64,000 nucleotides of DNA from Lentzea alba. Lineage in GTDB: Bacteria > Actinomycetota > Actinomycetes > Mycobacteriales > Pseudonocardiaceae. Shown in pieces: positions 1-64,000 of the stretch. How positions within the stretch are numbered: position 1 is the first letter of the stretch; each line of letters opens with the position of its first letter. Made by a program: the position numbers and the translations under genes. The DNA is taken from positions 1,412,829-1,476,828 of the forward strand of contig NZ_JAAMPJ010000001.1 of assembly GCF_011067745.1 (NCBI RefSeq), given 5' to 3'. Under the pieces are notes generated by a model, which did not search any database, was not told the DNA's origin, and saw only the letters and a list, made by a program, of their open reading frames with translations.

Positions 1-102
1 CGGCTGGCCGTCGAACACGACGACCTGCGGCTCCCGGCCGTTGACCGAAACGGCGACGCAGGTGCTCGACGTGCCGAAGTCGACCGCGACGTGCAGGCTC
101 AT
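1..102 (-). CDS. Hsp70-family protein, N-terminal fragment
   Basis: Only the first 34 codons lie in the window; the gene runs off the left edge. The peptide has the Hsp70/actin-fold phosphate-1 loop (VDFGTSSTCVAV), which binds ATP in DnaK-like proteins. The ATG at 102-100 follows a purine-rich ribosome site (GAGGGGAAGG) about 6 nt away. It lies on the same strand as, and downstream of, the SARP-type regulator at 221-2869, with 118 bp between them. Many actinobacterial Hsp70-like proteins outside the dnaK operon have divergent substrate domains, so a chaperone role cannot be assumed from this fragment. Confidence 0.75.
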   Translation of the reverse strand, partial: MSLHVAVDFGTSSTCVAVSVNGREPQVVVFDGQP

Positions 103-220
103 GCACCTTCCCCTCTTTCGCGCACATGCTTACCCGATGCGGCACGCTCGGACGACACGGATGGCCAAGGTCGCGCCCCTGGACGAGGTCGACCACGCGT
201 CCGGCGCCCGCCCAGGCCTC

Positions 221-2869
221 CTACTCGGTCATCCAGCTGATGACCTCGTCGGCTCGTGCGTCGTCCAGCTCACGCCAAAGACGCACACTGCGTTCCCACG
301 CGACGGCGGCCTCTTCTCGCCGATTCAGACGCTTCAGAGCAATGCCCAGTTGACCAAGCACAAAGGCTTCGGTGGGGGTGTCGCCGAACTGTCTCCACAC
401 GCCGGCCAACGTCTCGAGTTCGGGCAGCGCCTCGGCGTGCTGCCCGAGGCTGATCAGCACGGCGGCTCGGTTGCTGCGCACGCGGAGCTTGAGGTACTCG
501 TCGCCGTGCTGCGGCGCCAGTGCCTCAGAGCGAGCCACGTGCGGAAGCGCCTCGGCAGCGCGACCGGTTGCGTGGAGTACCGAAACCAGGTTGGTCTGGG
601 CGGCGCACTCCAGATACACGGATTCGATCTCGGCCGCGATGGTGAGGCCTCGCTGAAGGCAGGCGATCGCCTCGTCCACCCGGTCGAGCTTCCGGTAGAG
701 GCTGGACATGTTGATCAGGCCGGCCGCCTCGGTGTACCGCTCACCTGCCTCGCGCACAAGCGGCATCGCTTCTTCGAAAGCGCGCAGCGCGTCGTCATGG
801 CGGCGGACGTCCTCGTACACCGACGCCAACTTGAGCTTCAGGATCCCCTGCTCGCGGGGTGAGCCGAACGTCGCCACGGCTTCGAACATCTCGACAGCCT
901 CCGCTCGGCGCGCAGGTCCCATGACGATGTACTTGAACAGGTGCAGTGGGAACAACTGAGCGTGTCGGTGCCAGCCTCTGGCGAGCGCCGCGAACATGAC
1001 CGCCTTCAGGTTGGCCCACTCCTGACGACGCCACACGAGGGTGTCGAACCATGAGGAAAACTCCTGCGGCACCACACCGGAAGTCACCTCACCGGCTTGT
1101 ATCAGCACCATGGTGGTCTGAAAGTTCGTGGCGTTTTCCAGAGTGTGGACGTACCACTCGGTCAAACGGAACGCCGCAGCCTCGTCGTCTCCGCACAGCT
1201 CGGCCGCATAGGCGCGCAACAGGTCGTGCAGGTCGTAGCGGCCCGGTGTCCGCGACTGCACGAGATGATCGGCGACCAGCCGCTCCACCAGCCGGCGGGC
1301 TTGGGCGACCGACACACTCGCAAGCGCAGCCGCGGCGCTCACATCGAAGTCAGGTCCAGGGTGAATCGACAGCAATCGGAACATGCGGGCCGACTCGGCG
1401 TCCAAGGCCCGGTAGGACCACGAGAACACCGAACGCACGTCGACGTCCTCGAAGTCGCTCAACGCATCGAGCCGGGTGGCCCCGAGCTCGTCGACGAACT
1501 GCCGCAACGACGTGTCCGGGAATCGCAACACCCGTTCGGCGAAAACCCGCAACGCCAACGGTAGCCCGGCACACCTCTCGGCGATCTCGCGCGCGGACTC
1601 CGGTTCGGTGTCGATTCGCGATTCGCCCAGCACCGCGACTAGCAACGACCGCGCGGCCCCGAAGTCCAGCTGCCGCAGGCTGATCGCCTTCGCGTCGTGC
1701 TGTGAAACCAGGGCGCGGAGCTGGTTGCGGCTGGTGATCACCACCCGCACCCCGGCCGCACCGGGCAACAGGGGAAGCACCTGGCGCGCCGAGGCGGCGT
1801 TGTCCAGCACCAGCAGCAACCGCCGGTCGACCAGCGTCGTGCGCAGCAACGCGAACCGCGCCTCGGCACCGGGCGGGGTCTCCTCGACACCCAGCCCGAT
1901 CAGCAGCATCTCTGCCACCGCCGCCGGATCGACCGGTTGCGCCTCGGGATCGAACCCGCGCAGGTTCACGTAGAGATCACCATCGGGGAATTCGTCGCGC
2001 ACCTCGCGGGCCCACCGCAGCACCAGCGCTGTCTTGCCGACGCCACCGACACCGTGCACGACCGTGACCCCGGTCGTCTTGGCCAGCAACCGGAGTTCCT
2101 CGTCGCGGCCGACGAAGTTCAGCACCGCGGACGGCAGCTGACGCGGGACCTGCCGTCCGCCGGCGGGCACGTCCGCGCGCAGAATCCGTTCGTGCAGCTC
2201 CTGCAGCGGCAGGCCGGGATCGACGCCGAGCTCGTCGGCGAGCTTCGCCCGCACCTGCCGGTAGGCGGCGAGTGCCTCGGCCTGCTGCCCCGCGCGGTAC
2301 AGGGCGAGCATCAAGTGCCGCCAGAACGACTCGCGCAACGGGTGGTCGGCGACCAGCGACCGCAGCTCGACGACGATCTCGCGACCGAGGCCGCGGTCGA
2401 GGTCGGCCTCGATGCGGAGCTCCAACGCGTTGAGACGTTCTTCGGCGAGCCTCGGCACGTCGTCGCAGTGCAGTGCGTCCGACGTGACGTTGGCGAGCAC
2501 CGGCCCGCGCCACAACGCCGACGCCGCACCGAAGTCACCCGAGCCGACCAGGGCCCGGAACCGCAGCAGATCCAGCTGGTCCGGGTCGACGACGGCCAGG
2601 TAGCCGCCGGGCCGCGTCCGCACGCAGTCCGCCGTCCCCAGCGCGGATCTCAGCCGTGCCACCACCATCTGCAACGTCTTGCGGGCGCGATCGGCTTTTG
2701 ACGGCGCTCCGGCCCAGATGCGCTCGATCAGCTCGTCGGCAGACACGAACTGGTTGGGGCGCAACAGCAACGTCGCCAGCAGCACGTGGCATCGGCCGGC
2801 CGGGACAGCCACCGGCTCGCCGTCGAGAAGCACCTCCAACGGCCCCAGCACGCGGAACTCGGCTCGCAC
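221..2869 (-). CDS. SARP/AfsR-type regulator: BTAD + NB-ARC + TPR
   Basis: This 882-residue protein has the AfsR architecture. Residues 1-100 are an OmpR-like winged-helix DNA-binding domain and about 100-232 a bacterial transcriptional activation domain. An NB-ARC (STAND) ATPase follows with Walker A GVGGVGKT at 273-280, a Walker-B-like LLLVLDN near 351-357 and GLPLAL at 435-440. TPR-like helices fill roughly residues 690-870. Such regulators are known to bind direct heptamer repeats next to the -10 box. Exactly such repeats occur four times in the adjoining 2900-3530 region, the first only 34 bp from this start codon. Start is GTG at 2869 after GGAGGG. The divergent site suggests autoregulation and control of the small-RNA array (inference). 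In Streptomyces, afsR likewise neighbours its small target afsS. Confidence 0.9.
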   Translation of the reverse strand: MRAEFRVLGPLEVLLDGEPVAVPAGRCHVLLATLLLRPNQFVSADELIERIWAGAPSKADRARKTLQMVVARLRSALGTADCVRTRPGGYLAVVDPDQLDLLRFRALVGSGDFGAASALWRGPVLANVTSDALHCDDVPRLAEERLNALELRIEADLDRGLGREIVVELRSLVADHPLRESFWRHLMLALYRAGQQAEALAAYRQVRAKLADELGVDPGLPLQELHERILRADVPAGGRQVPRQLPSAVLNFVGRDEELRLLAKTTGVTVVHGVGGVGKTALVLRWAREVRDEFPDGDLYVNLRGFDPEAQPVDPAAVAEMLLIGLGVEETPPGAEARFALLRTTLVDRRLLLVLDNAASARQVLPLLPGAAGVRVVITSRNQLRALVSQHDAKAISLRQLDFGAARSLLVAVLGESRIDTEPESAREIAERCAGLPLALRVFAERVLRFPDTSLRQFVDELGATRLDALSDFEDVDVRSVFSWSYRALDAESARMFRLLSIHPGPDFDVSAAAALASVSVAQARRLVERLVADHLVQSRTPGRYDLHDLLRAYAAELCGDDEAAAFRLTEWYVHTLENATNFQTTMVLIQAGEVTSGVVPQEFSSWFDTLVWRRQEWANLKAVMFAALARGWHRHAQLFPLHLFKYIVMGPARRAEAVEMFEAVATFGSPREQGILKLKLASVYEDVRRHDDALRAFEEAMPLVREAGERYTEAAGLINMSSLYRKLDRVDEAIACLQRGLTIAAEIESVYLECAAQTNLVSVLHATGRAAEALPHVARSEALAPQHGDEYLKLRVRSNRAAVLISLGQHAEALPELETLAGVWRQFGDTPTEAFVLGQLGIALKRLNRREEAAVAWERSVRLWRELDDARADEVISWMTE

Positions 2870-2902
2870 ACGTCCCTCCAGGTCACGGGCAGCTTAGACG
2901 GT

Positions 2903-2947
2903 GTGTGATCGCGGTGTGAGCAAGGTGTGAGCGGGACAGGGCAGAGT
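2903..2947 (+). promoter_or_regulatory. SARP-type promoter P1 of the RNA array
   Basis: Three direct heptamers (GTGTGAT 2903-2909, GTGTGAG 2914-2920, GTGTGAG 2925-2931) repeat with an 11-bp period. Ten bases later comes CAGAGT (2942-2947), a weak -10-like hexamer. This is the geometry known for SARP-activated promoters. It sits in the divergent gap 34 bp from the regulator start. Confidence 0.7.
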
Positions 2948-2953
2948 TCTCCT

Positions 2954-3030
2954 CAGCGGTGCTGGTGGCAAAGATTCCTGGGGGGCCACCAGCACCGCTC
3001 GCCAGTTCCCGGGCACTTTCACCAGCCGCT
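2954..3030 (+). ncRNA. Array RNA 1 (partial or read-through copy)
   Basis: Downstream of P1 is a perfect 15-bp hairpin. Its arms are 2955-2969 and 2985-2999, and its 15-nt loop contains GATTCCTGGGGG. The loop resembles the 15-nt loop of the first hairpin in RNA 2. No terminator precedes P2 at 3037, so the transcript may be a truncated copy or read through to the terminator at 3217-3248. The 3' end is unknown. Confidence 0.45.
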
Positions 3031-3036
3031 CGGCCT

Positions 3037-3070
3037 GTGTGACCGAAGTGTGAGTGCCGCCGGGCAGAGT
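3037..3070 (+). promoter_or_regulatory. SARP-type promoter P2 of the RNA array
   Basis: Two heptamers, GTGTGAC (3037-3043) and GTGTGAG (3048-3054), are spaced 11 bp start to start. Exactly 10 bp separate the second from CAGAGT (3065-3070). Spacing and -10 sequence are the same as in P1, P3 and P4. Confidence 0.7.
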
Positions 3071-3076
3071 GGTGTT

Positions 3077-3248
3077 CAGCCGGACGACGAGAGTGACAAC
3101 GAGATTTGGGGGGTGTCACGATCGTCGACCTCCAGCCGGGCCGCCCCTCCCCAGTGGGTCGGCCCGGAGGGAATCCGGTGATGGGGGGACCGGACAATCC
3201 CCTGTTGTCCGGTGCAGGGCCCGCGGCTTCGGCCGCGGGCCCATTTTT
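3077..3248 (+). ncRNA. Structured small RNA 2 of tandem array
   Basis: Predicted transcript of about 170 nt from P2 to its own terminator. First hairpin: CGACGA (3085-3090) pairs with 3122-3127 and GTGACA (3093-3098) with 3114-3119. A GA/GA internal loop lies between them and the 15-nt loop ends in GGGGGG. Second hairpin: an 8-bp stem 3136-3143/3160-3167 with a 16-nt loop ending CCCCAGTGGGT. Third hairpin: a 9-bp stem 3189-3197/3205-3213 with loop TCCCCTG, directly preceded by GGGGGG (3183-3188) that could pair with the loop as a pseudoknot. No start codon with a ribosome site is seen. Function unknown. Confidence 0.65.
3217..3248 (+). terminator. Intrinsic terminator of RNA 2
   Basis: An 11-bp GC stem (3217-3227/3232-3242) is capped by a TTCG tetraloop closed by C-G and followed by ATTTTT. 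The U-tract lies on the plus side only, which fixes the direction of transcription. Confidence 0.9.
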
Positions 3249-3263
3249 CGTTGCCGACAGCGC

Positions 3264-3308
3264 GCGTCATCGATGCGTGAGCGGCGCGTGAGCGGCGTCC
3301 GGCAGAGT
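3264..3308 (+). promoter_or_regulatory. SARP-type promoter P3 of the RNA array
   Basis: Heptamers GCGTCAT (3264-3270, degenerate), GCGTGAG (3275-3281) and GCGTGAG (3286-3292) repeat every 11 bp. CAGAGT at 3303-3308 again follows after 10 bp. The block is nearly identical to P4, which points to recent duplication of these two units. Confidence 0.7.
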
Positions 3309-3314
3309 CTGCAC

Positions 3315-3445
3315 CGCTGGGTTTCACCAGGCCGGCTCCCCCCAGTGGGTCGGCCGGCGGAATCCGGTCTGGGGGAAATCGGAACCGGGCAGTCCCCTGC
3401 TGTTCGGTTCCCGGGGTCCGCGGCTTCGGCCGCGGGCCCTTTTTT
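3315..3445 (+). ncRNA. Structured small RNA 3 of tandem array
   Basis: Predicted transcript of about 130 nt. It shares a block with RNA 2 (CAGTGGGTCGGCC, then GAATCCGGT). The C-rich 16-nt loop (3335-3350, ending CCCCAGTGGGT) is closed by 3330-3334/3351-3355. A GGGGG run (3371-3375) precedes a 12-bp stem, 3381-3392/3400-3411, which includes two G-U pairs and has loop TCCCCTG, the same loop as in RNA 2. The stem sequence is unrelated to that of RNA 2 but fully paired, which is good evidence for selection on structure. The 5' G-loop hairpin is reduced to a small CTGG/CCAG hairpin. Confidence 0.65.
3414..3445 (+). terminator. Intrinsic terminator of RNA 3
   Basis: An 11-bp stem (3414-3424/3429-3439, one T-G wobble) with TTCG loop is followed by six T residues. 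It is almost identical to the terminator of RNA 2. Confidence 0.9.
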
Positions 3446-3484
3446 CTTCGTTCGGCAACCCGTTCTGTCGTCCTGCGGCAGCGA

Positions 3485-3529
3485 GTGTCATCGATACGTG
3501 AGCGGCGCGTGAGGGGCGTGCGGCAGAGT
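3485..3529 (+). promoter_or_regulatory. SARP-type promoter P4 of the RNA array
   Basis: Heptamers GTGTCAT (3485-3491), ACGTGAG (3496-3502) and GCGTGAG (3507-3513) lie on an 11-bp period. They are followed after 10 bp by CAGAGT (3524-3529), the same geometry as the other three promoters. Confidence 0.7.
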
Positions 3530-3535
3530 CTTGCT

Positions 3536-3702
3536 CAGCCGGTTCGACGGAGGCAGGCAACACCTGGGGGAACCTCCGAAGAACACCCGGCCGGTGCGGT
3601 CGCCTCCCTCTTGGCCACACCGGACCGGGACCGGCGAATGGGGGGAAGCAGGTAGAACCCCTGCTACCTGAATGGGCCCGCGGCTTCGGCTGCGGGCCTT
3701 TT
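3536..3702 (+). ncRNA. Structured small RNA 4 of tandem array
   Basis: Predicted transcript of about 165 nt. First hairpin: CGGAGG (3548-3553) pairs with 3573-3578; its loop contains CACCTGGGGG. Second hairpin: CCGGTG (3591-3596) pairs with 3618-3623 around a pyrimidine-rich loop (CCTCCCTC). Then comes GGGGGG (3640-3645) and the hairpin 3649-3655/3664-3670 with loop AACCCCTG. The order of elements matches RNA 2, although primary sequence outside loops and terminator is largely diverged. Confidence 0.6.
3674..3702 (+). terminator. Intrinsic terminator of RNA 4
   Basis: An 11-bp stem with TTCG loop (3674-3684/3689-3699, two G-U closures) is followed by TTTT. It belongs to the same family as the other two array terminators. 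Confidence 0.85.
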
Positions 3703-3720
3703 CAATTTGCGCCGAAACGA

Positions 3721-3767
3721 ACGCGGGGAGCTTTCGTGCACCAGAAGTGCACGAAAGCTCCCCGCGT
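3721..3767. repeat. 21-bp perfect inverted repeat after the RNA array
   Basis: Arms 3721-3741 and 3747-3767 are perfectly complementary over 21 bp with loop CAGAA. The element lies between the last array terminator and the eccC stop codon at 3786. It may be a strong terminator for eccC, although there is no T-tract, or a dispersed palindromic element. Which of these applies cannot be told from one copy. Confidence 0.85.
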
Positions 3768-3785
3768 GGGCAGAGATACCGGTTG

Positions 3786-6700
3786 TTATTCCGGCGGAAT
3801 CCAGGCGAACTGCATGCGCTGCTGACCGAACTTGCGGGTCACCAGCGTGCCCCGGCCGGGAGGCTGCGGCGACGGCTTCAGGTTGCCGACGATGTTGCCC
3901 TCCTCCTTCGAACCGGAACCGACGAAGATCGGCGCCGCGATCTCCTTCAGCTTGCCGATGATCGGGTCGTACATCGCGCGGGACGCGCCACCCATGCGGC
4001 GGACGACGACCACGTGCAGACCGACGTCCTTCGCCTGCGGGATGAACTCGGCCAGCGGCTGCATCGGGTTCGCGCCACCCTGTGGAGCGACCAGGTCGTA
4101 GTCGTCGACGACGACGAACACCTCGGGACCCGTCCACCAGGAGCGGTTCTTGAGCTGTTCCTGCGTGACGTCCGGGCCGGGCATGCGCTTGGCGAGCGAG
4201 GCGCGCACCTCCTGGACGTTCTGCGTGAACTGGGTGCCCGACACCGCGTAGGTGAGCAGGTGGTCGGTGTCGATGAAACCGAGCATCGTGCGGCGGTAGT
4301 CCGCGAGCAGGATCAACGCCTCGGACGAGGTGTAGCTCTGCATGATGCCGCGGACGATCGTGCGCAGGATGTTCGTCTTGCCCGACTCGCCGTCGGCCAG
4401 CGCGACGAAGTGCGGGTCCGCGTCGAAGTCCAGGTAGACCGGCGCGAGCTCGTCCTCGTTGACACCGACCGGGACCAGGTGGCCGCGGTTGGGGTTGATC
4501 TGCTGGACGTGCGCCATGAACTGCGCGTGGTCGAGCAGGTCGGGCAGCATCCGGACCTGCGGGGCCCGCGGGCCCTGCCACGCCTGGGTGAGCTTGGCGC
4601 TGAGGTCCTGGACACCCGCCGAGATCGTGGTCGGGTCCTGCGAGGTGTCGATGCGCGGCAGGCCGGTGAGGAAGTGCAGCTTGTCACCGGTCAGACCGCG
4701 GCCGGGACGACCGGGCGGCACGTTGATCGCGACCTTGCGGTCGATCTCGGACTCGCTCGGGTCACCGAGGCGCAGCTCGAAGCGGGTGCCGAGGAGGTCC
4801 TTCATGGCGGGCCGGATCTCCGCCCACCGGTTGGCGGCGACGATCACGTGCACGCCGTAGGACAGACCCTGCGCCGCCAGCGCCTGGACCTGCGGCTCGA
4901 CCATCTCGAACTCCTGGCGGAAGTTCATCCAGCCGTCCACGATCAGGAACGCGTCGCCGAAGGCGTCGTCGTTGATCTCACCGCGGCGCTTGCGGTTGCG
5001 GAACTCGACCATCGAGTCGATCCGCTGGTCGCGCCAGCGGAGCTCGCGTTCGGTGATCAGGGTCTGCAACTCGGCCACCATGCGGCGGACCTTGTCGACG
5101 TCGAGACGACCGGCGAACCCACCGACGTGCGGCATGTCCTCCATCGACGCGAGCGTGCCACCACCGAGGTCGATGCAGTAGAACTGCGCCTCCTGCGGCG
5201 TGTGCGTCAGCGACATCGACGCGATGATCGTCCTGAGCAGGGTCGACTTGCCCGACTGCGGACCACCGACGACCGCGCCGTGGCCGGCGGCACCGGAGAA
5301 GTCCGCCCACAGCAGGTCGCGGCGCTGCTCGAACGGCTTGTCGACCACACCGACCGGGATCTGCAGCACGCCGTTCGCCCCGTAACCGGGCGAGGTGAGT
5401 CCGCGGTCCGGCGTCACGTCGAGCGGCGGCAGGATCGTGTCCATCGTCGGCGGCTCGTTCAGCGGCGGCAGCCACACCTCGTGCGCGGGCGGGCCCTGGC
5501 CGACGAGGCGGTCGACGATCAGCTCGAGCTGGGTCGGCTCGTTGCCCTCTTCCTTCTTCGGCTCCGCGGCCTTGACCGGCTCGACGGGCCGTTCCGGCTC
5601 CTTCGGGATCTCGATGAAGTCCGGCACGAAGAACCGCGGGCGCTTGTCGCTGCGGACCGCCACCGACTCACCGGCGGACTGCATGCCCGACGGCCGGTAG
5701 GTGCCAGAGACGTAGAGCGCCTTGAACCTGGTCAGCGGCATGCCCTGCACGCTCAGGTAACCCGAGCCGGGGATCGGCGGCAGCTCGTAGGCGTCCGGCA
5801 CACCGATCGCCGCGCGCGACTCGGCCGCGTTGAACGTCTTCAGGCCGATCCGGTACGAGAGGAACGTGTCCAGACCGCGCAGCTTGCCCTCCTCGAGTCG
5901 CTGCGACGCGAGGAGCATGTGCATCTGCAGCGACCGGCCGACACGACCGATCTGGAGGAAGATGTCGATGAAGTCCGGCTTCGCCGTCAGCATCTCGGAG
6001 AACTCGTCGATGCAGATGAACAGCGCGGGCAGCGGGTCGAGCTGGGCGCCGTTCTCGCGGGCCTTCTCGTAGTCCCAGACGTTCTTGTAGTTGCCCTTCG
6101 CCAGGACCTCCTGGCGACGCGACACCTCACCGGCGATGGCGTCCTTCATGCGGTCGACCAGGGTGAGGTCGCCGGCCAGGTTGGTGATCGTCGCGGCGAC
6201 GTGCGGTGCCTTGTCCAGACCGAGGAACGTCGCACCACCCTTGAAGTCGACGAGGATCATGTTGAGCGCCGTCGACGAGTGCGAGGCCAGCAGGCCCAGC
6301 ACCAGGGTCCGGAGGAACTCCGACTTACCGGAACCGGTCGCGCCGATGCACAGGCCGTGCGGGCCCATGCCGTCCTCGGCCGCTTCCTTGATGTCGAGCT
6401 CGACCTGCTGGCCGTGCTCACCGATGCCGAACGGGATCCGGTAGCGGTCGCGCTTGGGCCGCGGGCGCCAGGCCTGCTGCACGTCGAACGTGATCGGGTC
6501 GCCGGGAATGCCCATGAACTCGAGGATCGGCGGGTTGTTGCTCATCGCCAACGGGTCCTCGCCGCTGTCGCCACCGGCTTCACCGGCCGCGCCCATGCGG
6601 TACGGCGAGAGCCTGCGGGCGAGCGCCTCGGCCTCCACGATGGACAGCCGGTCCGGCGCGCCGAACCACTCGACACCGCTCGCGGAACGGGCACCGAGCT

Positions 6701-7799
6701 GGTTGTTCTCGACGACCAGGCGCAGACCGCGCCGGGCCGTGAGGTTGCCGAGGCACTCGTTGAGGTCCAGCAGCGTGACGCCGACCAGACCCTCCTCGAG
6801 GATGATCATCTCTTCGCGGCTGATGTCGCCGTCGTCGATGACGATCACGATGTGCGGCTGGTCGGGCGGCGGCGGGGCGTTGCGGGTGAACCGCTGCCGG
6901 TCGCGCAGGTTCTCGTCCAGCATCGCCTCGATCTCGGCGAGCGAGTTCGCCATCATGCGGCGCTGGCCGATGCCGTCGATGTCGGTGGGGTGCTGCGCGT
7001 GCGGCAGCCACTTCACCCACTCCCACAGCTGCTTCGTGCGGCCCGCGCTGACGACCGCGATCAGCAGGTCGTCCGGGGCGTGGAAGGTGACGAGCTGGGC
7101 GAGCAGGGCGCGCGCGAGGTCACGGCGGTCCTCGATGTCACCGAGCAGGCCGACCGCGGCGAAACCGCGCAGTGCGATGGAGATCGGCAGATCGGGCACG
7201 AGCGAGTGGGCGCGCACGAACCGGCGCAGCGCCAGCGTCGCGATCGGTTCGAGCTCCTCGACCGGGCCGGTCTGCGGCGGCACCAGGCGGGTGGCGAGGC
7301 GCTGCGAGCCCCGTCCGGCGCGCAGGTGGCAGAAGTCGGGATCGTTCTGGCGGCGTTCCCACATGCGGCGCGTGGTGGCGAGCGACCACAGCATCTGCGG
7401 GTCCGGGTGGACCCACTCGCGCTCGGCGCGCTGCTCGTCGGCGGCCTCGCGGGCGCGGTCCCGCATCTGGCCGAGGTACCGCAGGTAGTCCTTGCGGTCC
7501 TCGTTCATCTCGGCGTTCTTCTGGCCCTTGCCGGTGCCCATGCCGCCCGCCATCATGCCGATGGTCGAGATCATCATCATGCCCGGCATGATCATCGCCG
7601 CGGGCTGCCTGTTCGAGTACACGAACATCATGCCCATCATGCCCACGGACGCGATGATCATGACGACGGGCATCGCCTTCATCATGATGTTGCCGGGGAT
7701 GATCCGGGGGACCTCGGGTGGCGGTTCGAGGTGGACCTCACCGCCCGGAGGCCGGGGAGCAGCAAGGCGTGCCGTTCGCTTGAACTGCAGCGTGCTCAA
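3786..7799 (-). CDS. eccC: T7SS FtsK/SpoIIIE-type ATPase EccC
   Basis: EccC is the motor ATPase of the type VII secretion membrane complex and recognises substrate signal sequences. The protein has two N-terminal membrane segments (Met/Ile-rich, about residues 40-85). Three P-loop NTPase domains follow with Walker A motifs GATGSGKS (near 486), GGPQSGKS (near 843) and DGESGKT (near 1133). The fused single-chain length of 1337 residues is typical for EccC. I chose the TTG at 7799-7797 because the protein then starts MSTLQFKR-like, as in the family, and GAAGAGG lies 10 nt upstream. An ATG at 7946 would add 49 residues without family resemblance. It is divergent from eccD. Confidence 0.93.
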   Translation of the reverse strand: MSTLQFKRTARLAAPRPPGGEVHLEPPPEVPRIIPGNIMMKAMPVVMIIASVGMMGMMFVYSNRQPAAMIMPGMMMISTIGMMAGGMGTGKGQKNAEMNEDRKDYLRYLGQMRDRAREAADEQRAEREWVHPDPQMLWSLATTRRMWERRQNDPDFCHLRAGRGSQRLATRLVPPQTGPVEELEPIATLALRRFVRAHSLVPDLPISIALRGFAAVGLLGDIEDRRDLARALLAQLVTFHAPDDLLIAVVSAGRTKQLWEWVKWLPHAQHPTDIDGIGQRRMMANSLAEIEAMLDENLRDRQRFTRNAPPPPDQPHIVIVIDDGDISREEMIILEEGLVGVTLLDLNECLGNLTARRGLRLVVENNQLGARSASGVEWFGAPDRLSIVEAEALARRLSPYRMGAAGEAGGDSGEDPLAMSNNPPILEFMGIPGDPITFDVQQAWRPRPKRDRYRIPFGIGEHGQQVELDIKEAAEDGMGPHGLCIGATGSGKSEFLRTLVLGLLASHSSTALNMILVDFKGGATFLGLDKAPHVAATITNLAGDLTLVDRMKDAIAGEVSRRQEVLAKGNYKNVWDYEKARENGAQLDPLPALFICIDEFSEMLTAKPDFIDIFLQIGRVGRSLQMHMLLASQRLEEGKLRGLDTFLSYRIGLKTFNAAESRAAIGVPDAYELPPIPGSGYLSVQGMPLTRFKALYVSGTYRPSGMQSAGESVAVRSDKRPRFFVPDFIEIPKEPERPVEPVKAAEPKKEEGNEPTQLELIVDRLVGQGPPAHEVWLPPLNEPPTMDTILPPLDVTPDRGLTSPGYGANGVLQIPVGVVDKPFEQRRDLLWADFSGAAGHGAVVGGPQSGKSTLLRTIIASMSLTHTPQEAQFYCIDLGGGTLASMEDMPHVGGFAGRLDVDKVRRMVAELQTLITERELRWRDQRIDSMVEFRNRKRRGEINDDAFGDAFLIVDGWMNFRQEFEMVEPQVQALAAQGLSYGVHVIVAANRWAEIRPAMKDLLGTRFELRLGDPSESEIDRKVAINVPPGRPGRGLTGDKLHFLTGLPRIDTSQDPTTISAGVQDLSAKLTQAWQGPRAPQVRMLPDLLDHAQFMAHVQQINPNRGHLVPVGVNEDELAPVYLDFDADPHFVALADGESGKTNILRTIVRGIMQSYTSSEALILLADYRRTMLGFIDTDHLLTYAVSGTQFTQNVQEVRASLAKRMPGPDVTQEQLKNRSWWTGPEVFVVVDDYDLVAPQGGANPMQPLAEFIPQAKDVGLHVVVVRRMGGASRAMYDPIIGKLKEIAAPIFVGSGSKEEGNIVGNLKPSPQPPGRGTLVTRKFGQQRMQFAWIPPE

Positions 7800-8031
7800 C
7801 TGACAGGCACCTCTTCGACTCTCGTTACGCCACCAGTAGCAACCGACACTATTGCGCATCTGCGCGCGCCACGAAGGTGGGTCTGGAAAAAACCCAGTCG
7901 AACGTGTTCTGCGAACCACACGTGCAAAGACGGTCGGTGCGGCCATACTAGGGCCGCCCGGCGAGCGTCCGAGTGGACCAATAGGGTCGGGCCGTTGATT
8001 TGTAAGTGCTGATCTGACTTAGGGGGCCCTG
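7800..8031. promoter_or_regulatory. Divergent eccC/eccD intergenic region
   Basis: This 232-bp gap separates the oppositely oriented eccC and eccD and must carry both promoters. It is locally less GC-rich than the genes. No convincing -35/-10 pair or GTGTGAG-type SARP heptamer array was found here by eye, so a direct link to the neighbouring regulator is not supported. Confidence 0.4.
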
Positions 8032-9435
8032 GTGGCGACCGGTACGACGGTGTTCAGCCGTGTCACGGTGGTGGCACCTCGAACGCGTATCGACGTCGCG
8101 CTGCCTGCCGACGTGGCGGTGGCCGATCTCCTGCCGATGCTGCTGGACATGGCCAGAGAGGCCACTCCGGACGGTGGTGTCCGGCACGGCGGCTGGTGCC
8201 TCGCGAAGCTCGGCGACAGCCCGCTCGACCCCGCGCGCACGCTGGCATCACTCGGCGTCGTCGACGGCGAGCTGCTGCAGTTGCGGCGCCGCAACGAGAA
8301 TCCGCCGCCGCCGTTGTACGACGACGTCGTCGACGCGATCGCCGAGTCCGACCCCGACTCGTTCCGGCCGTGGACCAAGGAGACCGCGCAGCGGTTCGGT
8401 CACCTCGCCGGCGCGCTCGCGCTGATCGCCGCCGCGGTGGCGCTGTTCCTGTCCGGCCCGGTGACGCAGGACGGTTCCGGCAGCGGACTCGCCGCCGCCA
8501 TCGCCGGTGGTGTCGCCGCGATCGCCGCACTGGCCGCGGGCGCGACCATCTCGCGGGCGTACGAAGCGGCGTCGACCGGTGTGCTGATCGCCGCGTGCGG
8601 TTCGCTGCCGATGGCGTTCGTCGCGGGCTTCCACGCGGTGCCCGGTGTCGGGTTCAACCCGAAGATGCTGCTGGCCTCGGCCCTGCTGATGATCTTCGCG
8701 TGGGGCGGCATCCTGCTGATCGGGCAGGGCATCACGGTGTTCATCGCCGCGGCGACCGGCGGCACCCTGGTGGCGCTCGCGTTCCTCGTCGCGACGTTCG
8801 TCGACCACCCGCTGGCCGGCGTGGCAGCCGCGACCGGCGCGGTCGCGCTCGCCGCGCTGTCCATGCTGCCCCGGCTCACGCTGCAGCTGGCCAAGATCCC
8901 GCCGCCCGTCGTGCCGACGAACGCCGAGGACCTCAAGGAGGACAGCGGCTTCCCGGAGTACGCGGTGATCGAGCGCCGCACCGCCGTGGCGCACCAGTAC
9001 CTCACCGGCATGATCATCGGCACCGGCGCCATCGCGGCGCTGGCGGCCATCGTCGCCGCGGGCTCCGGCACGGTCTGGGGCCCGATCTACGGCGTCGTCG
9101 TCGCGATCGTGCTGATGATGCGCGGTCGTGCGTACGCGAACGGCGCGCAGGCCGTGGCGTTGCTGTCGACCGGCATGTTCGCCAGCGCGGGCATCCTGCT
9201 GGGCTGGCTGATCTCGGCGTCGTCGTTCAGCCGCATCGCGTTCGTGTTCGGCACGCTGCTGATCCTCGGAGCCGCGGCACTCGTGCTCGGGGTGATCTTC
9301 CCCGGCCAGAAGTTCTCGCCGCCGCTGCGCCGCACCGTCGACATCATCGAGGCGATCCTCATCGCGTCGGTGGTGCCGCTGGCGCTCGCCGTGATGGAGA
9401 TGTACTCGGTGTTCCGGGGCCTGATCTCGCTATGA
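8032..9435 (+). CDS. eccD: T7SS integral membrane protein EccD
   Basis: EccD forms the multi-spanning membrane vestibule of the ESX core complex. The first ~85 residues are a YukD/ubiquitin-like cytosolic domain. A linker follows and then about eleven hydrophobic segments from residue ~125 to the end. Length (467) fits the family. The start is GTG at 8032 behind a G-rich stretch (AGGGGG). The stop codon overlaps the mycP start (ATGA at 9432-9435), so the two are translationally coupled. Confidence 0.92.
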   Translation: MATGTTVFSRVTVVAPRTRIDVALPADVAVADLLPMLLDMAREATPDGGVRHGGWCLAKLGDSPLDPARTLASLGVVDGELLQLRRRNENPPPPLYDDVVDAIAESDPDSFRPWTKETAQRFGHLAGALALIAAAVALFLSGPVTQDGSGSGLAAAIAGGVAAIAALAAGATISRAYEAASTGVLIAACGSLPMAFVAGFHAVPGVGFNPKMLLASALLMIFAWGGILLIGQGITVFIAAATGGTLVALAFLVATFVDHPLAGVAAATGAVALAALSMLPRLTLQLAKIPPPVVPTNAEDLKEDSGFPEYAVIERRTAVAHQYLTGMIIGTGAIAALAAIVAAGSGTVWGPIYGVVVAIVLMMRGRAYANGAQAVALLSTGMFASAGILLGWLISASSFSRIAFVFGTLLILGAAALVLGVIFPGQKFSPPLRRTVDIIEAILIASVVPLALAVMEMYSVFRGLISL

Positions 9436-10850
9436 GGTCCGGCATCAGGCGCACCACGGCGGCCGCGACCGCCGGACTGCTGCTGCTGACGGGGGCGCTT
9501 CCGCAGGCCTCCGCTCAGCCGTCGTCGACCCCGGCGGCCGCGAAGCCGAACTCGGTCCCGCCGGACCTGCCGCCCGGCACGCCGCCGCCGGTCGACAAGG
9601 GACAGCCGGACGTCAAGTACGAGCGCACCTCCAAGGGGTGCGTCGAGTCGGACACCAAGAGCGAACTCATCGAGTACAAGCCCTGGGGCCAGGTCAACCT
9701 GAACCTCGACCAGGCGCATAAGTTCGCGACCGGCAAGAACATCAGGATCGCGATCATCGACACCGGTGTCGACCCGCGCAATCCGCGTTTCGGCAACCGG
9801 GTGAAGCCCGGTGGCGAGTACGTCGACAACAGCAAGAACGCGAACGGTCTCGACGACTGCGACGGCCACGGCACCGAGGTGGCGGGTGTCGCCGCGGCGG
9901 CCAGGACCGAGGGCGACTTCATCGGCGCCGCACCGGAAGCGGAGATCCTCGCGATCCGCCAGACCAGCGACCGCTACGAGTTCAAGGGCGACGCGACCAA
10001 CCCGGACAAGCGCGCGTCCGCGGGCAAGGTCAGCACCCTGGCGATGGCGATCGTCCGCGCGGCGAACCAGAACGCCAAGGTCATCAACATCTCGCTGACG
10101 AACTGCAGCAGCCCCAAGGGTTTCAGCGCGGACGACCAGAGCCTGCAGGCCGCCATCCGGTACGCGGTGGACGTCAAGGACGTGGTGATCGTCACGGCCG
10201 CCGGCAACCTCAGCCCGCAGGCCGGCTGCGCCAAGCAGAACGACAACCTGGACCCGAACAACGTCAACTCGATCTCGTCGCCGGCGTGGTTCGCCGACGA
10301 CGTGCTGTCCGTGGGTTCCATCGCCCGCTCGGGCGCGGTCTCCAACTTCAGCGTCTGGGGCCCGTGGGTCAGCATCGCCGCACCGGGTGAGGAGATCATC
10401 TCCGTCGACCCCAAGGGCACCGGCCTGACGAACGCCAACGTCCTCGCGCAGGAGACGACGGACATCAAGGGCACGAGCTTCGCCTCGCCGTACGTCGCCG
10501 GCATCACGGCGCTGGTGCGCGAGCGGTTCCCGAACCTCAAGGCGCGCCAGGTGATGGACCGTCTCAAGGCCACGGCCCTGCACCCCGGCAACGTGTCGGG
10601 CAAGGACAACAAGATCGGCTTCGGCATGGTCAACCCGGTGGCCGCGCTGACCGCGGTGCTGCCCGCCGAGTCGGCCGGGTTCCAGCCGCCGCAGCCGAAG
10701 GAGATGGAGACGTCCGTCACCCCGCCGCCGGGGCTCGACTGGCCGCCGATCATCGTGGCGCTGAGCGGAATCGGCGTCGGTGGCGCGCTGCTGATGCTGA
10801 CGGTGTTCGTGCGCAACTCGCTCAACCGGAAGCGGACCCGTCAGGTCTAG
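9432..10850 (+). CDS. mycP: Mycosin, membrane-anchored subtilisin of T7SS
   Basis: Mycosins are S8 proteases that stabilise and assist the ESX complex on the outer face of the membrane. The 472-residue product has a signal peptide (1-28) and a catalytic triad D110 (IIDTGVD), H146 (DGHGTEVAG) and S349 (GTSFASP), with oxyanion Asn259. A proline-rich N-terminal extension precedes the catalytic domain. One C-terminal membrane helix (about 437-459) ends in a basic tail. The start ATG overlaps the eccD stop by 4 nt. All catalytic residues are present, so it should be active. Confidence 0.93.
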   Translation: MRSGIRRTTAAATAGLLLLTGALPQASAQPSSTPAAAKPNSVPPDLPPGTPPPVDKGQPDVKYERTSKGCVESDTKSELIEYKPWGQVNLNLDQAHKFATGKNIRIAIIDTGVDPRNPRFGNRVKPGGEYVDNSKNANGLDDCDGHGTEVAGVAAAARTEGDFIGAAPEAEILAIRQTSDRYEFKGDATNPDKRASAGKVSTLAMAIVRAANQNAKVINISLTNCSSPKGFSADDQSLQAAIRYAVDVKDVVIVTAAGNLSPQAGCAKQNDNLDPNNVNSISSPAWFADDVLSVGSIARSGAVSNFSVWGPWVSIAAPGEEIISVDPKGTGLTNANVLAQETTDIKGTSFASPYVAGITALVRERFPNLKARQVMDRLKATALHPGNVSGKDNKIGFGMVNPVAALTAVLPAESAGFQPPQPKEMETSVTPPPGLDWPPIIVALSGIGVGGALLMLTVFVRNSLNRKRTRQV

Positions 10851-10919
10851 CTTCAGACACGACGAGAACGGCCCCGCCGGTGAATTTCCAGCGGGGCCGT
10901 TCTTCGTCTTGTCTGAAGC
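10850..10919. terminator. Bidirectional terminator between mycP and WXG gene
   Basis: A nearly perfect 28-bp inverted repeat (10850-10877/10891-10919) lies between convergent genes. The inner core is AACGGCCCCGC/GCGGGGCCGTT and the outer core CTTCAGACA/TGTCTGAAG. T-rich arms on both sides fit termination of both strands. Confidence 0.85.
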
Positions 10920-10926
10920 CGAACCT

Positions 10927-12012
10927 TCAGTCGTCGTCGCCGATCGTCTTCGGCGCGGCCTTCTTCGGTTTGCCGAGCAGGTCGTCGATCGAGCCGGTGA
11001 GCCGCTGCTTCGGCTTGTGCTCCTTGTCGCCGCCCTGCTGACCGCCGGCGCCACCCATCGGCATGCCGCCCATCATCCCGCCGCCCATCATCCCGGCGGC
11101 AGGGGCCCCAGAACGCCCAGCAGCGGCCGCGGCGGCCTGACCGGCCCCGGCACCCTTCTCCGGGGGCGGAGGCTGCTCAGCGACGCCCGTGGAGCCCCCG
11201 AACTGCATCGGCTGCTGCGTCGCGGCAGCCGCCGGAGCGCCGACCGAACCGACACCACCACCGACACCACCACCGACCCCACCGCCAACGCCACCACCGA
11301 CACCGCCGCCGGTGCCACCACCGGGCGAACCGGCGGCGGCCGTGACGGAGGCCAAGGCCTGCTCCGGCGCCTTGGTCTCGGGCTTGGCGGGGGCCGTGTA
11401 CGTCCAGTCCTTCTCGGGGTACTTGTGCTCCATCCGCACGGCGTCGAAGCCGTCGGCCTCACCGGACACCCCGTCGCACAGCTTGAGGAACGCCTCCAGC
11501 ACCTGCCGCGCGGACTCGTGCAGTTCGCGGACCGGCTCCTTGAGCTCCTCGATGTGCTTGATCGCGCGCTGGTCGCCTTCCAGGGGCAACGCCGCGGTGC
11601 CGGACACCGAGTCGGCGGCGTCGGCGAGCACGTGCGCCATGTCCTGCACGATGTCGCGAACCCCGTCCGCGGTCTCCTCCAGCGCGTCCGCCATCGCGTT
11701 CATCGCGTCGGACATGTCACCGCCCGCGAGCCCTACCTTGCGCATGTGGTCGAGGAACGCGTCGGCGTCCTTGCCCTCCCACCGCGCGTCGACGCCGCCC
11801 AGCGGTGCCGCCACGTGCTTGTTGACCGCCTCGGTCACCTTCGCGGCCTTGCGCCAGCGTTCGGATTCCTCGCGCAGGTCGTTCCAGTCGCCCACCAGCG
11901 GGTCGAAGAAGTCGTGCACGAGGTCCACGACTCCGAGCTTGCGACTCACCCGCGAGAGGTAGTCGAGCTCGGGACCGACCTCGGCCGCGATCTGCTTGCC
12001 GTCCTTGGCCAC
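10927..12012 (-). CDS. WXG100-like T7SS substrate with low-complexity tail
   Basis: The 361-residue protein starts with a helical domain carrying WEG (residues 78-80), as in WXG100-type secreted substrates. Amphipathic helices continue to about residue 190. The C-terminal half is Gly/Pro/Ala-rich with G-G-G-V-G-type repeats and Met-Gly stretches, ending in an acidic TIGDDD. It has no signal peptide, as expected for a T7SS client. It lies 9 nt after the small EspC-like gene and in the same run as eccB. An EspB-like secreted partner is plausible, but sequence-level identity with EspB is not evident. Confidence 0.75.
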   Translation of the reverse strand: MAKDGKQIAAEVGPELDYLSRVSRKLGVVDLVHDFFDPLVGDWNDLREESERWRKAAKVTEAVNKHVAAPLGGVDARWEGKDADAFLDHMRKVGLAGGDMSDAMNAMADALEETADGVRDIVQDMAHVLADAADSVSGTAALPLEGDQRAIKHIEELKEPVRELHESARQVLEAFLKLCDGVSGEADGFDAVRMEHKYPEKDWTYTAPAKPETKAPEQALASVTAAAGSPGGGTGGGVGGGVGGGVGGGVGGGVGSVGAPAAAATQQPMQFGGSTGVAEQPPPPEKGAGAGQAAAAAAGRSGAPAAGMMGGGMMGGMPMGGAGGQQGGDKEHKPKQRLTGSIDDLLGKPKKAAPKTIGDDD

Positions 12013-12021
12013 AGCTCCCCC

Positions 12022-12339
12022 TTACCGCCGATCGGCCTTCTTGATCAGCTGCACCGCGTCCTCGTCGCCGCGCCCGTGCTGCTTCGCCACGGCGTGCAAC
12101 CCCTTCGCGGCGGCGTCGAGCGTGTCGCAGGCGCGGGCGAGCTGCGAGTTGAGCAGCTCGGCCGCACGTGCGTAGGCCTGGGCGGTGCCGACCGTTCTGC
12201 CGATCTCGCCGAACGACTGCGGGCGCAGCGGGGACACCTTCATGGCGTCCCGAACCCGCCTCAGATCGTCCGTCGTGCCGTCGATCCGGTCGGCGTACTG
12301 CTCCAACCACTGCGGATCAACGGATATGCGACCGGCCAC
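12022..12339 (-). CDS. EspC-like small T7SS-associated protein
   Basis: This 105-residue all-helical protein begins MAGRISVDPQWLEQYADRID, which resembles the EspC/DUF2580 family of small ESX-secreted or associated proteins. It lacks a clear WXG motif and a signal peptide. Its position directly before the larger WXG-containing gene suggests that the two form a helical-hairpin pair, as EsxA/EsxB or EspC/EspA-type proteins do (inference). Confidence 0.65.
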   Translation of the reverse strand: MAGRISVDPQWLEQYADRIDGTTDDLRRVRDAMKVSPLRPQSFGEIGRTVGTAQAYARAAELLNSQLARACDTLDAAAKGLHAVAKQHGRGDEDAVQLIKKADRR

Positions 12340-12408
12340 GACTGTCCCCTAACGACACTTCCGAGTGCTTTGCGTGCATTCGACGGTGATGCACCCGGCT
12401 TGGTTCCG

Positions 12409-14019
12409 CTACTTCTGCGCTGCCTGCTGCGGATCCTTGATCTTGCCGTTAGGTGCCGGGATCGAGTCGTAGCTGCGGTTCGCCTCGTTCTTGTTGAGCT
12501 GCGGCCCCATCGGCAACAGGCTCAGGATCTGGTTCGGCGCCGGCGGGAAGTTCCCCTGCAGGCCCAGTGCCGCCGCGGTGCCGGCGTCCGGGACGCCGTA
12601 GCGGACCCCTCGGCCGGTGACGATCTGCACCGGACCCGTGCCGTAGTCGTTGAGGCCCTGGCTGGCCCGCACGACCGCCTGCTTGCCGGGCAGCATCATG
12701 AACTCGTCGACGATCTCGCCGCCCGCACCCGGTGCGTTCAGCTCGACCGGGGACATCTCCGCCGGGCCCGGCACCTTGGAGCCGACCGTCACCGAGACGT
12801 GCTCGGCCTTGTTGTCCGCGGTGTAGTTCTCGGCCTTCCAGCCCAGGCACAGCACCGTGTTGTTGGCGTTCGCCTCGAGCGTGGTCGGGATCTTCGTCGG
12901 GTAGGAGGTGAGGTCGAGCGGGTCCTTCGGGTCCTTGTGGTCCGCGATCGCGTTCGGCGAGAGCGGAATCGCCTTCTGGGCGTTCGAGTACGCGTAGCGC
13001 AGCAGGTCGCCGACGGTCTCGTCGACGGTCTGGAAGCCGTCCTCGAGCGCGACCATGAACTCCTGCGTGCCGGTTCGCTCGACCGTCACGACCTCGCCGA
13101 TCTTGACCCTCGCCTCGGTGACGTAGGTCGCCTGCTGGCCCTGCTTGGGGATGACCGGCGCCTTCAGCGCCGAGACCTCGGGGATGGCGCTGAGCAGCGC
13201 GGAGCTGATCGCGCGCGGCTGCTTGCCCTTCAGCTTCAGGGCGTTCATCACCTTGTCGTTCTTCAGGTCCACCTCGGCGCGGACCGTCGACGACGAGATG
13301 TCCTTCAGCTGCTGGGGCCTCTTGTAGATCAGGAAGGCCTTCTTGTCGCCGGTGCGCTGCTGCACCAGCACCGCCTCGTCACCCAGCTCCGGGTTGCCAC
13401 CGCTGACACCGGCGATCACGGAGGTCTTGATCAGGTTCTCCGCGGCCTGGTTCTCGCGGAACCGGTCCAGCCGGAGGGTGTCGCAGACCGACCACTGCGC
13501 GTCGATGCGGATCTTCTCGCCGGGCAGCACGTCCGGCGCGTCCGGGAGACCGGTGAGCCGGCCGCGCGGCAGGCTCGCCAGCGCCGCCTCGCTCACCAGC
13601 TTCGGGTTGCCGCCGGCCGCCTCCTGCTGCGTGCCCGCGGTGCCGCCCGGTGCGTCACCGCCGCCGGCCTGCTGGTCCGGGTTGTTGCGCGAGTACCAGA
13701 GCAGCCGGGCCGACGCGAGGTTCGTCATCGGGATCAACCGCCGGGGCGAGTTGTCCACGACGTAGACCTGGCCGGTCTCCTTGCTGATGGCGATCTGCGT
13801 CTCGTTGTCCAGCTTCGGTGCCGGGCTGAAGAGGCCGTACACCAGGAAGCCGAGCAGACCGACGACGCCCAGCACCACGCCGACCGTTGTCGCGCGCGAG
13901 TGATTGCGCATGGGGTCATGCAGCATCACGGCGTCTCTGCGGACCAGGGCGGACTGCATCCGCCGCAGGACGAATTGGTAGGCCTGGACCTGTGACTTGG
14001 TGGTGGGTGTTGATGCCAT
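12409..14019 (-). CDS. eccB: T7SS core membrane protein EccB
   Basis: EccB is the single-pass component whose large domain faces the periplasmic side in the ESX complex. The 536-residue product starts MASTPTTKSQ followed by the conserved VQAYQFVLRR region and a single membrane helix at about 43-63. A long extracytoplasmic domain with the R1-R4-type repeats of the family follows. The start ATG at 14019-14017 was chosen from family resemblance of the N terminus. It is first in the minus-strand run eccB, espC-like, WXG and is divergent from eccE. Confidence 0.92.
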   Translation of the reverse strand: MASTPTTKSQVQAYQFVLRRMQSALVRRDAVMLHDPMRNHSRATTVGVVLGVVGLLGFLVYGLFSPAPKLDNETQIAISKETGQVYVVDNSPRRLIPMTNLASARLLWYSRNNPDQQAGGGDAPGGTAGTQQEAAGGNPKLVSEAALASLPRGRLTGLPDAPDVLPGEKIRIDAQWSVCDTLRLDRFRENQAAENLIKTSVIAGVSGGNPELGDEAVLVQQRTGDKKAFLIYKRPQQLKDISSSTVRAEVDLKNDKVMNALKLKGKQPRAISSALLSAIPEVSALKAPVIPKQGQQATYVTEARVKIGEVVTVERTGTQEFMVALEDGFQTVDETVGDLLRYAYSNAQKAIPLSPNAIADHKDPKDPLDLTSYPTKIPTTLEANANNTVLCLGWKAENYTADNKAEHVSVTVGSKVPGPAEMSPVELNAPGAGGEIVDEFMMLPGKQAVVRASQGLNDYGTGPVQIVTGRGVRYGVPDAGTAAALGLQGNFPPAPNQILSLLPMGPQLNKNEANRSYDSIPAPNGKIKDPQQAAQK

Positions 14020-14136
14020 TCTCGGCTCGCTGCTCTCCCAGTCGCGGTACGGTTCGGCAGGATAGCCGGACGCAGGTTGCTCCGTGGGCCGGTTCGCCAA
14101 GCCCACCGACCATCGAGGGGAAAGAGACCACAACGG

Positions 14137-15498
14137 ATGTCCGTGACCACTCCACATCCGCCCCGGCCGAACCCAGGGATGGCACGGCCGCAGGGACCTT
14201 CGGGTCCTGGCCAGCAGGCACCTGCGCCTCCGCGTCCTGTCGGGCGTGTCCGGCGCAGAGGCGCCGGGGTCAGCCTCGGTTCTTTGCCCGTCTCGAACGT
14301 AGTCACGATCGAGATCGGTCTCGCCATCGCACTCCTCGTGCTGACGCTCATGGGCGTGAAGAACAGCGCCGGCGCGCTGAACGTCGTCTCCGTCTCGATC
14401 GCCGGCGGTGTGCTTCTCATCGCACTGATCCTCGCGTTCACCCGATCGCGTGGTCGCTGGCTCACCCAGTGGATCGGTGTCCGGCTGCGCTACAACTTCC
14501 GGTCGCACAGCCGCACGGCGAACCGCTCGGAGCCGCAGGAGTCCAAGCCCGGTGACGACGAGATGCAGGTGCTCGGTCCGGAGGACCCGCGCGTGGCGTT
14601 GCTGCGGCTGGCGGTCCCGGACCTGGTGATCGCGAAGGGCGTGGACCACGAACGCCGCCCGCTCGCGCTGTCGTGGCACGACGGCGTGTGGACCGCGGTG
14701 CTGCTGGTCGACCCGACCCCGCCGCTGATCTCCGCGGTCGGCTCGGCACCGTCGCTCCCGCTCGGCGCGCTGGCGCCGTGCCTGGAGGACCGCGGTGTCG
14801 TCCTGGACGCGATCACCGTGATCTGGCACTGCTACCCCGGCAGCGCGGCGCTTCCGCCGAACTCGCCCGCGGTCAGCTCGTACATGGAGGTGCTCGGCCC
14901 GCTGCCCGCGGCGGCCCGGCGCACGACGTGGATCACCGTCCGGCTCGACCCGCGCCGTTGTGGCGAGGCGATCCGGGAGCGCGGCGGCGGCGTCGTCGGT
15001 GCGCACCGCGCGTTGATCGGCGCGTTGTCCCGCGTCCGCAACGCTTTGGAGTCCGCGGGCGTCACCATCCGCCCGCTCGACTCGGACGAGCTGCTGCGCG
15101 CGGCGATCTCGTCGGCCGAGCTGACCGCCGCCGTCGGCAACACGAACCCCGTGTCGCTGCGGGAGAAGTGGTCGGGCGTCACGGCGGGTGGCGTCGGTCA
15201 CGCGAGCTACGCGATCACCGGCTGGCCGTCGAAGGGCCTCAAGGGCAACCTGAACTCGCTGACCGGTGTGCGCGCTCTCTCGTCGACGCTCGCGATGTCG
15301 ATCTCACCGTCGCGTGAGGACGGTCAGGTCTCGCTGCGCGGCCTGGTGCGGGTGAGCGCCCGCACGCCGAGCGAGCTGGACCGCGCCGAGGACCAGTTGT
15401 CGAAGCTGAGCGGCAAGCTCGACATCACGCTGACCCCGTTGCGGGGCATGCAGCTCGCCGGCCTGGCCGCGACGCTGCCGCTGGGAGGTGTGGCATGA
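14137..15498 (+). CDS. eccE: T7SS membrane protein EccE
   Basis: EccE is the peripheral membrane component of the ESX complex. The 453-residue protein has a Pro-rich cytosolic N terminus and two adjacent membrane helices (about residues 50-95). A soluble domain with the EccE pattern follows. The ATG at 14137 is preceded by GAGGGGAAAGAG; an upstream in-frame start at 14077 would add an Arg-rich tail with no family support. The stop overlaps the next gene (ATGA), so expression of the two is coupled. Confidence 0.88.
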   Translation: MSVTTPHPPRPNPGMARPQGPSGPGQQAPAPPRPVGRVRRRGAGVSLGSLPVSNVVTIEIGLAIALLVLTLMGVKNSAGALNVVSVSIAGGVLLIALILAFTRSRGRWLTQWIGVRLRYNFRSHSRTANRSEPQESKPGDDEMQVLGPEDPRVALLRLAVPDLVIAKGVDHERRPLALSWHDGVWTAVLLVDPTPPLISAVGSAPSLPLGALAPCLEDRGVVLDAITVIWHCYPGSAALPPNSPAVSSYMEVLGPLPAAARRTTWITVRLDPRRCGEAIRERGGGVVGAHRALIGALSRVRNALESAGVTIRPLDSDELLRAAISSAELTAAVGNTNPVSLREKWSGVTAGGVGHASYAITGWPSKGLKGNLNSLTGVRALSSTLAMSISPSREDGQVSLRGLVRVSARTPSELDRAEDQLSKLSGKLDITLTPLRGMQLAGLAATLPLGGVA

Positions 15499-16220
15499 GC
15501 TCGTCCCGTCTGCTCGACTCGCGCGGCCGCGGCGCGGTGGCACCGGAGTTCCTGGTCTCGCCGAACATGCTCGACGTGGTCAGCCCGAGCGGCGACCGCG
15601 GCGGCATGATGCTCGGCCAGGGCACCAAGGGCGAACCGCTCGCGGTGTCCGTGCTGCGCCCCACGCCGACCCGCATGGTGGTCGTCGGCGGCCTCTACCT
15701 GGCCCGCCAGATCGCGTTGCGGGCCATGGCGACCGGCGCGTGGATCATCATCGCGACGGGCCGTCCCCAGGCCTGGCAGCCGGTCGTGCGCGCCGCGGGC
15801 CAGGGCCCGGACGGCCGCCCGTCCCAGCTGGTGCAGCTGCGTCGCCTGTCCCCGGCGGACCTCCCGCGCCCGACCGAGGACATGCCGTTGCTGGTGATCC
15901 ACGACGGCGGCCACGTCCCGCAGGAGCTCTTCCCGCCGCGCGCCCCGTGGCAGACCACGATGTACGTGCTGCCGTACCTGCACCCGCAGGCCTCGTCGAC
16001 GGCGAACAACGCGGACCTCGTGCTGCTGCAGCGCCTCCCGATGGGCCAGGCCCAGCTCGCCGGTCAGATGTGGCGGCTGCGCCCGCAGATGTTCCAGCAG
16101 CTGACCCAGCTCAAGGACGACCAGGTCATCGCGATGGGTCAGGACATGTGGGCACACCTGCGCCTGTACACGACCCCCGCGGAACAGCAGATCCTGGGAG
16201 CCGTCCGCCGCGGCGATTGA
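15495..16220 (+). CDS. Conserved T7SS-locus protein of unknown function
   Basis: The 241-residue protein overlaps eccE by 4 nt, so it is almost certainly made with it. It has no signal peptide or membrane helix. Its sequence is rich in beta/alpha-type segments (VVVGGLYLARQIALRAMATGA, a Rossmann-like turn) and includes a Trp-rich C-terminal half. I do not recognise a family. The position suggests an accessory cytosolic factor for this secretion system. Confidence 0.8.
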   Translation: MSSSRLLDSRGRGAVAPEFLVSPNMLDVVSPSGDRGGMMLGQGTKGEPLAVSVLRPTPTRMVVVGGLYLARQIALRAMATGAWIIIATGRPQAWQPVVRAAGQGPDGRPSQLVQLRRLSPADLPRPTEDMPLLVIHDGGHVPQELFPPRAPWQTTMYVLPYLHPQASSTANNADLVLLQRLPMGQAQLAGQMWRLRPQMFQQLTQLKDDQVIAMGQDMWAHLRLYTTPAEQQILGAVRRGD

Positions 16221-16243
16221 GACGATCGACGAAATAGGCGAAC

Positions 16244-16284
16244 TTGCGCCCCGAACGGACAACCGTTCGGGGCGCAATTGTTTT
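16244..16284 (+). terminator. Intrinsic terminator after eccE operon
   Basis: A perfect 15-bp stem (16244-16258/16263-16277) with ACAA loop is followed by TTGTTTT. It separates the T7SS locus from the secreted protease gene. Confidence 0.92.
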
Positions 16285-16440
16285 GTAAATAGATCAGCCG
16301 CACCAACTAATTCACAGGATCCACCAAAACTGTTGATTCAGCATTCGAAGGTTGTTTCGTGGACCTTCTTGTGCGAAATCCGTCTACGCCACTAAGAAAA
16401 ATCTCACCTGCACGACCCTGCGACGAGGGAGCACGCTGCT

Positions 16441-18003
16441 ATGGGTGAATCGTGGCTCAGACGAGCGGCTGGAATCGGACTGGTGGCGGGCACCGCGCTC
16501 GCATTGACGTCCGTCTCCGCCTCCGCTGCGCCCGAGGGGGAGATTCGGAACCTCGGTGCGCCGAACGCGGTCAAGGACAACTACATCGTCGTGTTGAAGG
16601 ACGCGAGCACGGCCAGTGCGGAGAACCTCAGCACTAAGTACGGCGCGAAGGTCAAGCACTCTTACAAGTCCGCTTTGCGCGGTTTCTCAGCGCAGATGTC
16701 CGAAGCCCAGGCCAAGCGCCTGGCCGCCGATCCAGCCGTCGCCCACGTGGAGCAGGACGGCGAAGTCCGCCTCTCCGACACCCAGACCCCGACCCCGTCC
16801 TGGGGCCTCGACCGCCTCGACCAGCGCACGCTCCCGCTGGACAACAGCTACACCTACCCGAACCGCGGCGCGGGCGTCACCGCCTACATCATCGACACCG
16901 GCATCCGCCTGACCCACGCGGACTTCGGCGGCCGCGCCGTCTCCGGCCGCGACACCGTCGACAACGACAACGATGCCACCGACTGCAACGGCCACGGCAC
17001 CCACGTCGCGGGCACCGTGGGCGGCACGAAGTACGGCGTGGCCAAGGACGTGAAACTGGTAGCCGTCCGAGTCCTGAACTGCGGGGGCTCCGGCACCTTC
17101 GCGGGCGTGATCGCCGGCATCGACTGGGTCACCGAACAGGTCAACGCCAGCCCCGCCAACAAGCCCGCGGTGGCCAACATGTCCCTGGGTGGCGGCGCCA
17201 ACGACACAGTCGACGCAGCCGTGAAACGCTCCATCGCCGCAGGCGTCACCTACGGCCTGGCCGCAGGCAACGACAACGGCAGCAACGCCTGCAACACCTC
17301 ACCGGCCCGCACCGCGGAAGCCATCACCGTCGGCTCCACCGACCGAACCGACGCCCGCTCGTCCTTCTCGAACGTCGGCACCTGTCTCGACATCTTCGCC
17401 CCGGGCCGCGACATCACCAGCGCCTGGCTGACCGACGACAACGCCACCAACACCATCAGCGGCACCTCGATGGCCACGCCTCACGTAGTAGGCGCGGCAG
17501 CGGTGTACCTGGGCTCGTCCCCCACGGCCACCCCGGAACAGGTCCGCAACGCCCTGGTGGAAAACGCCACCAGCGACCTGGTCACCACCCCAGGAGCAGG
17601 CTCCCCGAACAAGCTCCTGCACATCACCGGCACGGCCCCCGGCTACCCGCCCGGCCAGTGCCCCAACGCCACCAACGACACCGACACGGCCATCCCGGAC
17701 GCCTCGGTAGTCACCAGCTCCATCACCATCGCCGACTGCAACGGCAAGGCGAGCGCCACCGCCTCCGTGAAGGTAGCCATCAAGCACACCTACCGAGGCG
17801 ACCTGGAACTGGCCCTGATCGCCCCCTCAGGCGCCGTGAAGCTGCTGAAGGTGTCAAGCGGCAACGACAGCGCAGACGACATCAACGCGACCTACGCGGT
17901 GAACGTGGGCACGGAAAACGCCAACGGCACGTGGCAACTACGAGTCCGCGACCTGTACCGCCAGGACACTGGCCACATCGACTCGTGGACGCTGGACATC
18001 TAG
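16441..18003 (+). CDS. Secreted S8 subtilase with I9 propeptide and P-domain
   Basis: The 520-residue product is an exported protease. It has a signal peptide (1-30) and an inhibitor-I9 propeptide (about 47-108). The catalytic domain carries D152 (IIDTGI), H185 (NGHGTHVAG) and S343 (GTSMATPHV). The C-terminal ~105 residues form a proprotein-convertase P-domain, a beta-sandwich, ending in DSWTLDI. The start follows GAGGGAG. The upstream 150 bp are AT-rich for this genome and likely hold its promoter. It stands alone between two terminators, so it is a single-gene unit. It is next to the T7SS locus but has a Sec signal, so it should not need that system. Confidence 0.93.
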   Translation: MGESWLRRAAGIGLVAGTALALTSVSASAAPEGEIRNLGAPNAVKDNYIVVLKDASTASAENLSTKYGAKVKHSYKSALRGFSAQMSEAQAKRLAADPAVAHVEQDGEVRLSDTQTPTPSWGLDRLDQRTLPLDNSYTYPNRGAGVTAYIIDTGIRLTHADFGGRAVSGRDTVDNDNDATDCNGHGTHVAGTVGGTKYGVAKDVKLVAVRVLNCGGSGTFAGVIAGIDWVTEQVNASPANKPAVANMSLGGGANDTVDAAVKRSIAAGVTYGLAAGNDNGSNACNTSPARTAEAITVGSTDRTDARSSFSNVGTCLDIFAPGRDITSAWLTDDNATNTISGTSMATPHVVGAAAVYLGSSPTATPEQVRNALVENATSDLVTTPGAGSPNKLLHITGTAPGYPPGQCPNATNDTDTAIPDASVVTSSITIADCNGKASATASVKVAIKHTYRGDLELALIAPSGAVKLLKVSSGNDSADDINATYAVNVGTENANGTWQLRVRDLYRQDTGHIDSWTLDI

Positions 18004-18027
18004 CAGCCCCACACATCTCCGCCCCTC

Positions 18028-18062
18028 GGAGCTCCCGGTCCCCCGCCGGGAGCTCCTCCCTT
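18028..18062 (+). terminator. Terminator after subtilase gene
   Basis: An 11-bp stem GGAGCTCCCGG (18028-18038) pairs with 18046-18056 around a 7-nt loop, followed by a short pyrimidine tail with TTT. Confidence 0.75.
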
Positions 18063-18126
18063 TCACGAGCAGTTGGGTGTGGTCAGCGACGGCTTGATCA
18101 TGAGTTGGTAGTACTCGCAGACGCCA

Positions 18127-18149
18127 AACCCGCGAAGGCGCAGCCGAGC
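18127..18149. repeat. Copy 1 of a dispersed 21-nt intergenic repeat
   Basis: CCCGCGAAGGCGCAGCCGAGC (within 18127-18149) recurs exactly at 26804-26824. Both copies are intergenic and in the same orientation. Two copies in 9 kb suggest a genome-wide repeat family. Confidence 0.7.
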
Positions 18150-18153
18150 ACCG

Positions 18154-18948
18154 TCAGGAAGACAACGTCCGAACCTTCCGGGTGGCCTCAGCCCGAGCCC
18201 CCAACTCCCCGTCCTCCGGAAAGTCCACCCGAACCAAGCTCAACCCGTGCGCAGGAGCCACCGTGACCCCGCTGGCCCGCCCGTGCAGCGACAAGAGCGA
18301 CCCAGGCCACTCAACGCCCTTCCGCCCCTCCCCCACGGCCAGCAACGCCCCGATGAGCGACCGAACCATCGAGTGGCAGAACGCATCAGCAGACACGAAC
18401 GCCGTGATCACTCCATCCGCCTCGGACCGCACCAGCTCAAGCCGCTGCAGCTCACGAATGGTCGTGGCACCCTCACGGCGCTTGCAGAACGCGCAGAAGT
18501 CGTGCTCCCCCAACAACAACGCGGCAGCCGCATTCATCGCGGAAACGTCCAGCGGACGCGGCCAGGCCAGCGTGTCCAACCGCCGCAACGGATGCGCCCC
18601 GAAAGGAGCGTCCGTGACGCGGTACTCGTAGTGCCGCCGCATCGCGGAGAACCGAGCGTCAAACGCTCCAGGTACCACCCGCGCGGCAAAAACCCGAACA
18701 TCCGACGGCAACGCACGCGCGAGCCGTTTCGGAAGGGCGTCCACATCCGCAGTGGACGGCAGATCAGCGTGCGCGACCTGACCGGACGCGTGCACCCCGG
18801 CATCGGTCCGCCCCGCCACCGTCAGCACGACGTCCTCGCGCAACACCATCGACAAGGTGTCCTCGAGAACGCCGCACACCGTCCGGCGGGAAGGCTGCCG
18901 AGCCCAGCCGGAGAACTCGGTCCCGTCGTACCCCAGGTCGAAGCGCAC
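18154..18948 (-). CDS. truA: tRNA pseudouridine synthase A
   Basis: TruA converts U38-U40 of the tRNA anticodon arm to pseudouridine. The product shows the family motifs [10 protein letters not shown] near the N terminus and GRTDAGVHA with the catalytic Asp. From the GTG at 18948 it has 264 residues. The frame upstream of that GTG, back to the rplQ stop, is open and encodes GLVRV before RFDLGYDG. As I recall, mycobacterial TruA has similar residues there. The real start may therefore be a CTG at 19011-19009 overlapping the rplQ stop. The GTG has no ribosome site and lies just behind a hairpin (18953-18992). Downstream member of the alpha operon. Confidence 0.93.
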
Positions 18949-18952
18949 ACGA

Positions 18953-18992
18953 ACGAGCCCGCCGTCCCCAGAAGCGGGAACGACGGGCTCGT
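18953..18992 (-). terminator. Hairpin in rplQ-truA junction
   Basis: The segment folds into a stem of about 15 pairs (18953-18969 with 18976-18992, two mismatches) and a 6-nt loop. No T-tract follows on the minus strand. It could be a partial terminator, an attenuator, or a structure hiding the truA ribosome site. Confidence 0.5.
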
Positions 18993-19007
18993 CAGCAGGA
19001 GAACTGC

Positions 19008-19583
19008 TCAGGACTCGTCCTTCTTGTCCTTGGCCTCTTCTGCCTCGACGTCCTCGGCCGACGGCTCGCCGTCAACCTCGACAGCGCCCTCAGCGGGCTC
19101 GTCGGCGGCGTCCTTGGTCGCGGACTCGGGCGTCTCGGCGTCCTGGTCGACGACCTCAGCCGCAGCCGGCTTCTCGTCCTTGGCGAACTTGGTCTTGCGC
19201 GCAGCCTCGGCCTCGGTGGAGACGAGCTTCTGCTGCACCAGCTCGATGATGGCCATGGGGGCGTTGTCGCCCTTGCGCGCCAGCGTCTTGGTGATGCGGG
19301 TGTAGCCACCGGAACGGTCGCTGAAGAACGGACCGATCTCGGCGATCAGCTTGTGCACGACGTCCTTGTCGCGGATCACCTTCATGATCTCGCGACGGTT
19401 GTGCAGGTCGCCGGCCTTCGCCTTCGAGATGATCTTCTCGGCGTACGGACGCAGCCGCTTCGCCTTGGCCTCAGTGGTCTTGATCCGGCCGTGCTGGAAC
19501 AGCGCCGTCGCCAGGTTGGCGAGCAGCAGCCGCTCGTGCGCCGGAGACCCACCGAGCCGGGGGCCCTTGGTAGGGGTGGGCAT
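19008..19583 (-). CDS. rplQ: 50S ribosomal protein L17
   Basis: L17 sits near the exit-tunnel side of the 50S subunit. The first ~120 residues match the family ([29 protein letters not shown]). The remaining ~70 residues are a long acidic, Ala/Glu/Asp-rich tail ending KDKKDES, which is not needed for the fold. Such tails are known in actinomycetes. The gene lies 51 nt after rpoA in the alpha operon. Confidence 0.97.
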
Positions 19584-19634
19584 CGCTTGCTCCTGTAGTT
19601 ACTAAAAGAGATCCTCTAGCTCTGAATCAGAGCG

Positions 19635-20693
19635 TCAGAGCTGCTCGGTCTCCGCGTAGTCCTGACCGTCGTCGTGGGGGTCCAGACCGCTGCCGGCACC
19701 CCAGCCGGTGTCACCGGCGTGGTAGTCGGCCGCGGCGGCGGACGGGTCGAACCCAGGAGGCGAGTCCTTCAGCGCGAGGCCGAGGCCGACGAGCTTCATC
19801 TTGACCTCGTCGATCGACTTCGCACCGAAGTTGCGGATGTCCAGCAGGTCCGCCTCGCTGCGCGACACGAGCTCGCCGACGGTGTGGATGCCTTCCCGCT
19901 TCAAGCAGTTGTAGGAACGGACCGTGAGGTCCAGATCCTCGATAGGCATCGCGAACGCGGCGATGGTGTCAGCCTCGGCCGGCGACGGGCCGATCTCGAT
20001 GCCCTCGGCGTCGATGTTCAGCTCGCGAGCGAGGCCGAACAGCTCAACCAGGGTCTTACCCGCGGAGGCAACCGCGTCCCTCGGAGTGATCGAGGGCTTG
20101 GTCTCCACGTCGAGGATCAGCTTGTCGAAGTCCGTGCGCTGCTCGACACGCGTGGCCTCGACCTTGTACGTCACCTTGAGAACCGGCGAGTAGATCGAGT
20201 CAACGGGGATGCGGCCGATCTCGGCGCCCGCCTGCTTGTTCTGCACCGCCGGGACGTAGCCGCGACCGCGCTCGACGACGAGCTCGATCTCCAGCTTGCC
20301 CTTGCCGTTCAGCGTGGCGATGTGCAGGTCGGGGTTGTGCACGGTGACACCGGCCGGAGGCACGATGTCGCCCGCGGTCACCACACCGGGGCCCTGCTTG
20401 CGCAGGTACATGGTCACCGGCTCGTCCTCTTCGGACGAGACGACGAGCTCCTTCAGGTTCAGGATGACGTCGGTGACGTCCTCCTTCACCCCGGGAACCG
20501 TGGTGAACTCGTGCAGCACGCCGTCGATGCGGATGCTCGTGACAGCAGCACCGGGGATCGACGAGAGCAGCGTGCGGCGGATCGAGTTGCCGAGCGTGTA
20601 ACCGAAGCCCGGCTCCAGCGGTTCGATGACGAACCGGGAACGGGTCTCGGAGACCGCTTCCTCGCCGAGCGAGGGGCGCTGGGAAATCAGCAC
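19635..20693 (-). CDS. rpoA: RNA polymerase alpha subunit
   Basis: The 352-residue alpha subunit dimerises to nucleate RNA polymerase (N-terminal domain, residues ~1-230). Its C-terminal domain (about 250-320) contacts UP elements and activators. An acidic tail ends the protein. I chose GTG at 20693-20691, giving [12 protein letters not shown], because AGAAAGG lies 8 nt before it. The TTG three codons upstream directly abuts that ribosome site and cannot use it. The gene follows rpsD after a 142-nt gap. Confidence 0.96.
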
Positions 20694-20835
20694 TGGGTTC
20701 AACCTTTCTACAACGACGCCCGCTATTTGACGCCGTCACGACGCCGGTCGCGGAGACCGGCAAACGCACTCGGCACACCCTTCGCGCCGATGCGGGACCC
20801 GACCGGTGGGACGGCGAACCGTCCCACCGAGAGGA

Positions 20836-21441
20836 TCACTTCGAGTAGAGCTCGACGATGAGCTGCTCGGTGACAGGCGTGTCGATCTGCGCGCGCTCGG
20901 GCAGCTGGTGCACGAGGATGCGCAGGTTCGAGGGAACGACCTGCAGCCAAGCCGGGATCGGGCGGTCACCGAAGGACGCGCGAGCAGCCTCGAAGGGCAG
21001 CGTCGGCATGGACTTCGGCTTCACGTCGATGATGTCGAACTTCGACACCTGGTAGCTCGGGATGTTCACCTTGTGGCCGTTGACCAGGAAGTGACCGTGA
21101 GCAACCAGCTGACGAGCCTGGCGACGCGTGCGGGCGAGGCCCGCGCGGTACACCACGTTGTCGAGGCGAGCCTCGAGGATCTGGAGCAGGTTCTCACCGG
21201 TCTTGCCCGGGCGACGAACCGCTTCCTTGTAGTAGCGGACGAACTGCTTCTCGAGGACGCCGTAGGTGTAGCGAGCCTTCTGCTTCTCCTGGAGCTGCAG
21301 CAGGTACTCGGACTCCTTGACCCGGCCGCGGCCGTGCTGGCCGGGCGGGTACGGACGGCGCTCGAACGCCTGGTCCCCACCGACGAGGTCGACCTTCAGG
21401 CGGCGCGAGATACGCGTCGCAGGTCCCGTGTAACGAGCCAT
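20836..21441 (-). CDS. rpsD: 30S ribosomal protein S4
   Basis: S4 is a primary 16S rRNA-binding protein that starts 30S assembly and guards decoding fidelity. The 201-residue length and the S4 RNA-binding domain (LDNVVYRAGLARTRRQARQLVAHGHFLVNG) are typical. There are no N-terminal zinc cysteines, so it is the zinc-free form. It lies 23 nt after rpsK. Confidence 0.97.
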   Translation of the reverse strand: MARYTGPATRISRRLKVDLVGGDQAFERRPYPPGQHGRGRVKESEYLLQLQEKQKARYTYGVLEKQFVRYYKEAVRRPGKTGENLLQILEARLDNVVYRAGLARTRRQARQLVAHGHFLVNGHKVNIPSYQVSKFDIIDVKPKSMPTLPFEAARASFGDRPIPAWLQVVPSNLRILVHQLPERAQIDTPVTEQLIVELYSK

Positions 21442-21464
21442 TGGTTCTTACTCCTCCCCGTGCC

Positions 21465-21872
21465 TCAGACCCGGCGCCGCTTGGGCGGGCGGCAGCCGTT
21501 GTGGGGCTGCGGGGTCACGTCCTGGATGGTGCCGACCTCGAGACCGGCGGCCTGCAGCGAACGGATCGCGGTCTCACGGCCGGAGCCGGGACCCTTCACG
21601 AACACGTCCACCTTGCGCATGCCGTGCTCGGCGGCCTTGCGGGCGGCGTTCTCGGCAGCCATCTGCGCCGCGAACGGCGTGGACTTGCGCGAGCCCTTGA
21701 AACCCACGTGGCCGGCGGACGCCCAGCTGATCACGTTGCCCATCGGGTCCGTGATGGACACGATGGTGTTGTTGAACGTGCTCTTGATGTGCGCCTGGCC
21801 GTGCGAGACGTTCTTCTTTTCCTTGCGCCGGATCTTCTTGACCCCGGCGCCCTGGCGGGACTTCGGTGGCAA
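21465..21872 (-). CDS. rpsK: 30S ribosomal protein S11
   Basis: S11 lies on the 30S platform and contacts the Shine-Dalgarno helix region. The 135-residue product has the basic N-terminal tail and the conserved C-terminal [10 protein letters not shown]. It is 37 nt downstream of rpsM, in normal alpha-operon order. Confidence 0.97.
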
Positions 21873-21909
21873 AACGAGCTCCTAAGTTGAGGGCAGTAGA
21901 CGCGAGGTC

Positions 21910-22290
21910 TTACTTCTTGCCGGCCTTCTTCTTGCCGGCCACGGTCTTCTTCGGACCCTTGCGGGTACGGGCGTTCGTCTTGGTGCGCTGTCCGCGAACG
22001 GGCAGGCCGCGACGGTGCCGAAGACCCTCGTAGCAACCGATCTCCATCTTGCGACGGATGTCGGCCGCGACCTCACGGCGAAGGTCACCCTCGACCTTGT
22101 AGTTCGTCTCGATGTGGTCCCGCAGCTTGGCGAGGTCGTCGTCCGTCAGATCCTTGACCCGGAGGTCAGGAGAGATCTGGGTGGCGGCGAGCAGCTCCTT
22201 GGAGCGCGTACGACCGATGCCGAAGATGTAGGTGAGCGCGATCTCCATCCGCTTCTCGCGGGGGAGGTCGACGCCAGCGAGTCGTGCCAT
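21910..22290 (-). CDS. rpsM: 30S ribosomal protein S13
   Basis: S13 is a 30S head protein that contacts the 50S subunit and P-site tRNA. It starts [22 protein letters not shown] and carries the conserved [19 protein letters not shown] region. The lysine-rich tail ends KKAGKK. Length is 126. A 220-bp gap separates it from rpmJ; I see no gene in that gap, which may carry a promoter. Confidence 0.97.
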
Positions 22291-22510
22291 GTGGCGGTTA
22301 ACTCCTGTCGATTACTTCCAGGTCTGCTCCTCGTCCAGTTCCGGAGACTGACTCGCTGTGTGTCGTTCCGGCTGCTCTCACAGCCGGTGTCCCGGCCCCG
22401 GCCTGGAATCCGGGGGTGTCCGCACGCTTGAAGCCCTGCGTGCGGCAGGTACGAGGAGGCTTCTCGTTACTGCGTCATCGAAGATCTCGACGAGCGCGAG
22501 GTGGAACTGC

Positions 22511-22624
22511 TCAGCCCTGGCGCTGCTTGTGGCGCAGGTTCTCGCAGATCACCATGACCCGGCCGTGACGGCGGATCACCTTGCACTTGTCGCAGATCTT
22601 CTTGACGCTCGGCTGAACCTTCAC
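22511..22624 (-). CDS. rpmJ: 50S ribosomal protein L36
   Basis: This 37-residue zinc-ribbon protein of the 50S subunit starts with GTG at 22624 and reads [17 protein letters not shown] onward. The zinc ligands C11, C14, C27 and H32 are all present, so it is the zinc-bound C+ form. It lies 25 nt after infA. Confidence 0.95.
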
Positions 22625-22649
22625 GCCTGAGATCTCCTGCTACTGGAGG

Positions 22650-22871
22650 TCACTTGTAGCGGTAGACGATGCGCCCGCGGGACAGGTCGTAGGGCGAGAG
22701 CTCCACGACAACCCGGTCCTCAGGGAGGATGCGGATGTAGTGCTGTCGCATCTTGCCGCTGATGTGCGCGAGTACCTTGTGACCGTTCTCCAACTCGACC
22801 CTGAACATCGCGTTGGGGAGCGGCTCGACTACGCGGCCCTCGACCTCAATGGCCCCGTCCTTCTTGCCCAT
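22650..22871 (-). CDS. infA: Translation initiation factor IF-1
   Basis: IF-1 is a 73-residue OB-fold protein that occupies the ribosomal A site during initiation. The ATG at 22871 ([14 protein letters not shown]) follows GCGGAGGAC, a good ribosome site. A longer frame starting at 22919 has no family support. It is first in the infA-rpmJ-rpsM-rpsK-rpsD-rpoA-rplQ-truA run. Confidence 0.96.
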
Positions 22872-22993
22872 GTCCTCCGCGTTTCGTGACGGTGATAATA
22901 ACCTTTGGACGCGCGTCAACCCGGTTCGATCTCACCTGCGAGGGCATGACTGAACCGGCGCGACGGATGCGCCACCTGACCAGTGTACGCAGT

Positions 22994-23683
22994 TCACTCC
23001 GGCAACCCAAATCGGGTCCGGTCAGGGCCGTCGTGAGGCTGCGTGGCGCGTTCCAGCACCGGCCGGAGCTTCTTGATGCTGTCGATCTCGGACTCGTGCC
23101 TGCCCAGCACCGATCGGAGCGTGCGCAGGCGTTGAGCCGCGATCCTGACGCCGTACCCGCTCTCGTCAGAGCACCTCTGAGCTGCGTTGTTGAGCGCGAG
23201 GTCGCCCGCTCCGATGCCGTAGCTCTCCAGACTCGGGTCCCCCGGCCCGCGCTGGATGAAGCCGGCTCGGTCGAGGCAGTGCAGCAGCGTCGCGCCGATC
23301 GCTCGCGTCTCCGCGGCCTCCGGCCCCGACTGGAGGCGGACCTCCCACTCGCGGACGACCGTGTCGTGCAGCGCCGTGATGCGAGTCACGGCGTCGATGT
23401 ACTCCCAAGGCGCGGCGGACCGGGCCGCGCCCCCGCAGCCACCGTTGACCGGAGGCGGCGGGCTGACGAAGTTCGGACGTTGGACGTGCACGTCGGAGAA
23501 CGGTGGATCGCACCGCTCGACGGCCGCGATGGTGTCGGCCAGGAAGATCTGGTCGGCGATCCGGTCCGGCGGCACGTCCTGGTAGGTGAAGTCGGTGGCC
23601 GGCTTAGAGGCAGCACAGCCTGAAACGAAAATCAGAGAGGCGGACAGGACGAAACGGGTTACCCCCACAATGCCCCCAAGCAT
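22994..23683 (-). CDS. Putative secreted lipoprotein of unknown function
   Basis: The 229-residue product begins with a short hydrophobic signal ending in a lipobox (LIFVSGC), so it is likely anchored to the outer face of the membrane. The mature part has several Cys residues (pairs around positions 58-82 and near 135, 168), predicted helices and no recognisable domain. It lies between the map terminator and infA on the same strand, with its own ~45-nt leader, and is probably a separate unit. Confidence 0.7.
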   Translation of the reverse strand: MLGGIVGVTRFVLSASLIFVSGCAASKPATDFTYQDVPPDRIADQIFLADTIAAVERCDPPFSDVHVQRPNFVSPPPPVNGGCGGAARSAAPWEYIDAVTRITALHDTVVREWEVRLQSGPEAAETRAIGATLLHCLDRAGFIQRGPGDPSLESYGIGAGDLALNNAAQRCSDESGYGVRIAAQRLRTLRSVLGRHESEIDSIKKLRPVLERATQPHDGPDRTRFGLPE

Positions 23684-23729
23684 TGGACTCGTTCGTCAAC
23701 CTCGACCGTATCGTCCTTGACAAACGAAA

Positions 23730-23761
23730 TAGCCCCGTTCACCGGCGGGCGAACGGGGCTA
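23730..23761 (-). terminator. Terminator after map
   Basis: An 11-bp stem TAGCCCCGTTC (23730-23740) pairs with 23751-23761. On the minus strand it is followed by an A/T-rich tail (ATTTCGTTTGTC). It ends the secY-adk-map unit. Confidence 0.8.
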
Positions 23762-23783
23762 CGTCCGAAAAACGTTGGGGCGC

Positions 23784-24566
23784 TTAGTCTTCCTCGGGCG
23801 CGGTGAGCACCCAGGGACCGTCCTCGGTGATCGCGACGCTGTGCTCCCAGTGCGCCGCCCGAGTCCCGTCGAGCGTGATGACGGTCCAGCCGTCCTCGAG
23901 CTCCTGGGAGTCGTCGGTGCCGAGCGTCAGCATCGGCTCGATCGCGATGGCCATGCCAACCTTGAGCCTCGGCCCCTTGCCCGGCTTGCCGTAGTTCGGC
24001 AGGAACGGGTCCATGTGCATCTTGGAACCGATGCCGTGGCCGCCGTAGTCCGCGACGATCCCGTACTCGATGCCGTCGCGCTCACCCGACTCGATGGCCG
24101 AGGACTCGATGGCGAACGAGATGTCCGTGAGTCGCCCGCCCGGCACCGCGGCCGCGATGCCCGCGAGCATCGACAGCCGGGTCGCCTCGGACAGCTTGTG
24201 GTCGGCCGGCGACAGCTGACCGACGCCGACGGTGACCGCCGAGTCGCCGTGCCAGTCGTCGAGGATCGCACCGCAGTCGATGGAGATCAGATCGCCCTCG
24301 GCCAGCACCTGCTTCTTGCTGGGGATGCCGTGGACGATCTGCTCGTTCACCGACGCGCAGATGCTCGCCGGGAAGCCCTGGTAGCCCTTGAACGACGGAA
24401 TGGCGCCGGCGTCCCGGATGGTCTGCTCGGCGATCTCGTCGAGCTCCCAGGTGGACACGCCGGGCTTGACCGCGTCCACCACGTTCCTGAGGGCCCGCGC
24501 CACGACCAGGCCGGAGGCGCGCATGGCCTCCAGCTGGCCGGGGGTCTTGATCTCGATCTTGCTCAT
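23784..24566 (-). CDS. map: Methionine aminopeptidase type I
   Basis: This dinuclear metalloenzyme removes N-terminal Met from nascent proteins. The metal ligands of the pita-bread fold are visible: two Asp in the ISIDCG...HGDSA region, His in GGHGIG, Glu in IAIEPM and Glu in WEHSVAI. I start at ATG 24566 ([15 protein letters not shown]), giving 260 residues and matching the family. A GTG at 24623 would add 19 residues and start 4 nt after the adk stop, and cannot be excluded. It is third in secY-adk-map. Confidence 0.95.
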
Positions 24567-24626
24567 GCTTTCGCTGCCACCCGTGATGACAGTGCGGAGC
24601 CGGTCAAGCAGTCCACCTGTCACTAG

Positions 24627-25187
<561 letters not shown>

Positions 25188-26498
25188 CTAGCGGAGGAAC
25201 CCTTCGTAATTGCGCTGCATGAGCTGGCTCTCGATCTGCTTCACGGTGTCGAGACCGACACCGACCATGATCAGAACCGCGGTGCCGCCGAACGGGAAGT
25301 TCTGGTTCTGGCCGTCACCGGTCAGATCCAGGAACAGGTTCGGCAGGATCGCCACGATGCCGAGGTAGAGCGAGCCGGGGAGCGTGATGCGACCCAGCAC
25401 GAACTTGAGGTACTCGGCGGTCGGGCGACCAGGACGGATGCCGGGGATGAAGCCACCGAACTTCTTCATCTCGTCAGCACGCTCGTCCGGGTTGAACGTG
25501 ATGCCGACGTAGAAGTACGTGAAGAAGACGATCAGGAGGAAGTACGCGCTGATGTGCACCCAGCTCGACTGCTTGACCAGGTACGTCTGGACGAACGTCG
25601 AGAACCAGTTCGGCTCGGTGGAGGAACCCTGGGTGAGGCGGACGACCAGATCCGGCAGGTAGAGCAGCGACGAGGCGAAGATGACCGGGATGACGCCGGC
25701 CTGGTTCACCTTGAGAGGAAGGTACGTCGACGTGCCGCCGTACATACGACGGCCGATCATGCGCTTGGCGTACTGCACCGGAATGCGACGCTGGGCCTGC
25801 TCGACGTAGATGACGCTCGCAATGATCACAAGAGCGGCCACGACCACCAGAGCGAAGGTGATGCCGCTCTTGTCGAGGATGTTCTTGCCCTCGGCCGGGA
25901 TGCGGGCGGCGATACCGGTGAAGATCAGCAGCGACATGCCGTTGCCGATGCCCTTCTCGGTGATCAGCTCACCCAGCCACATGATGACCGAGGTACCGGC
26001 GGTCATGGTGATGACCAGCACGATGAGGGTGAAGATGCTGTCCTTGCCAGGAATGACGTCCTGGTCGCACTCGCCGAACAGCTGCCCGCGCACCGCCAGG
26101 GCCACCAGACCGGTCGACTGCAGGATCGCCAGCCCGATGGTCAGGTAGCGCGTGTACTGCGTCAGCTTGCCCTGACCGGCCTGCCCTTCCTTCTTCAACT
26201 GCTCGAACCGCGGAATGACCACGGTCAGCAGCTGAATGATGATGCTCGCGGTGATGTAGGGCATGATGCCCAGCGCGAACACCGACAGGTTGAGCAGCGC
26301 ACCACCGCTGAACAGGTTGATCAGCGAGTAGATGTTCTGGCCTTCGAGCTGTTCAGCACACGCCCGCACGTTCTTGAAGGACACGCCCGGCGCGGGCATG
26401 GTCGCTCCAAGCCGGTACACAATGATGATCCCGAGCGTGAAGAGGATCTTCTTGCGTAGATCCGGCGTCGCGAGAGCCGAGCGGAATGCGCCGAGCAC
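25188..26498 (-). CDS. secY: Protein translocase subunit SecY
   Basis: SecY is the ten-helix channel of the Sec translocon. The product (436 residues) has the expected alternation of hydrophobic segments and the conserved cytosolic loops. The start is GTG at 26498 (MLGAFRSALATPDLRKK), because a perfect AGGAGG lies 6 nt upstream. An upstream ATG at 26594 would give a 32-residue non-homologous tail. secY is separated from rplO by a terminator and 0.5 kb, so secY-adk-map probably has its own promoter. Confidence 0.97.
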   Translation of the reverse strand: MLGAFRSALATPDLRKKILFTLGIIIVYRLGATMPAPGVSFKNVRACAEQLEGQNIYSLINLFSGGALLNLSVFALGIMPYITASIIIQLLTVVIPRFEQLKKEGQAGQGKLTQYTRYLTIGLAILQSTGLVALAVRGQLFGECDQDVIPGKDSIFTLIVLVITMTAGTSVIMWLGELITEKGIGNGMSLLIFTGIAARIPAEGKNILDKSGITFALVVVAALVIIASVIYVEQAQRRIPVQYAKRMIGRRMYGGTSTYLPLKVNQAGVIPVIFASSLLYLPDLVVRLTQGSSTEPNWFSTFVQTYLVKQSSWVHISAYFLLIVFFTYFYVGITFNPDERADEMKKFGGFIPGIRPGRPTAEYLKFVLGRITLPGSLYLGIVAILPNLFLDLTGDGQNQNFPFGGTAVLIMVGVGLDTVKQIESQLMQRNYEGFLR

Positions 26499-26803
26499 GC
26501 GAACCTCCTGAGCGTTGCCGACCCCCAGGGACCGGCACATGCGGTAGTTGGCAGGCCGCAGCAGGCAGCCACGACCAAGCGACCCGGAGGACATCCGGGT
26601 TCAGCCCGCGACTCTAACAGTCCTCAACGACCAGGCCGTACCCAGTGGCCAATCACAGGTTAGAACCGGTTGATCTCTCCCCGAACCACTGCGCCATCCG
26701 GGGTAGTCACAACCCGGAATCCGTGCTACGAGCAGGACTTTTCGTCAACCGCGAACGTTCGCGCCCACGCCAAAGTTCCCACAGAAATCCCCGCAAAGCG
26801 AAC

Positions 26804-26824
26804 CCCGCGAAGGCGCAGCCGAGC
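26804..26824. repeat. Copy 2 of the dispersed 21-nt intergenic repeat
   Basis: The 21 bases are identical to those found within 18127-18149 and in the same orientation. Flanks differ apart from a few bases before the repeat. Confidence 0.7.
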
Positions 26825-26880
26825 CGTCCACCCCCGCCCTGAGCAAGCGAGCCCGGCGGTGGGCCCCCGATCAGATTGCC

Positions 26881-26908
26881 GGGGGTCCGGGGGCAGAGCC
26901 CCCAGGGG
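26881..26908. repeat. G-rich actinobacterial intergenic palindrome
   Basis: GGGGGTCCGGGGGC followed by AGA and GCCCCC makes a small hairpin (GGGGGC 26889-26894 / GCCCCC 26898-26903). This type of element is very common between actinomycete genes. Its role is not established. Confidence 0.6.
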
Positions 26909-26980
26909 AAGCACGCAACGCAAGCTGGCCGCCCGCATGGTGACCACCCGCACGGCCGCGCCCCACAGGCCCGAGAAACG

Positions 26981-27017
26981 CTGAAGGGCCCTGAGGCAAA
27001 GCCTCAGGGCCCTTCAG
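26981..27017 (-). terminator. Terminator at end of spc operon
   Basis: A perfect 17-bp stem (26981-26997/27001-27017) with AAA loop lies 14 bp after the rplO stop. A terminator here means that secY is not simply the next gene of the spc operon. Confidence 0.85.
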
Positions 27018-27031
27018 ACAGCTACCAGGCG

Positions 27032-27475
27032 TCAGGACGCCACAGTGGAAGACCCACCAGCAGCAGCCAACTTCTCCACAGCGGACTTGGAGAACTTGTC
27101 AGCCGTGACATCCAGCTTGACGGAGACGTCCCCGTCACCCAGCACCTTGACGAGCTTGCCCTTGCGGACCAGCCCGGCCAGCACCAGCGCGGGAACGTCC
27201 ACCGTGCCGCCCTCCGGGAAGGAGGCAGCGATGGCGGAGACGTTCACGACCTGGTACTCGGTGCGGAACGGGTTCTTGAAGCCCTTGAGCTTCGGCAGCC
27301 GCATGTGCAGCGGCATCTGGCCACCTTCGAAGCGCGGCGAGACGTTCTTGCGAGCGCCCGTGCCCTTCGTACCGCGGCCGGCGGTCTTGCCCTTGGAGCC
27401 TTCACCACGACCGACGCGGGTCTTGGCGGTCTTGGCTCCGGGGGCGGGACGCAGGTCGTGAATCTTGATGGTCAC
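27032..27475 (-). CDS. rplO: 50S ribosomal protein L15
   Basis: L15 binds 23S rRNA late in 50S assembly. The 147-residue protein has the typical N-terminal Gly/Arg/Lys-rich segment ([23 protein letters not shown]) and the C-terminal globular part. Its ATG overlaps the rpmD stop by 4 nt (27472-27475). Last gene of this spc segment. Confidence 0.97.
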
Positions 27476-27657
27476 GACTGGACCTCCTCAACACTCACCA
27501 GGTGACGCACGGCGTGGATCAGGCCGAGCACCTGGGGGGTGTCCTCACGCACGACCGACTGACGGATCTTGCGCAGCCCGAGGGTGCGCATCGACTCGCG
27601 GTGGTTGTGCTTGGTACCGATGGTGCTGCGGACCTGGGTGATCTTGAGCTGAGCCAT
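27472..27657 (-). CDS. rpmD: 50S ribosomal protein L30
   Basis: L30 is a small 50S protein of 61 residues starting [19 protein letters not shown]. The ATG at 27657 lies 2 nt after the rpsE stop. The C-terminal [16 protein letters not shown] matches the family. Confidence 0.96.
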
Positions 27658-27659
27658 GA

Positions 27660-28268
27660 TCACACCCCCTGGCCCGCGCGAGCGCGGATCATGCCGGCGG
27701 GAGCCACGTCCTCGAGGGGCAGGCCACGACGGGCCGCGACCTCTTCCGGACGCTGCAGACCCTTGAGGGCCGCCACGGTCGCGTGCACGATGTTGATCGC
27801 GTTGTCGGAGCCGAGCGACTTCGACAGCACGTCGTGCACGCCGGCGCACTCGAGGACGGCGCGGACAGCGCCACCCGCGATGACACCGGTACCGGCCGAG
27901 GCCGGACGCAGCAGGACCACACCAGCGGCCTTCTCACCCTGGACCGGGTGGGGGATGGTGCCGGCGATGCGGGGAACGCGGAAGAAGTTCTTCTTCGCCT
28001 CCTCGACGCCCTTGGCGATGGCCGCGGGAACTTCCTTGGCCTTGCCGTAGCCGACGCCGACCATGCCGTCGCCGTCACCGACCACCACGAGGGCGGTGAA
28101 GCTGAAGCGACGACCACCCTTGACCACCTTGGAGACGCGGTTGATCGCAACCACGCGCTCGAGGTGCGGGGTCTTCTCCTGGGCCGCGCCGCCGCGGCCG
28201 CCGTCACGACGGTCGCGGCGCTCTCCGCGCTCGCCCCCGCCGCCTTCGCGACGCGTACGTCCTGGCAT
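27660..28268 (-). CDS. rpsE: 30S ribosomal protein S5
   Basis: S5 shapes the mRNA entry site and decoding accuracy. The protein has 202 residues. An N-terminal Arg/Gly-rich extension (about 35 residues) precedes the double-stranded-RNA-like domain starting [19 protein letters not shown] and the S5 C-terminal domain. The extension is longer than in E. coli and typical of actinobacteria. Confidence 0.97.
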
Positions 28269-28302
28269 CAGGCGTCCCTCTCAATTCCAGTCATCATCAT
28301 TG

Positions 28303-28704
28303 TCAGAACTCCAGCCCCGCCTCGCGAGCGGCATCCGCCAGAGCAGCGATCCGGCCGTGGTACGCGTTGCCACCGCGGTCGAACACGACCGCCGTGATAC
28401 CGGCGTCCTTGGCACGAGCCGCGGCCAGCTGGCCGACCTTGGCCGCGCGGGCCTTCTTGTCGCCGTCCATGCCACGGACGTCGGCTTCCATGGAGGAAGC
28501 GGACGCGACCGTGTGGCCCTTCAGGTCGTCGATGATCTGCACGGTGATGTGCTTCGACGACCGGTGCACGACCAGGCGCGGGCGCTCGGCGGTGCCGCTG
28601 ACCTTCTTGCGGAGGCGGAAGTGGCGACGGGCCTTGGCAACACGACGCCTGGTGGAGATGTCCTTGCCCACCGGCTTGCGCTTCGTAACAGTCGACTCGC
28701 TCAT
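28303..28704 (-). CDS. rplR: 50S ribosomal protein L18
   Basis: L18 binds 5S rRNA and anchors it to the 50S. The 133-residue form starts at ATG 28704 ([15 protein letters not shown]), one base after the rplF stop. A longer frame from 28818 only overlaps rplF and is rejected. The conserved [18 protein letters not shown] and C-terminal [21 protein letters not shown] are present. Confidence 0.96.
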
Positions 28705-28705
28705 G

Positions 28706-29245
28706 TCACTTACCCGTCTTTCCGACCTTGCGACGGATCTTCTCGCCCGAGTAGCGGACGCCCTTGCCCTTGTACGGGTCGGGCTTGCGCAGCTTGCGGA
28801 TGTTGGCGGCAACCTCACCGACCAGCTGCTTGTCGATACCCGAGACGGAGAAGCGGGTCGGGGTCTCCACCGCGAAGGTGATGCCCGCGGGGGCCTCGAC
28901 CTTGACGGGGTGGGAGTAACCGAGCGCGAACTCGAGCTCAGAGCCCTTGAGCGCGACGCGGTAACCGACGCCGTGGATTTCCATCTTCTTTTCGTAACCC
29001 TGGGTCACACCGACGACCATGTTGTGCACGAGCGTGCGCGACAGGCCGTGGAGCGCGCGGTTGCGGCGCTCGTCGTTCGGGCGCTTGACCTCGAGCGTGC
29101 CGTCCTCAGCCTTCTCCAGGCTGATCGGCTCAGCGATCGTCAGCGTCAGGGTGCCCTTCGGGCCCTTCACGCTCACGTCCTGGCCGGCGATGTTCACGTC
29201 GACCCCGGAGGGGACAATGATCGGCTGCTTACCGATGCGCGACAT
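28706..29245 (-). CDS. rplF: 50S ribosomal protein L6
   Basis: L6 is a two-domain 50S protein near the factor-binding site. It has 179 residues, starts [17 protein letters not shown], and carries the conserved [15 protein letters not shown] motif near the C terminus. It lies 12 nt after rpsH. Confidence 0.97.
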
Positions 29246-29257
29246 GTCTACTCCCCC

Positions 29258-29656
29258 TTACCAAACGTAGGCGAGGACTTCTCCGCCCACGCCTGCCTTG
29301 TTGGCCTGGCGGTCGGTCATGAGACCGCCAGAGGTCGAAATGATCGCCACGCCGAGGCCGCCGAGAACTCGGGGCAGGCCGGTGGACTTCGCGTACACGC
29401 GCAGGCCCGGCTTCGACACGCGGCGGAGGCCGGCGATGCTGCGCTCGCGGTTCGGGCCGTACTTCAGCTCGACGACGAGGTTCTTCGCGACCTCGCCCTC
29501 CTCGTCGCGGTACGAGGCGATGTAGCCCTCGCGCTTGAGGATCTCGGCGATGTTGGCCTTCAGCTTCGAGTGCGGCATCACGACCTTGTCGTGGTAAGCC
29601 GAATTCGCGTTGCGCAGACGAGTGAGCATGTCTGCGATCGGGTCGGTCATCGTCAT
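29258..29656 (-). CDS. rpsH: 30S ribosomal protein S8
   Basis: S8 binds the central domain of 16S rRNA. In E. coli it also represses the spc operon by binding a similar site in rplE mRNA. The 132-residue protein starts [18 protein letters not shown] and ends with the conserved GGEVLAYVW. It is separated from rpsZ by 120 bp, the largest gap inside this operon. Confidence 0.97.
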
Positions 29657-29776
29657 GGTGACCTGGTCAACCTTTCTCGCTGCGGTTCACCGCTCAGGGT
29701 CCAGACCTGGCCTCCCCGGAAGGGGAGGCGCAGGACGGTCGTGTGCGGGCCTACAGCGAAGTAATGGAGCTTTGAA

Positions 29777-29962
29777 TTACCAGCTGGACTTGCTCACGCC
29801 AGGCAGCTCACCGCGGTGAGCCATCTCGCGCAGGCAGATCCGGCAGAGGCCGAACTTGCGGAACACCGCGTGGGGGCGGCCGCAACGCTGGCACCGGGTG
29901 TAACCCCGGACCTTGAACTTCGGCTTCTTCGCGGCCTTGTTGATCAACGCCTTCTTGGCCAT
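29777..29962 (-). CDS. rpsZ: 30S ribosomal protein S14, zinc type
   Basis: This is the 61-residue zinc-binding S14 of the 30S head, with C24-x2-C27 and C40-x2-C43. A zinc-free paralogue often exists elsewhere in actinomycetes for zinc limitation; none is in this window. It starts 4 nt after rplE. Confidence 0.96.
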
Positions 29963-29966
29963 CGAC

Positions 29967-30530
29967 TCAGTTCTCCTTGAACGGGAAGCCCAGGAGCTTC
30001 AGCAGCGCCCGGCCCTCCTCGTCGTTCGTGGCGGTGGTGACGACGGTGATGTCCATGCCGCGAGGCCGGTCGATCGCGTCCGGGTCGATCTCGTGGAACA
30101 TCGACTGCTCGTTCAGGCCGAACGTGTAGTTGCCGTTGCCGTCGAACTGCTTGCCCGAGAGGCCGCGGAAGTCGCGGATACGGGGCAGCGCGATCGTCAG
30201 CAGACGGTCGAGGAACTCCCACATGCGGTCGCCGCGCAGCGTGACGCGCGCACCGATCGGCATGCCCTCGCGCAGCTTGAACTGCGCGATGGACTTGCGG
30301 GCCTTGCGAACCTCGGGACGCTGGCCGGTGATGATCGAGAGGTCCTTGACGGCGCCCTCGATCAGCTTGCCGTCACGGGCGGCGTCGCCGACACCCATGT
30401 TGACGACGACCTTGACGACGCGCGGGATCTGCATCACGTTGTCGAAGTTGAACTGCTTCTGCAGTTCCCCGGTGATCTCGGCGCGGTAGCGCGTCTTGAG
30501 CCTCGGGATGATCTTCTCTGCGGTAGTCAT
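29967..30530 (-). CDS. rplE: 50S ribosomal protein L5
   Basis: L5 binds 5S rRNA and contacts P-site tRNA and S13. The 187-residue product has the conserved [15 protein letters not shown] and [20 protein letters not shown] segments. It is 2 nt from rplX, in normal spc order. Confidence 0.97.
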
Positions 30531-30532
30531 GC

Positions 30533-30847
30533 TCAGATGTCCTTCCCGTTACGACGGGAAATGCGGACCCGCTTGCCCTCGTCGTTCGTCCGGTAACCAA
30601 CACGGGTCGGCTTGCCGTCCGAGTCGACCACCATCACGTTGGAGACGTTGATCGGGGCTTCCTGGGTCACGATGCCACCGGACTGCGCGCCCCGCTGGGT
30701 CTGCGTGATCTTGGTGTGCTTCTTGATCCGGTTGACGCCCTCGACCAGGACCTTGCCGGTCTCCGGGTAGGCCTGGATGACCTTGCCCTTCGCGCCCTTG
30801 TCCTTGCCGGCGATGACGACGACCGTGTCGCCCTTCTTCACCTTCAT
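30533..30847 (-). CDS. rplX: 50S ribosomal protein L24
   Basis: L24 initiates 50S assembly. The 104 residues include the KOW motif in the first third ([20 protein letters not shown]). It lies 2 nt from rplN. Confidence 0.97.
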
Positions 30848-30849
30848 GG

Positions 30850-31218
30850 TCAGAGCACCTCCGGAGCCAGCGAGATGATCTTCATGAACTTCTTGTCGCG
30901 CAGCTCGCGCCCGACCGGGCCGAAGATGCGGGTACCGCGGGGCTCGTTGTCGTTCTTGATGAGCACAGCGGCGTTCTCGTCGAAACGGATGTACGAGCCA
31001 TCCGCGCGACGGCGCTCCTTGACGGTGCGGACGATGACGGCCTTGACGACGTCACCCTTCTTCACGCCGGCACCGGGGATCGCGTCCTTGACGGTCGCGA
31101 CGATGATGTCGCCGATGCCCGCGTAGCGGCGGCCCGAACCACCGAGAACACGGATGCAAAGGATTTCCTTCGCACCAGTGTTGTCGGCGACACGAAGCCG
31201 CGACTCCTGCTGAATCAC
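30850..31218 (-). CDS. rplN: 50S ribosomal protein L14
   Basis: L14 sits at the subunit interface. It has 122 residues, starts [18 protein letters not shown] and ends with the conserved LAPEVL. A 70-bp gap separates it from rpsQ and marks the usual S10/spc boundary; a promoter there is possible but not seen. Confidence 0.97.
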
Positions 31219-31288
31219 TTACTTGCTCCTGACCATTCCTGGCCCGCCGGATTTCCGACCCGACGGGCTCGGTCTGTCTAGAAAGGAC

Positions 31289-31570
31289 TTACTTGGCCTT
31301 CTCGAGGATCTCGACGAGCCGCCAGCGCTTGGTCGCCGACAGAGGCCGGGTCTCCATGAGCAGGACGCGGTCGCCGACGCCCGCCGCGTTCTCCTCGTCG
31401 TGCACCTTCACCTTGGTGGTGGAGCGCATGATCTTGGAGTAACGCGGGTGCTTCTTGCGGTCCTCGAGCGCCACGACGATCGTCTTGTCCATCTTGTCGG
31501 ACACGACGAGGCCCTCGCGGACCTTGCGGTCGTTGCGCTTCTCGGTCTGGACTTCGTTGCTTTCGGTCAT
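31289..31570 (-). CDS. rpsQ: 30S ribosomal protein S17
   Basis: S17 is an OB-fold primary 16S-binding protein. The 93-residue product has a short N-terminal extension before the conserved [16 protein letters not shown] segment. Its start overlaps the rpmC stop by 4 nt. Last gene of the S10 segment. Confidence 0.97.
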
Positions 31571-31809
31571 GCCGCACCCTCACCAGTGGATTCCGGCGAA
31601 GCGGAGAGCCCGAGCTCCCGCTCCCGCATCACGGTGTAGATCCGGGCAATCTCGTGCCGGACCGTGCGCAACCGCCGGTTGTTGTCGAGCTGGCCCGTGG
31701 CCATCTGGAAGCGAAGGTTGAAGAGCTCTTCCTTCGATTCCTTCAGACGCAGCACGAGCTCTTCCTCGGTGAGCTCACGCAGCTCGGAAGCGGTGGTACC
31801 CGCTGCCAT
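31567..31809 (-). CDS. rpmC: 50S ribosomal protein L29
   Basis: L29 is a small helical protein at the tunnel exit. The 80 residues include ELREEL-like helices and the conserved [17 protein letters not shown]. Its start shares one base with the rplP stop. Confidence 0.96.
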
Positions 31810-32228
31810 CAGAACTCACCACCCTCACGCGTAACGATGCGGCACTTCATCGGGAGCTTGTGGATCGCGCGGCGAAGAGCCTCGCGGGCCACCTGCTCGT
31901 TCGGGAAGGCCATCTCGAAGAGGACGCGACCCGGCTTGACGTTGGCCACCCACCACTCCGGCGAACCCTTACCGGAACCCATGCGGGTCTCGGCCGGCTT
32001 CTTCGTGAGCGGACGGTCCGGGAAGATGTTGATCCAGACCTTGCCGCCACGGCGGATGTGGCGAGTGATGGCGATACGAGCGGACTCGATCTGCCGGTTC
32101 GTCACGTAGGCCGGCTCCAGAGCCTGGATGCCGTACTCACCGAAGGTGACCTTCGTGCCGCCCTTGGCAGCACCCGACCGCTTCGGGTGGTGCTGCTTGC
32201 GGTGCTTGACCCTACGAGGGATGAGCAT
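31809..32228 (-). CDS. rplP: 50S ribosomal protein L16
   Basis: L16 contacts A-site tRNA and helps order the peptidyl-transferase region. It has 139 residues, starts [17 protein letters not shown] and includes the conserved [22 protein letters not shown]. It lies 3 nt from rpsC. Confidence 0.97.
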
Positions 32229-32231
32229 GGC

Positions 32232-33062
32232 TCAGCTCTCCGTCTTCTCTGCAGAAGCCGGGGCCTCGGCCGACGCGGAAGCGTCAGCTGCGGCACGGCC
32301 GGCCTCGGTGCTCGTCGCGGTGGTGCCGCTGGCACCGGAGCGACGGGCCCGGTTCGGACGCTCGCCACGGTCGCGGCGCGGGGCGCGGTCGGCCTGCGAA
32401 GGGGCCGCGTCACGCTCACGCTTGGCGGAGATGCCACCGACGATGTCGCCCTTGTAGATCCACACCTTCACGCCGATACGGCCGAACGTGGTGCGGGCCT
32501 CGAAGAAGCCATAGTCGATGTCGGCGCGGAGCGTGTGCAGCGGCACGCGGCCGTCGCGGTAGTGCTCCGAGCGGGACATCTCGGCGCCGCCCAGACGACC
32601 GCCGCACTGCACGCGGATGCCCTTCACCTGCGACGAACGCATGGCCGACTGAATGGCCTTGCGCATCGCGCGGCGGAAAGCAACGCGGTTGGACAGCTGC
32701 TCGGCGACACCCTGTGCCACGAGCTGCGCGTCCGACTCGGGGTTCTTGACCTCGAGGATGTTCAGCTGGACCTGCTTCTTGGTGAGCTTCTCCAGCTCAC
32801 CGCGGATGCGGTCCGCCTCGGCACCGCGACGGCCGATGACGATGCCCGGCCGGGCGGTGTGGATGTCGACGCGCACCCGGTCACGGGTCCGCTCGATCTC
32901 CACCTTGGAGATGCCGGCACGCTCCATGCCCTTGCTGAGCAGCTTGCGGATCTTGACATCTTCCGCGACGTACTCGGCGTACTGCTTGTCGGCGTACCAG
33001 CGGGACTTCCAGTCGGTGGTGATCCCCAGCCGGAAGCCGTGCGGGTTGATCTTCTGGCCCAC
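32232..33062 (-). CDS. rpsC: 30S ribosomal protein S3
   Basis: S3 lines the mRNA entry channel. The product starts [14 protein letters not shown] (GTG). It has a KH domain near residues 40-110 ([18 protein letters not shown]) and the C-terminal S3 domain. It then extends about 60 residues into an Arg-rich and finally Ala/Ser/Glu-rich low-complexity tail, for a total of 276. The tail is an actinobacterial feature. Start and rplV stop share one base. Confidence 0.97.
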
Positions 33063-33460
33063 TACCGGGTTCCCTTCGCGCTGGTCTTCTTCGGACGCGA
33101 CTCCACCTCGATGGTGATGTGCGACGTCCGCTTGCGGATCCGGTACGCGCGGCCCTGGGCACGCGGGCGGAAACGCTTGAGGGTCGGACCCTCGTCCACG
33201 TAGGCCACCGAAACCCAGAGGGTGTCGGGGTCCAGGGACAGGTTGTTCTCGGCGTTGGCCATGGCGCTGGCGAGCACCTTCGCGACCGGCTCACTTGCTG
33301 CCTGCGGCGCGAACTGGAGCACGGCCAGGGCCTCGCGGGCGTTACGTCCCTTGATGAGCTCGACGACGCGGCGCACCTTCATCGGCGTGTCGCGGACGTA
33401 GCGAGCCCGAGCCACGGCGCGCGGAAACTCCTGCGCCTCAGCATCGTTACGGGCGTTCAT
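33062..33460 (-). CDS. rplV: 50S ribosomal protein L22
   Basis: L22 lines the exit tunnel with a long beta-hairpin, a site of macrolide-resistance changes. The 132-residue product has the family [21 protein letters not shown] and the hairpin region [23 protein letters not shown] without visible deletions. The final residues (KKTSAKGTR) form a short basic tail. Confidence 0.97.
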
Positions 33461-33494
33461 CGCTGCTTCCCCTTGCTCTTCCTAGTTCCGCGCC

Positions 33495-33776
33495 TTAGCG
33501 GCGGCGAGACTTCCGGTCGTCCTTGATGTGGCCCTTGAAGGTCCGGGTCGGGGCGAACTCGCCGAGCTTGTGCCCGACCATCGCCTCCGTCACGAACACC
33601 GGGACGTGCTTGCGGCCGTCGTGCACCGCGAGGGTGTGACCCAGCATGTCCGGGATGATCGTGGACCGGCGGGACCACGTCTTGATGACCGTCTTCTTGC
33701 CCGACTCGTTGAGAACGTCCACCTTCTTGAGCAGGTGGTCGTCAACGAAGGGGCCCTTCTTAAGGCTGCGAGGCAT
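33495..33776 (-). CDS. rpsS: 30S ribosomal protein S19
   Basis: S19 is a 30S head protein forming a complex with S13. It has 93 residues, starts [19 protein letters not shown] and contains the conserved [22 protein letters not shown]. It lies 18 nt after rplB. Confidence 0.97.
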
Positions 33777-33794
33777 CCTTCACTCCCTTCCTGC

Positions 33795-34628
33795 TCAGCG
33801 CTTCTTACCGGTGCGACGACGCCGGACGATGAGCTTGTCGCTTGGCTTACGGCGGCGGGTACGGCCTTCGGGCTTACCAGCCGGGTTCACCGGGTGGCGA
33901 CCACCGGAGGTCTTACCCTCACCACCACCATGCGGGTGGTCAACGGGGTTCATGGCGACACCACGCACGGTGGGCTTCTTGCCCTTCCACCGCATGCGGC
34001 CGGCCTTGCCCCAGTTGATGTTCTGGTGCTCCTTGTTGCCGACCTCGCCGAGCGTGGCGCGGCAGCGCACGTCCACGTTGCGGATCTCGCCCGAAGGCAT
34101 CCGCAGCTGGGCGTACGGGCCGTCCTTCGCCACGAGCTGCACCGAGGCACCGGCGGAGCGGGCGATCTTCGCGCCGCCACCGGGGCGGAGCTCGATCGCG
34201 TGGATCACGGAACCGACCGGGATGTTGCGCAGCGGCAGGTTGTTGCCCGGCTTGATGTCGGCCTTGGGGCCGTTCTCAACCGTGTCACCCTGCTTGAGCT
34301 TCTCCGGGGCGATGATGTAGCGCTTCTCGCCGTCCGCGTAGTGCAGCAGCGCGATGCGCGCGGTCCGGTTGGGGTCGTACTCGATGTGAGCGACCTTGGC
34401 CGGCACGCCGTCCTTGTCGTGGCGACGGAAGTCGATCAGGCGGTAAGCCCGCTTGTGACCGCCACCCTTGTGCCGAGTGGTGATCTTGCCCGACGCGTTG
34501 CGGCCACCCAGCTTGTGCAGCGGGCGGATCAGCGACTTCTCCGGCGTCGACCGAGTGATCTCGGCGAAGTCGGAGACGCTCGCACCGCGACGACCGGGGG
34601 TCGTCGGCTTGTACTTGCGAATGCCCAT
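33795..34628 (-). CDS. rplB: 50S ribosomal protein L2
   Basis: L2 is required for peptidyl-transferase activity and subunit joining. It has 277 residues and starts [15 protein letters not shown]. It carries the conserved [13 protein letters not shown] segment with the key His residues. It lies 19 nt after rplW. Confidence 0.98.
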
Positions 34629-34647
34629 CTCTACGCAGTCCTCGTCA

Positions 34648-34947
34648 TCAGGCGGCAGGGCCGCCGAAGATCTCGATCGCCTTGCTGTCAGCCGACAGCG
34701 TCACGATCGCGCGCTTCGTGTCCTTGCGCTTGCCGAACCCGGTGCGGGTGCGCTTGCGCTTGCCCTGCCGGTTGATGGTGTTGACGCTGACGACCTTCAC
34801 GCCGAAGACCTTCTCCACGGCGATCTTGATCTGGGTCTTGTTCGAACCCGGCGCCACCAAGAAGGTGTACTTGTTCTCCTCGAGGAGCCCGTAGGACTTC
34901 TCGGAGATCACGGGTGCGAGCAAGATGTCCCTGTGGTCGGGGATCAC
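34648..34947 (-). CDS. rplW: 50S ribosomal protein L23
   Basis: L23 is at the tunnel exit and docks trigger factor and SRP. The 99-residue form starts at GTG 34947 ([19 protein letters not shown]) behind AGGAGGG. Longer frames only overlap rplD. GTGA overlap with the rplD stop indicates coupling. Confidence 0.96.
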
Positions 34948-35630
34948 TTGGAACCCTCCTCGTCCACGACAGCCGCCGTGGCCTCGGCCGAGCCGCGACC
35001 CTGCTGGGCCTTGCTGGCGAGGAACACGTCGAGCGAGTCCTTGGTGAACACCACGTCGTCGTTGACGAGCACGTCGTAGGTGTTGAGCTGATCGGGCGCG
35101 ATCACGTGCACGTGCGGGAGGTTCCGCACGCTGACCCACGCGACCTCGTCGGTGCGGTTGAGCACCACGAGAACGCGACGGGCCTGGGTGACCGACTCCA
35201 GGACCTTGCGCGCGGTCTTGGTCGACGGGGTGTCCCCGTCCACCAGGCCGGACACGACGTGCACCTGGTTGGCGCGAGCCCGGTCGGAGAGGGCGCCACG
35301 CAGAGCGGCGGCCTTCATCTTCTTGGGCGTCCGCTGGGTGTAGTCACGCGGCTGCGGGCCGTGGACGACGCCACCGCCGGCGAACTGCGGCGCACGCGTC
35401 GAACCCTGGCGGGCGCGACCGGTGCCCTTCTGGCGGTACGGCTTCTTGCCACCACCGGACACCTCGCCGCGGGTCTTCGTGGCGTGCGTGCCCTGGCGCG
35501 CGGCGGCCTGCTGGCCGACGACCACCTGGTGCAGCAGCGCGACGTTCGCCTGCGCGTCGAAGACAGCCGGGGGGAGCTCGACCGTGCCGGCGGACTTGCC
35601 GTCCGGGGTGCGGATCTCAACCGTCGACAT
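34944..35630 (-). CDS. rplD: 50S ribosomal protein L4
   Basis: L4 reaches the exit tunnel through a long loop (here [33 protein letters not shown]), which is intact. In E. coli L4 also represses the S10 operon. The 228-residue product ends with an Ala/Glu-rich tail. Its ATG shares one base with the rplC stop. Confidence 0.97.
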
Positions 35631-36280
35631 CAGGCACCACCCTTCGCGGCAGTCCGGACGAACACCAGACCACCCTTGGGGCCGGGAACAGCGCCCTTGA
35701 TGAGCAGCAGGCCGTTCTCGGCGTCGATCTTGTGCACCTTCAGGTTCTGGGTCGTCACGCGCTCGTGGCCCATGCGGCCGGCCATGCGCAGACCCTTGAA
35801 GACGCGACCCGGGGTGGCGCAGCCACCGATGGAACCCGGCGAGCGGTGCTTGCGCTGGGTGCCGTGGCTGGAGCCGAGGCCCCGGAAGTTGTGGCGCTTC
35901 ATGACACCTGCGGTGCCCTTGCCCTTGCTGGTGCCGGTGATGTCGACAACAGCGCCGGCCTCGAACACCTCAGCGGTGATCTCCTGGCCGACCGTGTACT
36001 CGCCGGCGTCCGTCGTGCGCAGCTCCACCAGGTGGCGACGGGGCGTGACCCCGGCCTTGGCGAAGTGGCCCGCGACGGGCTTGTTGACCTTGCGCGGGTC
36101 GATCGCGCCGGCCGCCAGCTGGACGGCGGTGTAGCCGTCCTTCTCCTGGGTGCGAACCTGGGTGACGACATTGGGCTCAGCCTTGACGACGGTCACCGGG
36201 ACAACCCGGTTGTTCTCGTCGAAGACCTGAGTCATGCCGAGCTTGGTGCCCAGGATGCCCTTCATCTGCCTGTCAGACAT
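35630..36280 (-). CDS. rplC: 50S ribosomal protein L3
   Basis: L3 is a primary 23S-binding protein that reaches toward the peptidyl-transferase centre. The start ATG at 36280 ([18 protein letters not shown]) gives 216 residues. The C-terminal [18 protein letters not shown] motif and the basic loop [21 protein letters not shown] are present. Confidence 0.97.
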
Positions 36281-36307
36281 TGGTCCGTTACTCTCCGCGC
36301 CCAACGC

Positions 36308-36613
36308 TTACTGGATGTTGACGTCGACGCTGGCCGGCAGGTCGATGCGCATGAGCGCGTCAACCGTCTTCGGCGTCGGGTCGAGGATGTCGATCAGCCG
36401 CTTGTGCGTGCGCATCTCGAAGTGCTCGCGCGAGTCCTTGTACTTGTGCGGCGAGCGGATGACGCAGTACACGTTCTTCTCAGTGGGCAGCGGCACTGGC
36501 CCGACAACCCGAGCGCCGGTGCGCGTCACGGTCTCCACGATCTTGCGCGCAGACGCGTCGATCGCTTCGTGGTCGTAGGCCTTGAGCCGGATGCGGATCT
36601 TTTGTCCCGCCAT
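36308..36613 (-). CDS. rpsJ: 30S ribosomal protein S10
   Basis: S10 is a 30S head protein that also works in antitermination as NusE. It has 101 residues, starts [19 protein letters not shown] and matches the family throughout. First gene of the S10 operon, with a leader of up to 0.46 kb upstream. Confidence 0.98.
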
Positions 36614-37074
36614 GATGGCTTGCCGTTCCTCTGCTTCTCGTAACCGCTGCGGTGCGGTGCCTCGGATGAGGCCTGTTACAGCCTCTTGGCGCGCTCCGCC
36701 CCTGTTGAAGTGTCATGGTGCCCGGTCCACGCGGTCGGGCGTGTCGCGCCCGGTACGCATACCGGTCCCACGCAAGGTCTCCCCGGTGGGATTGGGCCTA
36801 CCACAGCCCATGCACCCTGATGCCCATCTCCGCAAGGAGGCGTTCACTAACAGGGCGCGGACGCTCGGTCGAAGAGCTCGGGCACACACGAACTGAACCC
36901 GGCCTTCGTCGAGCAACCCGTAAAGGATGCCACACGGTCGCGAGGCGATCCAAATCGGGGTGGGTGAGTTAGAGGCAGATCACGTTGGGATCAAGGTCGG
37001 CGAACCCGCGAGGACCCGTCCGACTCCGTTGCGTTCTACCTCACACCCGTTGCGCCGCAAGGACAACAAAGACA
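36614..37074 (-). promoter_or_regulatory. S10 operon leader and promoter region
   Basis: These 461 bp between the tuf terminator and rpsJ hold no protein gene that I can support. The S10 operon must start here, because tuf ends with a terminator. A weak minus-strand candidate is TTGGAT (36953-36948) with CATCCT (36929-36924), 18 bp apart. The length allows a structured autoregulatory leader. I could not identify a specific L4-binding fold by eye. Confidence 0.4.
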
Positions 37075-37108
37075 AAGGCCGGGCCAACGAAGTCGTTGGC
37101 CCGGCCTT
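37075..37108 (-). terminator. Terminator after tuf
   Basis: A 16-bp inverted repeat (37075-37090/37093-37108) is followed on the minus strand by a T-rich tail (TTTGTCTTTGTTG). It separates tuf from the S10 operon. Confidence 0.9.
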
Positions 37109-37145
37109 GCCGAACTAACTGCGGCTAGCCGCGGTCAGAGCCAGA

Positions 37146-38339
<1,194 letters not shown>

Positions 38340-38487
38340 TGGATTGTCCTCCTGGACTTCTTTTTGCTGGTCCGGCGGGCATCTGTGGCCACCCGCCGGA
38401 CTTACACGTCAGGGTCTGAAAGTAGCGGACCCCAGGGATTCACCCCCGGAGAGCCCGCGGTGGAACTGCGGTGCTCCGGTTGGGGAA

Positions 38488-40590
<2,103 letters not shown>

Positions 40591-40637
40591 GGGTCTTTCC
40601 CCTGTCTTGAGCTTGTGAGCTCACTAGGGCTGGGAGA

Positions 40638-40660
40638 GCCCGGCCTGGAGCAGGCCGGGC
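40638..40660 (-). terminator. Hairpin between rpsG and fusA
   Basis: A perfect 10-bp GC stem (40638-40647/40651-40660) with a 3-nt loop lies just after the rpsG stop. No T-tract follows, so it may slow polymerase or protect a 3' end rather than end transcription. It could set the ratio of rpsG to fusA (inference). Confidence 0.5.
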
Positions 40661-40666
40661 GTCAGA

Positions 40667-41137
40667 TCACCAGCGGTAGTGGGCGAAGGCCTTGTTGGAC
40701 TCGGCCATCTTGTGCGTGTCCTCACGGCGCTTGACGCTCGCACCGAGACCGTTGCTCGCATCGAGCAGCTCGTTCATCAGACGCTCGACCATGGTCTTCT
40801 CACGACGCTGCCGGGAGAAGGTGATCAGCCAGCGCAGCGCCAGCGTGGTGGAGCGACCGGGCTTGACCTCGATCGGCACCTGGTAGGTCGCACCACCGAC
40901 GCGGCGGCTCTTGACCTCCAGCGACGGCTTCACGTTGTCCAGGGCGCGCTTCAGCGTGACAACCGGGTCGGTGCCGGTCTTCTCGCGAGCACCTTCGAGG
41001 GCTTCGTAGACGATCTTCTCCGCCACGGAGCGCTTGCCGTCCACCAGCACCTTGTTGATGAGCTGGGTCACGAGCGGCGAGCTGTAGACCGGGTCGGAGA
41101 TAAGCGGCCGCTTCGGGGCCGGTCCCTTGCGGGGCAT
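40667..41137 (-). CDS. rpsG: 30S ribosomal protein S7
   Basis: S7 nucleates folding of the 16S 3' major domain. It has 156 residues, starts [18 protein letters not shown] and ends KAFAHYRW. Its start shares one base with the rpsL stop. In E. coli S7 is the repressor of the str operon. Confidence 0.98.
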
Positions 41138-41511
41138 CAGCTCTTCTCCTTCTTCGCGCCGTAGCGGCTGCGAGCCTGCTTGCGGTTCTTGACACCCTGC
41201 GTGTCGAGAGAGCCACGGATGATCTTGTAACGAACACCCGGCAGGTCCTTCACACGACCGCCACGCACGAGCACCATCGAGTGCTCCTGGAGGTTGTGAC
41301 CCTCACCGGGGATGTAGGCCGTGACCTCGATGCCGCTGGTCAGCTTCACGCGAGCGACCTTGCGCAGTGCGGAGTTCGGCTTCTTGGGGGTGGTGGTGTA
41401 AACGCGGGTGCACACACCGCGCCGCTGCGGCGAGCCCTTGAGGGCCGCCGTCTTCTGCTTGGCCACCTTGTCCTGGCGGCCCTTGCGGACCAGCTGCTGG
41501 ATCGTTGGCAT
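41137..41511 (-). CDS. rpsL: 30S ribosomal protein S12
   Basis: S12 is in the decoding centre. The 124-residue form starts at ATG 41511 ([11 protein letters not shown]); a longer upstream frame has no homology. K43 in TPKKPNS and K88 in GGRVKDLPG, the usual sites of streptomycin resistance, have the wild-type residue. First gene of the str operon with a leader of about 195 nt. Confidence 0.98.
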
Positions 41512-41712
41512 TCGCCGGCTGCTTCTTCCGTCTTTTGCGGGTTCGCCTCTCGGGTCACCCTCGTGTTTCTTGATCCCTCTCTGCACCCGAGGTCGGGCGT
41601 GTCGCCCGCTCCCAAGGTCCGCAAGTAACAGTTCAACTGCCCCTGCGAGTGGAGGACACCGCTGCCTCACGGGCACGCGGAGCGGCCCGACATGGGTCGG
41701 GCACGAGTAGCA

Positions 41713-41742
41713 AAGATACCCGCCCACGTCTACCTGGGTCAA
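41713..41742 (-). promoter_or_regulatory. Promoter of the str operon (rpsL)
   Basis: On the minus strand TTGACC (41742-41737) and TATCTT (41718-41713) are separated by 18 bp. This is a good vegetative-type promoter and points toward rpsL. Predicted start is near 41706, leaving a long leader over the otherwise gene-free 41512-41705. Confidence 0.65.
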
Positions 41743-41815
41743 AACGGGGGTAGTGCACGCGCACCTGCAGTAGACATGCTTCCTGCGGGTTCAGCTGAGC
41801 GAGAGGCACAAACCG

Positions 41816-42313
41816 GTGTGGCGACAGTGGATCGTGCCCTGCGTGCTCACAGCGCTGTGCGTGGCAGGACTCACAGTGCTCGTCAGGCCGCCGAAGACGA
41901 ACCACCGCTCGCCGGTCGGTGACTGCTACGCCGTGTTCGGCGGCAAGCGGTCCATCAACTTCGCCCTGGTCGACTGTTCGGCGGACAACTCGACCTACAA
42001 GGTGGTGTTGACCGTCGACTCTCCCGGCTGGTCGCTGGACCTGGGTGCCTGCCCGGGCGGGCCCTACCGCGCGCTGCGCGAACGCATCGGCGACACGGAG
42101 TGCCTGATGCTCGACCTCGGGGAGGGCGAGTGCCTCAACCGCGTCACGAGCAGGCTCGGGCAGCGGAGCGACCTCGTGAAGGGCCGGTGCGACGACCGCT
42201 CGGAGTCGAAGGTCACGAAGGTCGTCACCGGTCCCCGCGAAAGCTGCGGCCCTGGTGAGACGACGACCTTCTACTCACAGCCGGCCACGACCATCTGCCT
42301 GGTGAAGCTGTGA
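41816..42313 (+). CDS. Secreted Cys-rich protein, LppU-like
   Basis: This 165-residue protein has one N-terminal hydrophobic segment (residues 3-22, no lipobox) and an extracytoplasmic domain with eight or more Cys (GDC, VDC, GAC, EC, GEC, GRC, ESC, TIC). The domain is paralogous to the next gene, sharing the GEC/GDCL, KVTKVV and YSQP-TTIC patterns. Its stop overlaps the following GTG by 4 nt. Start is GTG at 41816 behind GAGAGG. Function is unknown; the family is small, exported and probably disulfide-bonded. Confidence 0.75.
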   Translation: MWRQWIVPCVLTALCVAGLTVLVRPPKTNHRSPVGDCYAVFGGKRSINFALVDCSADNSTYKVVLTVDSPGWSLDLGACPGGPYRALRERIGDTECLMLDLGEGECLNRVTSRLGQRSDLVKGRCDDRSESKVTKVVTGPRESCGPGETTTFYSQPATTICLVKL

Positions 42314-42759
42314 AGACAGCTGCCCTGCTCGCCGCGCTCACGCTGGTGCTCGCCGGGTGCTCCGGCTGGCACGAGCAGGCCGGCGTCGGCGAGTGCGCGA
42401 AGCAGATCGACGTGAACGACACGAGCGTCGACATGGAGGAAGTGGACTGTTCGTCCCAGGACGCCGTGTACCGGGTGTCGTCGCGGGAGAAGCGGACGAT
42501 GTGCCCGACCGGCGACTACCTCGACGAGTCGTCCGGGCGATCGCGCAAGACCGGCAAGACGCGGTACTGCTACGTGCTGAACGTGCGGGAGGGCGACTGC
42601 CTCAAAGGGGTCAACCAGTACTTCGAACGGGTGACGTGCGGGACCGGGACGCGCAGGGTGACGAAGGTCGTCGACGGCAAGTCCGACCGACTGTTGTGCG
42701 CCGGCGAGGACTCGAAGACGTACTCGCAGCCCATGAAGACCATCTGCATCACCAAGTGA
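42310..42759 (+). CDS. Cys-rich lipoprotein, paralogue of preceding gene
   Basis: The 149-residue product has a signal peptide with lipobox LAGC (Cys about residue 17), so it is a membrane lipoprotein. The mature part has eight Cys in the same order as the preceding protein and the shared motif RRVTKVVDGK...YSQPMKTICITK. Overlapping starts and stops on both sides (GTGA) place it in the middle of a three-gene operon with a phosphotransferase. Confidence 0.78.
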   Translation: MKTAALLAALTLVLAGCSGWHEQAGVGECAKQIDVNDTSVDMEEVDCSSQDAVYRVSSREKRTMCPTGDYLDESSGRSRKTGKTRYCYVLNVREGDCLKGVNQYFERVTCGTGTRRVTKVVDGKSDRLLCAGEDSKTYSQPMKTICITK

Positions 42760-43607
42760 GCCCGCCTGATTCACTTGACGGCGTGGACGATCTGATCGCG
42801 GCGATGGCCTCGCTGACCGGCTCTTCCGCCGATCCCGAGGTGCTCGGCGGCGACCGCGGTGACGTCGTGGTGGTGCGGGTCGGCGACGTGGTGGCGAAGG
42901 CGCATCCCGCGGACGTCGACGTCGAGGCGTTGCGGCAGCGGGTGGAGATCGCGGCGGCACATCCGGAGTTGTTGTTGCCGCCGTTGAAGCCGTTGCAGTT
43001 CGTGGACGACCGGCCGGTGACGGTGTGGCCGTACGGGACGCCGGTGAGCCAGGAGGACCCCGACGGGGCTCCTTGGGAAGAGAGCGCAGCGCTGCTGGCG
43101 CGGCTGCACGCGTTGCCCGTACAAGGGCCGGCGGCCGGTACACCCGACCGGATCGTGCGAGCCATTCAAGCGTTGCCGCCGGACCTGCCGCACGCCGACG
43201 TGGTGCTGCGAGCGTACGAGGCTTTGCCGCCGTTGGACATGTCCGGGCGGGCGTTGATCCACGGCGACTGGCACCTCGGGCAACTGGTGCGCAGAGGCGC
43301 CTGGCGGCTCATCGACGTGGACGATCTCGGGGTGGGCGATCCCGTGTGGGACCTGGCGCGACCTGCGGCTCTGTTCGCGGCGGGGGTCCTGCCGGCTGAC
43401 CTGTGGGCGCGGTTCCTCAACACCTACCGTGAAACGGGCGGTGTGGCCGTGACGACATCGGAATGGGATGTCCTCAACATTCCGGCTCAGGCGTACGTTG
43501 TTCAGATGGCAGCGCGGGCACTCATGTCCGGGCTGCAGGCAGTGGAACCGCTGGTTGAGGCTTGCCGTCGGATCGTCACGACGCAGGACAACGGCGACCG
43601 CGGCTAA
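42756..43607 (+). CDS. APH-family phosphotransferase
   Basis: The 283-residue protein has the aminoglycoside-phosphotransferase/choline-kinase fold. The catalytic loop reads HGDWHLGQ, with Gln where the classical motif has Asn. It is followed by IDVDDLGVGDP, the metal-binding DFG equivalent. It starts with GTG at 42756, overlapping the upstream lipoprotein stop. The substrate is unknown. The neighbours suggest a cell-envelope context rather than antibiotic resistance, but that is inference. Confidence 0.85.
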   Translation: MSPPDSLDGVDDLIAAMASLTGSSADPEVLGGDRGDVVVVRVGDVVAKAHPADVDVEALRQRVEIAAAHPELLLPPLKPLQFVDDRPVTVWPYGTPVSQEDPDGAPWEESAALLARLHALPVQGPAAGTPDRIVRAIQALPPDLPHADVVLRAYEALPPLDMSGRALIHGDWHLGQLVRRGAWRLIDVDDLGVGDPVWDLARPAALFAAGVLPADLWARFLNTYRETGGVAVTTSEWDVLNIPAQAYVVQMAARALMSGLQAVEPLVEACRRIVTTQDNGDRG

Positions 43608-43647
43608 TATCGTTTTTGTCCGGTCCCACCGCAGGAGGCTCACCACG

Positions 43648-43962
43648 ATGCAGTGTCCCAAGTGTCATGCGAACATGCGCACGTTCGACCGCATGGGCGT
43701 CCACATCGAGCAGTGCGACGGCTGCCGCGGGGTCTTCCTCGACTACGGCGAGCTCGAGTCGATCACTCGCCTCGAGGCCACCATGCACACGCCGCCGCCC
43801 GCGGCTCCTGCCCCGCCGCCCGCCGCCTACCCGCAGCCGGCCCAGCCCGCCTGGGGCGCCGCGCCGCAGCAGATCCACCACCACCACGGCGGCGGCCACG
43901 CGGGCTACGGCTACGGCCACCGCAAGCACCGCGGCCTCGGCGGTCTCTTCTTCTCCTCGTGA
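43648..43962 (+). CDS. TFIIB-type zinc-ribbon protein
   Basis: The 104-residue protein has a zf-TFIIB domain in residues 1-45 (CPKC ... CDGCRGVFLDYGELE, four Cys ligands). A Pro/Ala-rich linker and a His/Gly-rich C terminus (HHHHGGGHAGYGYGHRKH) follow, which could bind metal. The ATG at 43648 follows GCAGGAGG. Proteins of this kind are common in bacteria and poorly characterised. Confidence 0.85.
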   Translation: MQCPKCHANMRTFDRMGVHIEQCDGCRGVFLDYGELESITRLEATMHTPPPAAPAPPPAAYPQPAQPAWGAAPQQIHHHHGGGHAGYGYGHRKHRGLGGLFFSS

Positions 43963-43971
43963 CTTCGTAGG

Positions 43972-43998
43972 CGGCCCCGGATCCCTGCTCCGGGGCCG
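43972..43998 (+). terminator. Terminator after zinc-ribbon gene
   Basis: A 10-bp stem CGGCCCCGGA (43972-43981) pairs with 43989-43998. No clear T-tract follows. It overlaps the start of the next promoter region. Confidence 0.6.
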
Positions 43999-44036
43999 TT
44001 GACGACTACCGAAAAAGTGGTGAATAATCGGTAGTC
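43999..44036 (+). promoter_or_regulatory. Promoter with palindromic operator of TA-like pair
   Basis: TTGACG (43999-44004) and AATAAT (44023-44028) are 18 bp apart. The perfect inverted repeat GACTACCGA (44004-44012) / TCGGTAGTC (44028-44036) brackets the spacer and -10 box. A protein bound here would block the promoter, as expected for autoregulation by the first product. Confidence 0.7.
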
Positions 44037-44052
44037 AACGGGAGGAGTAGCC

Positions 44053-44499
44053 ATGTCTGTCGCGACCGAGGCCGCCCACATCCGGGACCTCTTCGAAACC
44101 ATCGAAGAGCTCGAGTCCGTAGCGTCATCCCTGGCAGAAGACGACGAACGCCGCCGCAAGCTCGACGGCGTAGTAGCGCGAACGCTGCGCCAAGCCCCAC
44201 CGGTCCGTCCCGTGGTGGCAGGCGAGCTCCTCGACCTCACCGAGAAGACCGTGAAGGCCTGGGCCCGTGAGGGCGTGCTGGCCATCCACAGCCAGGAACC
44301 GCGCATGCTGCTCGACACGGTGCGCCTCCACGAGGTCCTGCACCTCGTCTCGGACCTCCGCCGCGCCGGCAAGACCCGCGGCCTGATCGACGAAGTCCAC
44401 CGCCGCCTCAGCGACCAGTCCCTGCTGGACCGTCCAGACCTCGCCTCCTCCCTCGACGAGATGCGCAGCGGCAAAGGACGCGTGGTCCGCACAGCTTGA
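44053..44499 (+). CDS. HTH-domain protein, antitoxin-like
   Basis: The 148-residue protein has a helical N terminus and a central helix-turn-helix of the excisionase/MerR type (AGELLDLTEKTVKAWAREGVLAI, about residues 56-78). A basic C terminus follows. It starts 17 nt after the operator palindrome with GGGAGGAG as ribosome site, and its stop overlaps the next gene (TTGA). The arrangement fits the DNA-binding antitoxin of a type II toxin-antitoxin pair, which is an inference from layout. Confidence 0.75.
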   Translation: MSVATEAAHIRDLFETIEELESVASSLAEDDERRRKLDGVVARTLRQAPPVRPVVAGELLDLTEKTVKAWAREGVLAIHSQEPRMLLDTVRLHEVLHLVSDLRRAGKTRGLIDEVHRRLSDQSLLDRPDLASSLDEMRSGKGRVVRTA

Positions 44500-44933
44500 T
44501 CCAGGTAGTCGAAACCCACACCGCTCACGCCCAGGCCAACGGCCTGCGCGGCCGTGCCCGCGTGGCCTACGAACGCTTCCTCGACGAACTGGCGCACTCG
44601 GGCTGCGCCTCTTTGGGTTACCGCGTGACAGGTCCGGAACCCCTACCGCGTCTCTGCGTGAAACACCTGCGCGGCCCTGACCGCGTGGTGGTGGCGTTCC
44701 CCTCCCCCGAAGTCGTGTGGGTGCTCCTGGTCGGCCCGCACGACGACGACCCCGGCCTGGACCTCTACGAAGCCCTCTACGAGATGGCCGGCGTCCGCCC
44801 CCGTCTGTCAGAGAAGCGCACCAAGCCCCGCTGCTGCACCGACGAGTCCGGCATCCCACCGCTCGTCGACGAGCACCTGGTCGACGACCTGGTCATCCGC
44901 GCCCGAGCACTGGCCAGAGCCCGCCGCCGCTGA
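44496..44933 (+). CDS. Putative RelE/ParE-like toxin partner
   Basis: The 145-residue product begins with TTG overlapping the antitoxin-like stop. A helix pair (AYERFLDELAHSG) is followed by beta-strand segments ending VWVLLVGPHDDDPGLDLYEALYEMAG. This order resembles RelE/ParE-type ribonuclease folds, in which a late strand carries the hGxHdxxxxxxY pattern. Homology is weak by eye, so toxin function is a hypothesis. Confidence 0.6.
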   Translation: MIQVVETHTAHAQANGLRGRARVAYERFLDELAHSGCASLGYRVTGPEPLPRLCVKHLRGPDRVVVAFPSPEVVWVLLVGPHDDDPGLDLYEALYEMAGVRPRLSEKRTKPRCCTDESGIPPLVDEHLVDDLVIRARALARARRR

Positions 44934-44986
44934 ACCATTCCTGACCTCGCACAACATCCTCTCCCTGGCTCAACCGACAAATTTTC

Positions 44987-45016
44987 TTGTCAAGACAGGG
45001 TTCGTTGTCTTACGCT
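44987..45016 (+). promoter_or_regulatory. Promoter of DUF4287 gene
   Basis: TTGTCA (44987-44992) and TACGCT (45011-45016) are 18 bp apart. The inverted repeat AAGACA/TGTCTT (44992-44997/45006-45011) lies between them and may be an operator. Confidence 0.5.
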
Positions 45017-45043
45017 CGTTCCACCAGACGAACGGAGATCACG

Positions 45044-45310
45044 ATGTCCTTCCAGGCCTACCTCGACGGCGCCGAGAAGAAGACCGGCAAGACGCCGGCG
45101 GAGCTGCTGGCAGCAGCCACCGAACACGGCTTCGGCGAGGCCACCAAGGCAGGCAACTTCCTCGACTGGCTCAAGAACGACTACGACCTCGGCCGCGGTC
45201 ACGGCATGCCGCTGTACCAGATCTTCAAGCACGGTCCCGAAATCGCGGCCAAGTACGACAAGTCGGAGAACCCCGCGCCGGTGCGCCTGGACGGCATCGC
45301 CAACCGCTAG
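45044..45310 (+). CDS. DUF4287 domain protein
   Basis: An 88-residue soluble protein starting MSFQAYLDGAEKKTGKTP. It is a compact helical DUF4287 domain with the typical WLKNDYDLGRGHGMPLYQIFKHG segment. Its function is unknown. Its TAG stop (45308-45310) overlaps the stop of the convergent tetR gene in the shared CTAG. Confidence 0.85.
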   Translation: MSFQAYLDGAEKKTGKTPAELLAAATEHGFGEATKAGNFLDWLKNDYDLGRGHGMPLYQIFKHGPEIAAKYDKSENPAPVRLDGIANR

Positions 45311-45882
45311 AGCCCCAGCGCGGGCAGCAGGGCCTCGTCCACGATCGCCGCGATCTCGTCCGGGCCCGGGATGCGGTCGCTGTCGATGGACAGCTTGAAG
45401 ACCAGCGCCTCGCCGATCTGGGTGGTGATCGGCGTCAGCCGCCGTGGATCGAGCCGGCCGCTGGCCGCGTAGTGTCGCAGGACCGTAGCGGTGAACGTGC
45501 CGCCCCGAGGGTCGAACACCTTGCGGTACAACGCTTCCGCCAACTCCGGGTAGCGCGCGCGTTCGGACGTGATCGCCAGCACCGCACCGGCCGCCGGAGT
45601 GATCATCCAGTCCGTGAGCAACGTCAGTGCCGCGATGAGATCCGCACGGAGGTCGTCCGCCGCGGGCGTCGGCACCTCGACGGGATGCGCCTCGCCCAGC
45701 GCGTCGACGAGCAGCTCGAACGGTGTCGCCCAGCGCCGGTACAGGACGGTCTTCGCGGTGGCGGCGCGGCGCGCGATGCCCTCCATGGTCAAGCCACCGA
45801 GGCCGGTTTCCGCCACCTCGGCGAGTGCTGCCTCGTGAATGGCGCGGACCAGCGCCTCTCCCCGTCGCCGCTCCGGCGTCAC
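45307..45882 (-). CDS. TetR-family repressor
   Basis: The 191-residue protein has the TetR N-terminal HTH (LTMEGIARRAATAKTVLYRRWATPFELLVDAL, about residues 30-63) and a C-terminal ligand domain of the type found with RutR/AcrR-like regulators. It is divergent from the DUF418 membrane gene. The shared 87-bp gap carries two direct CCGTATCT repeats that are likely its operators. Confidence 0.9.
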   Translation of the reverse strand: MTPERRRGEALVRAIHEAALAEVAETGLGGLTMEGIARRAATAKTVLYRRWATPFELLVDALGEAHPVEVPTPAADDLRADLIAALTLLTDWMITPAAGAVLAITSERARYPELAEALYRKVFDPRGGTFTATVLRHYAASGRLDPRRLTPITTQIGEALVFKLSIDSDRIPGPDEIAAIVDEALLPALGL

Positions 45883-45913
45883 GACTTCTGCCCTTCCCCA
45901 ACAAGAAACGATG

Positions 45914-45955
45914 CCGTATCTTATCAGCTCATTAAGCTACGGCTCCGTATCTAAT
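45914..45955. promoter_or_regulatory. Likely TetR operator between tetR and DUF418 gene
   Basis: CCGTATCTTAT (45914-45924) and CCGTATCTAAT (45945-45955) are direct repeats 31 bp apart in an AT-rich divergent region. A small palindrome (AGCTCATTAAGCT, about 45926-45938) lies between them. The position is right for repressing both genes. Confidence 0.6.
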
Positions 45956-45969
45956 TTGGGGGATCGCTC

Positions 45970-47070
45970 ATGCTCACACTCACTCGGCGGGCGCTCGCGC
46001 CCGACCTCGCGCGCGGCGTGATGCTGCTGCTCATCGCACTCGCGCACGCCCACATGTACTTATCCGGGCACGAGACCGGCTTCCGCTCGTACGCGATCGA
46101 CGGCAGCCCGCTCGACCTCCTGGTCACCGGGATCCAGGTGACCCTGGTCGACGGGCGGGCCATGCCGATGTTCGCCGCGCTGTTCGGCTACGGGTTCGTG
46201 CAGATCGCGGCCAAGCAGCCCGGCGACGCACGCCGGGTCCTGCGGCGGCGGAGCGCGTGGTTGCTGATGTTCGGGTGCGCCCACGCGTTGTTGTTGTTCT
46301 TCGGGGACATCCTGGCCGCGTACGGGCTGCTCGGCCTGGCGCTCGCGGGGGTGCTGCGGTGGCGGGACCGGTCGCTGCTGGTGTTCGCGGGGCTGTGGCT
46401 GGTCGTCCACGGCACGGTGATCACGTTGGGCGGTCTGCGGATCGCGGAGTTCGGTGGCGCGTCAGGGATGACGGCGGCCGCGGACCCGGTGAGCGCGTTG
46501 GTCGAGCGGGTCGCGTTGTGGGGTGCGTTGACGCCGTTCTTCGTCGTCGAACTCGTCGTGCCGTTCGTGCTCGGTGTGTGGGCGGCCCGGCGACGCCTGC
46601 TCATTGAGCCTCAGGAGCACCGGAAAGCGTTGCGTGCCATCGCGTTCGGCGGCATCGGCACGGCCGTTCTCGGCGGACTGCCGCTGGCGCTGGTCGACAC
46701 CGGCGTCTGGAACGACGGACCGGAGGTGGCCCTCTACGTGCTGCACGGTCTCAGCGGAGTGGCCGGCGGGCTCGGCTACGCGGCGCTGATGGGACTCATC
46801 GCCGCCAGGGTCAGCGAACCGGGCACGGTGGTCACGGCCCTCGCCGCGTGCGGCCAACGGTCGCTGACCTGCTACCTGTTGCAGTCAGTGGTGTTCGTGG
46901 CCGTGTTCGTGCCGTACACGGGAGGGCTCGGCACAGAGGTGGGCACCGCGGCGGCGTCCGGCATCGCCGTGCTCACCTGGCTGGCCACCGTCGTGTTCGC
47001 GGAAGTGTTGCGGCGCAACGACGTTCAGGGGCCGGCTGAAACACTGCTGCGCAAGCTCGCCTACCGGTGA
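45970..47070 (+). CDS. DUF418 family membrane protein
   Basis: The 366-residue protein has about eight to nine hydrophobic segments, starts with the conserved DLARGVMLLLIALAHAHMY region and ends in the DUF418 domain (RSLTCYLLQSV...). The family is linked to transport or membrane biogenesis, but no reaction is established. The start ATG follows GGGGGA. The divergent TetR gene probably controls it. Confidence 0.85.
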   Translation: MLTLTRRALAPDLARGVMLLLIALAHAHMYLSGHETGFRSYAIDGSPLDLLVTGIQVTLVDGRAMPMFAALFGYGFVQIAAKQPGDARRVLRRRSAWLLMFGCAHALLLFFGDILAAYGLLGLALAGVLRWRDRSLLVFAGLWLVVHGTVITLGGLRIAEFGGASGMTAAADPVSALVERVALWGALTPFFVVELVVPFVLGVWAARRRLLIEPQEHRKALRAIAFGGIGTAVLGGLPLALVDTGVWNDGPEVALYVLHGLSGVAGGLGYAALMGLIAARVSEPGTVVTALAACGQRSLTCYLLQSVVFVAVFVPYTGGLGTEVGTAAASGIAVLTWLATVVFAEVLRRNDVQGPAETLLRKLAYR

Positions 47071-47076
47071 AACGCC

Positions 47077-47113
47077 GAACGGCCCCCGGAGCGGGAGGCT
47101 CCGGGGGCCGTTC
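47077..47113. terminator. Bidirectional terminator DUF418 gene / rpoC
   Basis: A perfect 16-bp stem (47077-47092/47098-47113) with a 5-nt loop lies between two convergent genes and probably ends both transcripts. Confidence 0.85.
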
Positions 47114-47125
47114 CAAGACAACCGA

Positions 47126-51022
<3,897 letters not shown>

Positions 51023-51122
51023 GTCTACTCTCTTCCCCTTTTTAGATCGGTGGCAAAGGAGCTGGTCGGAAGGCCGTCAGGGGGAACGCGGGAGGTGCTC
51101 CCCCTGACGACCGGCGAGGTGA

Positions 51123-54608
<3,486 letters not shown>

Positions 54609-55171
54609 GATGCGTCCTTCCAGGGACAAATAGCTGGCTAGAGCGAACTAGCACGGCTGTCAAGGGTGCGGCGCTGCTCGACTAATCCACGCTCTCGGCG
54701 AAGGGCAAGCGGAAAATGGGCAGCGCAAAGGGGCAGTCTAGCCACGCGCACGGCGACTGTCGAGAGGCACCTGGAAGGACCCTCCTCTTGCTCACCGACA
54801 GAGTGACCCTGCATGAGCGTGCAGTCAAGATGTCAGCGGCCGATCCACTCTCTGGATGGAGCGCTCTTCACCGTCAGTCACCCATTTGACCTGCATAAAC
54901 ACGCGTGCGGCCGATTTGGTGGGAAGTTGGCGGCGTCAAGCGGACCTACAGAGCGCCACGAGATTTGATGTGACCGAGATCACGCGTGTCGGGGCTGGCG
55001 GAGGGCGTCTCGGCGGTGCTTTCGGGGCACTTCGAGGACCTCACGGCGGAGTTGATCTTAGAACACGGAGATCAAGTACCCGCCACCGACCCGACCCAAA
55101 CGACCCCTGCTCTCCGGGAACGCGGGGGCCCCGCGTTTCCTCCTGGGGAACGTGGGGGCCCCGCGTGCCGG
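54609..55171. other. rpoB upstream region
   Basis: This 0.56-kb gap has no protein gene that I support. It must contain the rpoB promoter. TTGACT with CACTCT 17 bp later on the minus strand (roughly 54831-54803) is a candidate. Near the mce-associated gene are two tandem GC palindromes (55119-55166). Confidence 0.45.
55119..55166. repeat. Two tandem GC palindromes
   Basis: AACGCGGGG-G-CCCCGCGTT (55119-55137) and ACGTGGGG-G-CCCCGCGT (55150-55166) share a GGGAACG-type flank and lie 31 bp apart. They follow the stop of the mce-associated gene on the minus strand. They may act as terminators or be a dispersed repeat. Confidence 0.7.
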
Positions 55172-56023
55172 TCAGCAGCCTTGGAGTTGGCGGTTCTGCT
55201 CCGCCGTGGCCCCGAACATCTCCATGTTGTCGATCTTCCAGCGGCCACCGTCGTCGACCGCGCTGACACGGAGCATGGCGGTGCCGCCGCCCGACTGGTT
55301 GTCCGTGGTGCGGGTGGTGACCTGGTCGGCGAAGACCAGGACGGTGGCGTGGCCGTCCTTCAGCGACGACACGGCGGAGGACACCACGCGGACGGTCACG
55401 ACCAGCTTCTGCTGGGGCGCGACCTCCTTGACCGGGCCGAACACGGCGTTGTACTGGCACAGCGCCTTGCCGGTGAGCAGCTCGCGGGCTGCCTTCTCGG
55501 TGGCTTCCACGTCGGCGAAGTTGTACGAGAACGACTTCTCCACGGCCTCGCGGACCTGGCCGTTCACCGCCGAGGTGGTCGCCGAGTCGACCAGGGCCGC
55601 GTCGTAGGCCACCCCGCGCGACTTGACCAGGAAGAACGTGCCCAGGCCGCCCAGCAGCACCGCGACCAGCAGCAACGCCACCGGCAGCAGCCAGGCCTGC
55701 TTCGCGGCGGGCTCCGGGTCGGCCTTCTTCTCCGCGACCTCCTTCGCCGCGGCCGGCTGCTTCTCGGCCGGCTTCTCGGCCGGCTTCTTGGCCGGCTTGG
55801 TGGCCTGCTGCTTGGTGGTCGGCGGCGTCCACTCGTCCGGCGTCGGCGCCTTGAGCTCGTCCAGCTCCTCCACGCTCTCCGGAACGACCGGCGCGACGTC
55901 CTCGGCCTCCGGCGTGCCGGGCTCGGCGGCGCGGCGGTGCAGACCGGCGACCTTGGGGCGGCCTCCGACGGGGGGCGTGGGGATGGGGCGGCGGCGGGAT
56001 GGAGGCACGGACACTCGTTCCAA
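55172..56023 (-). CDS. Mce-associated membrane protein
   Basis: The 283-residue protein has a ~105-residue cytosolic Pro/Lys/Ala-rich N terminus with KPAEKPAEK repeats. One membrane helix (about 110-132) and an outer NTF2-like/Mas domain follow. Mas proteins stabilise Mce lipid-transport complexes. It lies a few bases after the other Mas gene, at the 3' end of the mce operon. Confidence 0.8.
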   Translation of the reverse strand: MERVSVPPSRRRPIPTPPVGGRPKVAGLHRRAAEPGTPEAEDVAPVVPESVEELDELKAPTPDEWTPPTTKQQATKPAKKPAEKPAEKQPAAAKEVAEKKADPEPAAKQAWLLPVALLLVAVLLGGLGTFFLVKSRGVAYDAALVDSATTSAVNGQVREAVEKSFSYNFADVEATEKAARELLTGKALCQYNAVFGPVKEVAPQQKLVVTVRVVSSAVSSLKDGHATVLVFADQVTTRTTDNQSGGGTAMLRVSAVDDGGRWKIDNMEMFGATAEQNRQLQGC

Positions 56024-56028
56024 TCAGC

Positions 56029-56532
56029 TCAGACGCCTGCCCGCAGCGGGCCCAGCTGGCTCAGCTTCCAGCCGTCCTCGGTGCGGGTGAGCTTGGTCAG
56101 GTACCGGTTGATCTTGGTGACCTTCTGGCCGTTCTCGGGGGTCACGGTGCTCTCGACGACGGCGATCATCGAGGCGGTGCCGGCGCGGTCGTCCAGCTCG
56201 GTGATCGCGGAGTCCAGCACCTTCGACGACGTGACGGACTTGGCGTCGACCAGCTGCTTCTTGCGCGAGTCCTTGTCCTTGTCGATCTCGGCGCGCAGGT
56301 CGCCGGTCGAGGAGTTGAGCCAGCGCTGCAGGTCCTCGTCGACCTTCTTGTAGTCGAGCGTCAGGAAGTTCGTGATGCCGACCTGGCCGGACCGCAGGGC
56401 GTCGTCGCGCGTGGCGGCGAACGACGACTCCGACGAGTGCGACGCCGAGTACCAGGCCACGCCGAAGTACGCGGCGTACCCGAACGTCAGCACCGCCAGC
56501 ACGGCGGCGACCACGGTGAAGATCCGCACCAC
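56029..56532 (-). CDS. Mce-associated protein (Mas)
   Basis: The 167-residue protein starts with GTG overlapping the mceF stop region and has one N-terminal membrane helix (VVRIFTVVAAVLAVLTFGYAAYFGVAW). The outer domain is of the Mas type (FLTLDYKKVDEDLQRWL, TPENGQKVTKINRYLTKL). It pairs with the next Mas gene. A GTG one codon later is an equal alternative start. Confidence 0.8.
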   Translation of the reverse strand: MVRIFTVVAAVLAVLTFGYAAYFGVAWYSASHSSESSFAATRDDALRSGQVGITNFLTLDYKKVDEDLQRWLNSSTGDLRAEIDKDKDSRKKQLVDAKSVTSSKVLDSAITELDDRAGTASMIAVVESTVTPENGQKVTKINRYLTKLTRTEDGWKLSQLGPLRAGV

Positions 56533-57758
56533 TACTTCCCTTCCGGCAGACCGAGCAGCTGGCCCAGCGACGTGAGCAACGGCAGCTCGGCGGCTGCCTG
56601 CTGCCCGGTCGGCTCCTGGCCCGGCTGCGTCGTCGCGTTGCCGACCGGCGTCGTCGGCGTTCCACCGTACGGCGCATTCTGAGAGCCTCGCACCGAGGTC
56701 GCCGATCCGCGCGCGAGAGCGCAGTACGCCTGTGTGTTGAGCGGCGCAGCAGAGGTGTCGGAACCCGGTCGCACGGTCGTGCCCTCGTATCCGACGGTGC
56801 ACGGCATCGGGTCGAACACGTTCAGCGCGAGCCCGAAGTGCGCGGAACCGTCACCCGGCGCCACGCTGAAACCGCCACCGACGGCGATGGGGTACGTCAC
56901 CGCGATCTGTTCCAAACCATCGCGCCTGGTCACGAGGATGTTCGAGGTCGTCAGCAGGTTCGCGAAGACCACGCCGAGGTTCGGCCCGCTCTCCTTCAGC
57001 AACGCCGACACCTGCTCGGACGCCGGCGGCACCGCGACGATCAACCGCCGCAGGTCGCCGTCGGAGGCCTTCAGCTGCTCCGCGAGCAACCGCAGGTCAC
57101 CGCTGAACGACCGGATCGCACCACCAGAAGAAGCCTGCGTGGCCAGCACGATGCGGCCGTCCTTCAACAGCTGCGTCGTCTGCGGCAGGTGCTCCTGAGC
57201 GGCCTGGGTGAACGCCGCGGTGTTGTCGATCAACACCTGCAGGTCGCCACCGGTGCCGCTGAACGCGGTGTGCAGCTCGTCGACGACGGTCTTCAGCGAG
57301 TCCGTCGGCACCGACGACGCGAACGCGTCCAGGTTCGACAGCAGGCCGTCGACCGGCGGCGGCGTCTTGGTCGCCGAACGCGGGATGACCGACCCGGCCT
57401 CCAGGTACGGCGCCCCGTCGCTCTTCGGCCGCAGGTCCACGTACTGCTCACCCACCGCCGACCGGTTGGCCACCACGGCCTCGGTCGACGCGGGCACGCG
57501 CGGTGCGTCCGAGTCCAGCTCCAAATCCACCTCGACGCCGTCGGCGGTCAGCCGCAGCTGCCCGACCCGGCCGATGGTGACACCGCGGTACGTGACCTCG
57601 GCGTTCGAGAAGATGCCGCCCGAATCGGCGAGCTGCATCGTCACGACCGTCGACGACGACTTGAACAGACCGACGTAGTTGGCACTCACGTACGAGATGC
57701 CCAGCAACGCGACCAGCACGAACGCGCCGATCTTGAGCTTCGTTCCCCGCGTGATCAC
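56532..57758 (-). CDS. mceF: Mce-family protein MceF
   Basis: MceF is one of six MlaD-domain subunits that form the lipid-conducting tube of an Mce transporter. The 408-residue protein has an N-terminal membrane anchor (residues 10-28), the MlaD/MCE domain (about 35-115), a long helical region and a Pro/Thr-rich tail. Overlap with mceE is 4 nt. Gene order identifies it as F. Confidence 0.88.
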   Translation of the reverse strand: MITRGTKLKIGAFVLVALLGISYVSANYVGLFKSSSTVVTMQLADSGGIFSNAEVTYRGVTIGRVGQLRLTADGVEVDLELDSDAPRVPASTEAVVANRSAVGEQYVDLRPKSDGAPYLEAGSVIPRSATKTPPPVDGLLSNLDAFASSVPTDSLKTVVDELHTAFSGTGGDLQVLIDNTAAFTQAAQEHLPQTTQLLKDGRIVLATQASSGGAIRSFSGDLRLLAEQLKASDGDLRRLIVAVPPASEQVSALLKESGPNLGVVFANLLTTSNILVTRRDGLEQIAVTYPIAVGGGFSVAPGDGSAHFGLALNVFDPMPCTVGYEGTTVRPGSDTSAAPLNTQAYCALARGSATSVRGSQNAPYGGTPTTPVGNATTQPGQEPTGQQAAAELPLLTSLGQLLGLPEGK

Positions 57759-58894
57759 TTGCGGCCACCTCCCAGCAGCCCGCCGAGCAGGTCGCCCAGC
57801 CCGGATCCGGTGCCCTGCCCGAGGTTCGGCAGCGGGATGTTCGGCATCGGCAACGGCGTGCCCTGGGTCGGCAGCAGCGAGTCCAGCGGGGACTGCCGCG
57901 ACCGCCCGAGGTTGTCGACGATCGTGCCGAGGTTCAGGTCCAGGTCGATGAACAGGTTGGTGTAGTCGCCCTTGATGCCGTCCATCGCCTCGTCCGGGAA
58001 CGGGTAGGTCAGCAGCAGCTCCAGCGACTTCGGCAGGTTCTGCCCCGACTCCGCGAGCTTGGTCAGCGTCGGCTGCAACGCCTTCAGGTCCGCCACGATG
58101 TCGTCACGGCTCTTGTTCACCGTGTCGGTCGCGACGTCGGACAGGGTGTTCAGCGACTTCAGCAACGTCACGAGCTGCGTGCGCTGCTCCGCGAGCACCT
58201 TCAGACCGGGTTCCAGGTCCGTCAACGCGACCGCGATCTTCTCGCGCTGCTGGGCCAAAGTCCCCGCGAGCCGGTTCATCGAGTCGAGCGCGCGGACGAT
58301 CTCCGCCTTGTGCTTGTCGAGCTCCCCGACGAACGTGTTCAGGTTGCCCAGCAGCGAGCGGATCTCCTGCTCGTTGCCCTCCATCGCGGCGTTGAGCTCC
58401 TTGGTGATGTTCTGCAGCTGAGCGACACCACCGCCGTTGAGCAACATCGACAACGCCCCGAAGACCTCTTCGACCTCGGGGTTGCGGTTGGTCTTCGCCA
58501 ACGGGATCACCGCGTTGTCCGCGAGCTTGCCCGTCGCGTCCTTGGGCTTGCCCAGCTCGACGAACTTCTCGCCCAGCAACGCCGACTGGCGCAGGTTCGC
58601 GAACGCGTTGGCCGGCAGCTGCACGTCGCCGTTGACCAGCATGGTGACCTCGGCGGTCCAGCCGTCCGCGCCGAGGTCGATCTTCTCGACCCGGCCGACC
58701 GGCACGTCGTTGACCTTCACGCCCGCCTGCGGCACGAGGTCCAGCACGTCCTTGAACTGCGCTTTGACCCGGTACGGGTGATCACCGACGTCGGCACCGC
58801 CCGGCAGCGGCATGTTGTAGACGCCGTCGAACCCGCCCGAGCCGCAGCCCGAAACGAGCAACAACGCCGTCAGCGCGACCACGAGCTTCTTCAC
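57755..58894 (-). CDS. mceE: Mce-family lipoprotein MceE
   Basis: The 379-residue product has a lipobox (LLLVSGC, Cys 17), which distinguishes MceE/LprK-type subunits from the other Mce proteins. An MCE domain follows (about 35-120), then helices of the needle. The C terminus has Pro/Leu/Gly repeats. Overlaps of 4 nt with both neighbours indicate tight coupling. Confidence 0.9.
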   Translation of the reverse strand: MKKLVVALTALLLVSGCGSGGFDGVYNMPLPGGADVGDHPYRVKAQFKDVLDLVPQAGVKVNDVPVGRVEKIDLGADGWTAEVTMLVNGDVQLPANAFANLRQSALLGEKFVELGKPKDATGKLADNAVIPLAKTNRNPEVEEVFGALSMLLNGGGVAQLQNITKELNAAMEGNEQEIRSLLGNLNTFVGELDKHKAEIVRALDSMNRLAGTLAQQREKIAVALTDLEPGLKVLAEQRTQLVTLLKSLNTLSDVATDTVNKSRDDIVADLKALQPTLTKLAESGQNLPKSLELLLTYPFPDEAMDGIKGDYTNLFIDLDLNLGTIVDNLGRSRQSPLDSLLPTQGTPLPMPNIPLPNLGQGTGSGLGDLLGGLLGGGRK

Positions 58895-60057
58895 TGGGGC
58901 ACCCCCGCGAGCGGCAGGGGCAGCGGCAGCTTGCCCGCGTTCAGGTCACCGAGCACCTCGGCCGGCGACTTCAGCGGCACCGCCCCGGTCAGGATCGGTT
59001 CCAGCGACTTGCAGGTCTGCGCGAGCACCGGTGGCACGTTGTTCGGCGTCGCCTGCTGGATCAGCTTGCAGATCAGCACGATCGGCGGCTGGTTCAGCTC
59101 GTTGATGTTCGCGCGGGTGTCGAGCGTGCCGGACGCCGCGTTGTAGGAGTTCTGCAGGTTGCCCAGCGCCAGCGGGGCGACGTCGAGCGTCTCCGCCAGC
59201 GCGGCCCGCTGGTTCACCAGCACCTGCGTGATCGAGGCGAGTTTGTCCACATTGGACTTGAGCGCCTCGCGGTTGTCCTTGATGAACCCCTGCACCTGTC
59301 CCAGCGCGGTCGCCAGCTCCGACAGCGCGGCACCGAGGTCACCGCGTTCGTCGGCGAGCATCTTCGACACGTCCGCGAGCTGCTTGTTGAAGTCGCGCAC
59401 CTGGCTGTCGTTCGCGGCCAGCATCGCGGTGAACTTCTGCAGGTTGTCGACCGTGGCGAACAGGTCCTCTTTGGACCCCGACAGCGTGCGGGTGGCCTGG
59501 CCGAGGTTCTTCAACGTGTCGTTGAGCGCCTGGCCGTTGCCTTCGAGGTTCTTCGCCGCCGCGTTCAGCAGGTCCGCCAGCGCTCCGTCGGCGTTCGCGC
59601 CGTTGGGGCCCAACGCGGTCGTGAGCTTGTCCAACGACGAGTACAGATCGTCCAGCTCAACGGGCGTTGCCGTGCGCTCGCGCGGGATCACGGCGTTGTC
59701 GCCCAGCGTCGGCCCGCCGGTGTAAGCGGGCGCGAGCTGCACGTACCGGTCGCTGACCACGCTCGGCGCGACCACGACGGCCTGCGCGTTCTCGGGCACC
59801 CGCACGTCGCGGTCGACGGTGAAGACGACCTTGACGGTCTTGCCCTCGGGCGTGACCTCGTCGATGGTGCCGACCTTCACGCCCAGCACCCGCACGTCAC
59901 CGCCGGGGTAGACACCGACGGCCGCGGCGAAGTGCGCGGTGACCTTGCGCCCGTTCATGCCGGCGAAGACCCACCACAGCGCGGCGGTCATCACCAGCGC
60001 GAGCACGCAGGCGATCGCGATGAAACGGCCGATCTTGCTCTGAGCAGCAGTGGTCAT
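58891..60057 (-). CDS. mceD: Mce-family protein MceD
   Basis: The 388-residue protein starts at ATG 60057 (MTTAAQSKIGRFIAIACVLALVMTA), which overlaps the mceC stop. An anchor helix (residues 10-30), MCE domain and extended helical part are visible, ending in Pro/Leu-rich sequence. A longer frame upstream is rejected because it overlaps mceC. Confidence 0.88.
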   Translation of the reverse strand: MTTAAQSKIGRFIAIACVLALVMTAALWWVFAGMNGRKVTAHFAAAVGVYPGGDVRVLGVKVGTIDEVTPEGKTVKVVFTVDRDVRVPENAQAVVVAPSVVSDRYVQLAPAYTGGPTLGDNAVIPRERTATPVELDDLYSSLDKLTTALGPNGANADGALADLLNAAAKNLEGNGQALNDTLKNLGQATRTLSGSKEDLFATVDNLQKFTAMLAANDSQVRDFNKQLADVSKMLADERGDLGAALSELATALGQVQGFIKDNREALKSNVDKLASITQVLVNQRAALAETLDVAPLALGNLQNSYNAASGTLDTRANINELNQPPIVLICKLIQQATPNNVPPVLAQTCKSLEPILTGAVPLKSPAEVLGDLNAGKLPLPLPLAGVPQ

Positions 60058-61055
60058 CGCTGCACCCCCGGAGGCAGGCAGCCTTCCTCGTTGAACCCGA
60101 CGACGCCGAGGTTCACCGAGGGCGGCAGCAGACCGCAGATGTAGGTGTCGAACCAACGGCCGTTGCCCAGGGTGTTCGCGAACACCCGGTAGAACGGCGC
60201 CATCAGCGCGAGGCTTCGGTCGAGGTTGTCCTGGTTGCGCTGCAGGATCGTGGTGACCCTGCCGAGCTGTTCGAGCGCGGGCTTGAGCTGGTTCTGGTTG
60301 TCGTTCACCAGACCGGAGAGTTCCCTTGCCAGATCACGCGTGCCGGTCAGCAACGCGCTGATCGACTCGCGGCGCTTGCGCAGCTCGCCGAGCAGCAGGT
60401 TGCCGTCCGAGAGGAGCTTCTCGAACTCCGCGTTGCGGTCGGCCAGCGTCTTGGACAGCTGCCTGGTGTTGTCCAGGAGCTTGGCCAGCTGCTCGTCGCG
60501 CGAGGAGATCGTCTTGGACAGCGCGGACAGACCGTCCAGCGCGCCCCGCACGTGCTCCGGCGAGTTCTTGAAGGTGTCGGACAGGACCGTGAAGCTGTCC
60601 GCGAGCTGCTTGGTGTCGATCTGGCCGACGGTCGTCGCGAGCCCGTTGAACGCCTCGTTCACGTCGTACGGCGCGAGCGTGCGTTCCTTCGGGATCGGGT
60701 CACCTGGACTGAGCGGCGCGCTGCCCTGCGGGTCGAGCGCCAGGAACTTCTGGCCCAGCAACGTCTTGATGCGGATCATCGCGGTCGTCCGGTCGCCCAC
60801 CCAGGCGTCCTTGACCTTGAACGTCACCCGCACGCGATCGCCGTTGAGCCTGACCTTGGTGACCTTGCCGACCTTCACGCCGGCGACGCGGACCTCGTTG
60901 CCCGGCACCAGCCCCGCGGCCTCGCTGAAGTCCGCGGCGTAGCTCGTGCCGCCGCCGACGATCGGCAGGTCGTCGGAGTAGAACGCGGCCAGCAACAGCA
61001 GGGCGATCAAAGTCAGGCTGATCGCACCGGTCCTGATCGGGTTGCTCGTCTTCAT
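60054..61055 (-). CDS. mceC: Mce-family protein MceC
   Basis: The 333-residue protein starts at ATG 61055 (MKTSNPIRTGAISL). A membrane anchor is followed by an MCE domain (GNEVRVAGVKVGKVTKVRL). The helical part contains conserved heptad-like leucines (SALLTGTRDLARELSGL). Overlaps of 4 nt on both sides. Confidence 0.88.
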   Translation of the reverse strand: MKTSNPIRTGAISLTLIALLLLAAFYSDDLPIVGGGTSYAADFSEAAGLVPGNEVRVAGVKVGKVTKVRLNGDRVRVTFKVKDAWVGDRTTAMIRIKTLLGQKFLALDPQGSAPLSPGDPIPKERTLAPYDVNEAFNGLATTVGQIDTKQLADSFTVLSDTFKNSPEHVRGALDGLSALSKTISSRDEQLAKLLDNTRQLSKTLADRNAEFEKLLSDGNLLLGELRKRRESISALLTGTRDLARELSGLVNDNQNQLKPALEQLGRVTTILQRNQDNLDRSLALMAPFYRVFANTLGNGRWFDTYICGLLPPSVNLGVVGFNEEGCLPPGVQR

Positions 61056-62083
61056 CGGCGGCACCTCTGCTGTGTCACCGGCAACGCCGTGATCGGAATC
61101 GGGTTCGGGATGACCGGCGGCACGGCGACCTGGCCGCTGGCCTCGCACAGGTAGAAGTTGAACCACGAGCCGTAGGTGGCGGTCCGCGTGATCGTCTCCA
61201 GCTTGTTGGGCAGACGCTGGAGCATGCCGTCGACGAGCACCTCGTTGTCCGCCAGGTTCTTCGACACGAGACCGAGCTGCGCGATGTCGTTCTTCAACGG
61301 CTCACGGCCCTGCTCCAGCAGTCCGGACGTGGCCTGCGTCAGGTCGCCGAGCGCGGTGATCGCGTCACCGATCGGCTGGCGGTCCTGGGCGAGCCCGGAG
61401 ACCAGCGACTGCAACGTGATCACCAGGTTGTTGAAGTCCTCGTCGCGCGAGTTCACCGTGTCCAGCGCGGTGTTGAGGTTGTCGACGACCTCGCCGATCA
61501 CCTTGTCCTTGCTCGCCAACGTGCTGGTCAACGACGCCGTGTGCTGCAACAGGCTGTCGATCGTGCTGCCTTCTCCCTGCAGCACCTGGATGATCTCGAA
61601 CGACAGTTTGTTCACGTCCTCCGGCGACAGCGCCTGGAAGAGCGGCTTGAAGCCGTTGAACAGGACGGTGAGGTCGAGCGCGGCCTTGGTGCGCTCCAAC
61701 GGGATCGTGCCGCCCTCGGGCAGCACCGCCTTGGTGTCACCGGTGCCGGCTTCCAGCGCGATGTACCGCTGTCCCACCAGGTTGCGGTACTTGATCGTCG
61801 CGGTGACCGCCTCCGGCAGCTTGCGGTCGCCGTCGAGCGAGAACTCCACCTCGGCGGTCTTGCGGTCGACGACCCTGATCTCGTCGACCTGCCCGACCCG
61901 GACACCGGCGATGCGGATGTCGTCGCCCTCGTTCAACGCGGTGACGTCGGTGAACCGCGCCTTGTAGTCGGTGGCACCAGCCAGGTTCACGTTGGCGATG
62001 GTGACCGCGAGCAGCGAGGTGGCGAGAATCGTGACCACCGCGAAGGTGATCAGCTTGAGCAGCGGGGCGAGCACGCCTTTCAC
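61052..62083 (-). CDS. mceB: Mce-family protein MceB
   Basis: The 343-residue protein begins with GTG 62083 (MKGVLAPLLKLITFAVVTIL), overlapping the mceA stop. The anchor helix, MCE domain (GDDIRIAGVRVGQVDEIRV) and long helical region with repeated leucines are present. It ends in a Cys/Arg tail (QQRCRR). Confidence 0.88.
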   Translation of the reverse strand: MKGVLAPLLKLITFAVVTILATSLLAVTIANVNLAGATDYKARFTDVTALNEGDDIRIAGVRVGQVDEIRVVDRKTAEVEFSLDGDRKLPEAVTATIKYRNLVGQRYIALEAGTGDTKAVLPEGGTIPLERTKAALDLTVLFNGFKPLFQALSPEDVNKLSFEIIQVLQGEGSTIDSLLQHTASLTSTLASKDKVIGEVVDNLNTALDTVNSRDEDFNNLVITLQSLVSGLAQDRQPIGDAITALGDLTQATSGLLEQGREPLKNDIAQLGLVSKNLADNEVLVDGMLQRLPNKLETITRTATYGSWFNFYLCEASGQVAVPPVIPNPIPITALPVTQQRCRR

Positions 62084-63399
62084 TTGACCGTCACCTCCGT
62101 TCCGCGCACGAGCGGTCCGAGCAGCAGACTCGACCAGCCGGGCATGTCCTGCGGGTCCACGCCGATGCGCGGGCCGAACAGCGCCGCGATCAACCTGGCC
62201 TCCTCCGGCGAGTTGGCGAGCCGCAGCACGCTGTCCTGGGCCGACGACGTCGAGGTGTTGCCGGCGTTGGCGGGCGGCAGGATCCCGTCGTGGGCCACGC
62301 GGGCGGGCGGCGGCGAGCTGGAGCCGTCCTGCACCGGACCCTCCGGCGGGTACTGCGGGAACGGGTCCGGCCGCGGCACGATGTCGTAGCAGCGGGGCCC
62401 GCGCTTGTCCTTGTACTCGGGCTCGTCGAGGTTCGGCTTGTACTTGCCGCGGTTCTGCGTGATCTCCAGCGTGATGTGCAGGCCGGGCTCGTTCGTGCCC
62501 TCGCCGAACGCCTTGCTGATGATCGGCTCGAACTCCGCGAGTCCCTTGAGCAGGCAGGGGTACTCGGGGGCGTACTTGGCCAGCAGCTCCAGCGTCGGGC
62601 GGCTCGTGTCGGCGAGCCCGATGATGTTGTTCTTGTTGACCGTGACGAAGCTGGTGACGTCCTGCGACGTCGTGGTCAGCGACCCGTACAGCGCGAGCAG
62701 GTTGTCGCGCTGCTCGACGACGGTCTTGGTCGTCGTGGTCATGTCGTTGAGGGCCTGCAACAGGTCCGGCGCGGCGTCCGCGTAGACGTTCGAGACGTCC
62801 GCGAGCTTGGAGATGTTCTCCTTCAACGCCGGCAGCTGCGGGTTGAGCTCACCGAGGTAGCGGTCCAGCGACACCAGCGTTTCGCCGAGCGGCTTGCCGC
62901 GGCCGTCGAGCGCCTGCGACAACGCGGTCAGCGTGGTGGCGAGCTTCTCCGGCTGGATCGCCTGCAGCACCGGCATCAGGTTGTCGAGCACGCGTTCGAG
63001 CTCGATCGCGCTGCTGGTCCGGTCCTGCTCGATGACGGCGCCGGCCTTGATCGCGCCGCTCTTCTGCTGCGGCAGCACGAGGTTGACGTACCGCTCGCCG
63101 AACAACGTCTTGGGCAGCAGGCGCGCGCTGACGTTGCCGGGGATCTGCTCGACCTTGTCCGGCAGCAGCGCGAGCTCCAGCTCGGCGCCGTCCCCGCGGG
63201 TGCGGATGGCCTTCACCGAGCCGACGATCAGGCCGCGGACCTTGACGTCACTGGCCGTCTGCAGCTGGTTGCCGATGTGGTCGGTCTTGAGCGTGACCTT
63301 CACGTAGTCGCCGAAGGCGTCCTTGTACAACGCCACCGTGAGCGACAGGAACATGGCGATCGCGAGAAGAAAGGCGATGCCCAGCACGCGTTTCTTCAT
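62080..63399 (-). CDS. mceA: Mce-family protein MceA
   Basis: The first Mce subunit after the permease genes. The 439-residue protein has an N-terminal anchor (MKKRVLGIAFLLAIAMFLSL), an MCE domain (ASDVKVRGLIVGSVKAIRT) and a helical region. The Pro-rich C-terminal section carries Cys residues. The start overlaps the upstream yrbEB stop by 4 nt. Confidence 0.88.
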   Translation of the reverse strand: MKKRVLGIAFLLAIAMFLSLTVALYKDAFGDYVKVTLKTDHIGNQLQTASDVKVRGLIVGSVKAIRTRGDGAELELALLPDKVEQIPGNVSARLLPKTLFGERYVNLVLPQQKSGAIKAGAVIEQDRTSSAIELERVLDNLMPVLQAIQPEKLATTLTALSQALDGRGKPLGETLVSLDRYLGELNPQLPALKENISKLADVSNVYADAAPDLLQALNDMTTTTKTVVEQRDNLLALYGSLTTTSQDVTSFVTVNKNNIIGLADTSRPTLELLAKYAPEYPCLLKGLAEFEPIISKAFGEGTNEPGLHITLEITQNRGKYKPNLDEPEYKDKRGPRCYDIVPRPDPFPQYPPEGPVQDGSSSPPPARVAHDGILPPANAGNTSTSSAQDSVLRLANSPEEARLIAALFGPRIGVDPQDMPGWSSLLLGPLVRGTEVTVK

Positions 63400-64000
63400 C
63401 CCGCGATCCTCACCGTCGTCGTCGCTCCCCAGATCGCGAGGCTCAGGAAGAAGTCCAGCAGCGCCGTCGTGACGATCGCGGTCCGCACCGCGCGCCCGAC
63501 CGCCACACCGACGCCCGCGGGGCCGCCGCTCGCGCGGTAGCCGTAGTAGCAGTGGGTCATGATGATCACGACCGCGAAGACCAGCACCTTGCCGAACGAC
63601 CAGAGCACGTCGATCGGCGGTAGGAACAGGTTGAAGTAGTGGTCATACGTACCTGCCGACTGCCCGTAGAACTCGACCGTGATCGTTCTGGCGGCCAGGT
63701 AGCTCGTCAGCAGGCCGATCACGTACAGCGGGATGATCGCGACGAAGCCCGCGATGATCCGCGTGGTCACCAGGAACGGCAGGCTGGGAATGCCCATGAC
63801 CTCCAGCGCGTCGATCTCCTCGGAGATCCGCATGGCGCCGAGCTGTGCCGTGAAGCCTGATCCGACCGTGGCGCTCAGAGCGAGACCGGCGACCAACGGC
63901 GCGATCTCGCGGGTGTTGAAGTAGGCGGACACGAAGCCGGCGAACGCACTCGTGCCGATCTGGTTGAGGGCGGTGAAGCCCTGCAGACCGACGACCGTGC
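63396..64000 (-). CDS. yrbEB: YrbE/MlaE-family permease, 5' part outside window
   Basis: The visible ~200 C-terminal residues form the MlaE permease: TVVGLQGFTALNQIG, then the conserved GSGFTAQLGAMRISEEIDALEVMGI and several membrane helices. It is the membrane channel partner of the Mce tube and works with an MceG/Mkl ATPase not in this window. The frame stays open to the right edge, so the start is outside. Second permease of the pair by position (inference). Confidence 0.88.
   Translation of the reverse strand, partial: TVVGLQGFTALNQIGTSAFAGFVSAYFNTREIAPLVAGLALSATVGSGFTAQLGAMRISEEIDALEVMGIPSLPFLVTTRIIAGFVAIIPLYVIGLLTSYLAARTITVEFYGQSAGTYDHYFNLFLPPIDVLWSFGKVLVFAVVIIMTHCYYGYRASGGPAGVGVAVGRAVRTAIVTTALLDFFLSLAIWGATTTVRIAG

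Follow-up and report, generated by a model that had tools for sequence, protein, structure and literature searches.

The window, by which we mean the whole 64 kb stretch of DNA analysed here, belongs to a Lentzea genome of 10.2 Mb. Between a SARP gene and eccC it contains a gap (2870-3785) that had been described from the sequence alone as lacking protein genes, and Pfam gave no match in the four ORFs scanned, which lie in or overlap the gap (the remaining listed gap ORFs were left out). The regulator had been assigned to the SARP/STAND type, and this assignment was confirmed by its Trans_reg_C, BTAD, NB-ARC and TPR domains in Pfam, by which it meets the criteria for a large SARP of the AfsR type (ODB/BTAD, NOD (NB-ARC) and TPR). 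A sequence match against PDB identified AfsR of Streptomyces (8k60, E 1.8e-82). SARPs have been studied as activators of antibiotic genes. Relatives of the window SARP were found at 14 loci, 11 of them close (63-70% identity, all in Lentzea) and three distant. Beyond the gap lie eccC, which is 89-97% identical across 23 Lentzea, and then eccD, a subtilase gene and a WXG100-like gene (the last below the Pfam cut-off); this run of genes is an ESX cluster. The features of the locus are as follows.

221..2869, minus strand: gene for an AfsR-like large SARP with Trans_reg_C/BTAD, NB-ARC (STAND) and TPR domains (Pfam; PDB match)
2903..2933, plus strand: operator A, three 9-mers (2903, 2914, 2925) with an 11-bp period
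2942..2947, plus strand: -10 box of unit A (CAGAGT), 8 bp past the operator
2955..2999, plus strand: unit A hairpin, a 15-bp perfect stem with CCTGGGGGG in its loop and no terminator
2999..3015, plus strand: perhaps the residue of a deleted SARP gene's 3' end, 14/17 identical to the SARP 3' end of locus L065
3037..3056, plus strand: operator B, two clear 9-mers
3065..3070, plus strand: -10 box of unit B
3077..3248, plus strand: unit B RNA, predicted ends, matched by the R1 covariance model
3217..3242, plus strand: terminator of unit B, TTCG loop
3264..3294, plus strand: operator C, three 9-mers, the first weaker
3303..3308, plus strand: -10 box of unit C
3315..3446, plus strand: unit C RNA, predicted ends, R1 match with E 4.5e-10
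3413..3440, plus strand: terminator of unit C, TTCG loop
3485..3515, plus strand: operator D, three 9-mers
3524..3529, plus strand: -10 box of unit D
3536..3706, plus strand: unit D RNA, predicted ends, R2 match with E 5.9e-20
3674..3699, plus strand: terminator of unit D, TTCG loop
3786..7946, minus strand: eccC of the ESX (type VII secretion) system, convergent with the array (FtsK_SpoIIIE, E 5.6e-75)

Four promoter units had been proposed from CAGAGT boxes at 2942, 3065, 3303 and 3524, spaced by 123, 238 and 221 bp, and they held up as one four-copy repeat family, which a general repeat scan recovered as four repeats of 45 nt each. In every promoter, 9-bp direct repeats with an 11-bp period end exactly 8 bp ahead of the box. 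Scans of the window and the oriented loci L052-L075 (24 stretches, 23 Lentzea genomes) returned an operator-to-box distance of 8 bp throughout, for all 50 candidates with an allowed range of 8-19 bp and for all 52 with a range of 0-20 bp; a looser operator/box scan gave 69 candidates, a few of them doubtful. The paper on the AfsR structure describes promoters under SARP control as carrying direct repeats with a period of 11 or 22 bp, of which the 3' one is placed 8 bp from the -10 element (PMC10936776), and the array promoters match this layout of SARP-activated promoters in both the repeat period and the distance to -10. A plain sigma-70 scan detected no promoter in the array, which is expected if the SARP repeats stand in for the -35 element.

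When searched as two repeats plus box with at most 2 mismatches, the operator occurred in 26 of 390 family genomes, namely 23 of the 24 Lentzea genomes, 2 of the 3 from one other genus and one genome with a probable chance match, and the reversed pattern occurred in none of the 390. All matches in the 23 Lentzea genomes fell in the SARP/eccC region (split over two contigs in G008). Across the order, a search allowing no more than 1 mismatch matched 5 out of 397 genomes, all of them Lentzea. The promoter layout and the confinement of the operator to the SARP/eccC locus led us to infer dedicated control by the SARP; that it controls the array promoters is likely, on an inference made without binding or transcript data.

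The units are read away from the SARP, as had been stated, and the three complete units with TTCG-loop terminators of their own were all recovered on the plus strand. A terminator scan of the array found 8 terminator-like sites (6 plus, 2 minus) against a shuffle mean of 1.1, three of the plus-strand sites being nested within the others. Speaking of three complete units implied that the fourth was incomplete, and unit A is indeed a hairpin lacking a terminator. The description of the array as a multicopy non-coding RNA stood only in part: the units are ncRNA-like with covarying stems, but they represent related classes, A, B/C and D, rather than one RNA. Unit B is ordered as P0, P1 (G6 loop), P2 (CCCTCCCCAGTGG loop), ATGGGGGG, P3 (CCCC loop) and terminator, and unit C is B-like without P1, its P2 loop being CTCCCCCCAGTGG, followed by P3 and terminator. 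Unit D consists of P0, P1 (CCTGGGGG loop), P2 (GCCTCCCTCTT loop), ATGGGGGG, P3 (AACCCCTG loop) and terminator. The plan P1, P2, ATGGGGG, P3 and terminator is common to class B (21 copies plus one hybrid) and, with other loops, to class D (17 copies aligned, 19 tested). In class A, the stem is near-invariant across 22 copies and every loop contains CTGGGGGG (22/22).

In the predicted B and D transcripts, stems covary and loops are fixed. In a flank-shuffle test at the 5% level, the P1, P2 and P3 hairpins passed in 19/22, 12/22 and 20/22 cases for class B, and in 11/18, 18/18 and 11/15 cases for class D, where 1, 1 and 4 of the 19 units were omitted since their loop core was not found. Covariation analysis A5, with 22 class B sequences, gave 11 pairs changed on both sides (shuffle mean 4.7), and A6, with 14 of the 19 class D units, gave 6 pairs (shuffle mean 2.4), or 8 with P0 included (shuffle mean 3.8); none of 500 shuffles reached the observed count in any of the three. 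Pairing amounted to 92-94% in the A5 and A6 structures versus 23-47% in slid controls. For further pair types in A6, one covariation measure, 4 of 500 shuffles reached the observed value. P0 of class B lay outside the covariation count, and A6 leaves out L052, L053, L067, L072 and the divergent L075. Relatedness among sequences can by itself lift counts above those of shuffles, and the structure was set by hand. Class A hardly varies and therefore offers no covariation evidence.

Single-sequence folds of B and D contained a P0/P1/P2 junction, with the P1 G runs 0.80-0.84 unpaired. The P2 loop of D was 0.93 unpaired; in the P2 loop of B, the second C run was 0.97 unpaired and the first 0.16. 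RNAalifold paired the P2 loop of class B with a downstream G run; the per-unit folds were preferred for this class, and pairs were counted on the hand-set structure, a choice that biases the count in its favour. Small peptides might be encoded instead, given that one frame runs without a stop over 170 nt in 19 of 21 B units, as frames in GC-rich DNA often do, and that ATGGGGG is common in the units. However, the reading frame is displaced from one species to the next by differences in G-run length and by indels in the stems, for which reason the units were judged non-coding; moreover, ATG is absent from some units, the frame in window unit D stops after five codons, and the four gap ORFs scanned lack any Pfam match. 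Peptide coding is accordingly very unlikely. In the absence of transcript data, we regard the array units as very probably structured RNAs.

No Rfam family reached its gathering score in the 64 kb window. A known Rfam family was rejected, the best sub-threshold score being 27.6 of 50 bits (sX13); the sub-threshold match with the lowest E value was BjrC68 (24.9 of 39 bits, E 4.9e-4). Identity with 6C RNA (RF01066) was also rejected, as it was absent both at gathering score and among the 15 matches with E<=5 at 2870-3790. The array resembles 6C RNA in its C-rich hairpin loops, the P2 loop of unit B (CCCTCCCCAGTGG) being similar to 6C loop 2 (CCCTCCCCCCTGG), but 6C RNA is a separate gene in the same genomes with a different fold, and the array has no Rfam match. 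Going by its title as cited in PMC9569102, the work of Mai et al. (2019) reportedly found that 6C RNA binds mRNAs by its C-rich loops.

The G6 loops of the array (P1 and ATGGGGGG) might serve as a sponge that titrates the C6 loops of 6C RNA, which is conserved in actinobacteria, by which the SARP would relieve 6C repression. Each of the 9 genomes tested has one 6C gene (for example at L143 1501-1575, G000 C12), and the fold of the window genome's copy leaves its C-rich loops 0.95-0.96 unpaired. By eye, GGGGGGA pairs with TCCCCCC of 6C loop 2 over 7 bp. The G loop of unit A is 0.70 unpaired and, in the window, this unit has no C loop of its own; the presence of CTGGGGGG in all class A loops fits a sponge as well. 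Nevertheless, any G6 run has the same complementarity, which is therefore not specific, and the C-rich loops of the other units could take up the G loops internally. We consider a 6C sponge improbable.

Across the genus, DNA matches to the array were found in 23 of 23 Lentzea genus-mates (89% identity at the locus in G022), and units recur beside eccC with varying number and order, which is more than chance would give. The sequence-only reading had asked whether covariance matches would cluster by regulator genes of this type, and had named as a refutation a search that returns this locus alone without conserved pairing. That refutation did not come about: R1 matched 22 and R2 22 of 24 Lentzea genomes, together all 24, with covarying pairs and always in the SARP/eccC region. 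Outside Lentzea, R2 had no match in a search of 99 genomes in all, and R1 had one weak match, in G065 (E 0.005), which was judged chance; these runs used stricter filters, with which weak matches are lost. A DNA search of the window's own genome gave 41 matches, made up of the array itself and 40 with E > 0.1, while outside Lentzea the DNA search gave three weak matches (G033, G044 and G054).

In another genus (g22), a reduced version of the module exists: G044 shows the same gene order, with a SARP gene, one RNA-like unit including its operator, and eccC. G426 of the same genus keeps operator and unit (L137, around 9791), although a search of 19.5 kb at E 1e-5 detected no SARP. Next to eccC, G427 and G054 have an Hsp70-type gene (named by eye), without a SARP between the two. 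From these layouts, the place of the module is between the Hsp70-type gene and eccC, and it seems to be gained and lost repeatedly. A D unit has been retained in G015 (L067, 8381), where a search of the 18-kb stretch at E 1e-10 detected no SARP, so the RNA may outlive its regulator, as the unit of G426 also suggests. Inspection by eye of the region upstream of a distantly related SARP gene in Nonomuraea revealed neither repeats nor a hairpin of this kind.

Many Lentzea loci contain several SARP paralogues in a row. Beside eccC, none to five paralogues or fragments were detected per species at L052-L075. The SARP cluster at this site is a hot spot of duplication and decay. A divergent operator was located within 200 nt of 36 of 51 minus-strand SARP starts with a minimum score of 13 out of 18 (95th percentile of shuffles 9-11, individual shuffles reaching up to 15); the 51 starts include some gene fragments, and two plus-strand starts were left out. 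A hairpin with a G-run loop follows the operator at 30 of these 36 starts, and its stem has at least 13 pairs at 17 of the 36, 15 of the 17 being class A. Among 3000 random segments of the same loci, G-loop hairpins of at least 6 pairs occurred in 281 and of at least 13 pairs in 3. The stems of five units (L052 6681, L053 1906, L056 6337, L058 4032 and L062 5780) are unlike class A and partly alike among themselves, and CCTGGGG is kept in the loops of all five. These operators and G-loop hairpins at neighbouring SARP paralogues indicate that the repeated element probably comprises a SARP gene and an RNA diverging from one operator. Correspondingly, the match to a SARP 3' end directly after unit A led us to read units B-D as leftovers of SARP loss, and they are probably, by inference from sequence, orphans of lost SARP genes.

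The class A hairpin abuts a convergent ORF stop (ORFs of at least 100 codons) in 8 of 22 copies, of which 7 are intact SARP-like ends and one, in L072, was judged spurious. This arrangement, together with the nearly invariant unit A stem, would also fit hairpins that act in cis or as DNA, whether as a boundary, as antisense into the SARP 3' end or as a protein-binding palindrome, without any RNA acting in trans. Such roles do not need the terminators, covarying stems and fixed loops that units B-D possess, and we find this explanation unlikely.

We favour instead the array as the output module of the AfsR-like SARP, with a probability of about 0.55 for the whole chain from regulator through promoters and RNAs to pairing in trans; the anatomy, the conservation, the covariation and the operator layout with its confinement to the locus are shown by the sequences, and transcription, SARP binding, trans base pairing and gene loss are all inferred. 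In the proposed mechanism, the STAND/TPR part would sense a signal and the SARP would bind the 11-bp repeats, upon which RNA polymerase would start at the four -10 boxes and produce short structured RNAs, units A-D, of which B-D would end at their own terminators and A would not. The fixed C-rich loops (P2: CCTCCC..., P3: CCCC) would pair in trans with G-rich ribosome-binding sites, with competition for the C-rich loops, within or between units, from the G-rich loop of P1 and from the ATGGGGG joint. The array may have grown by duplication of a SARP gene and an RNA on a shared operator, the SARP genes of B, C and D having been lost here. Trans action by C-rich loop pairing rests on analogy without target data, and on its own we rate it as possible with the odds somewhat against it. 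The G-rich loops could pair with 6C RNA or with C-rich loops of sister units, or could mimic the SARP leader.

Base-pairing target tests (Shine-Dalgarno, arm complement and D-loop motif) gave no clear winner. Among 52 window gene starts, which were assigned by crude GC-frame calling, the start region of the SARP itself ranked 14, 9 and 11 as a target of the three P2 loops, so that self-targeting by Shine-Dalgarno pairing did not stand out. The exact complement of the D loop occurred 21 times ahead of start codons in four genomes versus 46 times for a reversed control, and this motif was rejected as a genome-wide target. A Shine-Dalgarno match in the WXG100-like gene was rejected because it is not kept in relatives.

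Operator A lies between the SARP start and unit A. In the region of 2870-2902 (minus strand of the window), a short leader with TCTAAACT is common to many SARP genes beside operator A, and a CCTGG(A/G)GG site occurs upstream of the SARP start in 12 of 22 class A copies. The shared leader and this site suggest a divergent promoter on operator A and SARP autoregulation. A feedback on the SARP itself can be envisaged, in which the B/C loops (CCTCCCCAG) cover the SARP ribosome-binding site and the A loops and D P1 loops (CCTGGGGG) act as decoys. The position of CCTGG(A/G)GG just ahead of the SARP start would suit this, and CTGG(A/G)GG is found upstream of 17 of 53 SARP starts, of which 12 adjoin a class A unit. 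However, the longer site is absent from the other 10 class A copies, and the corresponding site of the window SARP (CCTGGAGGG) is not outstanding as a target, so that we hold out little hope for such feedback.

Another specific target would be eccD, and hence type VII secretion, if unit A silenced it through base pairing between the 3' arm of the unit, GCCACCAG, and the start of eccD, CTGGTGGC. The eccD start has the longest exact complement among the 52 window gene starts, 8 nt, a length equalled by 40 of 2000 shuffled arms; by eye, the RNA of the other genus has CGCCACCAG, 9 nt complementary to the eccD start, and such pairing would explain the near-invariant unit A stem. Set against this, eccD came third rather than first as a unit A target by duplex energy, the 3' arm is buried in the 15-bp stem, and many comparisons were possible. 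Moreover, conservation of the eccD leader is just as strong in genomes in which we found no RNA of this kind, and eccD is therefore kept only as a weak and quite improbable rival to the output module with C-rich loops as its pairing parts.

That output module is similar to the AfsR/afsS system of Streptomyces in having a SARP-NOD-TPR regulator and 11-bp repeats 8 bp from -10. afsS encodes a small protein. In contrast, the adjacent targets in Lentzea have the appearance of structured RNAs, as many as four in succession and divergent from the regulator. In the GacA-controlled RsmX/Y/Z system and CsrB-type sponges, an activator has redundant RNA outputs with the repeated loop motif GGA; the array is comparable in that the direct outputs of an activator are redundant RNAs with a repeated loop motif, but its motif is G5-6. 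To our knowledge, actinobacteria have no CsrA. LhrC1-5 of Listeria are related small RNAs, each with its own promoter and activated by LisR, and a CU-rich loop of LhrC4 pairs with an AG-rich Shine-Dalgarno region (PMC5880928). The array likewise has several related putative small RNAs with own promoters, by inference under one activator, and C-rich loops resembling that of LhrC4; it differs in that LhrC belongs to another phylum with a response regulator as activator, and in that the Lentzea RNAs also carry G-rich loops.

Among the literature matches listed, no SARP activating small RNAs was reported (most subscription papers were outside the scope), nor was any such type VII/small-RNA module or sibling or tandem actinobacterial sRNA module. 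The resemblance of the array promoters to known binding sites of the SARP family suggests that the output of the regulator would be RNA, not protein. If true, large SARPs gain an RNA output, the locus provides a natural and compact activator-promoter-RNA module with duplication as a pair, and both the signal and the role of a STAND-type SARP outside biosynthetic clusters become testable at one locus by a type VII secretion cluster. More broadly, AfsR-like STAND regulators may have a structured-RNA family of their own as direct regulon, a self-contained sensor-to-RNA module duplicated as a pair, in which a network of mutually complementary G-rich and C-rich loops (decoy A, silencers B/C/D, possibly with 6C as partner) sets the translation of many genes or type VII secretion; this remains a speculation that we consider doubtful.

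Between the array and the eccC stop, a perfect 21-bp inverted repeat (3721-3767) with a T-rich tail on the minus strand is likely the eccC terminator. The eccD leader at 8006-8040 (TTAGGGGGC.CTGGTGGCG) is near-identical across the 24 listed sequences from Lentzea, and several other genera share it, a conservation that, judged from sequence comparison, may exceed what a plain ribosome-binding site needs and may reflect regulation of its own.
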